Positions 1 through 64,000 of a DNA stretch of 64,000 nucleotides are shown piece by piece. Origin of the DNA: Lachnospiraceae bacterium (lineage in GTDB: Bacteria > Bacillota > Clostridia > Lachnospirales > Lachnospiraceae); NCBI GenBank assembly GCA_017500935.1, contig JAFVXW010000016.1, forward strand, positions 124,001 to 188,000, in the 5' to 3' direction. Under the pieces are notes generated by a model. The model was not told where the DNA came from, did not search any database, and saw nothing but the letters and a program-made list of their open reading frames with translations. The position numbers and the translations under genes are program-made. Each line of letters starts with the position of its first letter. Position 1 is the stretch's first letter.

Positions 1-1071
1 GATATTGCAGACTGTCAGGATAAAAAAACCGGACATGTGCAGTATACCGCACCCTTTATGCCCTCCGGCGGCGGTCCGGGCGGCTGGGGATGCGCCATCG
101 TGGTGGTGCCGTATATGTATTATAAGCATTACGGCGACACAGAAATTCTGCGGGAACTGTATCCGCAGATGCTGTTCTGGTTTGAGTCACTGGAAGCACA
201 CAGTGAAAATGAGCTGGTGACCTCCGATTTTCCGGATGCGTGGTGTCTGGGGGACTGGTGTGCGCTTGCCATGGGCTTTAATGTGCTGAAAGCTATGGTG
301 CTGCCGGAGCCGTTGGTAAATACCTATTTTTATATCAAATCCATGGAAAGGGTTCTGGAGATCGGACGGATTCTGGGAATCCATGAAAATGATGAACTGC
401 TGAAAAAGCGGATCGCCCGTAAAAATAAGGCTCTTGTGGAAGTATATTTTGACCCGGAAACGGGCAATTTTGCCAACAACGAGCAGGGAAGCAATGTGTT
501 TGCACTGGATCTGGGACTGGGAGATGCGCGTACGCTTGTAAATACGGTACGGTTTTATGAGGAATTCGGACAGTATGATACCGGTATTTTTGCTACGGAT
601 ATTCTGACCGGATATCTGTTTGACAATGGCAGGGCAGATCTGGCGATTCGGCTTCTGACCTCTGAAAAAGAATATACTTTTTATGACCGGATGAAAATGG
701 GAGCAACCACGATACCTGAATACTGGACAGGCCATCGTTCCCAGTGTCATCCCATGTTTGGCGCGGTCTGCCGCTGTTTGTTTGAATATGTACTGGGCAT
801 TCGCCAGACCCCTGATTCCGTACGCTTTGAAAAGGTGATCATTGAGCCTATGTGCATGGAACAGGTAAAACGGGCAAAAGGACACATCACCACAGCTTCC
901 GGTGTGATTTCGGTGGAATACGATGAAGAGAAAATCTGCGTGCATGTGCCGGAAGGCGTAAAAGCAGTGCTTAAGCTTGATGGTGAGGAAATTGAGCTGA
1001 ACAGTGTAATGCATCCAGCAGGTGCAATGCATCCGGCAGGTGCAATGGAGTTTTTTAGAAAGAAAGTGTGA
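1..1071 (+). CDS. Alpha-L-rhamnosidase, GH78 (3' part of gene)
   Basis: The reading frame is open from the first base, so the gene starts before the window; 356 residues of the C-terminal part are visible. Seen: an (alpha/alpha)6-barrel-like stretch with GGWG near residue 27, LGDW near residue 80, and GATTIPEYW near residue 235, followed by a beta-rich C-terminal domain. This is the usual order at the end of GH78 enzymes, which remove terminal alpha-L-rhamnose from plant glycans and glycosides. No conclusion about secretion is possible without the N-terminus. The extreme C-terminus carries a duplicated six-residue unit (MHPAGA twice) just before the end, encoded by an 18-bp tandem repeat. The stop codon overlaps the GTG start of the next gene (GTGA), which suggests co-translation. 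Confidence 0.85.
   Translation, partial: DIADCQDKKTGHVQYTAPFMPSGGGPGGWGCAIVVVPYMYYKHYGDTEILRELYPQMLFWFESLEAHSENELVTSDFPDAWCLGDWCALAMGFNVLKAMVLPEPLVNTYFYIKSMERVLEIGRILGIHENDELLKKRIARKNKALVEVYFDPETGNFANNEQGSNVFALDLGLGDARTLVNTVRFYEEFGQYDTGIFATDILTGYLFDNGRADLAIRLLTSEKEYTFYDRMKMGATTIPEYWTGHRSQCHPMFGAVCRCLFEYVLGIRQTPDSVRFEKVIIEPMCMEQVKRAKGHITTASGVISVEYDEEKICVHVPEGVKAVLKLDGEEIELNSVMHPAGAMHPAGAMEFFRKKV
1009..1044 (+). repeat. 18-bp tandem duplication inside the GH78 3' end
   Basis: Two head-to-tail copies of an 18-bp unit (1009-1026 and 1027-1044) differ at one base. Both are in frame and encode MHPAGA twice. A third partial copy is hinted at by the following ATG. It looks like a recent slippage duplication near the stop codon. 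Confidence 0.9.
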
Positions 1072-1845
1072 GTTTTACGAAATATCATAAGAAGAAAAAG
1101 TACAGGGGACGCAGTCTGTTCTGGATTGTGCTTTTACTGGCAGGATGTCTGACGGCAGTGCGGTCGGGAGAGATTGGGCTGCCTGGGCGTGAAAAAGAAG
1201 AGACAAAGCTTTCCGAGGGGATTTTTTCAGAATACAGAGAGCAGTTTTTGGGAGACGGCAGCCAGCTGCCAAGCTACAGCGGACAGCCTTATGTGGAGAT
1301 CAATGGAAATCAGCCTTTTTTTACAAAGGAAGAAATGACGACCGAAAGCTTTGAAAGCTACAGTGAACTGGACAGTCTGGGGCGCTGTCAGACAGCTTTT
1401 GCCTGTCTGTCGCAGGAACTGATGCCCACAGGAGAGCGCGGTAAGATCGGGCAGATCAGACCGACCGGCTGGCAGACTGTGAAATATTCGGATTTGATCG
1501 AGGACCGCTATCTGTATAATCGCTGCCATCTGATCGCCTGGTGTCTTGCCGGGGAAAATGACAATGTGCAGAATCTGATCACCGGCACGCGCTATATGAA
1601 TATGGAAGGGATGCTGCCTTTTGAGGAAAAGACAGCCCGCTATCTGGACCGGACCGGCAATCATGTGCTGTACCGTGCGACACCGGTTTTTGGGGGGGGA
1701 AAATCTGGTGGCAAGCGGCGTTTTGCTGGAAGCGTATTCCGTGGAAGATGACGGCCAAGGGATTTGCTTTTGCGTATACTGTTTTAATGTACAGCCGGGA
1801 ATTGAGATCGATCACAGAACGGGTGACAGCAGACCTTCTGCGTGA
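1068..1845 (+). pseudogene. Secreted DNA/RNA non-specific endonuclease (beta-beta-alpha metal type), frameshifted at a G8 run
   Basis: The protein starts at a GTG that overlaps the upstream stop. It has a basic N-terminus, a hydrophobic segment (SLFWIVLLLAGCL) acting as signal peptide or anchor, then the nuclease domain with YNRCHLIAWCLAGEN and NLITGTRYMN, typical of the streptococcal EndA/DNA-entry nuclease group (His of RxHL is the general base). After PVFGGG the frame runs into an unrelated tail and stops at 1751. The expected ending (ENLVASGVLLEAYSVEDDG and so on, to 1845) is intact in the next frame. Removing one G from the eight-G run at 1692-1699 restores a protein of about 258 residues. 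Either a sequencing error, a real mutation or a slippage-controlled gene. Conserved C-terminal sequence in the second frame shows that any mutation is recent. Confidence 0.8.
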
Positions 1846-1861
1846 AAAATGGGAAAAAAAT

Positions 1862-4336
1862 ATGATATCAGTACAGGAAAATACTTTTATTTTATCAACA
1901 GAAAATACCGACTATATTTTCCGGATCATGGAAACAGGACATCCGGAGCATTTATATTACGGGAAAAAATTGAATTTTCACAAGCAGAAGCCGGGTGTAA
2001 GCTGCGTGCGGCAAAAAAAGATGCTTGAAAATGCGGTGCGGGCACTGACACCCAAGCATGCGAATTTAAACGGCTGTGCCATCGCATATGATAAAGAACA
2101 CGCCAATATCTGCATGAATGATATCAATCTGGAGGTTTCTGCGGCCGGAACCGGCGATCTGCGTGCACCTTTTATGGAGCTTGTGTGGGCGGACGGCAGC
2201 AGCAGTGTGGATATGGTTTTTGATTCTTATGAGATTCTGGATGGAAAACCGATGCCTGCGGCACTTCCGGGAGCGTATGCAGAGGAAGGCAGTAAGGTAC
2301 AGACCCTGCGGCTGGTACTCAAAGAAAAATATCAGCCGGTAACGCTGGAGCTGTATTATACTGTTTTCCCGGAATGCGATGTGATCACCAGAAGCTGTGT
2401 GCTGAAAAATAACGGTACAGAGCCGGTCAAGATCAACCGTCTGATGAGTGCGCAGCTGGATATGAACGGCACAGGCTATGTGATGACATCTTTTCACGGA
2501 GACTGGGCAAGGGAAATGAACCGCACGGATATGCCTGTGGAAGCAGGACGCGTGGTAAACACCAGCCGCACCGGCTTTTCGTCCAATCACGCAAATCCCT
2601 TTGTGATGCTGTTTGAACCGGGAAGCTCGGAGCAAGCGGGACAGGGGTATGCCTGCAACCTGATCTACTCCGGTACTCATATGGAGCTTGCAGAAGTAAA
2701 CAGTCAGTATCAGACCAGATTTCTGGCGGGAATCAGTCCGGAGCAGTTTGCATGGACACTGCAGGCGGGCGAAAGTTTTGAAACGCCGGAGGCTGTGCTG
2801 ACCTTTTCTGACTGTGGTTACAGCGGTATTTCCCTGCATATGCACCGTTTTGTGCGCGAGCATGTGGTACGCGGGGAATGGAAGAAAAAGGAACGTCCCG
2901 TGCTTCTGAATTCCTGGGAGGCTTCTTATTTTAATTTTACAGAACGGGCGCTTTTGAAGCTGGCAAAGGCCGGAAAAGAGGCTGGCATTGAGCTGTTTGT
3001 CATGGATGACGGCTGGTTTGGGCAGCGCAATGATGATCTGCGTTCTTTGGGTGACTGGGAAGTAAACACCAAAAAGCTGCCCGGCGGTATCGACGGATTT
3101 TCCAAAAAGATTGAGGCTATGGGTATGCTGTTTGGTATCTGGGTGGAACCGGAAATGGTCAACGAGGATTCTGACTTGTATCGGGCGCATCCTGACTGGG
3201 CGGTGCGGATACCGGGCAGAAATCATGGGGAAGGACGCCATCAGATGCTTCTGGATCTGACCCGTGCAGATGTACAGGATTATCTGATCGACGCTATGAG
3301 CAAGGTGTTTTCAGCCGGAAAGATCAGTTATGTGAAATGGGATATGAACCGGAATTTTTCGGATATTTATTCACAGTCCCTTCCTGCCGCGCAGCAGGGA
3401 GAGTTTCTGCATCGTTATGTCATGGGACTTTACCGGGTGCTGACCAAGTTGACAGCGCGTTTCCCGCACATTCTGTTTGAAAGCTGTGCATCCGGCGGCA
3501 ACCGGTTTGATCTGGGAATGCTGTGTTTTATGCCGCAGATCTGGGCAAGTGATGATTCCGATGCCATTGCCCGCTGCTATATCCAGAACGGATTAAGCTA
3601 TGGTTATCCGCAGTCGGTATGGGGCGCGCATGTTTCTTCCTGTCCCAATCATCAGACTTTGCGCAATACCCCGCTGGAAACAAGGTTTGCGGTAGCAAGC
3701 GTGGGTGTGCTGGGCTATGAGTGCAATCTTGCAGAGATGAAAAAAGAAGAACTGCAGGCGATCAAGCTGCAGATTGAAGTATATAAAAAGTGGCGACGTA
3801 CTTTGCAGTACGGACAACTCTACCGCATCGGCGGCAAACTGACTGGCAGCAGGACGACCGGAGGTATCAGCAGTGCCAGCGGATTTGCCGGTGCTTTTAT
3901 GGGGATCAACAGACAGGATAACTATAATCTGGCAGAGTGGAATATTGTTTCGGAAGATAAAAAGACCGCTGCTGCGGTTCTGGTACAGGAAACGGTCCGG
4001 CCGCACACAAGCCAGATGACACTGCGCACCAGAGGGCTTGCAGAGGAAAAAATCTATCATGTCACCGGAAGACCGATGAAATTTGACATCCGCCGTTTTG
4101 GTGATCTGGTCAACATGATCGCGCCTGTGCACATTAAAAAGGATTCCCTGCTGCACAACGCTGTGGCCATGTTTGTGAAAATGGACGGCGAAACGGAAGA
4201 CTATGAACTGACCGGTGAGTTTTTAAATGAAGCCGGTATTGCGCTGGCACAGGGCTTTGCCGGTACCGGATACGGTGCGCAGACAAGACTGTATCAGGAT
4301 TTTGAAGCGCGCATGTATTTTATGGAAGAAGTTTGA
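1862..4336 (+). CDS. Alpha-galactosidase, GH36
   Basis: Predicted cytoplasmic hydrolase of terminal alpha-1,6-galactose from raffinose-family sugars and galactomannan fragments; no signal peptide. The 824-residue length is close to classic tetrameric GH36 enzymes (about 730-750) with extra N-terminal residues. Seen: N-terminal beta-sandwich, MDDGWFGQRNDD near residue 380, GIWVEPEMVN near 425, KWDMNR with the catalytic nucleophile Asp about residue 494, SCASGG near 542, and SDDSDA about 563-568 holding the acid/base Asp, then a C-terminal beta domain. The ATG at 1862 is preferred over an upstream in-frame start at 1748, because 1748 lies inside the nuclease reading frame. It sits 16 bp after the nuclease stop and has a weak purine-rich ribosome site. 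A strong terminator follows. A second, different GH36 lies at 32559. Confidence 0.93.
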   Translation: MISVQENTFILSTENTDYIFRIMETGHPEHLYYGKKLNFHKQKPGVSCVRQKKMLENAVRALTPKHANLNGCAIAYDKEHANICMNDINLEVSAAGTGDLRAPFMELVWADGSSSVDMVFDSYEILDGKPMPAALPGAYAEEGSKVQTLRLVLKEKYQPVTLELYYTVFPECDVITRSCVLKNNGTEPVKINRLMSAQLDMNGTGYVMTSFHGDWAREMNRTDMPVEAGRVVNTSRTGFSSNHANPFVMLFEPGSSEQAGQGYACNLIYSGTHMELAEVNSQYQTRFLAGISPEQFAWTLQAGESFETPEAVLTFSDCGYSGISLHMHRFVREHVVRGEWKKKERPVLLNSWEASYFNFTERALLKLAKAGKEAGIELFVMDDGWFGQRNDDLRSLGDWEVNTKKLPGGIDGFSKKIEAMGMLFGIWVEPEMVNEDSDLYRAHPDWAVRIPGRNHGEGRHQMLLDLTRADVQDYLIDAMSKVFSAGKISYVKWDMNRNFSDIYSQSLPAAQQGEFLHRYVMGLYRVLTKLTARFPHILFESCASGGNRFDLGMLCFMPQIWASDDSDAIARCYIQNGLSYGYPQSVWGAHVSSCPNHQTLRNTPLETRFAVASVGVLGYECNLAEMKKEELQAIKLQIEVYKKWRRTLQYGQLYRIGGKLTGSRTTGGISSASGFAGAFMGINRQDNYNLAEWNIVSEDKKTAAAVLVQETVRPHTSQMTLRTRGLAEEKIYHVTGRPMKFDIRRFGDLVNMIAPVHIKKDSLLHNAVAMFVKMDGETEDYELTGEFLNEAGIALAQGFAGTGYGAQTRLYQDFEARMYFMEEV

Positions 4337-4343
4337 TGAATAT

Positions 4344-4371
4344 CGCGCCGGCTTGATGCCGGCGCGGTTTT
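4344..4371 (+). terminator. Rho-independent terminator of the GH36 gene
   Basis: A perfect 9-bp GC stem (4344-4352 with 4358-4366), five-base loop, then GTTTTT, starting 8 bp after the stop codon. Confidence 0.85.
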
Positions 4372-4442
4372 GGGAAAAGTTTTTGTTATTTTGCGCGTTG
4401 CATTTTGCTATATCTGTGATATGGTTATCGGGAAGACAACAG

Positions 4443-4652
4443 ACAGTATTTAATGATGGCAAAGAGGTTGGATTTAGCGAAGGTAAAGAAGCTGGCCGGC
4501 AGGCCGGTTGGCAGGATGGAATCCGGGCTTTGATACAGGACAAGCTTTCCCTTGGTATTGCCAAAGAGAATATTATTGTTAAGCTGCAGAAATTCTTCCA
4601 GCTGCCGGAAGAAAAGGCCTGTGAGTATTATGACAGGTTTGCGGCGGAATGA
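4443..4652 (+). pseudogene. C-terminal remnant of an Rpn/PD-(D/E)XK recombination-promoting nuclease
   Basis: This 69-residue stretch ends in a normal stop and reads GKEVGFSEGKEAGRQAG followed by an amphipathic helix and IVKLQKFFQLPEEKACEY. The Gly-Lys-Glu-Gly rich linker and terminal helix are typical of the tail of the Rpn family (putative transposase / recombination-promoting nuclease) common in Clostridia. The frame remains open further upstream, but there it runs through the GH36 gene and its terminator, and no nuclease core is present. So only the tail survives. The assignment rests on the characteristic tail alone. Confidence 0.5.
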
Positions 4653-4669
4653 TGCGCAGCGCATAAGCA

Positions 4670-4714
4670 GGGAAAAAAGAGGGGTTCAGGATACCGGCCG
4701 GTATCCTGAACCCC
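4670..4714 (-). terminator. Terminator of the alpha-mannosidase gene (17-bp perfect palindrome)
   Basis: A 34-bp uninterrupted inverted repeat at 4681-4714 (arms of 17 bp, GGGGTTCAGGATACCGG and its complement). On the minus strand it is followed by a TCTTTTTTCC tract. It lies 17 bp past the mannosidase stop. Confidence 0.85.
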
Positions 4715-4731
4715 TTGCATTATGTACACTT

Positions 4732-7700
4732 TTATCCGAGCTGTACAATAAAGGTTTTCACTTCATAAGGTGTGAAACTGAAATTGATCACATTGCCGCA
4801 TACATCTGCGTCAGCGATCTTTTTCTCCACAAGATTGCTTTCGTAAGCAGAGACAATCGGGCGGGATGCGGTAAGAGAAGCGCTTCCGCTGGTGCCGTTT
4901 GCTTCGTAGAGACGGACTACGATGCCGCTGCCGTCTAAAGCAGGCTTGATGGTGTCGATCACAAGGTTTGCATTGGAGCAGGTAAAGAGACTGTTTGCCA
5001 GAGCAGTGCTGCAGGATGTAGCTGTGCCGGATACAGTGCAGCCGGAAGCAGCACAGACAGGAACACCAACTGCATTAACAGTATGAATATCTGCGTTCAG
5101 TGCGATACCGGCACGGGCGATGCCTGCCTGATTCCAGGTGCCGCTGTGAGGCAGCAGGGAGTAGGTGAATTCCTGAATGCCCTTGTCGGGGTAATTTGCG
5201 GGGAAGCCGGTGGAGCGAAGCAGGGTGATGCCGATGTTGTTGTACTGTACATCATGGGCATATTTACTGTCATTTAACAGGGCTACGCCGTAATCGTTTT
5301 CGGAAATATCGATGAAACGGTGTGCTGCCACTTCAAATTTGGCCTTGTCCAGTTTGGTGTTGCCGACGGTGGGGCGGGTGTATGCGCCAAAACCAACTTC
5401 GGAGGTGAAATGAGGCGCATTCATGGTGGTGGGGAAGTATACTCTCATTACCTTGTTTTCTTCCTGCCAGTCTACGCGGGTCTTAAAATCGATGCGGTCC
5501 ATATCCTGATAGAAAATGATGTCCTGTGTCAGGGTGGTCTTTTCGCCGCTGCGGGTTACGCGCAGAACAGTGCGCAGATCACTGCTTTCTGCAAGGGTGA
5601 TTTCATCGTTTGTAAAGACGGAAACTTCACGCTTTTTATAGTTAGCGTAGATGTTCCATGCATCTTCCATGCTGGGGCCATCCAGGAAGAAACGGATGTT
5701 GTTGCCGGGGGCGGAAAGTACCTTTCTGCAGGCGTTCTTGTCATACAGGCTGGTAAAGCGGCCGGCATTGTCGATTTCTGCTTTGTAGTGCGCATTCTCT
5801 ACGGTGAAACCGTCGGGAGTCTGCGTCACAGACATGGTTCTGCCGCAGCTTAAGTTATCTGCATCGCCGCAGCTGTCAGCGGCGGACACGGTGTAATCTG
5901 CACAGGAGAGAGCAGGTACATTCTTTGCAAGGAATGTCAGAGTCACTTTGCCGTCAGCAGAAGTGATGCTGGCAGGAACTGTGCTGCCGTCGGGAGCAGT
6001 CACAGTGACGCAGGCCGCGCTGCCGATAGCCGCCGCAAATTCTTCTTCCTCAAAGGTCGCATTCACCAGCACATCTCTGTCCCAGCTTAAGGTGTTGAGT
6101 ACGCGGATACCGTCAGCGGGACGGATCTGTTTGTCGATGCCAAGGCTTGCCAGGAATTTGTCGGCGATGGCAAATACTTCATCATAGATTTCGCGGCAGT
6201 CTTCATAAACCGGATCGATGGAGGAACCGGGTAAAATGTCGTGGAACTGCAGGGTAAGGGCGTCTTTCCAGCCTTTTTCCAGAAGTGCCCAGTCGGGGGA
6301 AGCGCCGCAGGCCTGTGCCATGACAGCCAGTTTTTCAAGGGACTGATAAAGCATTTCAAAACGGCGGTTTGCCTTTTTGACATAGGATTCAGTGGTCAGG
6401 GTGCCGCGGTGGGTCTGGATGTAGAGCTCACCGTACCATAAAGGCAGCTGGTCGCGCATGGTTTCCAGACGGTCGAAAAATTCCTGTGCTGTGGTGATAT
6501 CGCATTTGGGCATACCGGGGAAGTCTTCCAGACGCTTTGCGTATTCGATCATTTCGCGGGTAGGGCCGCCGCCGCCGTCACCGAAGCCGTAAGGGAAGAT
6601 GATCTCATCCACTTCGCCCTTCTGCTCGAAGGTATTCTGGGTTGTGCGCAGCTGGTCGGGACGGGGATAACCGTTGTAGCCGCCAAGGAGGTTGTTGATG
6701 ACGGAGCAGACGATCTCGCTGCCGTCAATGCCCTTCCATACAAAATCGCCGTAAGGGAAGGTTTCTTCGGTCTGCCAGTGCAGTTTGTAGCTGTAGAAAT
6801 AGTCGGTGCCGCTCTTTTTGAAAATCTGGGGCAGGTTTGCCTGGAAACCGAAGGTGTCGGGCAACCATGCCATTCTGGGGCGGGAGCCGAATTCTTTTTC
6901 CAGAAAATCCACGCCGTAAAGGATCTGACGGGTCAGGGATTCGCCGGAAACCACGTTGCAGTCGGATTCCACCCACATGGGGCCTACATTTTCCCAGCGG
7001 CCGGCTTTGGCCATTTCTTTGATCTGCTCATAAAGGGCAGGATAATATTCTTTGGTAAATTCCAGCAGCTTAACCTGGCTGTGGGAGAACTTAAATTCCG
7101 GATAGCTGTCCAAAAGGCGCAGCATATTGGAATAGGAATGGCCGGTTTTGCGGATGGTGTCTTTCAACTGCCACAGCCATGCGGTGTCGATATGGGTGGA
7201 AGCCACCAGATTGATATGGGCGCGGGTATCGCCGTCGTCGATGGCAGCCAGTTTTTCGCGGAAAATGGTGTTGGCTTCGATCACGGCATTGCGGAAGGTA
7301 TCGCCGGTCAGGGAAAGATCGAGCTGGCGGATGGATGCTTCAAAGGCAGCTGTCACTTTTTTGCGGATAAACAGGTTGTCCTCCTGCGGATTTGCGCAGT
7401 CATAGACAAACCATTCGTTGGCAAGCTTGATGTCATAGGCAAACTGCTCCGTTTTTTTGTCCACGCGGGCAAAGTAAGCGTATGCCATACAGGTGGGAGG
7501 CGCATCGTTTAAATCATAGGTCAGGCGCAGGCAGTAGCCTTCAATGAGAAGCTCCTTGGTCTGACCGGCCCATTCTTTGCGCAGCGGAATGCGGTCGCGG
7601 TTTTCATCGATGCCGTTGTAGGGCTCACCGTCGATAAAAACAGTACCGCCCAGATTGTGAAAACGAAGGAACATAAAATCTTCAAAATCCTCGTCGCAGC

Positions 7701-7923
7701 GGATCTCAGACGGGAAGGTGATGGTTCCTTTCACAAAAACGGTGTTGCAGCCATTGAACAGCTCGTTTCTGGTCAGCGGCTGATAGTCATCCATAAGAAA
7801 TTCGTAGGTTCGGGGTTTGGTGTAGTTGGCTTTTCGATAAGTAAGACCGGTGATATCGGTCTGACCGGAAATCATTTTGGACTGGAGCTTACTGAGTACG
7901 CCCATTACAATCTGTTGTTCCAT
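4732..7923 (-). CDS. Alpha-mannosidase, GH38
   Basis: A 1063-residue zinc-dependent retaining alpha-mannosidase, predicted cytoplasmic (no signal peptide), for release of mannose from N-glycan or other mannoside fragments. Seen: an N-terminal beta domain, then the catalytic domain beginning with STHIDTAWLW at about residue 240 (the His-x-Asp pair binds zinc) and LPDTFGF at about residue 355 (Asp is the nucleophile), the GFGDGGGGP loop near 445, and HDILPGSS near 560 (third zinc His). Long C-terminal beta domains follow. The start MEQQIVMG at 7923 is chosen because AAGGAGAAA precedes it by the right distance; the frame is open 30 codons further up without a ribosome site. Divergent from ribulokinase. 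The protein is in the size range of the bacterial and eukaryotic class II enzymes. Confidence 0.92.
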   Translation of the reverse strand: MEQQIVMGVLSKLQSKMISGQTDITGLTYRKANYTKPRTYEFLMDDYQPLTRNELFNGCNTVFVKGTITFPSEIRCDEDFEDFMFLRFHNLGGTVFIDGEPYNGIDENRDRIPLRKEWAGQTKELLIEGYCLRLTYDLNDAPPTCMAYAYFARVDKKTEQFAYDIKLANEWFVYDCANPQEDNLFIRKKVTAAFEASIRQLDLSLTGDTFRNAVIEANTIFREKLAAIDDGDTRAHINLVASTHIDTAWLWQLKDTIRKTGHSYSNMLRLLDSYPEFKFSHSQVKLLEFTKEYYPALYEQIKEMAKAGRWENVGPMWVESDCNVVSGESLTRQILYGVDFLEKEFGSRPRMAWLPDTFGFQANLPQIFKKSGTDYFYSYKLHWQTEETFPYGDFVWKGIDGSEIVCSVINNLLGGYNGYPRPDQLRTTQNTFEQKGEVDEIIFPYGFGDGGGGPTREMIEYAKRLEDFPGMPKCDITTAQEFFDRLETMRDQLPLWYGELYIQTHRGTLTTESYVKKANRRFEMLYQSLEKLAVMAQACGASPDWALLEKGWKDALTLQFHDILPGSSIDPVYEDCREIYDEVFAIADKFLASLGIDKQIRPADGIRVLNTLSWDRDVLVNATFEEEEFAAAIGSAACVTVTAPDGSTVPASITSADGKVTLTFLAKNVPALSCADYTVSAADSCGDADNLSCGRTMSVTQTPDGFTVENAHYKAEIDNAGRFTSLYDKNACRKVLSAPGNNIRFFLDGPSMEDAWNIYANYKKREVSVFTNDEITLAESSDLRTVLRVTRSGEKTTLTQDIIFYQDMDRIDFKTRVDWQEENKVMRVYFPTTMNAPHFTSEVGFGAYTRPTVGNTKLDKAKFEVAAHRFIDISENDYGVALLNDSKYAHDVQYNNIGITLLRSTGFPANYPDKGIQEFTYSLLPHSGTWNQAGIARAGIALNADIHTVNAVGVPVCAASGCTVSGTATSCSTALANSLFTCSNANLVIDTIKPALDGSGIVVRLYEANGTSGSASLTASRPIVSAYESNLVEKKIADADVCGNVINFSFTPYEVKTFIVQLG

Positions 7924-7984
7924 ACATTTTTCTCCTTTTTGGGGATTTTGCAGTGAGATGGTGCCGATATCTGCTTTGGTTTTA

Positions 7985-8013
7985 AGTATAAATAGCAGCG
8001 GGTATAAGTACAA
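7985..8013 (-). promoter_or_regulatory. Sigma-A promoter of the alpha-mannosidase gene
   Basis: Minus strand: TTGTAC, 17-bp spacer, TATACT. The predicted start of transcription is about 50 bp upstream of the chosen start codon. Confidence 0.7.
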
Positions 8014-8043
8014 GCGTTTTTAACAGATTAACGTGGAGAAAAA

Positions 8044-8072
8044 TTGACAGCAATTTCCGTCAATGTTACCAT
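8044..8072 (+). promoter_or_regulatory. Candidate promoter/operator of the ribulokinase gene
   Basis: TTGACA (8044-8049), 17-bp spacer, TACCAT (8067-8072). The -35 box is one arm of an inverted repeat, TTGAC(10)GTCAA at 8044-8063, a plausible repressor or activator site. The -10 is imperfect, and an alternative TATAAT-like box 9 bp further is too far from this -35. Confidence 0.45.
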
Positions 8073-8101
8073 AAATATAATAAAAAAACAGGGAAGGTCG
8101 G

Positions 8102-9817
8102 ATGGAGTTTATGGGAAAATATGCGATAGGTCTTGACTTTGGAACATTATCGGCAAGAGCCCTTCTTTTAAATATAGAAAGCGGAGAAGAGACTGCTTCT
8201 GCGGTGTTTGAATACCCGCACGGAGTCATGGAGCATCATCCCGTTACCGGAGAAAAGCTGCCGGCAGGCTGGGCACTGCAGGATCCGGCAGATTATATGG
8301 AGTGCATGGAAAAAGCGATCCGCAAAGTCATGGAAACAGCAAAGTGTGATCCTGCAGAGGTGTTGGGGATCGGGGTGGATGTGACTTCGTCCACGGTGCT
8401 TCCGGTTCGCAAGGACGGCATGCCGCTGTGTAGTCTGGAGGAATTTGCCGCCAATCCTCATGCTTATGTAAAGCTCTGGAAGCATCACGGCGCAGAGACA
8501 GAGGCAAAAGAACTGGAAAAACTTGCCAAAGAACGCGGTGAAAGCTGGCTTTCTCTCTATGGCGGCAAGGTTTCCAGCGAATGGATGATTCCCAAAATTC
8601 TGGAGACACTTCGCCATGCGCCCGAGGTTTATCAGGCCGCAGACCGTTATCTGGAAGTGATGGACTGGATCGTATGGCAGCTGACCGGGCAGGAAAGCCG
8701 TTCTGCCTGCGGTGCAGGCTACAAGGCTTTTTATCATCATGAAGCAGGATATCCTTCGGAGCAGTTTTTTGAGGCGGCAGATCCGGGACTGGAAGATATA
8801 ACAGAAACAAAGCTGGCAGCAGATACGGCTCTGATCCGCGGAATCGGTGAAAACGCAGGATACCTGACAGAAAATATGGCAGAAAAACTGGGACTTTTAC
8901 CCCAAATTCCGGTGGGGACCGCTATCATTGACGCACATGCGGCGGTGATCGGAAGCGGTGTTTCCAAACCCGGCACGATGATGATCATTGCAGGCACTTC
9001 TTCCTGCCACATGCTTTTGTCTGACTCGGAGAAAGGAATCCCCGGGGTGGCCGGTGTGGTAAAAGACGGTATTTTGCCCGGTTTTTTTGGCTATGAAGCG
9101 GGGCAGTGCTGTGTGGGAGACCATTTTGCGTGGTTTGTCAAAAACTGTGTTCCGGCGGCTTATGAAGAGGAGGCAGCTGCACAGGGAATTACCGTTCATC
9201 AGCTCCTTGTCAGAAAACTGGAAGGATACCGGGCTGGGCAGAGCGGACTGCTGGCGCTGGACTGGTTCAACGGCGTGCGCTCGCCGCTGATGGATTTTGA
9301 TTTAAACGGGATGATCCTGGGCTTGAATCTGAACACAAAACCGGAGGAAATTTACCTTGCGCTGATCGAAGCGACAGCATACGGAACCCGGATGATCATA
9401 GAAGCCTTTGAGCAGGCAGGTGTTTTGGTGGAATCTGTTGTTATGGGCGGCGGCATTCCGATGAAAAACGAAATGCTGGTTCAGGTATATGCGGATATCT
9501 GCAAAAAGGAAATCCGGCTTGCGGCAAGTCCCAATGCCAGTGCCAGGGGAGCGGCAATTTTAGGCGCTGCGGCAGCGGCAATGCAAAATGATGCGTTAGC
9601 CGCTCAGACCGGATATGGAAATGCGTCGGAAGCGGCAGCCGGACTGGGCGCGGTTTCTGATACTGTATACAGACCGGATCCCGACCAGTCAGCCGTCTAT
9701 GACAGGCTTTATGCAGAATATGTAACACTGCAGGAATACTTTGGAAAAGGTGCCAATGATGTGATGAAACGGCTGAATGGAATAAAAAAAGGATTGGCAA
9801 GTCCTGATAAAGAATGA
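8102..9817 (+). CDS. araB: Ribulokinase (FGGY family)
   Basis: Phosphorylates L-ribulose to L-ribulose 5-phosphate in L-arabinose catabolism; cytoplasmic. Seen: N-terminal FGGY domain starting GLDFGTLSARALLL, VDVTSSTVLP near residue 98, AIIDAHAAV near 280 and MMIIAGTSSCHMLL near 300 (phosphate-binding region), and C-terminal VMGGGIPMKNEML near 450 with ASARGAAILGA near 480. Length 571 matches the AraB subfamily (about 560) rather than shorter xylulokinases. The start is either ATG 8102 (GGAAGG four bases upstream) or ATG 8111; the first is listed. No araA or araD is next to it, so other arabinose genes must be elsewhere or L-ribulose arises from another pathway. Divergent from the GH38 gene. 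Confidence 0.88.
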   Translation: MEFMGKYAIGLDFGTLSARALLLNIESGEETASAVFEYPHGVMEHHPVTGEKLPAGWALQDPADYMECMEKAIRKVMETAKCDPAEVLGIGVDVTSSTVLPVRKDGMPLCSLEEFAANPHAYVKLWKHHGAETEAKELEKLAKERGESWLSLYGGKVSSEWMIPKILETLRHAPEVYQAADRYLEVMDWIVWQLTGQESRSACGAGYKAFYHHEAGYPSEQFFEAADPGLEDITETKLAADTALIRGIGENAGYLTENMAEKLGLLPQIPVGTAIIDAHAAVIGSGVSKPGTMMIIAGTSSCHMLLSDSEKGIPGVAGVVKDGILPGFFGYEAGQCCVGDHFAWFVKNCVPAAYEEEAAAQGITVHQLLVRKLEGYRAGQSGLLALDWFNGVRSPLMDFDLNGMILGLNLNTKPEEIYLALIEATAYGTRMIIEAFEQAGVLVESVVMGGGIPMKNEMLVQVYADICKKEIRLAASPNASARGAAILGAAAAAMQNDALAAQTGYGNASEAAAGLGAVSDTVYRPDPDQSAVYDRLYAEYVTLQEYFGKGANDVMKRLNGIKKGLASPDKE

Positions 9818-9823
9818 TATACT
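9794..9823 (+). promoter_or_regulatory. Promoter of gdpP-rplI-dnaB
   Basis: TTGGCA (9794-9799), 18-bp spacer, TATACT (9818-9823). The -35 lies inside the last codons of araB and the -10 directly after its stop, giving a leader of about 55 bases before gdpP. Confidence 0.6.
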
Positions 9824-9886
9824 GTTCTTTATAGCAATGGAAACACCTGTTGACACAAAGTAGAAAGCCAGATTTCGGTAACAATT

Positions 9887-11941
9887 ATGAAAAAGAATAA
9901 AAGAGTCAAATTAAAAGGTCGTTTGAAAATTTATACGCAGACATCGCTGTATCTTGGCGTGCTGCTTTTGCTGGTGGATATCGGGATTTATTTTCTGGAT
10001 GTCCGGGCAGGACTTTTACTGAGCGGATTTTTGCTGCTGTATTTTTTACTGGTCCTTCTTTTGATGTTTTATAACAGACCGGTCATTATCAATGAGTTGG
10101 TGAGCTTTGCCACACAGTACGGACAGATTCAGAAGACGCTGCTGCGGGATATGATCGTGCCGTATGCGCTGTTGGATGAGGATGCGCGTATCATCTGGTA
10201 CAACACCGCCTTTCAGAATGCGATCCACTGTGAAAAGGGCTTCAAAAAGTCCATAACCTATGTCTTTCCGGCGATCAACAAGGACAGGCTGCCTGTGGGA
10301 GATCAGGAAGCGCAGGTGGAGATTTCCTTTGAAGAACGCGATTACATGGCACATATTACCAGAGTCTCCCTGCAGGGAATCGTGGAAGACAGCGATATCA
10401 TGGAGGAAGGCAATTATGACGGCTGCCTTTATGCGCTGTATCTGTATGATGAGACCGCGCTCAAGATCGCACTGCGCGAAAATGATGCACAGTCCCTGGC
10501 AGTTGGTCTGATCTATCTGGATAACTATGAGGAAGCCTTGGTCAGCGTAGAAGAGGTGCGCCGCAGTCTGCTGACCGCACTCATTGACCGGAAAGTAAAT
10601 AAATATGTTTCTGCATTTGACGGTATCTGTCAGAAGATTGAAAAGGATAAGTATCTTGTGATCTTAAAAAAGAGAGCGGTCATGCAGATGCAGGAGCAGC
10701 GTTTTGAACTGCTTGAAGATGTCAAGACCGTTAATATCGGCAACGAAATGGCGGTAACCATCAGTATCGGTGTGGGTCTTGGCGGACTGGTTTATGCACA
10801 GAATATTGAATTTGCGCGGACTGCCATCGATCTGGCCTTAGGACGCGGCGGCGATCAGGCAGTGGTAAAATCTCCGGACCGGCTGACTTATTATGGAGGC
10901 AAGAGTCAGCAGGTGGAAAAAAATACCAGAGTAAAAGCCAGAGTAAAGGCGCATGCGCTGCGTGAGATTATCACAAGTAAGGATCATGTGCTGATCATGG
11001 GACATTCCCGTGCAGATATGGACAGCTTTGGTGCAGCGATCGGTATTTACCGTATCGCCCGTACACTGGAGCGCAAAGCGCAGATTGTTTTAAATGACGT
11101 CAACACATCCCTGCAGCCCATCGTGGACCTGTTTAAGAATAATCCGGAATATGAAAACGATATGTTCTTAACAAGTGCGCAGGCACTGGAAATTGCGGAT
11201 CCCAATACGGTACTGGTGGTGGTCGATGTAAACAAACCCGTGATCACAGAATGCCCTGAGCTTTTAAAAATCTGCAAATCCATTGTGGTTCTGGATCATC
11301 ACAGGGCAGGCGCGGATATTGTTGAAAATGCGGTGCTTTCCTATGTGGAAACCTATGCATCTTCCGCCTGCGAGATGGTTTCGGAGATCATGCAGTATGT
11401 CAGTGACAACATGCGCATGAAGACGGAAGAGGCAGATGCCATGTATGCCGGCATGGTGGTGGATACCAATAATTTTGTGGCTACCACCGGTGTGCGTACT
11501 TTTGAAGCGGCTGCATTTTTGCGCCGCAACGGCGCGGATGTGACCCGCGTGCGCAAGCTGTTCCGCGAAGATGCTGCTGAATACCGGGCAAAGGCAGATG
11601 CAGTCAGACAGGCAGAGATTTACCGCAATGCCTATGCGATCTCTGTGTGCACCAGTCATGAGATCGCAAGCCCCACAGTCGTGGCGGCACAGGCAGCCAA
11701 CGAACTGCTGGATATCCGCGGCGTGAAGGCAAGCTTTGTTATGACGGATTTTATGGGAAAAATCTATATTTCTGCCCGTTCCATCGATGAAGTGAATGTA
11801 CAGGTTATCATGGAGCGTATGGGCGGCGGCGGTCATCTGAATATTGCAGGCTGTCAGATGGAAAATACCACACTGCAGGATGCGATTGACCAGCTGAAGA
11901 AAACATTGGACAAAATGATTGAGGAAGGTGAAATATCATGA
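9887..11941 (+). CDS. gdpP: Cyclic-di-AMP phosphodiesterase, DHH/DHHA1 family
   Basis: Membrane-bound enzyme that hydrolyses c-di-AMP, tuning K+ and osmotic homeostasis and wall stress. Architecture seen in 684 residues: two N-terminal membrane segments (about 15-60), a PAS-like region (about 85-160), a degenerate GGDEF domain (about 170-340, without the GGDEF signature), then the DHH domain with MGHSRADMDSFG near 368, VVVDVNKP near 445 and LDHHRAG near 470, and the DHHA1 end with GGGGHLNIAG near 647. This is the GdpP/YybT layout. Its stop overlaps rplI by four bases (ATGA), so L9 is translationally coupled. The order gdpP-rplI-dnaB is the same as yybT-rplI-dnaC in Bacillus. No strong Shine-Dalgarno precedes the ATG. 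Confidence 0.93.
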   Translation: MKKNKRVKLKGRLKIYTQTSLYLGVLLLLVDIGIYFLDVRAGLLLSGFLLLYFLLVLLLMFYNRPVIINELVSFATQYGQIQKTLLRDMIVPYALLDEDARIIWYNTAFQNAIHCEKGFKKSITYVFPAINKDRLPVGDQEAQVEISFEERDYMAHITRVSLQGIVEDSDIMEEGNYDGCLYALYLYDETALKIALRENDAQSLAVGLIYLDNYEEALVSVEEVRRSLLTALIDRKVNKYVSAFDGICQKIEKDKYLVILKKRAVMQMQEQRFELLEDVKTVNIGNEMAVTISIGVGLGGLVYAQNIEFARTAIDLALGRGGDQAVVKSPDRLTYYGGKSQQVEKNTRVKARVKAHALREIITSKDHVLIMGHSRADMDSFGAAIGIYRIARTLERKAQIVLNDVNTSLQPIVDLFKNNPEYENDMFLTSAQALEIADPNTVLVVVDVNKPVITECPELLKICKSIVVLDHHRAGADIVENAVLSYVETYASSACEMVSEIMQYVSDNMRMKTEEADAMYAGMVVDTNNFVATTGVRTFEAAAFLRRNGADVTRVRKLFREDAAEYRAKADAVRQAEIYRNAYAISVCTSHEIASPTVVAAQAANELLDIRGVKASFVMTDFMGKIYISARSIDEVNVQVIMERMGGGGHLNIAGCQMENTTLQDAIDQLKKTLDKMIEEGEIS

Positions 11942-12384
11942 AAGTAATTTTATTGGAAGATGTAAAGGCACTTGGTAAAAAAGGACAGATCGTGGAAGTC
12001 AGCGACGGCTACGGCAAGAACTTTATCTTAAAAAAGAAACTGGGCGTGGAAGTAAGCAATTCCTCCATGAACGATTTGAAGCTTCAGAATGCCAACAAGG
12101 AAAAGGTGGCAAAAGAACAGCTGGAAGCTGCACAGGCACTGGCTAAGGATCTGGAGAGCAAGTCTGTCATCGTAAAGATCAAAGGCGGCGAAGGCGGCAA
12201 GGTATTCGGTTCCGTATCCAGCAAGGAAATCGCAGCGGCATACAAGGACCAGTGCGGTGTGGAGATCGATAAGAAAAAAATTCAGCTGGCAGATCCGATC
12301 AGAACCTTCGGTGTGCATGAAGTACCCGTTAAGCTGCATCAGCAGGTGACCGGCACTCTGCGCGTAAAAGTACAGGAAGCGTAA
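11938..12384 (+). CDS. rplI: 50S ribosomal protein L9
   Basis: Binds domain V of 23S rRNA and helps keep the reading frame. The 148-residue length is standard. Seen: the N-terminal L9 signature (MKVILLEDVKALGKKG, then VSDGYGKNFILKK), a central long helix with many Lys/Glu/Ala residues (about 45-75), and the C-terminal domain with GGEGGKVFGSVSSKEIA and PIRTFGVHEVPVKLH. Second gene of the gdpP-rplI-dnaB operon. Confidence 0.97.
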   Translation: MKVILLEDVKALGKKGQIVEVSDGYGKNFILKKKLGVEVSNSSMNDLKLQNANKEKVAKEQLEAAQALAKDLESKSVIVKIKGGEGGKVFGSVSSKEIAAAYKDQCGVEIDKKKIQLADPIRTFGVHEVPVKLHQQVTGTLRVKVQEA

Positions 12385-12423
12385 AACAGACATTGATTTT
12401 TAATAAAAGGAAGTGCAGCACAG

Positions 12424-13764
12424 ATGGCAGCAGATGAATCAGTTTTAAAAAGGGTACTCCCTCATAGTATTGAAGCGGAACAGTCCGTCATCGGCTCCAT
12501 GATCATGGACAGAGAGGCCATTGTGGTGGCGTCCGAACTTATCAGCGGCGAGGATTTTTATAACAAACAGTACGGTGTGCTGTTTGAATCCATGGTAGAG
12601 CTCAATGATGCCGCAAGACCGGTGGATCTGGTAACGCTGCAGGATAAGCTGAAAGAAAAAGATGTTCCGCCGGAAATCTCAAGCCTTGAGTTTATCAGAG
12701 ATCTGATCACGGCGGTGCCGACCTCGGCAAATGTAAAGTATTATGCCAATATCGTGGCAGAAAAGGCAACTTTGCGTAAGCTGATCCGGCTGAATGAAGA
12801 GATCGCCAACTCCTGCTATGCCGGCAAGGACAGCATGGAAACTATTTTGGAGACGACGGAAAAAAAGATATTCAATCTGGTGCAGCGCCGTAATACCGGT
12901 GATTTTGTGCCGATCCGTCAGGTTGTTATGAACGCCATGGAAAAGATTGAAAAAGCTTCCCGCAGCAAGGGCAACGTAACGGGAATCCCGACCGGCTTTA
13001 TTGATCTGGATTACAAAACAGCAGGCCTTCAGCCTTCGGACCTGATCCTGATCGCGGCGCGTCCTTCCATGGGTAAAACGGCGTTTGTTTTGAATATTGC
13101 ACAGAATGTGGCATTTAAAAACAATATGACCGTGGCGATGTTCAGTCTGGAAATGAGTAAGGAACAGTTCGTAAACCGTCTGTTTTCCCTGGAATCCAAA
13201 GTGGATTCCCAGCATCTGCGTACAGGTAATCTGACTGACGCTGAGTGGGAAAGCCTGATCGAAAGTGCAGGTGTTATCGGCCGTTCCAATCTGATTATCG
13301 ATGATACGCCCGGTATTTCCATCGCGGAGCTGCGTTCCAAATGCCGTAAATATAAGCTGGAACATGATCTGAAGCTGATCATCATCGACTACCTGCAGCT
13401 GATGAGCGGCAGCGGCAGCAGGGCATCCGATTCCAGACAGCAGGAAATTTCAGATATTTCCCGTTCCTTAAAAGCTCTTGCCAGAGAACTGCAGGTACCT
13501 GTCATTGCACTGTCACAGCTGTCCCGTGCGGTGGAACAAAGACCTGATCACAGACCCATGCTTTCTGACCTGCGTGAATCCGGTGCGATCGAGCAGGACG
13601 CGGACGTGGTTATGTTTTTATACCGTGATGATTACTATAATCATGATACGGAGAAAAAGGGAATTGCAGAAGTTATCATTGCAAAACAGAGAAACGGTCC
13701 GATCGGTACCATTGAACTGGTATGGCTGCCTGATTACACCAAATTTGCAAATCTGCAGAAATAA
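12424..13764 (+). CDS. dnaB: Replicative DNA helicase DnaB (DnaC of Bacillus)
   Basis: Hexameric 5'-3' helicase at the replication fork. Seen in 446 residues: DnaB N-terminal helical domain starting LPHSIEAEQSVIGSM, and the RecA-like C-terminal domain with Walker A ARPSMGKTAF near residue 215, MFSLEMSKEQ near 240, Walker B LIIIDYLQLM near 320, and SQLSRAVEQR plus SDLRESGAIEQDAD near 360-388. No intein. The ribosome site AAGGAAGTG precedes the ATG. The gene ends with an intrinsic terminator. Its loader candidates dnaI and dnaD are in the same window at 54.7-56.8 kb. Confidence 0.97.
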   Translation: MAADESVLKRVLPHSIEAEQSVIGSMIMDREAIVVASELISGEDFYNKQYGVLFESMVELNDAARPVDLVTLQDKLKEKDVPPEISSLEFIRDLITAVPTSANVKYYANIVAEKATLRKLIRLNEEIANSCYAGKDSMETILETTEKKIFNLVQRRNTGDFVPIRQVVMNAMEKIEKASRSKGNVTGIPTGFIDLDYKTAGLQPSDLILIAARPSMGKTAFVLNIAQNVAFKNNMTVAMFSLEMSKEQFVNRLFSLESKVDSQHLRTGNLTDAEWESLIESAGVIGRSNLIIDDTPGISIAELRSKCRKYKLEHDLKLIIIDYLQLMSGSGSRASDSRQQEISDISRSLKALARELQVPVIALSQLSRAVEQRPDHRPMLSDLRESGAIEQDADVVMFLYRDDYYNHDTEKKGIAEVIIAKQRNGPIGTIELVWLPDYTKFANLQK

Positions 13765-13781
13765 CCAAATAAGATCAAACA

Positions 13782-13812
13782 AAAAAAGCATTCATCAAAT
13801 GAATGCTTTTTT
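13782..13812 (+). terminator. Terminator of the gdpP-rplI-dnaB operon
   Basis: A 14-bp stem (13782-13795 with 13799-13812), loop CAA, ending in TTTTTT. The A-rich 5' arm makes it usable on the minus strand as well. Confidence 0.9.
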
Positions 13813-13869
13813 CTTTGGTCAAATGTAATTGCCGGTTTGACTGATGAGTTAGCGGGAAACCCGTGTGAC

Positions 13870-14040
13870 TCAGCCTTCTTCGATAGCGCCTACAGGGCAA
13901 GCGCCTGCGCAGGAACCGCAGTCGATGCACTTAGCGGGATCGATTTCGAATTTGCCATCGCCCATGCTGATAGCGCCAACGGGGCAAGCACCTTCACAAG
14001 TACCGCAGCAGATGCAAGCATCTTTAATAACGTATGCCAT
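13870..14040 (-). CDS. 2[4Fe-4S] ferredoxin
   Basis: Small cytoplasmic electron carrier, 56 residues, the clostridial ferredoxin length. Two CxxCxxCxxxCP motifs are visible (CICCGTCEGACP and CIDCGSCAGACP), each ligating one [4Fe-4S] cluster, with the usual pseudo-twofold symmetry. The start MAYVIKDACI is chosen because AAGGAGGAAATC lies directly upstream; the frame is open 22 codons earlier without a ribosome site. It lies downstream of pflA on the same strand (69 bp gap), so it could supply electrons for the SAM cleavage by the activase or serve pyruvate:ferredoxin chemistry; this link is inferred from position only. Confidence 0.93.
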   Translation of the reverse strand: MAYVIKDACICCGTCEGACPVGAISMGDGKFEIDPAKCIDCGSCAGACPVGAIEEG

Positions 14041-14109
14041 TATGATTTCCTCCTTAATGAAAATTGGGTTAACATGTATTTTAATATAAAATTCATGATT
14101 ACACAAGAG

Positions 14110-14874
14110 TTATTTGAGCAGTCCCATTTCCTTTCTGCGGGTACGCATGCCGTCGAGAACGATTTTCTTTAATTCGATAGCCTTGTCCTGGGGCATTGCG
14201 GGGATATCCTTCAAAATATAGTCCATGCCAAGCTGCTCATACTTGGGTTTGCCCATGGTATGGTAGGGCAGGATATCCAGTGCTTTTAAGTTGGTAAACT
14301 GGCCGATAAAATAGCCCAGTCTGTAAAGGTCGTCCGGATCATCTGTCAGGGTGGGAACCACAACATGACGCACCCATGTGTCAACCTTTTTTTCGTTCAG
14401 ATATTCCAGAAATGCCAGAATACCTTCAATGGACTGGCGGGTCAGCTGTTTGTGCTTCTCGGGATCGATATGCTTGATGTCCAGCATGACAAGATCGGTC
14501 ACGGCAAGGAGCTTATCCAGCTTTTCAAACCAGTCGGCGCTGCGCTTGGGGTGAAAAGCAATACCGGAAGTATCCAGACAGGTGTGGACATTGTTTTCTT
14601 TGGCGATGGTAAAAAGCTCAGTGACAAATTCAACCTGCATCAGAGGTTCGCCGCCGGTTACGGTGATGCCGCCTGTTTTGTAGAAGCTTTCATTGCGCTT
14701 GTACTGTTCAAAGATCTTGGCGGGTTCCATCAGGAGACCGCCCTGCATGGGCCAGGTGTCAGGGTTGTGGCAATACGCACAGCGCATGGGACATCCCTGT
14801 ACAAAAACAACGTAGCGTACGCCGGGGCCGTCTACAGTTCCAAAACTTTCAAGTGAGTGTATTCTGCCTTGCAT
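14110..14874 (-). CDS. pflA: Pyruvate formate-lyase activating enzyme (radical SAM)
   Basis: Generates the glycyl radical on PFL by reductive cleavage of S-adenosylmethionine; cytoplasmic. The 254 residues carry the CxxxCxxC cluster motif at Cys28, Cys32 and Cys35 (QGCPMRCAYC), preceded by SFGTVDGPGVRYVVF, and TGGEPLMQ near residue 75 (SAM-binding GGE). Length and motifs match short PflA of Firmicutes; the two extra ferredoxin-like clusters of other glycyl-radical activases are absent. AAAGGAAATC precedes the ATG. The gene is 2 kb from pflB and on the opposite strand. Its natural substrate here should be the free glycyl-radical domain at 19194. Confidence 0.95.
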   Translation of the reverse strand: MQGRIHSLESFGTVDGPGVRYVVFVQGCPMRCAYCHNPDTWPMQGGLLMEPAKIFEQYKRNESFYKTGGITVTGGEPLMQVEFVTELFTIAKENNVHTCLDTSGIAFHPKRSADWFEKLDKLLAVTDLVMLDIKHIDPEKHKQLTRQSIEGILAFLEYLNEKKVDTWVRHVVVPTLTDDPDDLYRLGYFIGQFTNLKALDILPYHTMGKPKYEQLGMDYILKDIPAMPQDKAIELKKIVLDGMRTRRKEMGLLK

Positions 14875-14916
14875 GATGATTTCCTTTTTAAATTAAGATT
14901 GATTTTTACAAAATCC

Positions 14917-14945
14917 AGTATACTATTTCCGGAGAAAAAATGCAA
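14917..14945 (-). promoter_or_regulatory. Promoter of pflA-ferredoxin
   Basis: Minus strand: TTGCAT, 17-bp spacer, TATACT. It is divergent from the promoter at 14966, with the two -35 boxes only 20 bp apart, so one regulator could control both. Confidence 0.75.
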
Positions 14946-14965
14946 TCCTTCTTGTCAGGAATAGG

Positions 14966-14994
14966 TTGCCAGATTCAGGGGAATGTATTATACT
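14966..14994 (+). promoter_or_regulatory. Promoter of the DUF1858 gene
   Basis: TTGCCA (14966-14971), 17-bp spacer, TATACT (14989-14994), about 40 bp upstream of the start codon. Confidence 0.75.
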
Positions 14995-15034
14995 GAATAA
15001 TGCACAGCAATCGTTTCAAAAGGAGGAATTTGTG

Positions 15035-15226
15035 ATGGCTAAGTTTACCAAGGATATGACAATCGGCGAAGCATTACGTCTTGATATGAATATTGCACCT
15101 GTTCTGTTAGAGATCGGTATGCATTGTCTTGGATGCCCTTCCGCACAGGCTGAGACCCTGGAAGAGGCTGCTATGGTTCATGGCATCAACGTAGATGATC
15201 TGATGAGCAAGCTGAATGCAGTATAA
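15035..15226 (+). CDS. DUF1858 protein (hybrid-cluster-protein-associated redox disulfide domain)
   Basis: A 63-residue cytoplasmic protein consisting of a single DUF1858/TIGR03980 domain: [10 protein letters not shown] at the start, [20 protein letters not shown] in the middle with a CxxC pair, and a C-terminal helix. The family is found alone or fused to redox proteins in anaerobes; its biochemical role is not established, but the CxxC suggests thiol-disulfide or metal chemistry. The ATG at 15035 follows AGGAGG by the usual spacing; the frame is open further up without a site. Transcribed divergently from pflA, from a promoter placed back to back with that of pflA, so a role in anaerobic metabolism is plausible. 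Confidence 0.85.
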
Positions 15227-15242
15227 GCATTTTGGTTTTCGG

Positions 15243-15276
15243 AAAACGGCGTAACACAGTTGCGTCGTTTTTTCGT
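15243..15276 (+). terminator. Terminator after the DUF1858 gene
   Basis: A 13-bp stem with two wobble pairs (15243-15255 with 15259-15271), loop ACA, then TTTCGTTTTA. Confidence 0.85.
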
Positions 15277-15317
15277 TTTATATGTACATTTTTTTATAGG
15301 TTCAGGGGAGGGATATC

Positions 15318-16637
15318 ATGTCTGCTGTTACTGTTGATTTTAATCGGATCGTTGGAAAGATCAAACCCATGCATGCTGTCAATAACGGCCCTCAAAAGGC
15401 AGGAAGTGATCAGACCAGAGGAAACATGGATACCTGGATCAAAGCAGGGATTCCCTATGCAAGAAACCATGACGCCTCTTTTTGTGCTGCTTACGGCGGT
15501 GAGCATACCGTGGATATACACAGTATTTTCCCGGATTTTAATGCGGATGTAAATGATCCGGCCTCTTATGACTTTCTGCTGACAGACGGCTACTGCCGGA
15601 CAATACAGGAAGGCAATACCAAAGTTTTTTACCGGCTGGGAAGCAAGATCGAGCATTGGGCAAAAAAATACGGCACACTTCCGCCTGCAGATTTTCAGAA
15701 ATGGGCAGAAATCTGCGAACATATTATTATGCACTACACGGAAGGGTGGGCTGACGGATTTTGGTGGGATATTGCATACTGGGAAATCTGGAATGAGCCG
15801 GATCTGGATCCCGATGACAGTCTGAATAAGAGAACCTGGGGCGGCACGGAGGCGGAATTTTTTGAACTGTACCGTCTGACGGCGTGTCATTTAAAGAAAA
15901 GATTTCCGCATTTAAAGATCGGCGGCCCTGCTGTTGCTTATGATATGGAATGGACAGAACGGTTTTTTGCTGCCATGTCGAAGGCTGAGGTCCCCATTGA
16001 CTTTTTTTCCTGGCACTGTTATCTGACTGATCCCAAGGAGATGATCGCCAGAGAAAATCAGGTTCACATACTTTTGGAAAAATACGGATATGCAGATGCG
16101 GAGAGTATCTGCAATGAATGGAATTATGTAAAAAACTGGGATACGCTTTTTGTGTACAGCATAGAACAGATCATTTCCATGAAAGGTGCAGCGCTGAATG
16201 CGGCATGTATGCTGGCCTGCCAGCAGAGCACCATGGATATGCTGATGTATTATGATGCCCGCATTGATATCTGTTTCAACGGTCTGTTTGATTTTTATAC
16301 CCTGCGTCCCCTGAAAGGATATTATGGAATCTGCATGTTCAATGAACTTTACAAAATGGGACAGTCTGCAGTGTGTGAGATTGAGGGAGAACAGCTGTAT
16401 GCGGCGGCTGCCTGCAGTGAGGATGGAAGCAGTGCGGTCATGATCTGTTATTATACCGATGATGATCGGGAAAAGAACAATAAAACGGTTAAACTGCATG
16501 TATCCGGCGGAGCGGATTGCTATGAAGTGATTCTTCTGGACAAAGACCATAATATGGAAGAAAACGGCAGTGTAAACAGCAAAGATCAGATTGAGATGCG
16601 GCCCAACAGTGTGGTGCTTTTGAGAGCAGGCATGTGA
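15318..16637 (+). CDS. Glycoside hydrolase of the GH39 type (beta-xylosidase-like)
   Basis: A 439-residue predicted cytoplasmic enzyme (no signal peptide). Seen: an (alpha/beta)8 barrel with HDASF near residue 51, YWEIWNEPDLDP at about 155 (Glu of NEP is the acid/base), and ICNEWNY near 265 (Glu is the likely nucleophile), followed by a small C-terminal beta domain. The pair NEP and NEWN with their spacing fits clan GH-A family 39, whose members act on beta-xylosides or alpha-iduronides; the exact substrate cannot be told. GGGAGGGATATC precedes the ATG. It sits between the DUF1858 gene and pflB, each with its own control signals, so it looks like an independent unit. Confidence 0.8.
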   Translation: MSAVTVDFNRIVGKIKPMHAVNNGPQKAGSDQTRGNMDTWIKAGIPYARNHDASFCAAYGGEHTVDIHSIFPDFNADVNDPASYDFLLTDGYCRTIQEGNTKVFYRLGSKIEHWAKKYGTLPPADFQKWAEICEHIIMHYTEGWADGFWWDIAYWEIWNEPDLDPDDSLNKRTWGGTEAEFFELYRLTACHLKKRFPHLKIGGPAVAYDMEWTERFFAAMSKAEVPIDFFSWHCYLTDPKEMIARENQVHILLEKYGYADAESICNEWNYVKNWDTLFVYSIEQIISMKGAALNAACMLACQQSTMDMLMYYDARIDICFNGLFDFYTLRPLKGYYGICMFNELYKMGQSAVCEIEGEQLYAAAACSEDGSSAVMICYYTDDDREKNNKTVKLHVSGGADCYEVILLDKDHNMEENGSVNSKDQIEMRPNSVVLLRAGM

Positions 16638-16734
16638 GATTCGGCATATGGAAATGGATCGGAAACATATGGCAGAATCCACAAAAAAACAGTAAAACAG
16701 GGCAGCTTGTATGGAAAAAAGTACACGTATCGGC

Positions 16735-16763
16735 TTGACCTTGAAAGGCTTGTAACATATAAT
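16735..16763 (+). promoter_or_regulatory. Strong promoter of the split pyruvate formate-lyase locus
   Basis: TTGACC (16735-16740), 17-bp spacer, TATAAT (16758-16763). A leader of about 98 bases follows before pflB. Confidence 0.85.
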
Positions 16764-16800
16764 AAAAGCACAGGATTGGAGCAGTAATATGTACCCATTC

Positions 16801-16820
16801 ACAGCAGCTTTTGCTGCTGT
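16801..16820 (+). promoter_or_regulatory. Hairpin in the pflB leader
   Basis: A perfect 8-bp stem ACAGCAGC/GCTGCTGT with a TTTT loop, 30 bases after the predicted transcription start and 47 bases before the start codon. No T tract follows, so it is not a classical terminator; a 5' stabiliser is the simplest reading. Confidence 0.6.
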
Positions 16821-16867
16821 ATCAACTATTAACCTATATTTATTCAAAACACAGGAGGCTTTTCAAA

Positions 16868-18907
16868 ATGAGAACAGAATGGACTGGTTTTGTTGGCGGC
16901 AAGTGGGATCGCGAAGTTAACGTTCGTGATTTCATCCAGAGAAACTACACCCCTTACTACGGTGACGACGAGTTCCTGGCAGGCCCCACTCAGAACACAA
17001 CAGATTTATGGAATCAGGTACTTGATTTACAGAAACAGGAACGTGAAGCAGGCGGCGTTCTGGACATGGACACCAAAGTGATCTCCACCATCACTTCCCA
17101 TGCTCCCGGTTACCTTGACAAGTCCAAAGAAACCATCGTTGGTTTCCAGACTGATAAGCCCTTTAAGCGTTCCCTGCAGCCTTACGGCGGTATCCGTATG
17201 GCAGAAAAGGCTTGTGCAGATAACGGCTACACTGTAGATCCCGAAATCTCCGAGTTCTTCAGCATTCACAGAAAAACACACAACGCTGGCTGCTTCGATG
17301 CTTACAATGCAGAGATGAGAGCTTGCCGTTCTTCCCACGTTATTACCGGTCTTCCGGATGCTTATGGCCGTGGCCGTATCATCGGTGACTACAGAAGAGT
17401 TGCTCTGTACGGTATTGACAGACTGATCGAAGACAAAGAAGATCAGAAGAACTCTACCGGTAAGGTTATGACCGATGACGTTATCCGTCTTCGTGAAGAA
17501 ATCTCCGAGCAGATCAAAGCTCTGAAAGAAATGAAAGTTATGGCAGCTTCTTACGGCTTCGATATCTCCAAGCCCGCTGCTGACGTTAAGGAAGCTATCC
17601 AGTGGACTTACTTCGGTTACCTCTGCGCAGTTAAAGAGCAGAACGGTGCTGCTATGTCCCTTGGCCGTACTTCCACTTTCCTTGATGTATATGCACAGAG
17701 AGACCTTGAGTCCGGCAAATACACCGAAGCTGAAATTCAGGAATTCGTTGACCACTTCATCATGAAGCTGCGTCTGATCAAGTTCGCTCGTACTCCTGAA
17801 TACAACAACCTGTTCGCAGGCGACCCTGTATGGGTAACCGAATCCATCGGTGGTGTAGGCGTTGACGGCCGTCCTCTGGTTACCAAGATGAGCTTCCGTT
17901 ACCTGAACACCCTGTCCAACCTGGGCGCTTCTCCCGAACCCAACCTTACCGTTCTCTGGTCCACCAGACTTCCTGAGAACTTCAAGAAGTACTGTGCTAA
18001 GATGTCCATCCTGACCTCTTCCATCCAGTACGAGAACGACGACCTGATGAGAGCAGTTCATGCCGACGACTACGGCATCGCTTGCTGCGTATCCTCCATG
18101 GTTATCGGTAAGGAAATGCAGTTCTTCGGCGCACGTGCTAACCTGGCTAAGTGCTTACTGTACGCTCTGAATGGTGGTGTTGACGAAGTAACCAAGAAGC
18201 AGGTTGGTCCTAAGTACCGTCCTGTTGTTGGCGAAGTTCTTGAATACAATGACGTTATGGACAAGTTCATGGATATGATGGAATGGCTTGCTGACGTTTA
18301 TGTAAACACTCTGAACATCATCCACTACATGCATGACAAGTACTGCTATGAAAGATCCGAAATGGCTCTTCATGACAGAGACGTTAAGAGATATTTCGCT
18401 ACCGGTATCGCAGGTCTGTCCATCGTTGCTGACTCCCTGTCCGCTATCAAGTATGCGAAGGTTGAAGTTGTAAGAGACGAAGATGGTATCATCGTTGACT
18501 TCAAGACCACTGGTGAATTCCCTAAATACGGTAACGACGACGACCGCGTTGACTTTATCGCTCAGGAAATCATCCACAAGTTCATGACCGCTATCAGAAG
18601 ACATCACACCTATAGAAACGGTCTGCCTACTACCTCCATCCTTACCATTACCTCCAACGTAACTTATGGTAAGGCTACCGGCAGCACTCCTGACGGACGT
18701 CGTAAAGGCCAGCCTTTCGCACCCGGTGCTAACCCTATGCATGGCCGCGATACTCACGGTGCTATCGCATCCCTGTCTTCCGTATCCAAGCTGCCTTTCA
18801 ATGATGCACAGGACGGTATCTCCAATACCTTCACCATCATCCCCGGCGCTCTTGGTAAAGAAGATAAGATCTTCGCAGGCGATCTTGAAATCGATCTGAA
18901 CAACTAA
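16868..18907 (+). CDS. pflB: Pyruvate formate-lyase catalytic chain without glycyl-radical domain
   Basis: Converts pyruvate and CoA to acetyl-CoA and formate. The 679 residues cover the PFL barrel: WTGFVGGKW at the start, and [10 protein letters not shown] with the catalytic pair Cys406-Cys407 (equivalent to Cys418-Cys419 of E. coli). Near the end come [20 protein letters not shown] and [20 protein letters not shown]. It then stops about 10 residues later. The family is about 740-760 residues because a further 70-80 carry the RVSGYAV radical loop; that part is absent here and is encoded separately at 19194. The stop is clean, and the two downstream genes have their own ribosome sites, so this is not a frameshift. 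AGGAGG precedes the ATG. Codon choice is strongly biased (CAC, TTC, AAC), as in a very highly expressed gene. Confidence 0.93.
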
Positions 18908-18936
18908 TCGTTTCGAATTATTAACAGGAGACTGTT

Positions 18937-19137
18937 ATGAATGAAAAAGAAATGATTGAAGATCTCATTAAGATGCTGGATGCAGGAATTGCAAACGGTA
19001 CAGGTCACATTAATGTGAGCTGTGAAGACAGTGAGACTTCAAAGGAAGTGCAGACAATGGGCTGTTCTGATTGCTCCAGAACACCTTTGGCCTGCAGTGT
19101 GCCTACCCTTCATCAGGGACTGGACGACTACAAATAA
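18937..19137 (+). CDS. 66-residue Cys-rich protein, degenerate relative of the glycyl-radical domain
   Basis: Start ATG with AGGAGA upstream, 29 bp after pflB. Residues 7-33 ([20 protein letters not shown] and on) align without gaps to residues 8-34 of the radical-domain protein at 19194, sharing the LxxxLD, G, HxN-V and final Glu positions. After that point the homology ends: instead of the [13 protein letters not shown] loop there is a tail with Cys29, Cys43, Cys46 (CSDC) and Cys53. It therefore cannot carry the radical. Inferred: a duplicate of the radical-domain N-terminus that became a partner, spacer or redox/metal-binding regulator of the split enzyme. I do not recognise a named family; the function is unknown. 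Confidence 0.75.
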
Positions 19138-19145
19138 CAATAACA

Positions 19146-19167
19146 GCGGGTTCCGCAAGGAACCCGC
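19146..19167 (+). promoter_or_regulatory. GNRA-capped intercistronic hairpin
   Basis: A perfect 9-bp stem GCGGGTTCC/GGAACCCGC closed by a GCAA tetraloop, between the Cys-rich gene and the radical-domain gene. No T tract follows. It could block 3' exonucleases or mark a processing site and so set the ratio of the radical-domain protein to the catalytic chain. Confidence 0.75.
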
Positions 19168-19193
19168 GACAGACTAAAAGGAGGACCAAAACA

Positions 19194-19436
19194 ATGGCAG
19201 CAAATCAGGCTCAGGTTGATAACCTGGTATCCTTATTAGATGGCTATGCAGTAAAAGGCGGTCATCATCTGAACGTTAACGTTCTGAACAAAGAAACTCT
19301 TCTGGACGCTCAGAAGCATCCTGAAAACTATCCTCAGCTTACCATCCGTGTTTCCGGCTACGCTGTAAACTTCATTAAGCTGACTCCTGAACAGCAGGCA
19401 GACGTTATCTCCAGAACTTTCCACGAATCCATCTAA
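19194..19436 (+). CDS. Free glycyl-radical domain protein (GrcA/YfiD-like), radical subunit of PFL
   Basis: An 80-residue protein matching the last part of [23 protein letters not shown] at residues 11-30, [19 protein letters not shown], then RVSGYAV with the radical Gly55, and [15 protein letters not shown] at the end. Own ribosome site AGGAGG nine bases before the ATG. In E. coli the similar GrcA (YfiD) is a spare part that rescues PFL cut by oxygen; there, however, PFL has its own radical domain. Here the catalytic chain has none, so this protein is expected to be obligatory and to be the target of PflA. Codon choice is as biased as in pflB. A strong terminator follows. Confidence 0.92.
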
Positions 19437-19457
19437 TTCAGATATGTTTTGAAGATG

Positions 19458-19490
19458 AAAACCCCGGTGATTATTCACCGGGGTTTTTTT
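19458..19490 (+). terminator. Terminator of the split PFL locus
   Basis: Stem of 10 GC-rich base pairs plus flanking A-T pairs (19458-19470 with 19475-19487), loop TTAT, run of seven T. Confidence 0.93.
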
Positions 19491-19506
19491 GAAGGGATTT
19501 TTAAAA

Positions 19507-20319
19507 TTAAAGTTTACTCAGCATCTGCAATGCATTGTCTGCATAAATCAGCTGTGCATGTTCTTTGAAATAAGCCTCGCTGGCAGACGCAGAGCGCTCC
19601 AGACGGCCATATTCGGAAACTACGTTGCAGATACGGTTAAAGTCTTCGGGAGAACTGTTTTCTTCCCTGAGTACAAGGGAGAAGGTTTCCAGAGAAGGTA
19701 TCTGGTAAAGGGAATTGCTGCCGTTGTAGAAGCCCTGCACCACATGGGAAAGTCTGATCAGGATATGCAGGGTGTCAAAATGAAATACACGGACAGCATT
19801 CTGGGCAGTGGCATCGTTTTCAGACTTTGCCGCGGATGTCTGGGAGGAAGATTTTGCCTGTGCAGACGCAGAAGTTCCGGAGCTTGGCTGGGATGCAGCT
19901 TTGGAAGCAGAGGCAAGCTCAGCCTTGCGGCTTTCCTGAATCTGGCGGAAAAGATCAAAAATACTGTCAGTTCCAGCCTGATCTGCAGGCATAAAATCTT
20001 CTGGTTCGATATCTTCAGCGGCATCTTCTTCGGAAGGGGCAAATTTGGCAAAACGGGTATCCAGTTCTTCAGGATCTTCCACCTTGGTTATGATCAGAAC
20101 GATACAGTCCGCATTCAGCGGGATCGCTTCGATCATAAGCGGAATATCATCAGCTTCAAAACCGAATTTGATGGCGGCCTGCTGCATCATGTCACGGAAA
20201 AGATTCTTTGCTTTTTCTGTTCCGTAGGCAAGCTCGCTGATCTTGAGTTCGCGTTCAGCCAGATCAGCCTTGGTCAGAGTACAGCGTATCTGGTGGTCGT
20301 TTACTTTTTCTATTTTCAT
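19507..20319 (-). CDS. mecA: Adaptor protein MecA
   Basis: Delivers substrate proteins to the ClpC-ClpP protease. The 270 residues show the MecA layout: an N-terminal substrate-binding domain beginning MKIEKVNDHQIRCTLTKADL, an acidic then Ala/Ser/Gln-rich linker (about 95-165, low complexity), and a C-terminal ClpC-binding domain with two repeats (FDTLHILIRLSHVV and YFKEHAQLIYADNALQ near the end). The linker is longer than in Bacillus (about 218 residues in total there). AAGGATGTG precedes the ATG. Convergent with the PFL locus. Confidence 0.9.
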   Translation of the reverse strand: MKIEKVNDHQIRCTLTKADLAERELKISELAYGTEKAKNLFRDMMQQAAIKFGFEADDIPLMIEAIPLNADCIVLIITKVEDPEELDTRFAKFAPSEEDAAEDIEPEDFMPADQAGTDSIFDLFRQIQESRKAELASASKAASQPSSGTSASAQAKSSSQTSAAKSENDATAQNAVRVFHFDTLHILIRLSHVVQGFYNGSNSLYQIPSLETFSLVLREENSSPEDFNRICNVVSEYGRLERSASASEAYFKEHAQLIYADNALQMLSKL

Positions 20320-20366
20320 GTAATCACATCCTTATTACAATAATACGTTATATTATGGGTAAAGAT

Positions 20367-20395
20367 ATCATATCTGCAAAAGCGTTTGAAGTCAA
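20367..20395 (-). promoter_or_regulatory. Promoter of mecA
   Basis: Minus strand: TTGACT, 17-bp spacer, TATGAT, about 45 bp upstream of the start codon. Confidence 0.8.
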
Positions 20396-20435
20396 GAACC
20401 TGAATAAAGAGTTTCGTCTTTTTTCATAAATTCAC

Positions 20436-20464
20436 TTGAAAATATAAATGGTATTGGGTATAAT
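20436..20464 (+). promoter_or_regulatory. Strong promoter with no recognised gene for 400 bp
   Basis: TTGAAA (20436-20441), 17-bp spacer, TATAAT (20459-20464), with a G-rich extended region. It points away from mecA into a gene-free stretch. Confidence 0.8.
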
Positions 20465-20470
20465 CATGGC

Positions 20471-20860
20471 AGAGATGATTCTGAACAATTCGTGCCGCAG
20501 GGAGGATTGTTGGAACACTGTATATTTATTCTTTTTATTGAAAATCGCAGGGGCGAGGATGTAGGTCCGGAGTTCCTTCTTAACACTCATCCTATAGTAT
20601 GAGCAGATCTAACAGGTATATGTGCCTGTCAGGAAAATCAAATATTCAATATTTTTCCATTATTTTAAAATTAAAACATTAGGTCATGATATGATTTATT
20701 CGGGTTTTGTTTTTGTGTTCAAAAAAGGCACAGGTTCTGTCATCTCGTTATTTTTTCGCCATTTCGGCTGAACCAGAAAATGTTATCACAAGCGCAGCCG
20801 GCTGATATGGTACGGCGGCGTTCTAAATCCTTTTGACAGTCAAAATGGCGTTAAGGGAGA
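20471..20860 (+). ncRNA. Unidentified transcribed non-coding stretch downstream of the strong promoter
   Basis: About 390 bases without a credible ORF. Local hairpins seen: AACAAT(16)ATTGTT from about 20484, AGGATG(26)CATCCT in the 20550-20590 region, ACAGG(8)CCTGT at about 20610-20627, and an AU-rich GGAAAA...TTTTCC arm pair at about 20632-20658 that could end the transcript. It could be a small RNA or a long leader for the 70-residue gene at 20871. I do not recognise an Rfam family. Confidence 0.35.
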
Positions 20861-20870
20861 GGTGGATCGC

Positions 20871-21083
20871 ATGAAAGACAACAGGGTAGATGCTCTGGAA
20901 GGCATTTTGCTGGCTATGGAGCGGGAGGGAGTAGATCTGTATCTGAATGGACGCAGATCCCGGGCGCGGGATATCGCAAAGCGGTGTCGCGTATGTGAAA
21001 AAAGAGTCTATATGCCCGATTACGTGATGGATGAAAAGGGCAGATTGAGAGAAGTGCGCTATGATGAGGTAAAAGAATGGTGA
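20871..21083 (+). CDS. Conserved-looking hypothetical protein, 70 residues
   Basis: The ATG at 20871 follows GGGAGAGG; a GTG three codons earlier is possible but overlaps that site. The protein is small and charged, with an amphipathic N-terminal helix (ALEGILLAMEREGVDLYLNG), a basic middle (RRSRARDIAKRC) and a pair of Cys (CRVC) that could bind metal or form a disulfide. I do not recognise the family and no function is assigned. The N-terminal helix followed by a basic segment would allow nucleic-acid binding, but this is weak. It lies between a non-coding stretch and a 13-bp inverted repeat. Confidence 0.6.
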   Translation: MKDNRVDALEGILLAMEREGVDLYLNGRRSRARDIAKRCRVCEKRVYMPDYVMDEKGRLREVRYDEVKEW

Positions 21084-21106
21084 TCAGGCGCAGCTGACCT
21101 GTCAGC

Positions 21107-21166
21107 ACGGAGATTTTGTAACAGTGAATCAGGTGCCCCGTAATACCGTTTACACAAAATCTCCGT
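21107..21166. repeat. 13-bp perfect inverted repeat around a 34-base loop
   Basis: Arms ACGGAGATTTTGT (21107-21119) and ACAAAATCTCCGT (21154-21166) match perfectly. No T tract follows. It lies between the 70-residue gene and the GH18 gene and could be an RNA structure in the GH18 leader or a two-site operator. Confidence 0.7.
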
Positions 21167-21266
21167 AAACAGTAAAAAGAAGTGTTACAAAAACGTTACG
21201 AAAAATCGGGAAAACTGATGACTCGTGTCGATGAATATGATAAAATGGCGATTGGAGGATAAGTAT

Positions 21267-22952
21267 ATGCGAAAATTGATACCGGCATTGATTGCCATTT
21301 TATTGATCATTGTGATCGCAGGAAGTGCGGTCGGAAAGTATTTGTATGATAAGTATTCCTATTCAGATGAAAGAGCGGATCTGAATGCATATTTTCAGGT
21401 GAATGGACAGGAAGAAGTTGCGGTCGTGTTAAATCATGAACGCATGGAAAACAAAGCACGGATGGAAGGCGGACAGTGTTATCTGAGCCTGAACGATGTC
21501 CATACCTGGTTAAATGACAGATTTTATGTAGACTATAACGAGAAGCTGCTTTTATATACACTTCCCGAAGAGACGATCCGGATCGGAATTGGGGAAGCAG
21601 CAGAAGAAGGATATGCAGCTGCACTGGATATTAACGGCGAGATATGGCTGGCACTTCCTTATGTAAAGCAATTCTCTGATTTTTCCTATACTTTGTATGC
21701 AGAACCCAACAGACTTGTGCTGACCACTGCGTGGGAGGAGCGTCTGGCAGCGAGTGTGACGAAGGACAGCGCAGTAAGACTGCGCGGCGGGATCAAGAGT
21801 GAGATCCTGTGCGATGTCACTGTCGGGGACAAGCTGGTGATTCTGGAAGAGATGGAAGAGTGGGACTGTGTACAGACTGCAGACGGCTATATCGGTTATC
21901 TGGAGAAAAAGCATATGTCTGAAGCTGCTGCAGAAACACCGGTGAAGGATACCGGTTTTGTCGCGCCGGACTATTACGGCAATGTCAGAGCGCACAAGAT
22001 CAATATGGTATGGCATCAGGTGACGGCGGCAGCGGCCAATGATACGATTTACAGCATGATAAGCGGCGTGACAGGTGTCAATGTACTTTCACCCACATGG
22101 TTTTTTTTGTATGACAACAACGGACTGGTAGAGAGCATCGCCAGCAAATCCTATGTGGACTGGGCACATCAGAACGGATATGAAGTGTGGGCGCTGATCG
22201 ATGATTTTACACACAGTGCTGATAACGGTGTGGATACCAAAGAGGTGCTTTCCTATACCAGCAAGCGTCAGATGCTGATCGAGTCTGTGATGGGCGAAGT
22301 GCTCAGCTGCGGTATTGACGGCATCAATGTGGACTTTGAGATGGTCAGTGAGGATGCCGGAGAGGATTTCATTCAGTTTATCCGTGAACTTTCCGTGGAA
22401 TGCCGTAAAAACGGTATCGTGCTTTCTGTAGACAACTATGTGCCGCAGCATTTTAATGCGCATTATCACTGGAAAGAGCAGGGCGTTATGGCAGATTATG
22501 TGGTGATCATGGGTTATGATGAACACTGGGCAGGCTGCCAGGAGGCAGGCTCCGTGGCATCCATCGGTTATGTGGAGGACGGAATTGCCCGCATGGTCAA
22601 AGAAGTGCCTTCTCATAAGGTGATCAATGCGGTTCCTTTATATACCAGAATCTGGAATACCGATGCCAATGATGTGGTTACCAGCCAGGCAGTAGGCATT
22701 CAGACAGCATCCAATTATCTGCTCAAAAATAATGTGGCTTATGCCTGGGATGAAACCACATGCCAGAATTATGCTGAGTTTAATTCCTCCAAGGGTAAAG
22801 TACAGGTTTGGCTGGAGGATGAACAGTCTCTGACGGCCAAGATCAGCATTATGAAAAAATATGAGCTTGGCGGCATTTCAGCATGGAAGCTTGGTTTTGA
22901 TGAAGATCGAAAGAATATCTGGAGCGTGATCGCCGGATTTTTTGCGGAATAA
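21267..22952 (+). CDS. Membrane-anchored GH18 glycosidase with SH3-like domain
   Basis: A 561-residue protein: N-terminal membrane anchor (residues 5-28, uncleaved or signal), an extracytoplasmic beta region resembling a copper-amine-oxidase-like/stalk domain (about 50-150), an SH3b-like wall-binding domain (SVTKDSAVRLRGG to ADGYIGYLEK, about 155-215), then a GH18 barrel with CGIDGINVDFEM near residue 355, where the final Glu is the catalytic acid, and SAWKLGFDEDR near the end. GH18 proteins of this SH3b layout in Clostridia act on peptidoglycan or spore cortex rather than chitin. GGAGG precedes the ATG at 21267; an upstream in-frame start has no site. First of three nearby wall-hydrolase genes. 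Confidence 0.85.
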   Translation: MRKLIPALIAILLIIVIAGSAVGKYLYDKYSYSDERADLNAYFQVNGQEEVAVVLNHERMENKARMEGGQCYLSLNDVHTWLNDRFYVDYNEKLLLYTLPEETIRIGIGEAAEEGYAAALDINGEIWLALPYVKQFSDFSYTLYAEPNRLVLTTAWEERLAASVTKDSAVRLRGGIKSEILCDVTVGDKLVILEEMEEWDCVQTADGYIGYLEKKHMSEAAAETPVKDTGFVAPDYYGNVRAHKINMVWHQVTAAAANDTIYSMISGVTGVNVLSPTWFFLYDNNGLVESIASKSYVDWAHQNGYEVWALIDDFTHSADNGVDTKEVLSYTSKRQMLIESVMGEVLSCGIDGINVDFEMVSEDAGEDFIQFIRELSVECRKNGIVLSVDNYVPQHFNAHYHWKEQGVMADYVVIMGYDEHWAGCQEAGSVASIGYVEDGIARMVKEVPSHKVINAVPLYTRIWNTDANDVVTSQAVGIQTASNYLLKNNVAYAWDETTCQNYAEFNSSKGKVQVWLEDEQSLTAKISIMKKYELGGISAWKLGFDEDRKNIWSVIAGFFAE

Positions 22953-22987
22953 GTCCGGATCAGAGCTGCATACAATGTTGAAAAAAC

Positions 22988-23710
22988 ATGATGCAGGTGT
23001 CGATGAAAAAATGGTGGATCCAAAGCCTTCAGTTTACAGCAGCGGTCGCTTTTATGGCGGCCGCTTTTTTTGCAGGAAGACAGGCTGCTGTGACAGTAAG
23101 TGTGACAAATCAGGAAACTGATGCAAAAGCGAAATATTGTGTGGTGGTAGATGCGGGACATGGCGGTGACGACCCGGGAAAAGTCGGTATCAACGGCATG
23201 CTGGAAAAGGAACTGAATCTGCAGATCGCAAAGAAGCTGGCAGTATTTCTGGAAATGGCAGATGTGGAAGTAGTCATGACAAGAACGGAGGATCGCGGTC
23301 TGTATGAGGAAGGAACTTCAGGGAAAAAAGCGCAGGATATGAAACGGCGGGTTGAACTGATGGAAACACATGCGCCGGATCTGGTGATCAGCATTCATCA
23401 GAACAGCTATGGGGATGAAACGGTCAGAGGTGCGCAGGTTTTTTATTATACAGGCAGTGCGGAAGGGAAAAAGCTGGCACAGATTTTACAGCATAGACTG
23501 GTGGAGGGGCTGGATCCTGCAAATCACCGCATGGAAAAAGACAATGACAGTTATTATCTGCTGAAAAAAACATCGCGCCCTATTGTGATCGCAGAATGCG
23601 GCTTTTTGTCAAATCCTGATGAGGCAACGCTTTTGTGTGATCCGCTTTATCAGGAGAAGGCAGCCTGGCATCTGCATATGGGAATTATGCAGTATCTGAA
23701 TGATATTTGA
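22988..23710 (+). CDS. N-acetylmuramoyl-L-alanine amidase, Amidase_3 (CwlD-like)
   Basis: Zinc amidase that cuts between MurNAc and L-Ala; exported by an N-terminal hydrophobic segment (about residues 12-35). The 240 residues carry the family zinc ligands and catalytic Glu in order: VDAGHGGDDPG (His), EKELNLQIAKKL (Glu), ISIHQNS (His) and IAECGFLSNPDEA (catalytic Glu). The length and the single domain without wall-binding repeats match CwlD, which makes muramic lactam in spore cortex; other Amidase_3 enzymes are possible. Two ATGs compete: 22988, and 23003, which has AGGTG in front. It directly follows the GH18 gene (35 bp). Confidence 0.85.
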   Translation: MMQVSMKKWWIQSLQFTAAVAFMAAAFFAGRQAAVTVSVTNQETDAKAKYCVVVDAGHGGDDPGKVGINGMLEKELNLQIAKKLAVFLEMADVEVVMTRTEDRGLYEEGTSGKKAQDMKRRVELMETHAPDLVISIHQNSYGDETVRGAQVFYYTGSAEGKKLAQILQHRLVEGLDPANHRMEKDNDSYYLLKKTSRPIVIAECGFLSNPDEATLLCDPLYQEKAAWHLHMGIMQYLNDI

Positions 23711-23780
23711 CGCAGAGGCATCAGTTGTGATATACTATACTAATCTATGATTGTCTGTCAGCGAAAAGCAGGAGAATACT

Positions 23781-24842
23781 ATGGAAACACAGATCATCAG
23801 AATGGATGAAGAACATATAGATCAGGATGCGGTTTATTCTGCGGGACAGATTCTGCAGAGAGGCGGACTGGTCGCATTTCCGACAGAGACCGTGTACGGA
23901 CTGGGAGGCGATGCGCTCAATCCTGATTCCTCCCGTAAGATTTATGAAGCTAAGGGAAGGCCGTCAGATAATCCACTCATCGTGCATATCTGCCGGTTTG
24001 AAGATATTTTCAAAGTGGCATCGGAAGTGCCGGAGGCAGCATATAAGCTGGCAGAGGCTTTCTGGCCGGGGCCGCTGACCATGATCTTAAAAAAGGCGGA
24101 TATTGTTCCGCAGGAGACCACTGGCGGTCTGGCAACGGTTGCTGTGCGTTTTCCGTCTCATAAAGTAGCACTGGCATTGATCGATGCTGCCGGCGGTTTT
24201 GTGGCGGCACCCAGTGCCAACCGGTCAAAGCGTCCAAGCCCTACTTTGGCAAAATATGTGGAAGAGGATATGGACGGCCGCATTGAGATGATCATTGACG
24301 GCGGTGAGGTGGGAATCGGACTTGAGTCTACGATCGTGGATCTGACCGGCGTGGAACCGATCATTTTAAGACCAGGATTTATTACCAGAGAGATGCTGCA
24401 TCAGGTGCTGGGCAGTGTCGATATTGATAAGACAATTTTGGACGGAGCCTGCAAGCTTCCGCCCAAGGCACCCGGTATGCGTTATAAGCATTACGCGCCG
24501 AAAGGGGAACTGACTATTATGGAGGGCTGTCCGGAATTGGTGGTGGAGGCCATTAACAGACGCTGTGCGGCAGCAAAGGCAGACGGAGCGAGAGTTGGAG
24601 TGATCGCTACGGATGAAACCTGTCATCTTTATGTCGCAGACAGTGTGAAAAGTGTAGGTCCCAGACAGGATGAGGAAGCGGTCGGAAGAAGTCTTTTCCG
24701 CATTCTGCGTGAATTTGATGATGAAGAAATGGAATATATCTATTCGGAATCCTTTGGAGAAAGCGGTTTCGGACAGGCCATTATGAACCGCTTGTTAAAG
24801 GCTGCCGGTCATCGTGTGGAACAGATTGACAAGGAGGAATAA
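23781..24842 (+). CDS. L-threonylcarbamoyladenylate synthase (Sua5 type)
   Basis: Makes threonylcarbamoyl-AMP, the first step of t6A37 modification in ANN-decoding tRNAs. The 353 residues contain the full YrdC domain (AGQILQRGGLVAFPTETVYGLGGDA at the start, KGRPSDNPLIVH near 60, and SANRSKRPSPT near 145) plus the C-terminal Sua5 domain (RYKHYAPKGEL near 235 and SFGESGFGQAIMNRL near the end). So it is the long Sua5/YwlC form, not the short TsaC. The ATG at 23781 has AGGAGA in front. Overlapping context: its stop is four bases from rpiB, as in Bacillus where ywlC is also close to rpiB-like ywlF. Confidence 0.93.
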   Translation: METQIIRMDEEHIDQDAVYSAGQILQRGGLVAFPTETVYGLGGDALNPDSSRKIYEAKGRPSDNPLIVHICRFEDIFKVASEVPEAAYKLAEAFWPGPLTMILKKADIVPQETTGGLATVAVRFPSHKVALALIDAAGGFVAAPSANRSKRPSPTLAKYVEEDMDGRIEMIIDGGEVGIGLESTIVDLTGVEPIILRPGFITREMLHQVLGSVDIDKTILDGACKLPPKAPGMRYKHYAPKGELTIMEGCPELVVEAINRRCAAAKADGARVGVIATDETCHLYVADSVKSVGPRQDEEAVGRSLFRILREFDDEEMEYIYSESFGESGFGQAIMNRLLKAAGHRVEQIDKEE

Positions 24843-24846
24843 AAAG

Positions 24847-25275
24847 ATGATAGCATTAGCGTGTGACCATGGCGGATATGCTTTAAAATGTCATGTTATC
24901 AGTTATCTTGAAGCAAAAGGGATCGAATATAAGGATTTTGGCTGTTACGGTCTTGATTCCTGTGACTATCCTGATTTTGGAAGACAGGCAGCAGAAGCTG
25001 TTGCAAACGGTGAATGTGAAAAGGGCGTGGTAATCTGCACTACAGGTATTGGTATTTCCATTGTTGCCAATAAAGTAAAAGGAATCCGCTGCGGATTATG
25101 TGCGGATGTATTTTCAGCACGTATGACCAGAGAACATAATGATGCCAATATGCTGGCTATGGGCGCAGGTATTGTAGGTCCCAACCTTGCGCTGGAGATT
25201 CTGGATACCTTTTTAAATACTCCTTTTTCTGCTGAGGAAAAGCATGCCCGCCGTATTGCAAAGATTGAGGGCTAA
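24847..25275 (+). CDS. rpiB: Ribose 5-phosphate isomerase B
   Basis: Interconverts ribose 5-phosphate and ribulose 5-phosphate in the pentose phosphate pathway; cytoplasmic. The 142 residues show the RpiB/LacAB fold signature: IALACDHGGYALK at the start (Asp/His catalytic region), GCYGLDSCDYPDFG, GVVICTTGIGISIVANKVKGIRC with the catalytic Cys in the CTTG loop, and MTREHNDANMLAMGAG. CAAGGAGG precedes the ATG, which lies four bases after the Sua5 stop. Could also act on allose 6-phosphate in some species. Confidence 0.94.
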   Translation: MIALACDHGGYALKCHVISYLEAKGIEYKDFGCYGLDSCDYPDFGRQAAEAVANGECEKGVVICTTGIGISIVANKVKGIRCGLCADVFSARMTREHNDANMLAMGAGIVGPNLALEILDTFLNTPFSAEEKHARRIAKIEG

Positions 25276-25328
25276 ACAGCAGAATATTTTGAAACCGTTG
25301 ATCTGATCGTGCAGAGAGGATTTTTATA

Positions 25329-25808
25329 ATGAAAAGAGAGGATTACATTTCCTGGGACGAATATTTTATGGCAGTGGCAAAGCTTGCCGGTATGCGTTCC
25401 AAAGATCCCAATACACAGGTTGGATGCTGTATCGTCAGCAGCGATCACAAGATACTTTCCATGGGTTATAACGGATTTCCGATGGGGTGCTCCGATGATG
25501 AGTTTCCCTGGGAACGTGAAGGGGAAGAGCTGGATACCAAATATCCGTATGTCACCCACAGCGAACTGAATGCCATTTTAAATTACAGAGGAGGCAGTCT
25601 GGCAGGAGCAAGCCTATATGTTTCCTTATTCCCCTGTAATGAATGTGCCAAAGCGATCATTCAGAGCGGTATCAAAGAAGTGGTTTATGACTGTGACAAG
25701 TATGCGGACTCTCCGTCGGTGCGTGCGTCCAAGCGCATGTTTTCGGCAGCTGGTGTGGCCTACAGACCTTACAGTAAGAGCGGAAAGATGGTCAGGATCG
25801 AGCTGTGA
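25329..25808 (+). CDS. comEB: Deoxycytidylate (dCMP) deaminase
   Basis: Zinc enzyme that deaminates dCMP to dUMP for thymidylate synthesis; cytoplasmic. The 159 residues include KDPNTQVGCCIV and YNGFPMGCSDDEFPW near the start, the zinc/catalytic motif THSELNAIL near residue 78 (His ligand and catalytic Glu) and FPCNECAKAII near 98 (two Cys ligands). This is the ComEB/dCMP-cytidine deaminase type of Firmicutes. GAGAGGA precedes the ATG. Same operon direction as rpiB, 53 bp apart. Confidence 0.93.
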   Translation: MKREDYISWDEYFMAVAKLAGMRSKDPNTQVGCCIVSSDHKILSMGYNGFPMGCSDDEFPWEREGEELDTKYPYVTHSELNAILNYRGGSLAGASLYVSLFPCNECAKAIIQSGIKEVVYDCDKYADSPSVRASKRMFSAAGVAYRPYSKSGKMVRIEL

Positions 25809-25842
25809 TCAGTGACCGGGTAAAAATGGAGTTTTATACAGA

Positions 25843-27009
25843 ATGAAATTGACAGGGCGAAAAATAGCTGCAGTATTGTGCGCGGTTATGATCCTTGCAG
25901 GTATTCCCGTGCTGACTGGTCATGCCTCCAAGATCGATCAGATCAAGGAGCAGATCAATCAGGAGCAGGAAAATAAAAAAGAAACAGAGAATGCGATTCA
26001 GGCAACAGAACAGAATATCAGCGGACTCAGCGGGGCAAAAAAATCCCTGCAGGGACAGCTTAACGGTCTGACGCAGGATCTGACAGAGATCAGTGAAGAA
26101 TTGGAGGAGATTGAGTCCAATATCATTGATAAAAATGCGGAGATTGAAGATACACAGCAGAAGCTGGAATTTGCCAAAGAGACAGAAGCAAAACAGTATG
26201 CCGATATGAAAAAGCGTATCCGGCGAATGTATGAGGATTCCAGCTATACCTATCTGGATATTCTGGGACGGGCGCATAATTTTGCGGATCTGTTGAATCA
26301 AAGTACGTATATTGAAAAGCTTTCCGATTATGACAGAAAGATGCTTCTGCAGTATGAGGCACAGCGTCAGGCGATTGAAGAGCTGGAGGCCAGACTGCAG
26401 GCTGAAAAAGTGGAGCTGGACGGCTTAAAGGCCGATGCGCAGACCCAGAAGGGCAAGATCACTGAAAGCGTAAATAAGACAAAAAATGGAATCGCCGGTT
26501 ACGAAAACGAAATCGCGGCGGCAGAAGCTTTTGCGGATGAACTGGGAAATCTGCTGACTGCCCAGGAGGCAAACCTGAAGGCTTTGCAGAAACAGCTGGA
26601 AGAAGAAATCGAAAAATCCCGTCTGGCGGCCCGGTCAAAATGGCGTGATATTTCGGAAGTAAGCTTTACGGAAGATGACCGTTATCTGCTTGCCAATCTG
26701 ATCTATGCAGAAGCGGGCAACCAGCCCTATGAAGGACAGGTTGCGGTAGGCGCCGTGGTGATCAACCGTGTTTTAAGTTCCGTATTTCCCAATACGGTAT
26801 CAGGCGTTATTTATCAGCATAAACAGTTTGCACCGGTTCTGGACGGACATCTGGCGCTTGCGCTGGCGCAGAACCGTGCGACGGCAGCATGTTACAGAGC
26901 TGCGGACGAAGCAATGAAGGGCTATACCAATGTGGGACAATGTGTGTTTTTCAGAACACCGATCCCGGGACTGACCGGTATTCAGATCGGAGATCATATT
27001 TTTTATTGA
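25843..27009 (+). CDS. Exported coiled-coil protein with C-terminal SleB-type cell-wall hydrolase domain
   Basis: A 388-residue protein: signal peptide (ending near VTGHA/LTGHASK, residue 28), a long coiled coil (about 30-110 and 150-260, Glu/Lys/Gln rich) similar to the PcsB/EnvC/FtsX-partner type, and a C-terminal Hydrolase_2 domain with LANLIYAEAGNQPYEGQVAVGAVVINR at about 285 (catalytic Glu of AEA) and ending at the last residue. SleB and CwlJ are cortex-lytic enzymes of spore germination, but coiled-coil fusions can also act in vegetative division through FtsEX. Third wall-hydrolase gene of the cluster. The coiled coil suggests its activity is controlled by a membrane partner; this is inference. 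Confidence 0.85.
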   Translation: MKLTGRKIAAVLCAVMILAGIPVLTGHASKIDQIKEQINQEQENKKETENAIQATEQNISGLSGAKKSLQGQLNGLTQDLTEISEELEEIESNIIDKNAEIEDTQQKLEFAKETEAKQYADMKKRIRRMYEDSSYTYLDILGRAHNFADLLNQSTYIEKLSDYDRKMLLQYEAQRQAIEELEARLQAEKVELDGLKADAQTQKGKITESVNKTKNGIAGYENEIAAAEAFADELGNLLTAQEANLKALQKQLEEEIEKSRLAARSKWRDISEVSFTEDDRYLLANLIYAEAGNQPYEGQVAVGAVVINRVLSSVFPNTVSGVIYQHKQFAPVLDGHLALALAQNRATAACYRAADEAMKGYTNVGQCVFFRTPIPGLTGIQIGDHIFY

Positions 27010-27086
27010 TATCCGCCGGAACAGAAAAAAATTTAAATTTTTAAAAAAAATATGTGGCAAATCAGCCATTGGAGGGAATATATATT

Positions 27087-28175
27087 ATGAGTAAGATAAT
27101 TTTGACGGGTGACCGCCCGACCGGAAGACTGCATGTAGGACATTATGTAGGCTCTTTAAGACGCCGCGTAGAACTGCAGAACTCCGGAGAATTCGACGAT
27201 ATTTTCATCATGATCGCCGATGCACAGGCTTTGACTGACAACGCAGATAATCCTGAAAAAGTGCGCCAGAATATTATTGAAGTTGCGCTGGATTATCTTT
27301 CCTGTGGTCTGGACCCTGCAAAGTCCACTTTGTTCATCCAGTCTCAGGTGCCTCAGCTGACCGAGCTTTCTTTCTATTACATGAATCTGGTTACCGTTTC
27401 CAGACTGCAGCGCAATCCTACTGTTAAGACTGAGATCCAGATGCGTAATTTTGAGACAAGCATTCCGGTTGGATTCTTTACTTATCCGATCAGCCAGGCA
27501 GCAGATATCACTGCATTCAAGGCAACTGTTGTGCCTGTTGGCGAGGACCAGCTTCCTATGATCGAGCAGACCAAGGAAATCGTGCGCAAGTTTAATTCTG
27601 TGTACGGTGAAGTTTTAGTTGAGCCCGAAGTGCTGCTTCCCAGCAACAAGGCATGTCTGCGTCTGCCCGGTACTGACGGCAAGGCGAAGATGAGTAAGTC
27701 TTTAAACAACTGTATTTACCTGTCTGACTCCAACGAAGAAGTACGCAAGAAAATTATGTCCATGTTCACAGACCCGAATCATCTGCGCGTAGACGATCCC
27801 GGTCAGGTGGAAGGCAATCCTGTATTTATTTATCTGGATGCATTCTGCCGCGATGAACATTTTGAACGTTATCTGCCCGATTATCCGAATCTGGATGCCC
27901 TTAAGGCACATTACACCAGAGGCGGTCTGGGTGACGTAAAGGTAAAGAAGTTCTTAAACAATGTTCTGCAGGAAGAACTCGAGCCCATCCGTCAACGCAG
28001 AAAAGAATGGGAAAAGAACATCCCCGAAGTATATCGTATTCTTGAAGAAGGCAGCAAGAGAGCAGAAGCTGTTGCGGCCCAGACTCTGGCTGAAGTAAAG
28101 CGTGCGATGAAGATCAACTATTTTGAAGATCAGGAACTGATCGCAGAGCAGGCAAAGCGTTTCGGCGAACAGTAA
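27087..28175 (+). CDS. trpS: Tryptophanyl-tRNA synthetase
   Basis: Class Ic aminoacyl-tRNA synthetase charging tRNA-Trp; 362 residues. Seen: [15 protein letters not shown] with the HIGH-like motif at residues 16-19, [12 protein letters not shown] near 50, [14 protein letters not shown] near 155, and AKMSKSLNN near 205 (KMSKS loop). The ATG at 27087 has GGAGGG in front; the frame is open 11 codons upstream without a site. No T-box leader (no GGTGGTACCGCG-type element) is present in the 77-base gap after the previous gene. Terminator follows. Confidence 0.95.
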
Positions 28176-28201
28176 ATTTTATATTGCATATAAGTGGTGA
28201 C

Positions 28202-28234
28202 CCTGCCGGTTGTAAAAGACCGGCAGGTTTTTTT
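28202..28234 (+). terminator. Terminator of trpS
   Basis: Perfect 9-bp stem CCTGCCGGT/ACCGGCAGG, eight-base loop, run of seven T. Confidence 0.95.
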
Positions 28235-28354
28235 GTACGACAGGAAAAAATCTGTTTTGAACACCTTTTTTTCACAATTTCATGGTAAGATATCGGAAAA
28301 ATAAAGTAATTGGGACATGTGAAATCGTTACAGGACAAAGGAAAGTGAGAAAAA

Positions 28355-30058
28355 ATGAAGGCAAAACAGTTAACAGCATTATGTTTATGTACCGCATTGC
28401 TGATGGCAGGCTGTGCGGCAAAGGATGCCGGCAGCAGTCAGCAGAGTGCTCAGCAGCAGACAGCAGCTTTGACGCAGCAGGAACAGGGAGAGCATAAAAC
28501 CGCTTATCCGGATGCGGTTCAGATCGTTCTGGCAGATGATGCGATCACCGTAGACGGTGAGGCAATTTCAGGCGATGATACCGATGCCGTATATGCAGCC
28601 AACGATATCGTATATTATGAGGCCGGTAAAGATTTTACCTATGGTGAGGGCACAGAAGCTGACGAGCATGAAAAAGAAGAAGCGGATGCTCATACAGTTG
28701 TTCACATCACACAGCCCGGAACCTACGAAATTACAGGCGGGCTGTCTGCAGGACAGATTGCGGTTGATCTGGGAGAAGATGCGGAAGATGATCCTTCTGC
28801 GGTGGTAACTCTGGTTTTAAACGATGCAGATATTACCTGCAGTGTGGCTCCGGCGGTTATTTTTTATGAAGTTTACGAATGCAGTTCTTCTGAGGAAGAA
28901 GATGCGGTAAAGGATGTGGATACTTCTGCGGCCGGTGCCAATGTGATCATTGCAGATGGTTCTGTCAACAACATTGACGGCTCTTATGTGGCGAGAATTT
29001 ACAAATCCGTGGAACTCAATGAAGCGGGAACCGAAGTGGTGGACAGCAAAAAGCTGCACAAATATGATGCTGCTTTTTATTCCAAAAAGACCATGAATAT
29101 CAATGGCGGTGCAGACGGCAGCGGTGTGATCAATATTACAGCGGAAAATGAAGGCCTGGATTCTGAACTGCATCTGACCTTAAATGGCGGTATTGTAAAT
29201 ATTACTTCCGGTAATGACGGCATCAATACCAATGAGGATAATGTTTCCGTTACAACGGTAAACGGCGGAACACTTAATATCGTGGTGGATGGCGCGACCG
29301 GTGAAGGCGACGGCATCGACTCCAACGGCTGGCTTGTGATCAACGGCGGTACTGTGACTGCCTCCGGCTGCGGTATCAGCATGGATGCAGGTATCGACTC
29401 TGATATGGGTATTCACATCAACGGCGGCAGTGTGGCGGCAGCCGGAAATATGCTGGATCATATTTCTGACAGTGCACAGAATTATGCGGTATTTTCCTTT
29501 GCGCAGAGTCAGGCGGCAGGCGATACCTATACGCTGAAAACGAAAAGAGGAAAAACGGTGGCAGAATATACACCGGTGAATGACTTTACCTATCTGGTAT
29601 TTTCTGATGCTGACCTGACAGACGGCACTTACACGCTCTGGAAAGGCGATACACAGCTGGCAGGTGCAAAAGGCAGCAGCAACATGGGCTTTCCCGGTGG
29701 TATGAGCTTCCCCGGCGGAATGGATTTTCAGGGAGGTAGCTTCCCCGGCGGTATGGAGATGCCTGAGGGAATGGAGATGCCAGAGGGTAGCTTCCCCGGC
29801 GGTATGGAACTGCCTGAGGGCGGTTTCCCTGGCGGCATGGAGATGCCGGAAGGAATGGAGTTCCCCGAGGGAATGGAGATGCCTGAAGGCGACTTCCCCG
29901 GTGGCATGGAAAAACCGGAAGGAAACGGCGGAGGCTTTGGAGGCGGCCGTGGTTTCGGCAGAGGTGATTTTGGCGGAGAAAATGCAGAAGTTTCTGAGGA
30001 ATTTGTGATTGAAGCAGGCGGAAGCTATTTCAATGCGGTTGTCCCTGCGACAGAGTAG
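28355..30058 (+). CDS. Cthe_2159-like carbohydrate-binding lipoprotein with Met-Pro-Glu-Gly repeats
   Basis: A 567-residue predicted lipoprotein: LLMAGCAA lipobox with Cys20, Gln/Ser/Ala linker, then a right-handed beta-helix region rich in INGG and SGNDGIN repeats (about residues 115-370), as in the Cthe_2159/DUF4353 family of calcium-dependent binders of cellulose and acidic sugars. The final 130 residues contain about ten imperfect copies of FPGGMEMPEGM-type units (about 450-525), a Gly/Arg/Phe patch, and a short closing beta segment. AAGGAAAGTGAG precedes the ATG. Surface glycan binding or matrix assembly is likely; the repeat tail has no function I can name. Stands alone between two terminators. 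Confidence 0.8.
   Translation: MKAKQLTALCLCTALLMAGCAAKDAGSSQQSAQQQTAALTQQEQGEHKTAYPDAVQIVLADDAITVDGEAISGDDTDAVYAANDIVYYEAGKDFTYGEGTEADEHEKEEADAHTVVHITQPGTYEITGGLSAGQIAVDLGEDAEDDPSAVVTLVLNDADITCSVAPAVIFYEVYECSSSEEEDAVKDVDTSAAGANVIIADGSVNNIDGSYVARIYKSVELNEAGTEVVDSKKLHKYDAAFYSKKTMNINGGADGSGVINITAENEGLDSELHLTLNGGIVNITSGNDGINTNEDNVSVTTVNGGTLNIVVDGATGEGDGIDSNGWLVINGGTVTASGCGISMDAGIDSDMGIHINGGSVAAAGNMLDHISDSAQNYAVFSFAQSQAAGDTYTLKTKRGKTVAEYTPVNDFTYLVFSDADLTDGTYTLWKGDTQLAGAKGSSNMGFPGGMSFPGGMDFQGGSFPGGMEMPEGMEMPEGSFPGGMELPEGGFPGGMEMPEGMEFPEGMEMPEGDFPGGMEKPEGNGGGFGGGRGFGRGDFGGENAEVSEEFVIEAGGSYFNAVVPATE
29688..29930 (+). repeat. Degenerate repeats encoding FPGGM / MPEGM units
   Basis: About 240 bp of imperfect 12-15 bp and 30-45 bp repeats encode alternating FPGGM and MEMPEG/MELPEG units. 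Third-position changes between copies show they are old enough to have diverged, but they are still prone to slippage. Confidence 0.85.
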
Positions 30059-30133
30059 AATGACAAGGAAAAAAGCAATATTCAAACAAACAGAAAATTG
30101 AATAAAATCAGGCAGTAAGATGCAAAGATCAGA

Positions 30134-30174
30134 CAGGCAAATTCGGAAAAATCGCGGATTTGCCTGCTTTTTTT
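30134..30174 (+). terminator. Terminator of the Cthe_2159-like gene
   Basis: 9-bp stem CAGGCAAAT/ATTTGCCTG with a 15-base loop, followed by C and seven T. It lies about 75 bases after the stop. Confidence 0.85.
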
Positions 30175-30283
30175 GCGGCAAAAGCAATCTTGATGGCGGA
30201 TAAATCATGGGGTATAATAAAAAAACAATACATTCCGTAAGGGAATGACAGGTATGACTGCGTGAAAAAGGGGGAGATACGCA

Positions 30284-30844
30284 ATGAAAAAGGTTGTGTT
30301 AATTGGGGATTCCATTCGCTTGATCGGCTACGGAAAACGCGTGGAAGGGTTGTTGGGAGATCAATGCAGAGTATGGCAGCCGGAGGATAATTGCCGGTTT
30401 GCAAAATATACGCTGCGGATGCTTTTTGATTATCAGCAGGAGATTCAGGATGCGGATGTGATCCATTGGAACAATGGACTTTGGGATGCCTGTGATATTT
30501 TTGGAGACGGTCCGTTTACGCCTTTGGAAGAATATGTGGAAAATATGCTGCGTATTGCGAAGCTGCTGCAGGCGAATGGGAGCAAGGTGATTTTTGCCAC
30601 CACAACACCGACCCACCCCGACTATCCCTATCACACATTGGAGCGTATACAGCACTATAATGAGGCGGTCGTTCCGCTTCTGCGTGCCCAGAGTGTGGAA
30701 ATCAACGACTTGTTTTCTGTGATGATCGATCACAGGATCGACGGTATTTGCGAGGATCAGATTCACTTAAACGCTATGGGCATCGAGCTGTGTGCTCTGC
30801 AGACGGCAGATGCGATCAAAAAAGCGCTGGGAGAAAAGGGATGA
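30284..30844 (+). CDS. SGNH/GDSL-family hydrolase
   Basis: A 186-residue cytoplasmic esterase or deacetylase-type hydrolase. Seen: block I VVLIGDSIRLIG (nucleophile Ser11), block III-like WNNGLWD near residue 64 (Asn of the oxyanion hole), and block V DQIHLNAMG near 163 with the catalytic Asp-x-x-His. Substrate unknown; deacetylation of esterified sugars is likely because the next genes are glycosidases. Its stop overlaps the next start (ATGA), and the Nudix gene is coupled in the same way, so this is a tight operon. GGGGGAGAT precedes the ATG. Confidence 0.85.
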   Translation: MKKVVLIGDSIRLIGYGKRVEGLLGDQCRVWQPEDNCRFAKYTLRMLFDYQQEIQDADVIHWNNGLWDACDIFGDGPFTPLEEYVENMLRIAKLLQANGSKVIFATTTPTHPDYPYHTLERIQHYNEAVVPLLRAQSVEINDLFSVMIDHRIDGICEDQIHLNAMGIELCALQTADAIKKALGEKG

Positions 30845-31911
30845 TAAAGAAATTTGGCTATAAGCCTGCTGATGCAGTGACGGCATTAGCCTTTGAAGAC
30901 CAGTATGTATGGGATTGTGCAGTGATCAAGGCAGAGGGCAAATATCATATGTTTTCCTCCGTCTGGGATAAAAGACTGGGATTTGGATGGAATTGGCTAT
31001 TTAACAGCCAGATCATCCGCAGCGTGTCGGATACGCCGGAGGGCCCCTATCGGTTTGCGGATGTGGTGCTTCCCCGTCGCGGCAGGGAATATTTTGATGG
31101 GATGAACACCCACAATACCTGTGTGAAGTTCTATAATGGCAAGTATTATCTCTATTATATGGGAACGACTTATGGGGATGAGATCCCCGGCGTGGGAGAT
31201 GTGATTTCCGGCGAGAGAGGACTGGAGGTCTGGAATCGGAAACGGATCGGACTGGCTGTGGCAGACAGTATCGAAGGTCCTTTTGTACGGCAGAATACGC
31301 CTCTTTTAGAGCCCAGAGATTGTTCCCATTGGGATTGTACCGTCACAACAAATCCGTCGGTGGTGATTCTGCCTGATGGAACAACCTATATGATTTATAA
31401 ATCCCGAAGAGGTACAGGGCAACCTTTGCAGCTGGGGATCGCGGCGGCAAAACAGCCGGAAGGCCCTTTTACCAGATTGACAGAAGGTCCTGTTTTACAG
31501 TTTGCAGATGAAAACTTTCATGTGGAGGACCCCTTTATCTGGTACGATGAACGCAGAAAAAAGTTTTGTCTGATCGCAAAGGACGATTGCAAAAACGGGT
31601 CTTGCGGTATTACCGGGGAATGGGGCGGCGGTTTCTATGCAGAAAGCGACGACTGTATTCATTTTGAAATAGCAAAAGAGCCCAAAGTCTATTCCAGAAC
31701 GGTTCTTTGGAAGGATGGGCATACCTCCAAACAGGGGAATCTGGAAAGACCGTACCTTTTGTTTGATGAGGATGGAATACCCACGCACCTGTTCTGTGCC
31801 AGCGGCAATGCCGCTGTACCTTACGATTTTCAGGGGAATACCTTTATTTTGTGCATGAAACTGGAACAGAATGAATCGGAGAAAAATACAAAGGAGTCGG
31901 TGCAGATATGA
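30841..31911 (+). CDS. Five-bladed beta-propeller glycosidase, GH43/GH117-like
   Basis: A 356-residue protein without signal peptide, starting at ATG 30841 in the ATGA overlap with the SGNH gene. Repeated blade motifs are visible: WDCAVIKAEGKYHMFSS, NTHNTCVKFYNGKYYLYYMG near 90, DCTVTTNPSVVILPDGTTYMIYKS near 165, and VEDPFIWYDERRKKFCLIAKDD near 225. The recurrent W/H-D start of each blade and the bulky aromatic lines are typical of clan GH-F/GH-J propellers; the order fits uncharacterised GH43- or GH117-like enzymes of gut Firmicutes. The exact family and substrate cannot be settled by eye. The operon includes an alpha-galactosidase, so a galactose-containing, possibly acetylated, glycan is a reasonable guess. 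Confidence 0.7.
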   Translation: MIKKFGYKPADAVTALAFEDQYVWDCAVIKAEGKYHMFSSVWDKRLGFGWNWLFNSQIIRSVSDTPEGPYRFADVVLPRRGREYFDGMNTHNTCVKFYNGKYYLYYMGTTYGDEIPGVGDVISGERGLEVWNRKRIGLAVADSIEGPFVRQNTPLLEPRDCSHWDCTVTTNPSVVILPDGTTYMIYKSRRGTGQPLQLGIAAAKQPEGPFTRLTEGPVLQFADENFHVEDPFIWYDERRKKFCLIAKDDCKNGSCGITGEWGGGFYAESDDCIHFEIAKEPKVYSRTVLWKDGHTSKQGNLERPYLLFDEDGIPTHLFCASGNAAVPYDFQGNTFILCMKLEQNESEKNTKESVQI

Positions 31912-32522
31912 GCAGGATCAAGGGTGTCAAAAGGCAGACAGATAACAGATTCCTGAATCTGTTTGAACTGCAGGCAGAACGCAGAAACGGGGATGTAAAG
32001 CCTTATTTCGTGGCTTCGAGAGTCAGACAGGCAGAAGAATTAAAGGCGGTGTCACACAATGACCGCTGTGACGGTGTGATCATCTACGGCGTTCACGGAG
32101 AAAAAAAGGATAAAGTGGTGCTGGTGCGTCAGTACAGATACCCCATCGGTGATTATATTTATGAGTTTCCTGCAGGACTTGTGGAAGCTGGAGAAGAGAT
32201 GGTAAGTGCCGGTGTACGGGAATTTTTTGAGGAAACAGGGCTGAAGCTTACACCCATCGAAACGGCAGGGGCATATCAGAAGCCTTTTTTTACCACAGTC
32301 GGAATGACGGATGAATGCTGTGGCACTGTGTATGGATACTGCGACGGGCTGCCGACCAATGAACATCAGGAAGCTTCGGAAGATATCCAGATTGTGCTTG
32401 CAGACAGGGAAGAATGCAAAAGAATCCTGCGGGAAGAAAATGTAGCGATCATGTGTGCCTACATGCTGATGCATTTTATCCATTGTGAAGGAGATCCGCT
32501 TGCATTTCTGGAAGAAATGTAA
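31908..32522 (+). CDS. Nudix hydrolase, ADP-ribose pyrophosphatase type
   Basis: A 204-residue cytoplasmic hydrolase of nucleoside diphosphate-linked compounds. The Nudix box is complete: GLVEAGEEMVSAGVREFFEE followed by TGL (pattern Gx5Ex7REUxEExGU) at about residues 89-111, preceded by VVLVRQYRYPIGDYIYEFPAG as in ADP-ribose and nucleotide-sugar pyrophosphatases. It starts in a four-base ATGA overlap with the propeller glycosidase. Its place in a glycosidase operon hints at a nucleotide-sugar substrate, but this is inference. Confidence 0.88.
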   Translation: MSRIKGVKRQTDNRFLNLFELQAERRNGDVKPYFVASRVRQAEELKAVSHNDRCDGVIIYGVHGEKKDKVVLVRQYRYPIGDYIYEFPAGLVEAGEEMVSAGVREFFEETGLKLTPIETAGAYQKPFFTTVGMTDECCGTVYGYCDGLPTNEHQEASEDIQIVLADREECKRILREENVAIMCAYMLMHFIHCEGDPLAFLEEM

Positions 32523-32558
32523 GCAGACAGCAAATATATACTTGCGGAGGAAGAGGTT

Positions 32559-34616
32559 ATGCTCAGATATAACAGTGCGGCCAGTCAGCAGCAGAGACTG
32601 GAACAGTTTTTGGAAGAATCTTTCAGTGCAAAGGGCGCGCAGCCTTTTTCATTTCATTATGACGGAAAATGGTCCAGAACATTTCTGGATGACTGGAAAT
32701 TTGAAAAAAGAAATGACGGTGTGGCTTATACTTCCCCGGACGGTCTGGTGGCAGCAGTGGAAGTGCGCACTTTTGAAGATTTTCCGGCGGTGGAATGGCT
32801 TCTGACCTTTGAAAATACCGCAGAAACAGACAGTAAGCTGATCGAGGATGTGAATGCGCTGGATATTCTGGTGGAGGCAGGGCCTTTTAGGACAGCGGGA
32901 ACCCAGCAGTATGGCGCAATGGACAATATTCTGTATTACAATGGCGGTTCTGACTGTAAGGCGGATGATTTTATTCCCTGTCAGGAAATACTGCACCATA
33001 TCTGCGTGCGTGAGGAGATGACTTTCGGCAGTAATCAGGGAAGACCGACCTCCGGTTCCCACGGCGCATTCCCCTATTTTAATATGCAGACCTACGATCA
33101 GGGTGTTTTCTTTGCCATCGGCTGGTCCGGACAGTGGAAAATGCGCATGAAAACCAGAAATCATGAAATGCCGGCAGTAAAAAAAGAATCTGCCTTTACC
33201 GGCGGTATGCCGGACCATATCGAAAGTTTTCAGTTTATCGGCGGTATGCCGGGAGTTTCCACCATTCTGTATCCGGGGGAAAAAATCCGTACTGCCCGCA
33301 TTTTGCTGATTCCGTGGAAGGGCACTGTGGAGGATTCCTTTAATGTAAGCAGACGTTTCCTGTTAAAGTATCATACACCCCATGTGGACGGAAAGCCTGC
33401 GGTACTGCCGCTTTCATTGGGCAGCTGGGGACATTTTGCATGGAAAAATAAAGAGGAGATCGATCTTGCGGTGCGCAGCGGTCTTCCACTGGATACCATG
33501 TGGATCGATGCCGGCTGGTATGGTCCTGCGGGAACCCAGTGTCATAATCCTTTACATAATGACTGGAGTGATCATGTGGGCTGGTACAGTCATGATCCGT
33601 CCCGTTATCCCAACGGACTTGGAGAAGTGGGGGAATATGCGCATAAAAACAATATGCGTTTTTTACTCTGGCTGGAGCCTGACCGTGCCAATGTGGATAC
33701 GCCGTCCTATCAGGCGCACCCGGAATATTATCTGAACTATCCGATGGGAAATTCCAGAATCCTGAACCTGGGTAAAGAGGAAGCATATCAGTGGGCATAT
33801 GACATGCTCAGTGAAAAAATCGAAACCTATCATCTGGATGTGATGCGCATTGATTATAATGTGGGCGCCATCGAATCCTGGGATGATTTTGATGAGGAAA
33901 ACAGACACGGTATCAGCCAGATCCGTGCAACGGAGAATTTTTACCGCCTTTGGAGTCAGCTGCGCAGACGTTTCCCGCATCTTCTCATCGATAACTGTGC
34001 ATCCGGCGGCAGACGTCTGGATTTTGAGGCAAATACCAACAGTGTAAGCCTGTTCCGTACCGACTTTTTGTGTTATGCGGATCACACGCCGGAAGGTCTG
34101 CAGGTGCAGACAGGCGGACTGGCACCCTTTGTGCCGCTGGCAGGCCTGCAGCATACACTGGAATCCAGCTGGTATAACTTCTTAAGTTCGCTGGCAGCAG
34201 GTATGGGAATTTCTCCGGAAATGGTGGAAAGTGCCATGAAGGATGAAGAGCAGATGAACAGACTGCGCAGACAGCTTGCGGTATTCAAGCGTGTACAGCC
34301 GATGTATGTGGGCGATTTTTATCTGTTTACTTCTGTGACTTTGAGTGAAAAAGACTGGTTTGCATACCAGATGAACAGACCGGAAGACGGCACAGCCTGC
34401 GTGCTGAGTGCCCGCAGACCTAAGTGCCCGATGTCCGCCGCAACTTATCAGCTGCATGGTCTGGAGGCAGAGGCACTTTATGAACTGGAGGATGCTCAGA
34501 CAGGCGCTGTGCTCGGTCATATGAGCGGAGAGGCGCTGATGACAGAAGGACTGACCGTGAAGCTTGACAAGCCCGCACAGGCGAGCCTTGTGTTTGTGAC
34601 GAAGGTGAATGCGTAA
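32559..34616 (+). CDS. Alpha-galactosidase-like enzyme, GH36 (second type)
   Basis: A 685-residue predicted cytoplasmic enzyme. Seen: N-terminal beta-sandwich, SWGHFAWKNKE near 290, DTMWIDAGWYGP near 310, LLWLEPDRAN near 370, MRIDYNVG near 430 with the nucleophile Asp, LIDNCASGGRRLD near 480, and LFRTDFLCYADHTPEG near 498 for the acid/base region. It differs clearly from the GH36 at 1862 (RIDYN instead of KWDMNR, shorter N-domain), so it belongs to another subgroup, possibly with a different linkage or aglycone. GCGGAGGAAGAGG precedes the ATG; 36 bp after the Nudix stop, so it is probably the last gene of that operon. No clear terminator follows. Confidence 0.85.
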   Translation: MLRYNSAASQQQRLEQFLEESFSAKGAQPFSFHYDGKWSRTFLDDWKFEKRNDGVAYTSPDGLVAAVEVRTFEDFPAVEWLLTFENTAETDSKLIEDVNALDILVEAGPFRTAGTQQYGAMDNILYYNGGSDCKADDFIPCQEILHHICVREEMTFGSNQGRPTSGSHGAFPYFNMQTYDQGVFFAIGWSGQWKMRMKTRNHEMPAVKKESAFTGGMPDHIESFQFIGGMPGVSTILYPGEKIRTARILLIPWKGTVEDSFNVSRRFLLKYHTPHVDGKPAVLPLSLGSWGHFAWKNKEEIDLAVRSGLPLDTMWIDAGWYGPAGTQCHNPLHNDWSDHVGWYSHDPSRYPNGLGEVGEYAHKNNMRFLLWLEPDRANVDTPSYQAHPEYYLNYPMGNSRILNLGKEEAYQWAYDMLSEKIETYHLDVMRIDYNVGAIESWDDFDEENRHGISQIRATENFYRLWSQLRRRFPHLLIDNCASGGRRLDFEANTNSVSLFRTDFLCYADHTPEGLQVQTGGLAPFVPLAGLQHTLESSWYNFLSSLAAGMGISPEMVESAMKDEEQMNRLRRQLAVFKRVQPMYVGDFYLFTSVTLSEKDWFAYQMNRPEDGTACVLSARRPKCPMSAATYQLHGLEAEALYELEDAQTGAVLGHMSGEALMTEGLTVKLDKPAQASLVFVTKVNA

Positions 34617-34654
34617 AAGAATACATAATGAAAATGATATATACGGAAGTATAC

Positions 34655-34683
34655 TTGACCAATTTAACCTCGCAGTTTACAAT
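34655..34683 (+). promoter_or_regulatory. Strong promoter in front of the unassigned structured RNA
   Basis: TTGACC (34655-34660), 17-bp spacer, TACAAT (34678-34683). Confidence 0.8.
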
Positions 34684-34689
34684 AAAGAA

Positions 34690-34902
34690 AAAACTTGGGA
34701 GGAATAAAAAGTAGTATGTTAACTGTGATTGTAATGGAGAAAGCTGCAAAATAAATATTGCAGGGGTGATTTTTGGTTTCACACCAGGAGTCTGCCCATT
34801 TGCCGACAGCAGGTGCTGTCAGCGATTTCACCTTACAATTGCGACATATTATGGTATATAGATTGTGAAAAGAAACTGCGAAAACAGGCAGTTGTTTTTC
34901 TT
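34690..34902 (+). ncRNA. Multibranched structured RNA of unknown class
   Basis: Nested pairings read from the sequence: P1 ATTGTAA (34728-34734) with TTACAAT (34833-34839); directly inside, P2 GGTGA (34765-34769) with TCACC (34828-34832); hairpin CTGCAA/TTGCAG (34744-34749, 34758-34763); hairpin TGGT/ACCA (34774-34777, 34783-34786); hairpin GACAGCA/TGCTGTC (34805-34811, 34814-34820). A terminator-like hairpin AACTGC/GCAGTT with GTTTTTCTT follows at 34874-34902. It resembles a riboswitch or small regulatory RNA by shape. No class is recognised. The only coding possibility inside is a 12-codon ORF at 34716. Confidence 0.55.
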
Positions 34903-34925
34903 GCACAAATCATCTTACAAAAAGC

Positions 34926-34973
34926 AAAAGACCATGGTATCTGAATGCATTTGGGTATCTGTGGTCTTTTTTT
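34926..34973 (+). terminator. Intrinsic terminator upstream of the MutS2-like gene
   Basis: 9-bp stem AAAAGACCA/TGGTCTTTT with a 27-base loop and seven T in total. It would end transcripts from the promoter at 34655 that pass the first hairpin. Confidence 0.7.
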
Positions 34974-35039
34974 ATGTGTTTGTATGTACGGTGGAGTCTG
35001 GCAGCATACATCGTTTGTATGAAAGGAAAAATAGGAGAC

Positions 35040-36941
35040 ATGAACATCGAAAAACAGATTGAATTTGACAAAATAAAAGCATTATGGAGTGATCTGGCAG
35101 TTACGGATCAGGCAAAAGAACGTATTGCACAGGCAGCAATATTTTTTTCGGAAAGTGATCTGAAAAAACAGCTGCGGGATACCACGGAGGCCCGTTTTCT
35201 GATCGAAAAACTGGGGACACCGCCGCTGCAGAATATTTCGGAGATCAAAGAGGTAATGCAGAGTGCGCAGAAAGCAGAATGTCTGACACCATATCAGCTG
35301 GAACGCGTGGAAATCTGTCTGGCCTGCATAAAACGTTTGAAAAGCTATCTGGAACGGGGAAAAATGTTTGAAAATTCCCTGGCGTATTATGATGAAAATC
35401 TGGATCCGCTTTCCGAACTGCGTCAAGAGATCAGCAGTAAGATCAGAAACGGCGAAGTGGATGATTTTGCAACAAAAGAGCTGCAGCAGATCCGCAGACA
35501 GATCATACGGTGCGAGGAACAGATGAAACAGAAGGCGGAGCAGATTCTGCGTGCCAACAAGGAATGTATGGCGGACAATTACTGTACTTTCCGCAATGGC
35601 CGCATCTGCCTGCCGGTGAAAAAAGATTATAAATGGAAAATTTCAGGCAGTGTCATCGATAAATCGTCCACAGGCAGCACTCTGTTTATCGAGCCGTCCG
35701 GCGCTGCAAAATATTATGAAGAACTGCAGCTGTTAAAGATCGGCGAAGAAAATGAAATCTATCATATCCTGTACACATTATCGGCCTTTGTGCTGGAGTC
35801 TGTACCGGTACTGGAAGAAAATCTGGCAATGATCGAAAAACTGGATTTTATCTTTTCCAAGGGTAGACTGAGTCTGGAGATGGAAGCGGAAGAACCCAAA
35901 ATCAATACAGAACGCCGGATTATGATGCGCAGTGCACGCCATCCGCTGATGGATAAAAAGATTGCGGTGCCGCTGCAGTTTGAGCTCGGAAAAGAACAGC
36001 GCGGTATTGTGATAACCGGTCCCAATACCGGAGGAAAGACCGTGGCGATGAAAACGGTAATGTTAAACTGCATCATGGCTCAGTGCGGCCTGCATGTCAC
36101 CTGTAAAGAGGCAGATGTCTGCATGAACGGCTCTTACCTGTGCGATATCGGGGACGGACAGAATCTGTCTGAAAATCTGTCCACATTTTCTGCTCATATC
36201 ACCAATGTACTTTCCGTTTTGCAGGAGGCGAACAAAGACAGCTTTGTGATCATGGACGAACTGGGATCCGGCACCGATCCGGCGGAGGGCATGGGAATTG
36301 CAGTTGCGATATTGGAAGAGCTTAAAAAAAGCGGTGCACTGTTTCTGGTGACGACACATTATCCGGAAATCAAGGAATATGCGGACAAAACAGAGGATAT
36401 CATCAATGCAAGAATGACTTTTGACAAGGAAACACTGCGCCCCACTTACCAGATGGTGATCGGTGAAGCGGGGGACAGCTGCGCCTTTTACATTGCGGAC
36501 AGGCTTGGGATGCCCAATGAGATGCTGCGGACAGCGGTCAGGGCCGCCTACGGCGAAGATGCGGTGAAATCCTATGTGTTTCAGAAACCGGAGCATAAAG
36601 CGGATAAGAAGCATACTGCCCGGATTTATAAGGAAAAGAGCGGGAAAAAGAATACGGAGCTGGGAACAAAATATAAGATCGGCGACAGTGTGATGGTGTA
36701 TCCTGAGAAAAAGATCGGAATCGTGTGCGTACCTGTTAATGAAAAAGGCGTACTGCGGGTACAGCTGCCGGATAAGAAAATCTGGATCAATCATAAAAGG
36801 GTAAAGCTGCATGTATCTGCCACGGAGCTTTACCCGGAGGATTATGATTTTTCGATTGTGTTTGATACTGTGGAGAACCGCAAAAAGCGGCATGATATGC
36901 AGCGGAAATATACCGATGCGGTGATCGAGACGGAGCAATAA
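35040..36941 (+). CDS. MutS2-like ATPase lacking the Smr nuclease domain
   Basis: A 633-residue DNA-junction ATPase. Seen: core/lever region with coiled coil (about 60-270) including RNGRICLPVKKDYKW and VIDKSSTGSTLFIEPSGA near 200-225, the signature of the MutS2 subfamily; Walker A ITGPNTGGKTVAMKT near 325; the ST-motif SLSTFSAHITNVL-like NLSTFSAHIT near 380; Walker B SFVIMDELGSGTDPAEG near 402; and TTHYPEIKEYA near 440. The end keeps a KOW/Tudor-like segment (IGDSVMVYPEKKIG near 560) but stops before the about 80-residue Smr domain of canonical MutS2 (about 780-790). So DNA binding and ATPase are expected, but no Smr endonuclease. The start ATG 35040 follows AGGAGA very closely; ATG 35019 is an alternative. 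Confidence 0.85.
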   Translation: MNIEKQIEFDKIKALWSDLAVTDQAKERIAQAAIFFSESDLKKQLRDTTEARFLIEKLGTPPLQNISEIKEVMQSAQKAECLTPYQLERVEICLACIKRLKSYLERGKMFENSLAYYDENLDPLSELRQEISSKIRNGEVDDFATKELQQIRRQIIRCEEQMKQKAEQILRANKECMADNYCTFRNGRICLPVKKDYKWKISGSVIDKSSTGSTLFIEPSGAAKYYEELQLLKIGEENEIYHILYTLSAFVLESVPVLEENLAMIEKLDFIFSKGRLSLEMEAEEPKINTERRIMMRSARHPLMDKKIAVPLQFELGKEQRGIVITGPNTGGKTVAMKTVMLNCIMAQCGLHVTCKEADVCMNGSYLCDIGDGQNLSENLSTFSAHITNVLSVLQEANKDSFVIMDELGSGTDPAEGMGIAVAILEELKKSGALFLVTTHYPEIKEYADKTEDIINARMTFDKETLRPTYQMVIGEAGDSCAFYIADRLGMPNEMLRTAVRAAYGEDAVKSYVFQKPEHKADKKHTARIYKEKSGKKNTELGTKYKIGDSVMVYPEKKIGIVCVPVNEKGVLRVQLPDKKIWINHKRVKLHVSATELYPEDYDFSIVFDTVENRKKRHDMQRKYTDAVIETEQ

Positions 36942-36948
36942 GCTGGCT

Positions 36949-37428
36949 TTACCGGCCAAACTGTTCAATCGGCGAAAGCAGATCTTTGAGCTTGCCTGCA
37001 TAGATCATCTCAAGCAGCCGGTGAAGGCTTCCGATGGATGTTTTTAACAGATCCGTGGAAATCAGTCCGCGGTCATGGGCGCTGACCAGTTCGTCGAGAT
37101 CACAGATTTTGACAAAGCCGTCTGGATAAACGATCACATCAGCAAGAAGGTCTGTGACAGTGAGTCTGCCGTAGTGCTGATCATATTCAGAAGATATAAT
37201 GTCGCAGTAATAATAAAGGAGGGTGTTGTCGGCATGATAAAAGCAGCTGATTTTACACCCTTCTTTTAAATAGTAGCAGGAAAAACCATGGTCAAAATCT
37301 TTTTTGGGGTGAAGCGTCTTCCAGGAAGTTACAAGAACTTCTTCGTCCATGTAAAGGATGATGTCATCGTGCAGACTGACACACTCATCGGGAATCAGTC
37401 GTCTGCGGTAGAGTGAGATAGCGTTCAT
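36949..37428 (-). CDS. DUF402 domain protein (nucleotide phosphatase-like)
   Basis: A 159-residue cytoplasmic protein made of one DUF402/FomD-like barrel. Seen: SWKTLHPKKDFDHGFSCYY near 35, YYYCDI near 75, and DLLADVIVYPDGFVKICDLDEL near 93-114, where clustered Asp residues form the divalent-metal site known in Ntdp-type nucleoside tri/diphosphatases of this family. Substrate unknown. Convergent with the MutS2-like gene, seven bases between the stops, and divergent from the atp operon. Confidence 0.78.
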   Translation of the reverse strand: MNAISLYRRRLIPDECVSLHDDIILYMDEEVLVTSWKTLHPKKDFDHGFSCYYLKEGCKISCFYHADNTLLYYYCDIISSEYDQHYGRLTVTDLLADVIVYPDGFVKICDLDELVSAHDRGLISTDLLKTSIGSLHRLLEMIYAGKLKDLLSPIEQFGR

Positions 37429-37578
37429 GGCAAGCCCTCTTTTGTGATGCGGAAAGCCTGTTGGGTAAAAATGACACAGGCATTTTTAGAGTATGCTGAA
37501 AATTTTGCTGGTTTGATGTTAAATATTGTATTTGAGAAAAGTGTACTTCCGATAATATGAAAAGTCAATGAAAACCAG

Positions 37579-37607
37579 TGGACATACGGCTGAAAAATAG
37601 GTATAAT
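37579..37607 (+). promoter_or_regulatory. Promoter of the ATP synthase operon
   Basis: TGGACA (37579-37584), 17-bp spacer, TATAAT (37602-37607). A second TATAAT at 37621-37626 has no matching -35. Confidence 0.75.
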
Positions 37608-37667
37608 CATAGTCGAATGTTATAATGCGGTAACAATCTGTATTAATCAGCTTACAAAGGGGAGAAC

Positions 37668-37910
37668 ATGGCGGGAAGGCAAAAATATGACAGAACAGTT
37701 TTCATGAGTCTGGCGCTGATATCCCAGTTTGGGATCACGATGATCGTGCCGGTGGCAATGATGTTTGCTGCAGGATATTTGCTTGATCGGTATCTGGGAA
37801 CTTCTTATTGGACCGTGATTTTATTTTTTGTCGGTGCACTGGCAGGGTTCCGTAATATTTATGTGCTGGCCAGACGTGTAAGCAGTGAAAAAAAGGATGG
37901 TGAAGCATGA
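37668..37910 (+). CDS. atpZ: AtpZ/AtpI-type small membrane protein of the ATP synthase operon
   Basis: An 80-residue protein with two transmembrane helices (about 13-36 and 45-66): FGITMIVPVAMMFAAGYLLDRYLG is the family signature, with the charged DR in the turn. AtpZ and AtpI assist c-ring assembly and possibly Mg2+/Ca2+ transport. AAGGGGAG precedes the ATG. Overlaps the next gene by four bases (ATGA). First gene of the operon. Confidence 0.85.
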   Translation: MAGRQKYDRTVFMSLALISQFGITMIVPVAMMFAAGYLLDRYLGTSYWTVILFFVGALAGFRNIYVLARRVSSEKKDGEA

Positions 37911-38299
37911 AACATTTGTTGCAAAAAGCAGATACTACAGTAAAAGAAATGTGGATAGGAATTGCAGTGTGGGGCGTTGTGTGTGAACTGGCAACAGTCT
38001 GGCTGGTAAAGGACAGATTCGGCTGCGCCCTGGGACTTCTGATCGGGTGCATTCTGGCAGCTGCCGGTGTGTATCATATGTGGCGCACCATTGATCAGGC
38101 ACTTGATCTGGGGGATGGTGCACAGAAGTTTATGACAGGCAGAAGCTGGATGCGCTACGGCGTATTTGTGGCGGTTTTTGCAGTGCTGATGGTCACAGAC
38201 TTTGCCAATCCGCTGACTGCATTTCTGGGACTGATGGGAATGAAAATATCGGCTTATCTGCAGCCGATCGTACACAGATTATCAGAGAGAAGGAGGTGA
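37907..38299 (+). CDS. atpI: ATP synthase subunit I
   Basis: A 130-residue membrane protein with four hydrophobic segments (about 17-35, 40-60, 85-105, 108-122), in the place where atpI/uncI sits in Firmicutes operons. It has MWIGIAVWGVVCE at the start and ALGLLIGCILAAAGVYHMW in the middle. Its family helps assemble the c ring and is not required for catalysis. It ends four bases before atpB, whose ribosome site AAGGAGG lies in its last codons. Confidence 0.8.
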   Translation: MKHLLQKADTTVKEMWIGIAVWGVVCELATVWLVKDRFGCALGLLIGCILAAAGVYHMWRTIDQALDLGDGAQKFMTGRSWMRYGVFVAVFAVLMVTDFANPLTAFLGLMGMKISAYLQPIVHRLSERRR

Positions 38300-38303
38300 A
38301 TAT

Positions 38304-39020
38304 ATGGGAGCAGGCATTCTGCTGAGTGGTGCAGCAGATATTGACTTCATGGTTCACGGTGTGTTTCCTTATCAATTCTTTGGACATGAGGTATGGATCA
38401 CAACCACACATATCTGTCTGCTGATCGTTTTGCTGGTTTTGGCTGGTTTTGCCATTGCAGCCGGAACGGTCATGAAAAAGGCAACCGAGGTTCCGGGATT
38501 TTTTCAGAATATTGTGGAACTGGTCGTGGAACTTCTTGACAACATGACAGTCAGTGTTATGGGAAAAAAGGCAGCCAAATTTGCCAATTATATTGGCTCG
38601 ATCTTTATTTTTATTCTGGTCTGCAATATTTCCGGTCTGTTTGGACTGCGTCCGCCCACGGCGGATTACGGCGTGACTCTGCCGCTTGGTCTGATCACGT
38701 TTACGCTGATCCACTTTAACAAATTCAAGCATAAGAAGGTCAAGGGTGTGCTGGCTGAACTGTGTGACCCGTGGCCGATCTGGGCTCCGATCAACCTGAT
38801 CGGATATGTGGCAGTACCGATCTCACTGTCGCTGCGTTTGTTTGCAAACGTGCTGTCAGGCGTTGTTATGATGGCCCTTGTTTACGGACTGCTGAGAGTC
38901 ATTGCCATCGGATGGCCGGCGGCACTGCATGTTTATTTTGACCTGTTTTCAGGCGCGATACAGACTTACGTGTTCTGTATGCTGACTATGACTTATGTAT
39001 CCGACGCGATCGGAGACTAA
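38304..39020 (+). CDS. atpB: ATP synthase subunit a
   Basis: Membrane stator subunit with the ion half-channels; 238 residues and five to six transmembrane helices. The essential Arg lies in the fifth helix region, SLSLRLFANVLSGVVMMAL near residue 175, the invariant signature. AGGAGG precedes the ATG. Together with AtpE it sets the coupling ion; the c subunit has the Na+ signature. Confidence 0.95.
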   Translation: MGAGILLSGAADIDFMVHGVFPYQFFGHEVWITTTHICLLIVLLVLAGFAIAAGTVMKKATEVPGFFQNIVELVVELLDNMTVSVMGKKAAKFANYIGSIFIFILVCNISGLFGLRPPTADYGVTLPLGLITFTLIHFNKFKHKKVKGVLAELCDPWPIWAPINLIGYVAVPISLSLRLFANVLSGVVMMALVYGLLRVIAIGWPAALHVYFDLFSGAIQTYVFCMLTMTYVSDAIGD

Positions 39021-39067
39021 GATACACACAGCTGATCAATAACAGCTGTTCACTTAATTATGATTAA

Positions 39068-39352
<285 letters not shown>

Positions 39353-39387
39353 GAAGCGCCCCGACCATAAGAAAGGAGGCGTAAACC

Positions 39388-39942
39388 TTGAAGATTATCA
39401 GTACCGCGGTACTGGCAGCAGCGATGGAGCCCAGATTGTTTGATCTGGATATCCAGCTTCTGGCAGATACCTTCCTGACAATCATCGCAGTGTTTGTTCT
39501 CTTTCTGATCATGTCCTATTTTCTGTTCAACCCGGCCCGCAAGTTTATGCAGGCACGTCAGGACAGGATCGCAGGAGAGCTGGAAAATGCGAGAACCACG
39601 GAAGAAGAAGCCGCAAGATTAAAAGAAGAATATGAAGCCAAGCTTGCCAATGTGGAAGCGGAGGCGGACGAGATTCTGACCAAAGCCAGAAAAAAAGCAA
39701 TGGATAACGAAAACCGCATCGTTGCGCTGGCAAAGGAAGAAGCTGCCCGCATCATCGCCCGTGCAAATGTGGAAGCAGAGCTTGAAAAGAAAAAAGTTGC
39801 CGATGAGGTGAAAAAAGAGATGATTTCTCTGGCAGCTGTTATGGCTGGCAGAATCGCTGCTGCATCCATGGATGAAGAAAAGCAGAATGCCCTCATTGAA
39901 GAAACTCTGAGTGAAATAGGAGAAGGCACATGGCTAAATTAG
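39388..39942 (+). CDS. atpF: ATP synthase subunit b
   Basis: Peripheral stalk subunit of 184 residues: one N-terminal membrane helix (about 28-50, IIAVFVLFLIMSYFLF) and a long charged alpha-helical stalk (about 55-165). The TTG at 39388 is taken as start because AAGGAGG lies eight bases upstream; the first ATG would be 12 codons later without a site. The last 13 bases overlap atpH, so the stalk subunits are translationally coupled. Confidence 0.92.
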   Translation: MKIISTAVLAAAMEPRLFDLDIQLLADTFLTIIAVFVLFLIMSYFLFNPARKFMQARQDRIAGELENARTTEEEAARLKEEYEAKLANVEAEADEILTKARKKAMDNENRIVALAKEEAARIIARANVEAELEKKKVADEVKKEMISLAAVMAGRIAAASMDEEKQNALIEETLSEIGEGTWLN

Positions 39943-40475
39943 TTTCTCAGGTTTATGGAGAGGCTCTGTTTTCTCTGGCTTTGGAAAAAAATGTGCTGGC
40001 ACAGTACGAAGAAGAACTGGACGCCATCGCGCAGGTGCTTGCAGAATATCCGGATTATCTGGCAATTCTGGAACATCCCCAACTTGATGAAAACGAGAAG
40101 ATCCAGGTGTTCGACAATGTTTTTGCCGGCAGGATCTGTGAAGAAATGTGCGGATTTTTCCATATTCTGCTGGAGAAAGGCAGATTTTCCCAGCTGAATG
40201 CGATCCGGGAATATTTTTCTGACAAAAAGCGCGTCCATGAAAAAATTGGCGTGGTATATGTGACAAGTGCAGCAGAACTTTCTGAAGCACAGAAGGAAAA
40301 AATCCGGGAAAAGCTGCTTGCTACAACCGGCTTTGTTACGATGCAGATGAACTATGCTGTTGATCCTGCGCTGATCGGCGGTCTTGTGATCCGTATCGGA
40401 GACAGGGTTGTGGATTCCAGTATTGCAACAAGACTGGAAGATATGAAAAGAAATCTGATGAAAGTGCAGCTGTGA
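39930..40475 (+). CDS. atpH: ATP synthase subunit delta
   Basis: Connects the b stalk to the top of the alpha-beta hexamer; 181 residues. Seen: VSQVYGEALFSLALEKN at the start, a helical N-terminal domain, and the C-terminal signature PALIGGLVIRIGDRVVDSSI near 150. The start lies within atpF; AGGAGAAGG precedes the ATG. Confidence 0.93.
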   Translation: MAKLVSQVYGEALFSLALEKNVLAQYEEELDAIAQVLAEYPDYLAILEHPQLDENEKIQVFDNVFAGRICEEMCGFFHILLEKGRFSQLNAIREYFSDKKRVHEKIGVVYVTSAAELSEAQKEKIREKLLATTGFVTMQMNYAVDPALIGGLVIRIGDRVVDSSIATRLEDMKRNLMKVQL

Positions 40476-40516
40476 TCTTTGCAGACTGACTTTTAGATAC
40501 AAGAAAGGTGTATTAG

Positions 40517-42022
<1,506 letters not shown>

Positions 42023-42041
42023 AAAGGGCAGGTAATAGAGC

Positions 42042-42890
42042 ATGGCTTCCATGAGAGATATCAAAAGGCGCAAAAGCAGTATCCAGAGTACCGGCCAGAT
42101 CACCAAGGCGATGAAGCTGGTAGCGACGGTTAAGCTGCAGAAGGCCAGAGGAAAAGCGGAACAGACCAAGCCCTATTCCGACTGCATGTACCGTACGGTT
42201 CAATCCATCCTGGAGCGGACACAGACGGTAAAACATCCTTATTTACAGGGTGGAGAAAGCAAAAAGAAAGCTGTTATCGTTATGACCTCAAACAGAGGTC
42301 TGGCAGGCGGCTATAACTCCAATGTGGTAAAACTGATCACCAGAGGCGAGCTGGCTGATGAACAGCTGCAGATCTATGCAGTTGGTAAAAAAGGCCGCGA
42401 TGCGCTTTCCCGTGCGGGATATGAGGTTAAGATCGATGCTTCCGAGATGTGCGAAGAACCGACCTATGCAGATGCTTCTGTCTTAAGCAGACAGGTGCTC
42501 AGTGATTTTGCCAAAGGAGAAGTCGGAGAAATCTGGCTTGCCTATACGTTTTTCAAAAATACAGTGGTGCATGAGCCCAGACTTGTCAAACTCCTTCCGG
42601 TGGAGTGCGAAGGAAACGGCGCAGGCAGCGATATCCCGATGAATTTTGAAGCACCCGAGGAGCAGATCCTGGATATGCTGATTCCGACCTATGTGACCAG
42701 CCTGATCTATGCAGGTCTTTTACAGGCGGCAGCCAGCGAAAACGGTGCAAGAATGCAGGCAATGGATTCTGCGACCAGCAATGCGGAAGAAATGATTGAA
42801 GATCTGACACTGCTTTACAACAGAGCGCGTCAGGGCTCCATCACGCAGGAACTGACAGAAATCATTGCAGGTGCATCGGCGATTACCTAA
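42042..42890 (+). CDS. atpG: ATP synthase subunit gamma
   Basis: Central rotor shaft of F1; 282 residues. Seen: N-terminal coiled-coil helix beginning MASMRDIKRRKSSIQSTGQITKAMKLVA, VIVMTSNRGLAGGYN near 78, and the C-terminal helix ATSNAEEMIEDLTLLYNRARQGSIT near 250, ending in ELTEIIAGASAI. All conserved family blocks are present. Confidence 0.96.
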   Translation: MASMRDIKRRKSSIQSTGQITKAMKLVATVKLQKARGKAEQTKPYSDCMYRTVQSILERTQTVKHPYLQGGESKKKAVIVMTSNRGLAGGYNSNVVKLITRGELADEQLQIYAVGKKGRDALSRAGYEVKIDASEMCEEPTYADASVLSRQVLSDFAKGEVGEIWLAYTFFKNTVVHEPRLVKLLPVECEGNGAGSDIPMNFEAPEEQILDMLIPTYVTSLIYAGLLQAAASENGARMQAMDSATSNAEEMIEDLTLLYNRARQGSITQELTEIIAGASAIT

Positions 42891-42903
42891 ATATTACAAA
42901 TAA

Positions 42904-44343
<1,440 letters not shown>

Positions 44344-44373
44344 CCGCGCACAGAGCAGAATTGAGGTGCATTT

Positions 44374-44778
44374 ATGGCAGACGGCAAAACTTTCATGATA
44401 AAGATCATCACTCCGGAGCGCTCCTTCTATACAGGAGAAGCGGTGATGGCAGAGTTTAATACCTCTGAAGGTGAGATTGGTGTATATGCCAATCACATTC
44501 CGATGACGGTTATTCTGCGTCCCGGTGTTTTGACGATCACAGAAGAAAACGGCAGCAGAAAAGCTGCACTGCATACCGGTTTTGCGGAGATTCTGCAGGA
44601 TTCCATTACCATTTTGGCGGAGAATGCAGAATGGCCGGATGAAATCGATGAAGCAAGAGCACAGGCAGCAAGGGAAAGAGCAGAGACACGTATCAGAGAG
44701 CATAATTCCGATACGGATATGGCCCGCGCCCAGACTGCACTGCTGCGTGCAATGGCACGTATTGAGGCATTGCGCTGA
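44374..44778 (+). CDS. atpC: ATP synthase subunit epsilon
   Basis: Small rotor subunit that can inhibit ATP hydrolysis; 134 residues, with an N-terminal beta barrel (SEGEIGVYANHIPMTVIL near 30, LHTGFAEIL near 65) and two C-terminal helices (EARAQAARERAETRI and on). Last gene of the operon in the order Z-I-B-E-F-H-A-G-D-C. Followed by a terminator. Confidence 0.95.
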   Translation: MADGKTFMIKIITPERSFYTGEAVMAEFNTSEGEIGVYANHIPMTVILRPGVLTITEENGSRKAALHTGFAEILQDSITILAENAEWPDEIDEARAQAARERAETRIREHNSDTDMARAQTALLRAMARIEALR

Positions 44779-44790
44779 ATATGATCAAAG

Positions 44791-44830
44791 AAGAGCTGCA
44801 CCGCTGTAAAAGCTGATGCGGCTCTTTTTT
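44791..44830 (+). terminator. Terminator of the ATP synthase operon
   Basis: 10-bp stem AAGAGCTGCA/TGCGGCTCTT (one wobble), 16-base loop, six T. Confidence 0.9.
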
Positions 44831-44977
44831 ATACGCACTCTATTTTTGCGCCCCACGCAGCATGTATGTACATTTTCAGGTTCTGAAAGGAAAATCTGCG
44901 TATTTTCAAAATACGGAAGGAATGATAAAATAAATACAAATTCAGTTGATCAGCAGTTTGCGAAAGGAACAGTAAAA

Positions 44978-45919
44978 ATGCAGGAGAGAGCAAAATTAAT
45001 TCAGGACAATATCGGAAAAGTTATTATCGGAAAAGAGGACGTGATCAAACACATTCTGACAGCGATGATCGCAGGCGGTCATGTGCTTTTGGAGGATGTT
45101 CCCGGCACGGGAAAGACCCGTATGGCAAGAGCATTGGCGGCAAGCATGGGACTTTCTTTCGGACGTATTCAGTTTACGCCGGATATGCTGCCGGCGGATG
45201 TGACCGGTTTACATATTTATAACAGACAGACCAATGCCTTTGAACTTAAAAAAGGCCCTGTTTTTACCAATATCCTGCTGGCAGATGAGATCAACCGTGC
45301 AACGCCCAGAACCCAGTCCGGTCTGCTGGAATGTATGGAAGAACGTCAGGTTACCATTGACGGTGAGACCCAGAAGCTTAATGAGCCGTTCTTTGTCATT
45401 GCGACCCAGAATCCCATTGAAACTGCCGGAACTTTCCCGCTGCCGGAAGCGCAGATGGACCGCTTTTTTATGAAGCTTTCCATGGGACTGCCGGAGCGTG
45501 ACGAGGAAGTGCGCATTCTGGAAACTTACCGTGAAGCAGATCCGTTAAAGGAACTGACCAGTGTGGTAAGCTGTGATGAACTGATGGAAATGAAAAAAGA
45601 GGCCGATAAGGTATATGTGCATCCTTTGATCGAAGGTTATCTGGTGGATATTGTCAGAGCGACCAGAGACAGCTCAAAGACCCTGATGGGCGTAAGCCCC
45701 AGAGGAACCATTGCCTTTTTGCGGGCAGCGCGGACCTGGGCATGGCTTCACGGCAGTTCTTATGTGCGCCCGGATGATGTCAAGGCAGTGGCACCGGCAG
45801 TTCTGGCCCACAGACTTGTGCTGGCTTACGGTCAGAACCGCTATCAGGATGCGGTTCGTATGATTCATGATATTTGTGAAAGTGTACCTGCACCCACCGA
45901 AAGTGTGGAACGCAGATAG
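44978..45919 (+). CDS. MoxR-family AAA+ ATPase
   Basis: A 313-residue cytoplasmic chaperone-type ATPase. Seen: Walker A EDVPGTGKTRMARAL near 45, QFTPDMLPADVTG near 70, Walker B ILLADEINRATPRTQSGLLE near 100, sensor 1 VIATQNPIE near 138 and the Arg finger QMDRFFMK near 155. MoxR ATPases fold or insert metal cofactors into partner proteins with VWA domains; here the partners are the DUF58 protein and the DUF4129 membrane protein in the following, nearly overlapping genes. The ATG at 44978 follows AAAGGAAC. Confidence 0.93.
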   Translation: MQERAKLIQDNIGKVIIGKEDVIKHILTAMIAGGHVLLEDVPGTGKTRMARALAASMGLSFGRIQFTPDMLPADVTGLHIYNRQTNAFELKKGPVFTNILLADEINRATPRTQSGLLECMEERQVTIDGETQKLNEPFFVIATQNPIETAGTFPLPEAQMDRFFMKLSMGLPERDEEVRILETYREADPLKELTSVVSCDELMEMKKEADKVYVHPLIEGYLVDIVRATRDSSKTLMGVSPRGTIAFLRAARTWAWLHGSSYVRPDDVKAVAPAVLAHRLVLAYGQNRYQDAVRMIHDICESVPAPTESVERR

Positions 45920-45928
45920 GAGAAAGCG

Positions 45929-47062
45929 ATGGCAGTTTTCTGGATCGTATTGGGAGCACTCGCTTTCTGGGTGCTGCAGAATAAAATTTATCAAAAATAC
46001 TGGGATAAGGATATGGAGGCCGGTCTGCGTTTTACCGAAAATACGCTGACGCAGGGGGATAACGGTATTCTGGAAGTGTGGGTGGAAAACCGTAAATTTC
46101 TGCCGATCCCGGCGCTGAAGGTCAAATTTCAGGTTTCCAGAAATCTGCAGTTTGAAGATACCAAAAAAGTCAGCATCGTAACAGACCAGTATTACAGAAA
46201 TGATGTGCTTTCTGTGCGTCCGTATATGCGTCATGCAAGAAAGCTCCCCTTTGCAGCTGCAAAAAGAGGGTATTATGAAGTGCACAGCATGGATCTGGTG
46301 GCATCCAACTTTTTTATGTCCCATGAATATCCCAAAACACTCTCAACCTATTCGCAGCTGTATGTCTATCCGCGTCCTTATCTGGACGGTACTTTTTTAC
46401 AGACGCTGCAGCGGATCAACGGAGAGGTGCTGAGCAAAAGGCATCTTTTGGAAGATCCTTTTGAGTATCAGGGAATCCGGGAATACAGTCCGTTTGATAC
46501 CATGCGTGATATCAACTGGAAGGCATCGGCAAGAACCGGAGATCTGATGGTCAATGTCAAGGGACACACAGCCTTAAAGGCAGTCCGTATTTTTCTGAAT
46601 CTGGAAGATGGGGCGCTTTTGCGTCACATGGTGCTTCTGGAGCTGTCCATCCGGATGGCCTGCGGTGCTGCGCAGCTGTTTTTGCAGGAAGGAATCCGGA
46701 CGCAGCTGTATACCAACGGACTGGATATACTTACCGGCAAAACATCGGGCTTAGAGGCCGGTGCCGGTGCCGGTCATATGGAAACAATACAGAAAATTCT
46801 TGCGCGCATTGACCTGGAACAGAAGGCACCCTCTTTTACACAGACAATGGAAGATGCAGTGTTTGCAAACAACGCGCAGGAGGTGTATACCATTTTCATT
46901 TCTGCGGATACACAGCCTGATTTTCAGCAGATGCTGATCAGATGCCTGCAGCAGAAAATGGATTTTGTATGGATCTGCCCGCGTCTTGCCCAGACAGCAG
47001 AACGGATCGAAGGTATTTTGGAAAAACATGTGCATTTTGTGGATGGTGAGGAATTCCTGTGA
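45929..47062 (+). CDS. DUF58 domain protein, MoxR partner
   Basis: A 377-residue protein with one N-terminal membrane helix (about 2-17), an extracytoplasmic or beta-sandwich region (about 35-125) and the DUF58 domain with EDPFEYQGIREYSPFDTMRDINWKASART at about 180. This is the family signature; DUF58 is a relative of the VWA fold and usually is encoded after moxR. Ten bases after the moxR stop. The GTG start of the next gene overlaps its stop. Confidence 0.9.
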   Translation: MAVFWIVLGALAFWVLQNKIYQKYWDKDMEAGLRFTENTLTQGDNGILEVWVENRKFLPIPALKVKFQVSRNLQFEDTKKVSIVTDQYYRNDVLSVRPYMRHARKLPFAAAKRGYYEVHSMDLVASNFFMSHEYPKTLSTYSQLYVYPRPYLDGTFLQTLQRINGEVLSKRHLLEDPFEYQGIREYSPFDTMRDINWKASARTGDLMVNVKGHTALKAVRIFLNLEDGALLRHMVLLELSIRMACGAAQLFLQEGIRTQLYTNGLDILTGKTSGLEAGAGAGHMETIQKILARIDLEQKAPSFTQTMEDAVFANNAQEVYTIFISADTQPDFQQMLIRCLQQKMDFVWICPRLAQTAERIEGILEKHVHFVDGEEFL

Positions 47063-48375
47063 AAAATCAACAGAATCAAAGAAAAAAATCAATAGAGGGA
47101 AAGCTGCGCACGATTGCTGAGATACTGGAGCTGATTTTGAATTATCTGGTGCTGATCTGTGTTCTGACAGCAGCGGCGGCAATTCTGCATATGCTGGAAT
47201 CACCCTTCTGGTATCTTTTGATCCCGGCCGGACTCCCAGTGTACTACTGGTATCTCAGGAAAAACATCATGCACGCAGGCTGGTTTTTTATGCTTCATAT
47301 TCCGGCAGCGCTTCTGATCGGCGCAGCAGGATTTTTCTTAAAACAAAACAGGATCTTCTGGATCGTGATGCTGATCGCAAGCGTGCTTGCGTATACGGTA
47401 AATTCCATTGTGGTCCGGGTTAAGGAAAAAAAGCAGGAAAGTCTGCCGGCGGGAATGGCGCTGGGCATTGCTGTGGTTGCCTTTTTTGGCTGCGCATATG
47501 TGGATGCACAAAAGGGCTGTACCAGAATTCTGGTATGTTCGCTTATTTATGTGTTTTTCCTGTTTCTGCGCCTGTACCTGCTGTGTATGTCGGAATATCT
47601 TCTGACCAATAAAAACGCGGCGGGCGCAATGCCGGAGCAGGCGATCGTGCAGCTGAGTATGCGCAATGTTCTGGTACAGAGCGCAGCAGCGGTGGCAGCG
47701 CTGGCGGTCCTGATCTGGTCTCCGGCTGCAGAGTGGATGACCCAACAGGCGAAAAAAGCCGGACTTCTGATTTTAAAAGGAATTGCATGGCTGATCTCGC
47801 TGCTGGCATCGACAGATCCGGAACAGGATATTCCGCTGGAAGAGGCAATGCCCGATCTGTCCTCCGGAATGACTGCGTTTGCAGGAGCCGTTGAAGAGAC
47901 ACCGTGGTGGTTAAAGCTTTTGGAACAGCTTTTTTACCTGCTGGGTATCGGGCTTGGCGCTGTTTTTGTCGGAGCTCTGATCGTGATGCTGGTAAAGCGT
48001 ATGATCGAGGGTTTTTACGAAAATAAACAGATCAAAAAAGAAGTGTTTGTGGAAGGCTTTCTGGAAGAGGAGGAGCGGATCGGCAAAAACAAGGAGAGCC
48101 GACAGGTGAAGCTGCCGGTTCTGGGAGGAACACTGCAGCAGAAAGTGCGCCGTACATTCTGGAAAGCAGTCACTGCAGAATATGAAAAACTGGGTGAACA
48201 AAAGCCTGATCCGTCACAGACTGCCAGACAGTTTGCACAGCGGTTTGCGGGTGAAAAAAGTGCAGAATGGAATGAACTGGCGGCCCTGTATGAAAAAGCG
48301 CGTTATGCAGACGGGGAAGTGACCAGAGAAGATGTCAGACAGGCAGCAGCTTTGGCAAAAAGGATCCGCAGATGA
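47059..48375 (+). CDS. Multi-pass membrane protein with C-terminal DUF4129-like domain
   Basis: A 438-residue protein starting at GTG 47059, which overlaps the DUF58 stop. About seven transmembrane helices in the first 250 residues and one more near 290, then a soluble tail that ends TARQFAQRFAGEKSAEWNELAALYEKARYADG and a final basic helix. This tail is the DUF4129 pattern found in transglutaminase-like and MoxR-DUF58 operons. No transglutaminase Cys-His-Asp core is seen, so this is the short form. Function unknown; a membrane complex with the two previous products is likely. Confidence 0.78.
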   Translation: MKNQQNQRKKSIEGKLRTIAEILELILNYLVLICVLTAAAAILHMLESPFWYLLIPAGLPVYYWYLRKNIMHAGWFFMLHIPAALLIGAAGFFLKQNRIFWIVMLIASVLAYTVNSIVVRVKEKKQESLPAGMALGIAVVAFFGCAYVDAQKGCTRILVCSLIYVFFLFLRLYLLCMSEYLLTNKNAAGAMPEQAIVQLSMRNVLVQSAAAVAALAVLIWSPAAEWMTQQAKKAGLLILKGIAWLISLLASTDPEQDIPLEEAMPDLSSGMTAFAGAVEETPWWLKLLEQLFYLLGIGLGAVFVGALIVMLVKRMIEGFYENKQIKKEVFVEGFLEEEERIGKNKESRQVKLPVLGGTLQQKVRRTFWKAVTAEYEKLGEQKPDPSQTARQFAQRFAGEKSAEWNELAALYEKARYADGEVTREDVRQAAALAKRIRR

Positions 48376-48457
48376 CGGACAGCTTTCGTCCTGTTGTTAC
48401 GCACATAACCCTGAAAAATGCATATGATATACAAAAGACCATCTGGAAGGATGTAAA

Positions 48458-48844
48458 ATGATTCATCGCCAGAAAATACTTCCTTTTTACATGACCTACC
48501 CGTTTCCTTTTCTTTTTGAAGAAGAAGATACCGTGATGCGGGATCTGGAGTATCTGCAGGAAATGTATCCGCAGGAAGCACGAAAATACCAGAAAACGAT
48601 CATGCGCCTTCTGGACCGGTTTGACTATGACGGCAGCGTCATTTATGACGAATTTCCGGACCGGCTGGCAGTTTACCGGATCGCGCAGAGTATTATGGGT
48701 GTAATTGAAGAGGAACAGAAACAAAACGGAGAAACCATTCCGGAAATGCAGAAGAATTGGGTCATGGAGCTGGTGCAGGTTCTGTTGTTTTATGAGATTT
48801 ATAAGCGCAGACAGGGGAAAGGACTTGGTTTCTTAAAATTTTAG
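48458..48844 (+). CDS. Hypothetical protein, 128 residues
   Basis: ATG preceded by AAGGATG. The sequence is helical and charged, with no membrane segment and no Cys. It opens with a hydrophobic aromatic motif (ILPFYMTYPFPFLFEEEDTV) and ends KRRQGKGLGFLKF. I do not recognise the family, though small proteins of this kind occur next to moxR operons in related bacteria. It is followed by a terminator and is probably the last gene of the moxR unit (82 bp after the DUF4129 gene). Confidence 0.6.
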   Translation: MIHRQKILPFYMTYPFPFLFEEEDTVMRDLEYLQEMYPQEARKYQKTIMRLLDRFDYDGSVIYDEFPDRLAVYRIAQSIMGVIEEEQKQNGETIPEMQKNWVMELVQVLLFYEIYKRRQGKGLGFLKF

Positions 48845-48876
48845 TTGAGTTCGATATGCAAAAGCTTTAAAATAGT

Positions 48877-48908
48877 AACCGGAAGGCAGACTGCGTCTTC
48901 CGGTTTTT
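48877..48908 (+). terminator. Terminator after the 128-residue gene
   Basis: Perfect 9-bp stem AACCGGAAG/CTTCCGGTT, 11-base loop, TTT tract. Confidence 0.85.
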
Positions 48909-48930
48909 ATGTTGAAAAGTGTGAGGAACT

Positions 48931-50103
48931 ATGGAAAAAGTAAAAGAATTGCTCCGGGAGAGCTTAACAGAGAATTTATATCAGATCGTGGTCAGCGGGG
49001 CCAGAGAAAAAGAAGGCACACAGAAGTTAAAGGTGCGTCCTATTATGCTGCAGGGACAGCTGGTATTTCAGGTCAGCCGGTTTGTGGGAAAACAGGTGAT
49101 GCATGAAAATCTTTCCGCGCAGGAAGCGGTCGAAAGACTGATTGAGGAGATGGAGAATCACTTTAAGCAGCTGGAAGCTGAAACCAAAGAGTTTACCGCC
49201 GTGGTGCTGGTCAGCAAGAAGGGAAAGACCACGGTAAAAAAGAAACAGAGAGCGCAGCAGCCGGTTAAAAAGATACAGCTTTCCCATAACAGGGCCAAGC
49301 AGTACATACTGGAGGAAGGACGTGTGGTGCCTTTTTTGGTGGATCTTGGAGTGCAGACCCGGGATGGAAAGATCGTGAACAGCCGGTATGACAAATTCCG
49401 CCAGATCAACCGTTTTTTGGAATTTATCGAGGATATTGTGCCCATACTACCCAGAGACCGCCAGATTCACATCATCGATTTTGGCTGCGGCAAGTCCTAC
49501 CTGACATTTGCCATGTATTACTATCTGCATCAGCTGCAGGGACTGGATATCCGTATCACCGGTCTGGATTTAAAGGAAGATGTGATCAGAAACTGCAATC
49601 AGCTGGCACAGCAGTACGGATATGACCAGCTTACCTTTTTGCATGGAGATATTGCCGATTACACAGGCTGTGACCGGGTTGATATGGTGGTTACGCTGCA
49701 TGCCTGCGATACCGCGACAGACTATGCGCTGTATAAGGCCATCCGCTGGCAGGCTGGTGTGATCCTCTCTGTTCCCTGCTGTCAGCATGAGGTAAATAAA
49801 CAGATCGAATGTGAGGCACTGGAAGGAGCGCTGCGCTACGGACTGATCAAGGAACGCCTTTCTGCATTGTTTACGGATGCGCTGCGTGCGGATATTCTGG
49901 AGGAACAGGGATATGAAACACAGGTGCTGGAATTTATCGATATGGAGCATACTCCCAAAAATATTCTTTTGCGGGCAGTGAAAAGAAAAAAAGAGCAGAC
50001 TGCAGACGGGGCAGAAAAGAAAATGTCCCAGAGTGCCCTGCTTTCTGACACCCTGCATGTGCGAACTACCCTGCAGAAGCTTTTGGAGGAAGAACAGGAT
50101 TGA
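48931..50103 (+). CDS. Class I SAM-dependent methyltransferase (METTL25/RRNAD1-like)
   Basis: A 390-residue cytoplasmic protein. N-terminal region (about 1-115) with Lys-rich linker (TTVKKKQRAQQPVKK), then HNRAKQYILEEG, a methyltransferase domain with motif I IHIIDFGCGKSYLTFAMYYYL near 180, ITGLDLKEDV near 207, HGDIADY near 235 and VTLHACDTATDYAL near 250, followed by SVPCCQHEVN near 272. The HACDTATDYA and PCCQH motifs are those of the METTL25-type family, linked to rRNA or protein methylation in eukaryotes; the bacterial substrate is unknown. GTGAGGAAC precedes the ATG. The next gene starts at a TTG overlapping its stop. Confidence 0.8.
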   Translation: MEKVKELLRESLTENLYQIVVSGAREKEGTQKLKVRPIMLQGQLVFQVSRFVGKQVMHENLSAQEAVERLIEEMENHFKQLEAETKEFTAVVLVSKKGKTTVKKKQRAQQPVKKIQLSHNRAKQYILEEGRVVPFLVDLGVQTRDGKIVNSRYDKFRQINRFLEFIEDIVPILPRDRQIHIIDFGCGKSYLTFAMYYYLHQLQGLDIRITGLDLKEDVIRNCNQLAQQYGYDQLTFLHGDIADYTGCDRVDMVVTLHACDTATDYALYKAIRWQAGVILSVPCCQHEVNKQIECEALEGALRYGLIKERLSALFTDALRADILEEQGYETQVLEFIDMEHTPKNILLRAVKRKKEQTADGAEKKMSQSALLSDTLHVRTTLQKLLEEEQD

Positions 50104-52610
50104 ACAGGGGATTTTTAAAAACAGTCACTTTTGTGGTGACATTTATTGTATCGATCGTGATCATCAGCTCTTTTATGAATCAGGGAAATAAGGATATGAC
50201 AGCAGAGATGACACCGGCATCTCTGCCGGTTGTCTCTGTTGTGAAAGAGGGGATGGTACTCAATCCGATGTATGGGTATACCGTAAAAATGGAGGATGCC
50301 CATGTAAGGGATGCGATCACGCCTGTCGGAGAAGACCGGCAGCTGGATATCCTGATCGATACCTTTGGACAAAAAATCAGAAAAGCTTCTTATGAAGTGC
50401 GCAGCGTGGACGGAGAGCGGCTGATCGAGGATACCGAATTCCCGTATTTTGTGGAGGAGAACGGTGAAATCCTGCTCACCTGTAAGATAAAGGATTTGAT
50501 CGAAGCCGGTCAGGAATACAGCCTGAATATTGTGCTGGATCTGGAGGACGGCCGTCAGGCGCATTATTATACCAGAATTGTGGAAGCTGACTATCAGCTG
50601 CTTCCAAAGCTTGCCTTTGTCAATGCCTTTCATGAGGCGACCTTTGATCTGGAAAGTCTGCGGGAATACAGCAAATATCTGGAATCCAATGCTTCCGGAG
50701 ACAATTCCACGCTGGCAAAGGTCAATATTCACAGCAGTTTAAAACAGGTGGCCTGGGGCGGACTGGAAGTACGAAAGGAATCCTATGTGCAGACCCGGAT
50801 TCGCGAGATCGCGCCGCAGACTGCTTCATTTACCATGTCCTATGCGGTAAGTTATCCTTATAACGATAAGAGGGAAACGGCTGTGGTGCAGGAGTATTAC
50901 AGGATCCGCTATACACCGGACAGAATTTATCTGCTGGATTATGAACGTGAGATGACGCAGCTTTTTGAAGAGTCGGGAGAACGTTTTATCAACGATAAGA
51001 TCGTATTGGGAATCACACAGAAGAATGTGGAATTTAAGGAAAGCGAAGGCGGTACGGTTGTTGCTTTTGAAAACAGCGGTGCTCTTTACAGCTATAACGG
51101 AGCAGATGATAAGCTGGCAAGACTGTTTTCCTTCCATGACGGTACGCTGGATGTCAGAACGCTGAATGATGCGCATGGATATAAGATCCTGCAGGTGGAT
51201 GAGGCCGGCAATGTAACCTTTTTGGTCTACGGATATATGAACCGCGGCAGACATGAAGGGGAATGCGGCGTTCAGGTCTGTTATTACAGCAGTACGCTGA
51301 ATGTGGTGGAAGAGCTTGTTTTTATTCCCAGCACCAAATCGGCGGATATTCTGGATGCCCAGATCGGTGATCTGGCGTATGTCAACGGTAAAAATGATCT
51401 GTATCTGATGATGGACGGCAATATCTGTCATGTCAGTCTGGAAGATAAGCAGTGGGAAGTGATCGTGGAAGGACTTCACGACAACGGATACCAGATAGCG
51501 GCAGACCAGAGTATGGCAGCCTGGCAGAAAGGAAACGGACTTTATGACAGCTCCCTGCTGGTGTTTATGAATCTGAACACCGGAGTTGCCAAGGAAATCA
51601 CTGCGGGAAACGGAAATCTTATCATGCCCCTTGGATTTATGGGGGAAGATCTGATTTACGGTGTTTCCAGGCAGGAAGATGTGGGAGAGGATTATCTGGG
51701 CTATATGGTATTTCCGATGTACCGGATCGTCATTCAGGATATGAAAGGTAAAATCCTGAAGGATTACCAGCCGGAAGGACTTTATGTGACCGACTGCATG
51801 ATCGATGAAAACCAGATCACTCTCACACGGATCAAAAAACAGGACGGTTTTTATACAGAGGCGCTTCCGGATCAGATCATGTATAACGAACAGATCGTGG
51901 CATCCAAAAACAAGGTGGAAACAGCTACAACCGAAAATATGGGCACGGTGGTGCAGATTGCGGTAAAAAATTCCTTTGAAACAGAAAAGATCAAATTTCT
52001 GACACCAAAGGAAGTGCTGTTTGAAGGAAAGCGTACGCTTACCCTGACCGGAAAAGAGATTGACGGCCGCTATTATGTCTATGGAACGGACGGTGTTATG
52101 GATGTACGTTCAGATGCGGCAGAAGCGGTTATGCTTGCCTATGAGAATGCAGGGGTTGTGACAGATGAAGCGGGACGTTATCTTTGGAAGCGCGACAGAA
52201 TTTTCACGGTAAACCAGATCATGGCAATTACCGGTGAAAGCGCGCAGGATGGCAAGAGCAGCCTGGCGGTATGTTTGGACAGCATTCTTCGTTTCAACGG
52301 ACAGATGCGTGACTGCCAGACAATGCTGGATAACGGCATGGATGCCATGGAAATCCTGCAGGACGGTCTGGAAGAACATACGATACTGAATCTCAAAGGC
52401 TGCAGCCTGGACATGGTTTTATACTATCCTGACAGGGAACGTCCTGTACTGGCCCTGATGCGCGATAAAAGTGCAGTTCTGATCACGGGATTCAATGAAA
52501 GAAATGTTGTTTTGATGGATCCAGCCAGCGGCAAAGTATACAAGATGGGCATGAATGATGCCCGTGAAATGTTTGAAGAGAACGGAAATAACTTTATTGC
52601 GTATTGGTGA
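50100..52610 (+). CDS. Large exported protein of unknown function with C39-peptidase-like C-terminus
   Basis: An 836-residue protein; start TTG 50100 overlaps the upstream stop (TTGA) and TTTTGGAGGAAG precedes it. Seen: an N-terminal membrane anchor (about 8-27), extracytoplasmic beta-rich domains (about 45-300), a propeller-like middle with DGN/DGT turns (about 300-560), and a C-terminal 150 residues that resemble a papain-fold C39 domain: SLAVCLDSILRFNGQ near 715 (candidate Cys), CSLDMVLYYPDRERPVLAL, then SAVLITGFNERNVVLMDPASG near 790. In active C39-like peptidases the residue before the V-ITG strand is His; here it is Ser/Ala, so the domain is probably inactive. I do not recognise a named family for the rest. 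Confidence 0.65.
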   Translation: MNRGFLKTVTFVVTFIVSIVIISSFMNQGNKDMTAEMTPASLPVVSVVKEGMVLNPMYGYTVKMEDAHVRDAITPVGEDRQLDILIDTFGQKIRKASYEVRSVDGERLIEDTEFPYFVEENGEILLTCKIKDLIEAGQEYSLNIVLDLEDGRQAHYYTRIVEADYQLLPKLAFVNAFHEATFDLESLREYSKYLESNASGDNSTLAKVNIHSSLKQVAWGGLEVRKESYVQTRIREIAPQTASFTMSYAVSYPYNDKRETAVVQEYYRIRYTPDRIYLLDYEREMTQLFEESGERFINDKIVLGITQKNVEFKESEGGTVVAFENSGALYSYNGADDKLARLFSFHDGTLDVRTLNDAHGYKILQVDEAGNVTFLVYGYMNRGRHEGECGVQVCYYSSTLNVVEELVFIPSTKSADILDAQIGDLAYVNGKNDLYLMMDGNICHVSLEDKQWEVIVEGLHDNGYQIAADQSMAAWQKGNGLYDSSLLVFMNLNTGVAKEITAGNGNLIMPLGFMGEDLIYGVSRQEDVGEDYLGYMVFPMYRIVIQDMKGKILKDYQPEGLYVTDCMIDENQITLTRIKKQDGFYTEALPDQIMYNEQIVASKNKVETATTENMGTVVQIAVKNSFETEKIKFLTPKEVLFEGKRTLTLTGKEIDGRYYVYGTDGVMDVRSDAAEAVMLAYENAGVVTDEAGRYLWKRDRIFTVNQIMAITGESAQDGKSSLAVCLDSILRFNGQMRDCQTMLDNGMDAMEILQDGLEEHTILNLKGCSLDMVLYYPDRERPVLALMRDKSAVLITGFNERNVVLMDPASGKVYKMGMNDAREMFEENGNNFIAYW

Positions 52611-52642
52611 TTTAGTTGAGGATCTTTTCTTTGCTTTTCGGA

Positions 52643-52672
52643 GTCCGGGATACTTGGATAAGTATCCCGGAC
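52643..52672 (+). terminator. Hairpin after the 836-residue gene (weak terminator)
   Basis: Perfect 13-bp stem GTCCGGGATACTT/AAGTATCCCGGAC, loop GGAT, followed only by TGATATTATTTG. The long GC stem may still terminate or protect the 3' end. Confidence 0.6.
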
Positions 52673-52719
52673 TGATATTATTTGTGAAAACAGGAATACA
52701 ACCGTATTGTATTACCTGC

Positions 52720-52747
52720 TTGCATTTCCCCTCAATTATGCTATAAT
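52720..52747 (+). promoter_or_regulatory. Promoter of queT
   Basis: TTGCAT (52720-52725), 16-bp spacer, TATAAT (52742-52747) with an upstream TG (extended -10). Confidence 0.8.
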
Positions 52748-52795
52748 GACAAAGTCGCCAAAGCCCGCAAACATGATAGGTTTTCGGCACAGACC

Positions 52796-52837
52796 GGTGA
52801 GTTCGAAACCATCCTCACCTAAAACAAAACTAAGGAG
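52796..52837 (+). promoter_or_regulatory. PreQ1-I riboswitch, translational type
   Basis: Hairpin GGTGAG (52796-52801) / CTCACC (52814-52819) with the 12-base loop TTCGAAACCATC, then the A-rich tail AAAACAAAACTAAGG. The tail is nearly identical to that of known preQ1-I aptamers (H-type pseudoknot) and includes the Shine-Dalgarno AAGGAG of queT. So preQ1 binding should hide the ribosome site. The downstream gene is a QueT transporter, which agrees. Confidence 0.85.
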
Positions 52838-52847
52838 AATCCATATT

Positions 52848-53336
52848 ATGAAAAACAGACCTGTTCTGTATCTCACCTATGCGGCAATGATTGCCGCTCT
52901 TTATGTTGTGCTCACCATGCTGGCTAATGTATTTGGACTGGCAAACGGAAGCATTCAGCTTCGCTTTTCAGAAGCACTTACCATCCTGCCCTATTTTACC
53001 CCTACCGCAATTCCCGGACTTTTTGTCGGCTGTCTGATCAGCAATGTCGCCTCCGGTGCCGCCCTGCCTGATATCATTTTTGGCTCAATGGCAACTTTGC
53101 TCGGTGCAATTGGAACCTATGCTCTGCGCAGACAGAATAAATGGTTTGCGCCGTTTTCCCCTATTCTTGCAAACACGATCATCATTCCTTTTGTCTTAAA
53201 ATATGCATATGGCATTATTCCGATATGGTTTTCTGTGATCACGGTTGCCATTGGTGAGATCCTCTCCTGCGGTGTACTGGGAATGCTTCTTTTATTTTCA
53301 CTTTCCCGTTATCGAAGACATTTGTTTTCTGTCTAA
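52848..53336 (+). CDS. queT: QueT family queuosine-precursor transporter (ECF S component)
   Basis: A 162-residue membrane protein with about five helices; takes up a queuosine precursor as the substrate-binding unit of an ECF transporter. Family features: YAAMIAALYVVLTMLANVFGLANGSIQLRFSEAL at the start (with the RFSEAL signature), PYFTPTAIPGLFVGC and GSMATLLGAIGTYALRR in the middle. The ATG at 52848 is chosen because AAGGAGA precedes it and because the riboswitch ends there; the frame is open upstream through the aptamer but without a site. The shared ECF energising genes are not in the window. Confidence 0.9.
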   Translation: MKNRPVLYLTYAAMIAALYVVLTMLANVFGLANGSIQLRFSEALTILPYFTPTAIPGLFVGCLISNVASGAALPDIIFGSMATLLGAIGTYALRRQNKWFAPFSPILANTIIIPFVLKYAYGIIPIWFSVITVAIGEILSCGVLGMLLLFSLSRYRRHLFSV

Positions 53337-53366
53337 ACAAAAGAGCAAAATTTTAAGGTCCGACAA

Positions 53367-53410
53367 GTAAAAAACGAGCATACAAATCCGGGAAAAAGAT
53401 TTGTATGCTC
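53367..53410 (-). terminator. Bidirectional terminator between queT and prs
   Basis: Perfect 13-bp stem GAGCATACAAATC/GATTTGTATGCTC (53376-53388, 53398-53410). The minus strand continues with CGTTTTTTAC, so it serves prs best; on the plus strand ATTATATTTA follows. Confidence 0.85.
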
Positions 53411-53452
53411 ATTATATTTACAGGATTCTATTTGGCAGGTTTACAGGAAACA

Positions 53453-54646
53453 TCAGTCATTATCAGACTGCTTGTTTTTATATTTGTTCAGTGCACGCTG
53501 AATCTTGTCATTGGGGATGAGCAGATCGCTGATGGATGCATCATGGTTGAGAGTATCGATCAGGTAAGCGATATACTTGCTCATGTCACAATTGACATAC
53601 CATTCACGCTGTAACAGTTCAGGTGTCTGGTAAATTAAGTTGGTGGTCAGTACGCGGTCAATATAGCCCTTTTCAAATGCCTGGTCAAATTTTTCAAGAC
53701 CGTTGGTGAACAGACCGAAGGTGGTGCAGATGAAGATCTTGCGGGCGCCTCTCTTTTTTAAGGCTGCTGCAACTTCCAGAACACTTTCGCCGGAGGAAAT
53801 CATGTCATCGATGATGATCATGTCCTTGTTCTCAACGCTGGTACCTAAGAATTCGTGGGCAACAATGGGATTGCGGCCGTTGACAATCTGTGTGTAGTCT
53901 CTTCTCTTATAGAACATACCCATATCAAGACCCATTACGTTGGCGATATAGATAGCACGTCCCATGCCGCCTTCATCGGGGCTGATCACCATCATATGGT
54001 CAGAATCAATCTGCAGATTGGGTTCTGCCTTGAGAAGGTTTTTGATAAACTGATATGCGGGCTGAACGGTTTCAAAGCCATGCAGCGGAATCGCATTCTG
54101 CACGCGGGGATCATGTGCATCGAAGGTGATGATATTGTCAACACCCATGTTCACAAGTTCCTGAAGTGCGATCGCACAGTCCAGAGATTCTCTGGCGGTG
54201 CGCTTATGCTGTCTGCTTTCATAGAGGAAAGGCATGATCACGGTGATTCTTCTTGCCTTGCCGCCTACAGCGGAGATGATTCGTTTTAAATCCTGATAGT
54301 GGTCATCGGGAGACATATGGTTGGTGTTGCCGCTTACGGAATAGGTTTCGTTGTAATTGGTAACGTCCACAAGCAGGTAAAGGTCTGTTCCGCGGACGGA
54401 TTCCATGATCACGCCCTTACCTTCACCGGAACCAAAACGCGGTACTTTGCTCTTTATGAGATAGGAATCTCTTTGATAACCGGAAAATGCCAGGCTGTCT
54501 TTATGTTCACTTTCACGCAGGGTTCTCCACTTTACAAGGTATTCATCGATGCGGTCAGCCATTTCGCCGCAGCCTCGTAAGGGAATAAGTCCAAGAGACC
54601 CAACGGGAATAGTTTCAAGATTTCTGGTTTCTTCGCGTACTGTCAT
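53453..54646 (-). CDS. prs: Ribose-phosphate pyrophosphokinase
   Basis: Makes PRPP from ribose 5-phosphate and ATP. The 397 residues are longer than the classical enzyme (about 315) because of an N-terminal extension, as usual in Lachnospiraceae. Seen: VDVTNYNETYSVSGNTNHMSPDDHYQDLKRII near 92-123 (phosphate/ATP region), TFDAHDPRVQN near 174, and the PRPP-binding motif MIIIDDMISSGES near 275. The gap to the upstream dnaI gene is 9 bp, so prs is the last gene of a dnaD-dnaI-prs unit. AGTGAGG precedes the ATG. The extended and divergent form could be regulated differently from the canonical enzyme. Confidence 0.92.
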   Translation of the reverse strand: MTVREETRNLETIPVGSLGLIPLRGCGEMADRIDEYLVKWRTLRESEHKDSLAFSGYQRDSYLIKSKVPRFGSGEGKGVIMESVRGTDLYLLVDVTNYNETYSVSGNTNHMSPDDHYQDLKRIISAVGGKARRITVIMPFLYESRQHKRTARESLDCAIALQELVNMGVDNIITFDAHDPRVQNAIPLHGFETVQPAYQFIKNLLKAEPNLQIDSDHMMVISPDEGGMGRAIYIANVMGLDMGMFYKRRDYTQIVNGRNPIVAHEFLGTSVENKDMIIIDDMISSGESVLEVAAALKKRGARKIFICTTFGLFTNGLEKFDQAFEKGYIDRVLTTNLIYQTPELLQREWYVNCDMSKYIAYLIDTLNHDASISDLLIPNDKIQRALNKYKNKQSDND

Positions 54647-54655
54647 GAGAGAGCC

Positions 54656-55627
54656 TCACTTTCTTCCAATAAGGTTTTTTTTGCACATTCGAATATCGGG
54701 ACCGGTCAGTTTACAAAAGTCAAACTGGCTGATGATTCTGGAAAAGGTACGATCCTGATATCTGTTTCTGCAATCTTCCAAAGAAAGATTGGTGGAAATC
54801 AATATGGGTTTTTGGCGCAGCAGACGTTCATTGATGCATGTGAAAAAATGAGCGAGGGTGGCCGGAGTGGCCATCTCTGTACCAAGATCATCGATCACAA
54901 GCAGGTCACAGTTATAAAGATCGCTGCAGAGAGCCGAAATTTCTTCCTGGGTTTTGTAATTGTAAGCATTGCGTGCAAGGTAATCAAACAGGCTGGAAGC
55001 GCTGAAATACAGAACGGAACAGCCCATTTCGATGCATTCGCGTGCAATACAGTTGGTCAGGAAAGTCTTACCCGTTCCCACTGTACCATAAAAGAAGAGA
55101 TTTTGGTAGCTTGTTTTAAAATTAGTGCAAAAATTTTTGCATTTGTTTACTGTCTGGCGATAGGATTCCAGGGTTTCTCCCTGAAAGTATTCGTAGGACA
55201 GGGTATCAAAATTTTCGTTGTCCAGTGTCTTTTGCAGATTGGACTGCTCGTATAAAAGAGAGATCTCTGCCTGACGGAAGCAGTGACATTTCTGCCCCTG
55301 TATGTAGCCTGTGTCTTTGCAGTCCGGACAGTCATATACCGGGGAGAGAAAATCGCTGGGATAACCGTTTGATGTCAGGAGTCTGGCACGGTCCTGGGAG
55401 AGAACCTGCAGCTTTTCTTTCAGGGCAGAGAGCGCACCGGTATCGCCGGCAAGCATCTTTTTTCCCTGGGCAACAGCGATGGAGGCAACAGATTCATCCA
55501 GATGCTGATATCCTTCAACGGTTTCGTAAATATGACGGAGACGCGCTTCCTGCAGATGGCGGTTTTTGGTCTGGCGCTCTTCATACTGTCTCATGATGGA
55601 ATTGTATTGGGTTACGGTCAAAGCCAC
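54656..55627 (-). CDS. dnaI: Helicase loader, DnaC/DnaI family
   Basis: AAA+ protein of 323 residues that loads the replicative helicase. N-terminal part (about 1-110) with a zinc site, CPDCKDTGYIQGQKCHC near 100-116. AAA+ core with Walker A FFYGTVGTGKTFLTN near 180, Walker B CDLLVIDDLGTEM near 242, and STNLSLEDCRNRYQDRTFSRI near 280 (Arg finger). The zinc cluster plus the AAA+ core is the DnaI layout of Firmicutes. Starts 11 bp after dnaD. Partner candidate: DnaB at 12424. Confidence 0.92.
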   Translation of the reverse strand: MALTVTQYNSIMRQYEERQTKNRHLQEARLRHIYETVEGYQHLDESVASIAVAQGKKMLAGDTGALSALKEKLQVLSQDRARLLTSNGYPSDFLSPVYDCPDCKDTGYIQGQKCHCFRQAEISLLYEQSNLQKTLDNENFDTLSYEYFQGETLESYRQTVNKCKNFCTNFKTSYQNLFFYGTVGTGKTFLTNCIARECIEMGCSVLYFSASSLFDYLARNAYNYKTQEEISALCSDLYNCDLLVIDDLGTEMATPATLAHFFTCINERLLRQKPILISTNLSLEDCRNRYQDRTFSRIISQFDFCKLTGPDIRMCKKNLIGRK

Positions 55628-55638
55628 GGTAATTCTCC

Positions 55639-56787
55639 TTAATTCTGTAAGAGTGCCTGTTCAAGAGCGTCAAAATCATAATTGCTGTGCATAAAACGGT
55701 TATATTCCGCCGCAGAGCTTGTGCGCGCAGGCTTGGCAGCCTTGTCTTTCTGGAAGGAGGCATCCAGACCGCTGATATCGGATACATGGTGTACGCCTGC
55801 TTTATACCAGGAAGTCAGAATGCTGTCTGCATAGGCAAAACGGTGTTTGTCTGTGGCAAGCACGGTGCGGCCGCAGGCTTCCAGGATCACATCGGTGTCA
55901 AAACCGTATTCGCGGCTCCAGCGCAGAATATAGGCTACTTCGTTGCGGGTGGGAGTGCTGGTCTTGCCCAGAGCATTCATCACAGCATAAACAGTTCTGT
56001 CATAGCGGGAAGCGTGTCCCTGTGCTTCAGCCGGGGTGGTGACATTGGCTTCTGCCCAGGCAATGGCAACTTTTTCTATGTAGCGGAAGTCTTTTTTGCC
56101 GCGTTCCACGCAGTACTGCAGCAGATAATCGATCAGATCATCCGAAAAATGCAGGACATCGGAGAAAAACAGAAGAGACTTCATATCTGCAGGACTTAAT
56201 GTGCGTCCAAGATACTGTTCTGCGATAAAAATAAGCTGGGCAGTATTTTCCTGTTCTTTAAATACCTTTAACTGATCCAGCGAATATACCGGCTTTTCAA
56301 AAGAAACAGGAGCACAGACTGCAGCAGCGGTTCCGGAAAAGCTGCCTGTATTGGTCTGTACTGCACTGACCGGTGCTGTATTGGCAGGAATCTCAGCGGA
56401 AACTCTGGGAAGCGTCTGGACCTCAGGCTGCAGTATTGCGGTATCCGGCGCGGAAGGCTGTGAAAACACGGATTCTGCCGCCTGCTGTCTGGAAGAAAGA
56501 CGCAGCATACGGATGCCGCACAGGCCGCCGTCGGGTGCATATTCCAGTGCCAGCACACCGCGCTTTTCCCAGTACATGAGTGCACGGATCACATCTTTTT
56601 CTGTATGGTTGAAAAGATCTGCCATGTCAGAGACGGCGGGAGCGGTATTGGACTGCATCATGCGCAGCAGATAAAGGTATACCTTGATCTGGGCATCGTT
56701 GGCATCTTTCATATATTCATCTATAAAAATGTTCGGAAGAATGGTTGCGTTCTGGCTGCCATCTCCGGTCAGGGAAATTGTACTCAT
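55639..56787 (-). CDS. dnaD: DnaD-domain primosome protein
   Basis: A 382-residue protein. The N-terminal winged-helix part (about 15-95) shows LPNIFIDEYMKDANDAQIKVYLYLLRMM. A Gln/Ala/Pro-rich linker follows (about 105-165), then a DnaD C-terminal domain with YLGRTLSPADMKSLLFFSD near 205 and KVAIAWAEANVTTPAEA near 255, and another DnaD-like segment near 290-350. DnaD-type proteins link DnaA to the helicase loader during initiation. The ATG at 56787 follows CGGGGTAAG; the frame is open for 60 more codons without a site. Adjacent dnaI and prs are co-directional. DnaA-box-like sequences lie upstream of its promoter. Confidence 0.88.
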   Translation of the reverse strand: MSTISLTGDGSQNATILPNIFIDEYMKDANDAQIKVYLYLLRMMQSNTAPAVSDMADLFNHTEKDVIRALMYWEKRGVLALEYAPDGGLCGIRMLRLSSRQQAAESVFSQPSAPDTAILQPEVQTLPRVSAEIPANTAPVSAVQTNTGSFSGTAAAVCAPVSFEKPVYSLDQLKVFKEQENTAQLIFIAEQYLGRTLSPADMKSLLFFSDVLHFSDDLIDYLLQYCVERGKKDFRYIEKVAIAWAEANVTTPAEAQGHASRYDRTVYAVMNALGKTSTPTRNEVAYILRWSREYGFDTDVILEACGRTVLATDKHRFAYADSILTSWYKAGVHHVSDISGLDASFQKDKAAKPARTSSAAEYNRFMHSNYDFDALEQALLQN

Positions 56788-56826
56788 TTTCTTACCCCGT
56801 TTATGGTGCGTTTTTTGGTAAATGAA

Positions 56827-56835
56827 ATTATAGCA
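56827..56835 (-). promoter_or_regulatory. Extended -10 promoter of dnaD-dnaI-prs
   Basis: Minus strand: TGCTATAAT, a TATAAT (56827-56832) with TG one base before. No good -35 is present (TTTTCT at 17-18 bp), so an activator could matter. Confidence 0.6.
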
Positions 56836-56902
56836 CACAGGTTTTAAAAAGAAAACATCCAATTTCCCGCAAAGCCTTGTAAACACTGGGGTTGCGCTAT
56901 GT

Positions 56903-57027
56903 TGTGGAAAATGTGGAAAGTGTGGATGGAAATAAAAAAGCCCGTAAATATCGCAAATTTCCGACAAAAAATATCCACAGTCTGAAACGTGGTTTTTCCA
57001 CGCCCAGTCTGTGGATATTGTGGATAA
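56903..57027 (-). promoter_or_regulatory. Cluster of DnaA-box-like 9-mers between murC and dnaD
   Basis: Plus-strand reading: TGTGGAAAA 56903, TGTGGAAAG 56912, TGTGGATGG 56921 (three contiguous 9-mers); ATATCCACA 56971 (opposite orientation); TGTGGATAT 57010 and TGTGGATAA 57019 (contiguous). The last equals the consensus DnaA box (TTATCCACA on the minus strand). Part of the set, 56971 and 57010, also forms the arms of the murC terminator, which weakens their value as binding sites. The perfect box and the three tandem 9-mers are not explained by it. Confidence 0.6.
56964..57018 (-). terminator. Terminator of murC
   Basis: Inverted repeat of 14 bp with one mismatch (56971-56984 with 57005-57018), with a second hairpin CGTGG/CCACG at its top. 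On the minus strand it is followed by TATTTTTTGTCGG. Confidence 0.75.
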
Positions 57028-57028
57028 C

Positions 57029-58414
57029 TTATCTGGAAAGCAGGTTTTCGCCGATATTTACTACATCTCCGGCACCCATAGTTATCAACAGGTCACCGTT
57101 GATACAATTTTCCAAAATAAATTTTTCAATCTCGGAAAATGTATGAAAATAAAAGCATTCCTTGCCGGAATTTTGAATTCTGGACTGAATGTCAGCGGAA
57201 CTGATGCCTAAAGTGTCAGTTTCGCGTGCGGCGTAAATGTCAGCAAGAATGACTTTGTCAGCCAGTGTAAGTGCTTTGGCAAAATCATCCAGAAATGCCT
57301 TGGTGCGGGTGTAGGTGTGAGGCTGGAACACACACCAGAGCGTTTTGTGCGGATAATTGTGTGCGGCATGCAGAGTTGCGGCGATCTCGGTGGGATGATG
57401 TGCATAGTCATCCACAATGGTGATGCCGTTTATCGTGCCTTTGTACTCAAAACGGCGGTCGGTTCCGTGGAAATGCAAAAGCGCCTGCGCAGCAGTGTCA
57501 ATGGGCAGCTTAAGCAGATCGGAAAGCGCCAGGGATGCCAGGGCGTTGAGCACATTGTGTTCGCCGGGAACATTTAAGTGGATCATATGGTCCGGCAGGT
57601 CCTTACGGTGCAGGCAGAAAGTGGCATCCGCCAGATTGTCGTATTCGATATCTGTCGGGTAATAGTCGGAAGAAGGATCCAGACCGAAGGTGATCACTTT
57701 GCAGGGAAGATCCTGTGTGATCTCCTGATAATTTTCAATGCCGCTGTTAATAATAAGAGCACCGTCTTTCGGGATCAGCTGGGCAAACCGGCGGAAGGAG
57801 CTGCGGATATCTGCAAGATCTTTAAAGAAATCCATGTGGTCTTCTTCTATATTTAAAATAATGCCGATCTTAGGGAAAAAGCTTAAAAAGCTGTTGGTAT
57901 ATTCACAGGCTTCGGTGACAAACACATCGGATCTGCCGACGCGGATATTGCCGTGAATGGAGCGCAGGATACCGCCTACGGAAATGGTGGGGTCAGTATT
58001 GGCCTGCAGCAGGATGTCAGCTGCCATGGAGGTGGTTGTAGTCTTGCCATGGGTGCCGCTGACTGCGATGGGAGTCTGGTAATTGCGCATCAGCTGTCCT
58101 AAAAAGTCTGCACGTGTCAGTGCAGGGATCTGTCTGCGCACAACTTCCTGAAATTCCGGGTTGTCTGCGTGAACAGCAGCAGTGTATACAACAAGATCGA
58201 TATCATCAGTGATATTCTCTGCTTTCTGGGGACGGCCGTAATTGATATGTGCGCCTTGTTGTTCCAAAAGATCGGTCAGGGAGGAACGGTTCCAGTCAGA
58301 ACCGGATACTTTAAAGCCTTCTGCCAGCAGAATCTCTGCCAGACCGCTCATGCTGATGCCGCCGATGCCGATAAAATAAACGTGAATGGGATTGTTGAAA
58401 TCTACATGATACAT
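57029..58414 (-). CDS. murC: UDP-N-acetylmuramate--L-alanine ligase
   Basis: Adds L-Ala to UDP-MurNAc in peptidoglycan synthesis; 461 residues. Seen: VYFIGIGGISMSGLAEILL at residue 12, ATP-binding AVSGTHGKTTTTSMAADIL near 110, FVTEACEYTNSFLSF near 160, LNIEEDHMDFF near 180, and IVDDYAHHPTEI near 335. The ATG at 58414 follows ACAGGAAG; the frame is open further up without a site. Own promoter and terminator, so it is separate from the dnaD unit that follows. Confidence 0.95.
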   Translation of the reverse strand: MYHVDFNNPIHVYFIGIGGISMSGLAEILLAEGFKVSGSDWNRSSLTDLLEQQGAHINYGRPQKAENITDDIDLVVYTAAVHADNPEFQEVVRRQIPALTRADFLGQLMRNYQTPIAVSGTHGKTTTTSMAADILLQANTDPTISVGGILRSIHGNIRVGRSDVFVTEACEYTNSFLSFFPKIGIILNIEEDHMDFFKDLADIRSSFRRFAQLIPKDGALIINSGIENYQEITQDLPCKVITFGLDPSSDYYPTDIEYDNLADATFCLHRKDLPDHMIHLNVPGEHNVLNALASLALSDLLKLPIDTAAQALLHFHGTDRRFEYKGTINGITIVDDYAHHPTEIAATLHAAHNYPHKTLWCVFQPHTYTRTKAFLDDFAKALTLADKVILADIYAARETDTLGISSADIQSRIQNSGKECFYFHTFSEIEKFILENCINGDLLITMGAGDVVNIGENLLSR

Positions 58415-58487
58415 GAAAGAATACTTCCTGTCGTTATGTTTTTTTAGTCTGCATTTCCATGCAGGAGCATAAAAAGCCCTTCTTTCT

Positions 58488-58516
58488 ATTATACGCAAAA
58501 AGACACAAAAAACCAA
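58488..58516 (-). promoter_or_regulatory. Promoter of murC
   Basis: Minus strand: TTGGTT, 17-bp spacer, TATAAT. The leader contains a CTGCAT/ATGCAG hairpin with a GGAA (GNRA) loop at 58449-58464. Confidence 0.8.
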
Positions 58517-58628
58517 TAGGTAAATATGCAAGTTTTTTCTTTTGACTGTGAATGGAAATTTTGTTGGAAATGTATGGGATAGCGCAGTAATGTCCAACAA
58601 AAAAACGTATTCCCTTTTGGCAATGGGT

Positions 58629-58867
58629 ATGATATAATTTTATTACGTGAAGAAAACAATGCAATGCAGTCTATACCGGCATTGCAGAAATCAATCATTT
58701 TGAATGACGTATACATTGGCGATAATACTCAAATTCGAAACTGCATCATGGAAAGCCGGGGTACAATCAGGGCTGACTCCTTTCACAAGGTGAGGCACTA
58801 TCAAAATCGTGATTGAAACAACGACAGATACATCATCTGAAAAAGATATTTTAAGGAGGAACAGCAG
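58629..58867 (+). promoter_or_regulatory. Extended -10 promoter and long leader of spoVG
   Basis: TGATATAAT (TATAAT 58633-58638 with upstream TG) without a clear -35. The leader of about 220 bases begins with a perfect hairpin GCAATGC/GCATTGC (58661-58667, 58679-58685). I see no typical sigma-H box next to spoVG and no ORF in the leader. Confidence 0.45.
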
Positions 58868-59134
58868 ATGAAGATCACAGATGTACGAGTACGAAAGATT
58901 GCCAGAGAGGGAAAAATGCGGGCCATTGTGTCCGTTACATTTGACGACGAGTTTGTCGTACATGATATTAAGGTGATTGAAGGAGATAAGGGGTTGTTTA
59001 TGGCAATGCCCAGCAAGAAAGCAACAGACGGTGAGTACAGAGATATTGCGCATCCCATCAGTCAGGAGATGCGGGAGACTATGCAGGGGATTGTTCTGGA
59101 AGCTTACGAGAAGGCATTGCAGGAAGCAGAATAA
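58868..59134 (+). CDS. spoVG: SpoVG, RNA/DNA-binding regulator
   Basis: An 88-residue cytoplasmic regulator of sporulation, virulence and wall genes that binds nucleic acids. The family signature is complete: [11 protein letters not shown] at the start, [25 protein letters not shown] in the middle, and [21 protein letters not shown], then a C-terminal helix. The length matches the family (84-97). AAGGAGG precedes the ATG. Standing alone with its own leader and terminator. Confidence 0.96.
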
Positions 59135-59153
59135 AATAAGCAGAAATGACCGG

Positions 59154-59193
59154 GCCGGTTTTTCGTAAATACAGCGAAAAACCGGCTTTTTTT
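59154..59193 (+). terminator. Terminator of spoVG
   Basis: Perfect 12-bp stem GCCGGTTTTTCG/CGAAAAACCGGC, nine-base loop, seven T. Confidence 0.95.
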
Positions 59194-59261
59194 CACTATT
59201 GCCTGCCTTTTGGGATTATGATAACATGAATACGGAATCTTTGTTTTTCGGAGGAGTAGGT

Positions 59262-59957
59262 GTGAAAGAAGAAGGCGGTATCTGGCGTCATGAATTAAAA
59301 TTTGTCTGTTCAGCCGGACAGCTTGCAGTGATACAAAGCCGGATCTGCGCACTGATGCAGAGGGATGCTCATGCCGGAGAGGACGGACGCTATACGATCA
59401 GAAGCGTTTATTTTGATGATGCATGGGACAGCTGTTTTTCGGAAAATGAAGACGGAACCGATCCTCGGGAAAAGTTCCGGATCCGGATCTATAATGCCAG
59501 TGCAGATAAAATAACCCTGGAATTAAAACAGAAAATGAGAGGAATGACGCGCAAGCAGTCATGTCCGTTGACCAGACAGCAGTGCATGGAAATGCTTGCA
59601 GGACAGGGGCCTGTCCTGAATGAGCAGATGCCCGCAGTTTTAAAAAAGTTTCTTCTGCAGCAAAAGACCAGAAGGCTTTTGCCCAAAGTGATCGTGGAAT
59701 ATGACCGCACGCCCTGGGTATACCGGCTTGGAAATGTGCGGGTGACTTTTGATGAAAACATTCATTCCTCCTGTGAGACGGACCGTTTTCTGGAACCGGA
59801 TTTTTCACGCAGGCAGATCATGCCGGCAGGATGGCATGTGCTGGAGGTCAAATATGACGATTTTCTGCCGGATCCGATCAGACAGGCATTGCAGCTGAAT
59901 GTTTTGCAGCGGACCTCCTTTTCCAAATATTATCTTTGCAGAAAGTACAGACTATAG
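59262..59957 (+). CDS. VTC-domain protein (polyphosphate polymerase-like)
   Basis: A 231-residue protein with the VTC/CYTH-like tunnel fold. Seen: RHELKFVCSAGQL at the start, RYTIRSVYFDDAWDSCF near 45, EKFRIRIYN near 68, KITLELKQK near 81 (basic residues of the tunnel), KVIVEYDRTPW near 142 and VLEVKYDDFLPD near 200. In yeast VTC4 this domain makes polyphosphate from ATP; in bacteria it occurs next to DUF4956 membrane proteins, as here. The GTG at 59262 is chosen because GGAGGAG lies seven bases before it; an ATG at 59226 has no site. Next gene starts seven bases after the stop. Confidence 0.85.
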   Translation: MKEEGGIWRHELKFVCSAGQLAVIQSRICALMQRDAHAGEDGRYTIRSVYFDDAWDSCFSENEDGTDPREKFRIRIYNASADKITLELKQKMRGMTRKQSCPLTRQQCMEMLAGQGPVLNEQMPAVLKKFLLQQKTRRLLPKVIVEYDRTPWVYRLGNVRVTFDENIHSSCETDRFLEPDFSRRQIMPAGWHVLEVKYDDFLPDPIRQALQLNVLQRTSFSKYYLCRKYRL

Positions 59958-59963
59958 GAGTAG

Positions 59964-60647
59964 ATGGCGACAATGAGTTTTCAGGATATTTTTAAAAAAT
60001 CATTTATCAGCAGTTATCAGACGGGGCAGATGGATCTGACCGCCGTGATCCTGACAATGGGAATCGTGTGTCTGCTGGGGGTATATCTGTTTTTTGCGCA
60101 CCGTTTTCTGACAAGACGGCAGTTTTACAATAAGAATTTCGGAATTGCGCTGGCGGTGCTGGCGATCATTACCGCTTCCGTGATCTTGACGATCCAGTCC
60201 TCCATTGTGATCTCACTGGGTATGGTGGGCGCGCTGTCCATCGTGCGTTTCCGTACGGCGGTCAAAGATCCGATGGATCTGGTGTTTTTATTCTGGTCCA
60301 TCAGTACCGGCATCATCTGCGGTGCAGGACTGTATGTGCTGGCAATTCTTGTGGCAGTGACGGCGACGGCTGCTATTTACGTGCTGGAGCTTGCGCCGGT
60401 GACAAAAGCTCCGATGCTTCTGATCCTGCATTTTCAGGATCAGTTGAATGAAGATACACTTTGGGAGCTGATCGGAACCTACAGCAAATATTATAAGGTC
60501 AAATCGCGCAATCGCAGCCGTGGACAGGTCGATCTGGTTGTAGAAGTGAGCGTAAAGGATGACAGAGGCCTTGTCAATGAGGTGAGTGCCCTTGCAGGTA
60601 TGGAAAGTGCGGCGCTTTTGTCCCATGACGGGGAGACCACCTATTGA
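59964..60647 (+). CDS. DUF4956 membrane protein
   Basis: A 227-residue protein with four transmembrane helices in the first 150 residues (about 26-48, 60-80, 85-100, 110-145). ALSIVRFRTAVKDPMDLVFLFWSISTGI near 95 is the family signature, followed by a soluble ferredoxin-like C-terminal domain (about 150-227). It always pairs with VTC-domain proteins, so a membrane-coupled polyphosphate synthase is likely; the role of the soluble tail is unknown. Start ATG 59964 or ATG 59973; TAGGAG is three to four bases before the first and about twelve before the second. Confidence 0.83.
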   Translation: MATMSFQDIFKKSFISSYQTGQMDLTAVILTMGIVCLLGVYLFFAHRFLTRRQFYNKNFGIALAVLAIITASVILTIQSSIVISLGMVGALSIVRFRTAVKDPMDLVFLFWSISTGIICGAGLYVLAILVAVTATAAIYVLELAPVTKAPMLLILHFQDQLNEDTLWELIGTYSKYYKVKSRNRSRGQVDLVVEVSVKDDRGLVNEVSALAGMESAALLSHDGETTY

Positions 60648-60733
60648 GCCGCGTAAGCGCCTTCCTGCAGAGCGTGTTTGGATGGATGCACGTTGGCAGG
60701 GAAGATACATGGAAAAAAGACGGAGATGAAAAA

Positions 60734-61318
60734 ATGTTTGTGATCGCAGGACTGGGAAATCCCAGAAAAGAATATGAAAATACAAGACATAATATTGGGT
60801 TTGATGTGATAGATATGCTGGCAAAGCGTCACAATATCAATGTGACGGAAAATAAGCACAAGGCACTGATCGGCAAGGGCTATATAGGCGGTTATAAGGT
60901 GATTTTGGTAAAACCGCTGACTTTTATGAATTTAAGCGGCGAGAGTATCCGGGAAGTGCTTGATTATTATAAAGTGGATGCGCAGGAAGAGCTGATCGTG
61001 ATCAGTGACGACATCAGTCTGGAGCCCGGCTATCTTCGAATCCGCAAAAAAGGCAGTGCCGGCGGACATAACGGTTTAAAAAATATCATCCAGCATCTGG
61101 GACATGACAAATTCTGCCGGGTGCGTATGGGTGTGGGACAAAAGCCCGACGGCTATGATCTGGCAGACTATGTGCTGGGACATTTTGGTGCAAAGGAACG
61201 AAAAGACGTGGATCTTGCCGGTGCAGCGGCCTGTGATGCCATTGAACTGATCATGGCAGACGGACCTGATGCGGCAATGAACCGCTTCAACAAAAAGAAT
61301 CACGCAGCAGAGGCATAA
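60734..61318 (+). CDS. pth: Peptidyl-tRNA hydrolase
   Basis: Releases tRNA from stalled peptidyl-tRNA; 194 residues, the normal length. Seen: FVIAGLGNPRKEYENTRHNIGFDVID at the start (catalytic His in RHNIG), KPLTFMNLSGES near 60, ISDDISLEPG near 90 (Asp partner of the catalytic His), and KGSAGGHNGLKNI near 107. The ATG at 60734 is preferred over an in-frame GTG/ATG region from 60644, because GGAGATG precedes it and the family begins here. It overlaps nothing; the next gene, mfd, starts two bases after the stop, the classical pth-mfd pair of Firmicutes. Confidence 0.95.
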   Translation: MFVIAGLGNPRKEYENTRHNIGFDVIDMLAKRHNINVTENKHKALIGKGYIGGYKVILVKPLTFMNLSGESIREVLDYYKVDAQEELIVISDDISLEPGYLRIRKKGSAGGHNGLKNIIQHLGHDKFCRVRMGVGQKPDGYDLADYVLGHFGAKERKDVDLAGAAACDAIELIMADGPDAAMNRFNKKNHAAEA

Positions 61319-61319
61319 T

Positions 61320-64000
61320 ATGAACGTATTGACAGGACCCTTGCGGGAACTGGCGGAATTTGAACAGGGGCGGTCGCTTTTTTTAAAAGAGCAGGCCGCT
61401 GTTGGTTTTTCCGGCTTGTATGATTCCCAGAAACTGCATATGATAGCGGGACTTTCAGAGGATTTTCCGATGAAAGTCATTTTGACGTTCAGCGATAAGC
61501 GGGCGCGGGAAATCTGTGAAGAATACCGGCTGTATGACCGCAGCGCCGTGTGTTATCCGGGGCGTGACCTGATCTTTTATCAGGCGGATGTGGCTGGCGG
61601 TGAGCTGACCAGAGAACGTATGAAAACGCTGCGCGGCATTTTGGAGGGGCGCCCCATGACGGTGGTGACCACCCTTTCTGCGCTGATGACGCCGCAGATA
61701 CCGCTTGCAGATATTGCAAAGTTTGTGGTGGAGATCGACAGGCTGACAGAGATTCAGGAAGATGTGCTGACAAAGCGTCTGATCGCCATGGGATATGAAA
61801 AGGTGTATCAGGTGGAGCAGCCCGGACAGTTTAGTGTGCGCGGCGGCATTATCGATATTTTTGATATGACGGAGGAAAACCCGTACCGTGTGGAACTGTG
61901 GGGCGATGAGGTGGATTCCATCCGCAGCTTTGATGTGCTTTCCCAGCGTTCCGTGGAAGATTTGAAAAGAATCTGCATTTATCCGGCAACGGAGCTGATC
62001 CTGTCAGAAGGACAGCGTTATGACGGTTTTCGGAAAATTGAGGCTGAAACAAAGCGCTTTGCCCAGACTTTGCGCGCAGAGTTTAAGACGGAGGAAGCGC
62101 ACCGTATTGAAACCCAGATCCGCGAACTCAAAGAGTCTGCGGTGGAATTTGCGGGCGTGGTGAATCTGGAAAGCTTTGTGCGGTATTTTTATGAGGATAC
62201 GGTATCGTTTCTGCAGTTTTTTGATCCGGCAGAGACAGCCGTTTTTCTGGATGAACCCCAGCGTCTTTCGGAGACAGCATCCGCCATGGAGCTGGAATTT
62301 CAGGAGAGTATGGTGCACCGTATGGAAAAGGGGTATATTCTGCCCGGACAGGCGGACCTTTTATATCCCTTAAAGGAAATTTCAGCATTTCTGACCCGTT
62401 TCAGAATTGCTTCTCTGGCGGCGCTGGAGACAAAGAATCCGCTTTTTAAGCCGGCGCATAAGTTTGAGATCGCGGCAAGAAGCATTGCCTCCTACAACAA
62501 CAGTTTTGAAGCGCTGGTCAAGGATTTAAAACGGTATAAGAAAAACGGCAGCAGGGTTTTGTTTTTATGCAGCTCCCGCACCCGTGCCAGACGTCTGGCA
62601 GCGGATTTACGAGAACTGGAACTGACTGCATTTTACAGTGAAGACAGTGAAAGACAGGTACAGCCCGGCGAAGTGGAGCTTTTTTACGGGCATGTGGAAA
62701 AAGGATTTGAATATCCCCTGATTAAATTTGTGGTGCTTTCTGAGGGGGATGTTTTTGGCGCGCAGAAGAAAAAAGCAAAGAAGAAGCGTCAGTACGAAGG
62801 AACAAAGATCCGTGATTTTGCGGAGCTGAAAGTAGGAGACTATGTGGTGCATGAAAGCCACGGGCTGGGTATTTATCAGGGGATCGAAAAAGTAGAAGTG
62901 GAAAAGGTGGTCAAGGACTACATCAAGATTTCCTACCGGGACGGCGGCAATCTGTATGTGCTGGCAACAGGACTTGACGTGATCCAGAAATATGCTTCCG
63001 CAGACGCGGCTAAAAAGCCCAAGCTTAACAAGCTGGGAACGCAGGAATGGACAAAGACCAAAACAAAGGTGCGTTCTGCGGTGGATGAGGTGGCAAAGGA
63101 TTTGGTGGAGCTTTACGCAAAACGCCAGAACAGCCAGGGATACCAGTTTTCTCCGGATACGGTCTGGCAAAGAGAGTTTGAAGAGATGTTTCCCTTTGAG
63201 GAGACGGAAGATCAGTTAAACGCCATTGCCGCCGCCAAAAAAGACATGGAAAGCACAAAGATCATGGACCGTCTGGTGTGCGGCGACGTGGGCTACGGCA
63301 AGACCGAGATTGCGATCCGTGCGGCATTCAAGGCTGTACAGGACGGAAAACAGGTTGTTTTTCTGGTGCCTACGACCATTCTTGCCCAGCAGCATTACAA
63401 TACATTTGTGCAGCGCATGAAGGAGTTTCCGGTGCGCATTGATCTGTTAAGCAGATTCCGGACACCGGCCCAGCAGAAGGCGACGCTGGAGGATTTAAGA
63501 AAAGGATTTGTGGATATTGTGATCGGTACGCACCGCGTCCTGTCCGCAGATTTAAAATATAAAGATCTGGGGCTTTTGATCATCGATGAGGAACAGCGTT
63601 TTGGCGTGACGCACAAAGAAAAGATCAAAAAAATGAAGGACGATGTGGACGTGCTGACGCTGACGGCGACGCCGATCCCGCGTACGCTGCACATGTCGCT
63701 GGTGGGAATCCGCGATATGAGCGTGCTGGAAGAAGCCCCCAATGACCGCCTGCCGATCCAGACCTATGTCATGGAGCACAACGAGGAAATGGTCCGCGAG
63801 GCCATCGTGAGAGAGCTGTCCCGCGGCGGTCAGGTCTATTACGTGTATAATCGCGTGCACAATATTGCGGATGTGGCAGCGCAGATTCAGCAGCTTGTGC
63901 CGGAAGCCAACGTCTCCTTTGCCCACGGACAGATGCAGGAGCGCGAACTGGAACGTATTATGTATGATTTTATCAACGGTGAGATCGATGTGCTGGTGGC
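61320..64000 (+). CDS. mfd: Transcription-repair coupling factor Mfd (5' part)
   Basis: Removes RNA polymerase stalled at DNA damage and recruits UvrA. The frame is open to the end of the window (about 893 of roughly 1150 residues). Seen: UvrB-like N-terminal domain (VICYPGRDLIFYQ-like SAVCYPGRDLIFYQ near 80, VTTLSALM near 115 and GGIIDIFDM near 175), the RNA polymerase-interacting KOW-like region (FAELKVGDYVVHESHGLGIYQGI near 500), and translocase motifs: Walker A CGDVGYGKTEIAIR near 655, VLVPTTILAQQH-like FLVPTTILAQQH near 680, DEEQRFGV near 758 and TLTATPIPRTLHM near 780. ATG two bases after the pth stop; only a weak site AGAGG precedes it. Confidence 0.95.
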   Translation, partial: MNVLTGPLRELAEFEQGRSLFLKEQAAVGFSGLYDSQKLHMIAGLSEDFPMKVILTFSDKRAREICEEYRLYDRSAVCYPGRDLIFYQADVAGGELTRERMKTLRGILEGRPMTVVTTLSALMTPQIPLADIAKFVVEIDRLTEIQEDVLTKRLIAMGYEKVYQVEQPGQFSVRGGIIDIFDMTEENPYRVELWGDEVDSIRSFDVLSQRSVEDLKRICIYPATELILSEGQRYDGFRKIEAETKRFAQTLRAEFKTEEAHRIETQIRELKESAVEFAGVVNLESFVRYFYEDTVSFLQFFDPAETAVFLDEPQRLSETASAMELEFQESMVHRMEKGYILPGQADLLYPLKEISAFLTRFRIASLAALETKNPLFKPAHKFEIAARSIASYNNSFEALVKDLKRYKKNGSRVLFLCSSRTRARRLAADLRELELTAFYSEDSERQVQPGEVELFYGHVEKGFEYPLIKFVVLSEGDVFGAQKKKAKKKRQYEGTKIRDFAELKVGDYVVHESHGLGIYQGIEKVEVEKVVKDYIKISYRDGGNLYVLATGLDVIQKYASADAAKKPKLNKLGTQEWTKTKTKVRSAVDEVAKDLVELYAKRQNSQGYQFSPDTVWQREFEEMFPFEETEDQLNAIAAAKKDMESTKIMDRLVCGDVGYGKTEIAIRAAFKAVQDGKQVVFLVPTTILAQQHYNTFVQRMKEFPVRIDLLSRFRTPAQQKATLEDLRKGFVDIVIGTHRVLSADLKYKDLGLLIIDEEQRFGVTHKEKIKKMKDDVDVLTLTATPIPRTLHMSLVGIRDMSVLEEAPNDRLPIQTYVMEHNEEMVREAIVRELSRGGQVYYVYNRVHNIADVAAQIQQLVPEANVSFAHGQMQERELERIMYDFINGEIDVLV

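Follow-up and report, generated by a model that had tools for sequence, protein, structure and literature searches.

Pyruvate formate-lyase (PFL) is a central enzyme of fermentation and the textbook case of irreversible oxygen damage. Small, free glycyl-radical domains carrying an RVSGYAV motif have been described in Escherichia coli and T4-type phages as GrcA/YfiD proteins (TIGR04365). As set out in PMC8683613, the N-terminal half of YfiD is disordered, and the protein restores an intact PFL that oxygen has cleaved: residues 696-733 of the oxygen-cleaved E. coli enzyme are needed for YfiD binding, a PFL cut at residue 695 shows no detectable binding, and this 695-cut PFL still yields some radical with a YfiD that lacks its N-terminal half (2.7 versus 15.9 µM).

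Small extra proteins are also found on benzylsuccinate synthase, a glycyl radical enzyme with a built-in radical domain, whose subunits BSS-beta and BSS-gamma are HiPIP-like [4Fe-4S] proteins according to PMC12590467. By the same account, this enzyme is at present unique in having an accessory subunit that regulates the formation of thiyl radicals (PMC12590467).

Here we analyse a 64,000-nucleotide window (the whole stretch of DNA under study) from a Lachnospiraceae draft genome that is 95% complete, with 5.7% contamination and 87 contigs. The window encodes a PFL whose catalytic core and glycyl-radical domain (GrcA3) are separate proteins, with a small third gene between theirs. The locus probably specifies an obligate two-chain PFL, together with an accessory protein that would bind or guard the radical-domain slot, a role that we infer from sequence relationships.

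Gene content and signals of the locus

Core, 66-aa ORF and GrcA3 follow one another on the + strand, succeeded by a terminator-like hairpin, and an activating enzyme is supplied near the core by PflA, upstream on the opposite strand (Table 1). A pflA gene likewise lies within the fetched locus at 53 of the 57 other split loci described below.

Table 1. Features of the split PFL locus (window coordinates)
Feature	Position	Strand	Basis
PflA, PFL-activating radical SAM enzyme, 254 aa	14110..14874	-	TIGR02493 288.3 vs cut-off 231.75
PFL catalytic core, 679 aa	16868..18907	+	start ATG 16868; TIGR01255 and 1h16 alignment
Core active-site pair Cys406-Cys407	18083-18088	+	aligned to 1h16
Cys-tailed accessory protein, 66 aa	18937..19137	+	35 linked copies aligned; hhalign to GrcA3; dN/dS
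Hairpin without U-run between accessory gene and grcA3	19146..19167	+	19138-19193 fold -19.6 kcal/mol
GrcA3, free glycyl-radical domain, 80 aa	19194..19436	+	NF038360; 1h16 680-758
GrcA3 Gly55 codon	19356-19358	+	RVSGYAV motif
Intrinsic terminator-like hairpin with U-run after grcA3	19457..19488	+	19437-19500 fold -27.2 kcal/mol

The core scores 1096 bits on TIGR01255, above the curated cut-off of 994.2, and spans model positions 2-665 of 744; on E. coli PFL (PDB 1h16) it aligns with residues 8-681, its C406/C407 falling on C418/C419. The chain is without a glycyl-radical domain, TIGR01255 ending at 665 of 744 and PF01228 covering positions 1-51 of 106. The 80-aa protein takes up TIGR01255 at model positions 663-744 and 1h16 at residues 680-758. 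It passes the cut-off of NF038360, the NCBIfam family GrcA3 (160.9 versus 158 bits), and lies below those of the GrcA/YfiD model TIGR04365 (102.4 versus 170) and the GrcA2 model NF008341 (107.5 versus 145). ORF coordinates and model spans agree with a sequence-only reading of this DNA, which had proposed a 679-residue PflB that keeps its Cys-Cys pair and stops before the glycyl-radical domain, the missing domain being a separate 80-residue protein with RVSGYAV and Gly55.

That the two chains are nearly exactly complementary on E. coli PFL counts in favour of a two-chain enzyme. Their alignments place the break just before the segment that, with its helix, leads into the tenth barrel strand. 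Strand numbering follows PMC8683613. AlphaFold modelled the core poorly (mean pLDDT 51, with 20 close sequences).

By eye, AGGAGG precedes both core and GrcA3, as the sequence-only reading had claimed in giving each a strong ribosome site of its own, and AGGAG precedes the middle ORF. A codon bias common to core and GrcA3, which it had taken for that of very highly expressed genes, is likewise seen with the core, not ribosomal genes, as reference: GrcA3 scores 0.76, the middle ORF 0.33, and the other 30 long ORFs of the window at best 0.49 (median of all 31, 0.31). Across 32 of the 35 loci with a linked accessory gene (type A; L132, L092 and L133 left out), each scored against its own core, the core against itself gives 0.77 and the medians are 0.71 for GrcA3, 0.49 for the accessory gene and 0.42 for other ORFs, and the accessory gene stands below GrcA3 in 32/32. 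With the core instead of ribosomal genes as reference, we read these scores as suggesting that core and GrcA3 are produced in bulk and the accessory protein in smaller amounts; the lower bias of the accessory gene argues against a one-to-one structural subunit.

The hairpin without a U-run is possibly an mRNA processing or stability element. It was rejected as a conserved part of the locus, since among 33 type-A loci (window included; L092 and L133 left out) a hairpin between accessory gene and GrcA3 occurs in 3; one between core and accessory gene occurs in 5. No Rfam element reached its gathering score within 13500-20500.

Occurrence and history of the split

The glycyl-radical model matches the source genome at 28 places and the PFL-like model at 24, which indicates an organism with many glycyl radical enzymes. 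Among the matches listed for the draft, this locus alone exceeds the TIGR01255 cut-off (6 of 38 first-look candidates scored). On the PFL-like model (25/25 candidates scored) a comparable score is reached by one other frame, of 845 aa on C40 (823 bits), and the next score after this locus is 406 bits. The 845-aa frame was rejected as the real PFL, with 162 bits on TIGR01255 versus 794.9 on the PFL2-type model TIGR01774 (cut-off 678.2). The sequence-only reading would have been contradicted by a full-length PFL in the same strain; with the rival frame of PFL2 type, none matching TIGR01255 was found in this 95% complete draft, where a missed one is conceivable, and with it no intact PFL for GrcA3 to rescue. 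Because no intact PFL was found beside the core, GrcA3 must be this core's radical carrier.

To place the locus among its relatives, 150 Lachnospiraceae genomes, one per genus, were surveyed. A PFL match above the TIGR01255 cut-off is present in 112, as a full-length enzyme in 59 and as a split core in 56, with both in 3 (hand count). With two more split cores that are cut by contig ends (G060, G129), split core and free GrcA3 occur together in 58 of the 150 genomes, our own included, GrcA3 lying downstream of the core in each; G022 and G128, with accessory gene, GrcA3 and a fragmentary core, are excluded from this number. All 57 other split loci that were fetched contain the core-GrcA3 pair. 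A full-length PFL accompanies the split one in three genomes (G085, G119, G132) and has no match in the remaining 55 of 58, which, with the lack of an intact PFL beside the core studied here, speaks for the earlier claim that the small protein would be essential.

Across the phylum, GrcA3 exceeds its cut-off in 2 of 398 genomes (5 of them Lachnospiraceae), both Lachnospiraceae and one of them our own. Strong accessory matches occur in the same two, and seven more genomes have weak ones, inside PFL frames. The split characterises a lineage and is frequent within a single bacterial family.

A scan of species genomes with the accessory protein returned 535 relatives, and among the 80 of these that are listed the order core - accessory - GrcA3 is kept in 80/80, with none fused (the core being cut by a contig end in some). 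By record name these loci are mostly from Lachnospiraceae or genera taken as such (checked for Eisenbergiella only); some are named only bacterium, Eubacteriales or Bacillota, and two (L173, L200) bear the names of other groups, perhaps as misnamed bins.

The draft source of the window, with its 87 contigs, leaves some room for reading the split as an assembly error or recent frameshift, but the same break recurs in 57 other genera, two of them with genomes listed as a single contig (G085, G046), the parts have separate ribosome sites, and the extra gene is conserved. Conserved break and gene order rule this reading out, and we give it practically no probability. The sequence-only reading had taken the arrangement for a stable one and not a mutation, with a three-gene order to be sought in relatives; the 57 further loci of the 150-genome sample and the order of all 80 listed loci uphold it.

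In a tree of 86 cores (56 split and 30 full-length, the latter the fetched part of the 59; L132 and L133, whose cores are cut at contig ends, are left out of the trees), the split rows share a clade with five full-length ones (SH-aLRT 99). The clade is retained (support 100/99) with 17 PFLs from other families added; in this 103-row tree the outgroup PFLs do not come together as a single group, there are some long branches and the bootstrap is not fully settled. The AU test rejects a clade made up of the 56 split rows without the five (p 0.0025). On the tree the split/full-length label needs three changes, which would fit a single split followed by two re-fusions, and repeated independent splitting was rejected on this reading of the changes. 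A tree of only 74 columns places the C-terminal domains of these five enzymes, read as re-fused, with GrcA3 (99/94), as would fit an origin of both their halves in the split lineage.

Two re-fusions of the same pieces are direct evidence that core and GrcA3 work together. They also bear on the idea that GrcA3 is a mere spare part and the truncated core a decayed pseudo-enzyme, another enzyme cleaving pyruvate. Classic GrcA/YfiD proteins do act as spare parts (PMC8683613) and 3 of 58 split genomes have a full-length PFL as well; yet the other 55 show none, the pieces were re-fused twice, alignment of the core with 19 named relatives gives identities of 83-90%, and its codon usage is common to GrcA3 (0.76) and to none of the 30 other long ORFs of the window (best 0.49). 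We consider the spare-part idea highly improbable. A core unable to work without GrcA3 would make GrcA3 a subunit here and no spare part for an intact enzyme. The earlier interpretation thus keeps its stable split with GrcA3 as radical carrier; it had overlooked the middle ORF, the lineage trait with its two re-fusions, the fact that GrcA3 already had a name, and the two PDB chains (38la, 38lb) of PFLs without the domain.

A second, unlinked GrcA3 is present in nine split genomes; in our own, a second free GrcA3 lies on C18, adjoining spoIIIAA. Neighbours of the nine copies are a spoIIIA operon in four (common by blastp, with the Spore_III_AA profile checked in two), a Crp-type regulator in three (profile checked), in a single case a radical SAM activase close to the end of a contig, and nothing common in one. 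If separately controlled, an unlinked GrcA3 would suit the role of a true spare part added to the obligate subunit. Easier repair of oxygen damage through a replaceable radical subunit is a plausible idea and agrees with the unlinked copies in these nine genomes.

Phages also carry GrcA3 relatives. The best 20 of 1539 phage records comprise 12 T4-like ones, at 79% across 76% of the query, and 8 without annotation (66-83%), 3 of them from faeces and the remaining 5 with Staphylococcus, Listeria, Enterococcus or Salmonella in their names. There is no support for a phage origin of GrcA3.

The cysteine-tailed accessory protein

The middle ORF, passed over by the sequence-only reading, is a coding and conserved third part of the locus, related to the N-terminal half of GrcA3. 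Homology to the GrcA3 helix and strand extends over its own N-terminal half, and a GCxDC...LACxVPTL tail replaces the radical loop. Alignment of the accessory protein with GrcA3 by hhalign gives 95.3% (E 2.3e-8, 32 columns); the accessory HMM finds GrcA3 N-termini at E 1e-7 to 1e-3 and, at the same segment, a few full-length PFLs; and in two genomes (G099, G110) the PFL model continues beyond the core stop into the accessory stretch, to positions 700 and 704. Searches of Pfam and NCBIfam gave no family for the protein, NCBIfam GrcA3 appearing under a loose limit at E 0.01, a PDB search with the accessory profile gave no significant relative, and no relatives were found on plasmids.

The 35 linked copies, the window's included, share an I/V-D-D-I/L-V-x-M-L-D...G-x-G-H-x-N-V pattern, and most carry GCxDC....LACxVPTLxxGLDD, in which C46 and C53 are nearly invariant. 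Among 76 accessory genes (pairs with dS 0.1-1.2 only; L178, L233, L237, L239 and L242 of the 80 named loci excluded), median dN/dS is 0.124 for the whole gene, 0.196 for the N-terminal part and 0.069 for the cysteine tail, against 0.067 for GrcA3. The accessory gene is under purifying selection.

A cysteine-bearing counterpart is present in 58/58 split genomes, as a linked gene in 35, a core tail in 21 and an unlinked gene in 2 (G002 and G130, the latter a weak match of 28.9 bits that rests on the motif). In the 21 loci without an accessory gene the cysteines sit in a tail at the end of the core (ECGNQACNIPNIMESIDNE and DCACCEPN are examples), without helix and strand. No common partner gene was found near 12 fetched YHHGRCDVGSPWA loci. 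The cysteine pattern is loose: the strict form C..C.(I/V)P or CACxEP occurs in 51/58 split loci and at least two cysteines in 56/58, L112 and L127 having their accessory gene unlinked. The L092 accessory protein has two cysteines, L107 has CC only, and nothing follows the first CxxC in L089 and L097; in L089 this is due to a stop, through which the profile match continues. Separate and fused tails lie interspersed across the tree (7 and 8 changes, 4 and 2 of them required by well-supported branches), suggesting that both serve one function.

Accessory matches above 50 bits occur in 39 of the 150 genomes, namely 36 with a split core, 2 with core fragments (G022, G128) and one that is 67% complete and has no PFL match (G006); from the 59 genomes with full-length PFL only G132, which is also split, is among them. 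Between core end and strand, 24 of 25 full-length PFLs outside the split clade have no cysteine, and L022 has one. Within the clade, the re-fused L032 still joins its core to the GrcA3 part through a cysteine linker, TCGCEEVTCAVD, and the other four re-fused enzymes have none; no accessory match was found in the five re-fused genomes (among which G011 is 86% and G074 88% complete).

From what is known of the family, barrel, pyruvate site and Cys pair would come from the core; GrcA3 would contribute the last helix and tenth barrel strand together with the glycyl-radical loop and C-terminal helix; and PflA would place the radical on Gly55 of GrcA3. The 66-aa protein is a GrcA3 relative whose helix and strand would enter the core, with a cysteine tail in place of the radical loop. 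Since the split core lacks a stump of the E. coli type, and the accessory protein is related to part of that segment and to the residues before it, we propose a trans-acting stump or cap at the radical-domain slot, which GrcA3 would displace. With GrcA3 absent or damaged, the accessory protein, or the cysteine tail of a core, would occupy or mark the slot; the accessory protein would keep the open active site safe and then pass the slot to fresh GrcA3. This occupation and handover is a tentative proposal, held with rather less than even confidence.

Loci that keep only the cysteine tail, 21 in number, imply that a strand occupying the slot cannot be the whole story, and that the cysteines, as guard thiols, redox switch or metal site, are probably the essential part. 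They might quench or protect upon departure of the radical chain or entry of oxygen, by reducing a stray glycyl or thiyl radical or by capping the active-site Cys pair as a disulfide. The tail is the most constrained part of the accessory protein (dN/dS 0.069 versus 0.196) and the only part retained in fused form, and 24 of 25 full-length PFLs outside the clade have no cysteine there (L022 a single one), but its position near the active site is purely inferential; we would call such a thiol guard somewhat unlikely.

Alternatively, the accessory protein may be a redox or metal regulator akin to the Fe-S subunits of benzylsuccinate synthase, its cysteines binding a metal or cluster and tuning GrcA3 docking or radical transfer. 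The near-invariance of C46 and C53 among the 35 copies and a codon bias low enough for a sub-stoichiometric amount suit this regulator. However, the protein belongs to no Pfam or NCBIfam family apart from the weak GrcA3 match, has no significant PDB relative, and often has only two conserved cysteines, few for a cluster, so that this reading, too, seems to us doubtful. Returning to occupation and handover of the slot, it is conceivable, as a more speculative generalisation, that the split PFLs of Lachnospiraceae are three-part enzymes in which a cysteine-tailed mimic competes for, caps and hands over the slot. If so, a strict anaerobe would run an exchangeable radical chain together with a thiol guard for the empty or damaged state.

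Comparison with known systems

The 80-aa protein is a GrcA3 by the cut-off of NF038360, a family named for an autonomous cofactor, and is here the only radical domain for its PFL. It differs from YfiD in having no disordered N-terminal half and in serving a core without such a domain of its own. The closest solved relatives of the core are the domain-less PFLs 38la_A and 38lb_A (Formate acetyltransferase) in a 2026 copy of the PDB, neither entry being among the 34 PDB chains matched by a GrcA3 query. 38lb continues past the core with GECDMCEMKELDDV, containing a CxxC (CDMC stretch); 38la has LGKED as its last residues and is possibly a cut construct. With a curated name for GrcA3 and domain-less chains in the PDB, the split itself is not wholly new, and others have met such cores; a glycyl-radical laboratory may be working on split enzymes.

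The word GrcA3 did not occur in the literature searched, and among the literature matches listed (most subscription papers and preprints lying outside their scope) no description was found of a split PFL, the accessory protein, the re-fusions or the fused cysteine tail. The accessory protein is named by no searched family. It resembles the small subunits of benzylsuccinate synthase in being an extra protein on a glycyl radical enzyme, but a PDB search with its profile found no sequence relation to subunits of this type.

For bacteria of this kind, counts of PFL made with whole-length models can mislead, as can annotation of GrcA3 as a mere spare cofactor. A separate radical chain in about two fifths of the sampled genera of this gut family (58/150) makes anaerobic life with oxygen-cleavable enzymes directly testable. 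The arrangement suggests a fragile radical part built for swapping out, and the split PFL is a natural system for studies of radical-domain exchange.

Surroundings of the PFL operon and the second GrcA3 gene

Two genes flanking the PFL operon, one encoding a redox disulfide protein (DUF1858/TIGR03980) and the other mecA, are also found in other loci where the PFL core and a free GrcA3 are separately encoded (25 and 19 of 57, respectively). The neighbours of the second free GrcA3 gene in the source genome recur in three sampled genomes of the family (G064, G031 and G144).

Features within the window and elsewhere in the source draft genome (G000; C, contig; L, single locus)
Feature	Location	Locus	Remarks
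Hybrid-cluster-protein-associated redox disulfide protein (DUF1858, TIGR03980)	window 15035-15226		between pflA and PFL operon
mecA (negative regulator of competence)	window 19507-20319		strand opposite PFL operon, directly downstream
Second free GrcA3	G000:C18:20069-20299	L134	divergent from spoIIIA operon
Glycyl radical enzyme, two adjoining open frames (222 + 77 aa)	G000:C79:151451-151871	L135
Accessory paralogue	G000:C12:214353-214529	L277, L295	further members L152, L153, L154, L155, L158, L161

Glycyl radical enzyme genes of the source genome

The 3.6 Mb draft carries roughly two dozen glycyl radical enzyme genes. The glycyl radical enzyme in two adjoining open frames (L135) is perhaps encoded by a decaying gene.

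Small relatives of the accessory protein

A paralogue family shares the helix-strand of the 66-residue, Cys-tailed accessory (95.9%, E 5.6e-9; hhalign) and differs in its tail, YHHGRCDVGSPWA. Matches above 60 bits occur in 17 of 150 Lachnospiraceae genera, of which 14 harbor a split PFL, two harbor split-PFL fragments and one (G089) has no more than a partial PFL. In two of the 17 the matching stretch includes a stop. Within the phylum sample the family was detected in 2 of 299 genomes, both Lachnospiraceae. A third small relative, encoded at two loci (L156, L157), bears the tail CCNxYG...LLDMYTDxNAG, and a family search with the L157 protein returned no significant match. The paralogue genes stand alone, no common neighbour being found among 12 loci compared; their products are possibly accessories for other glycyl radical enzymes.
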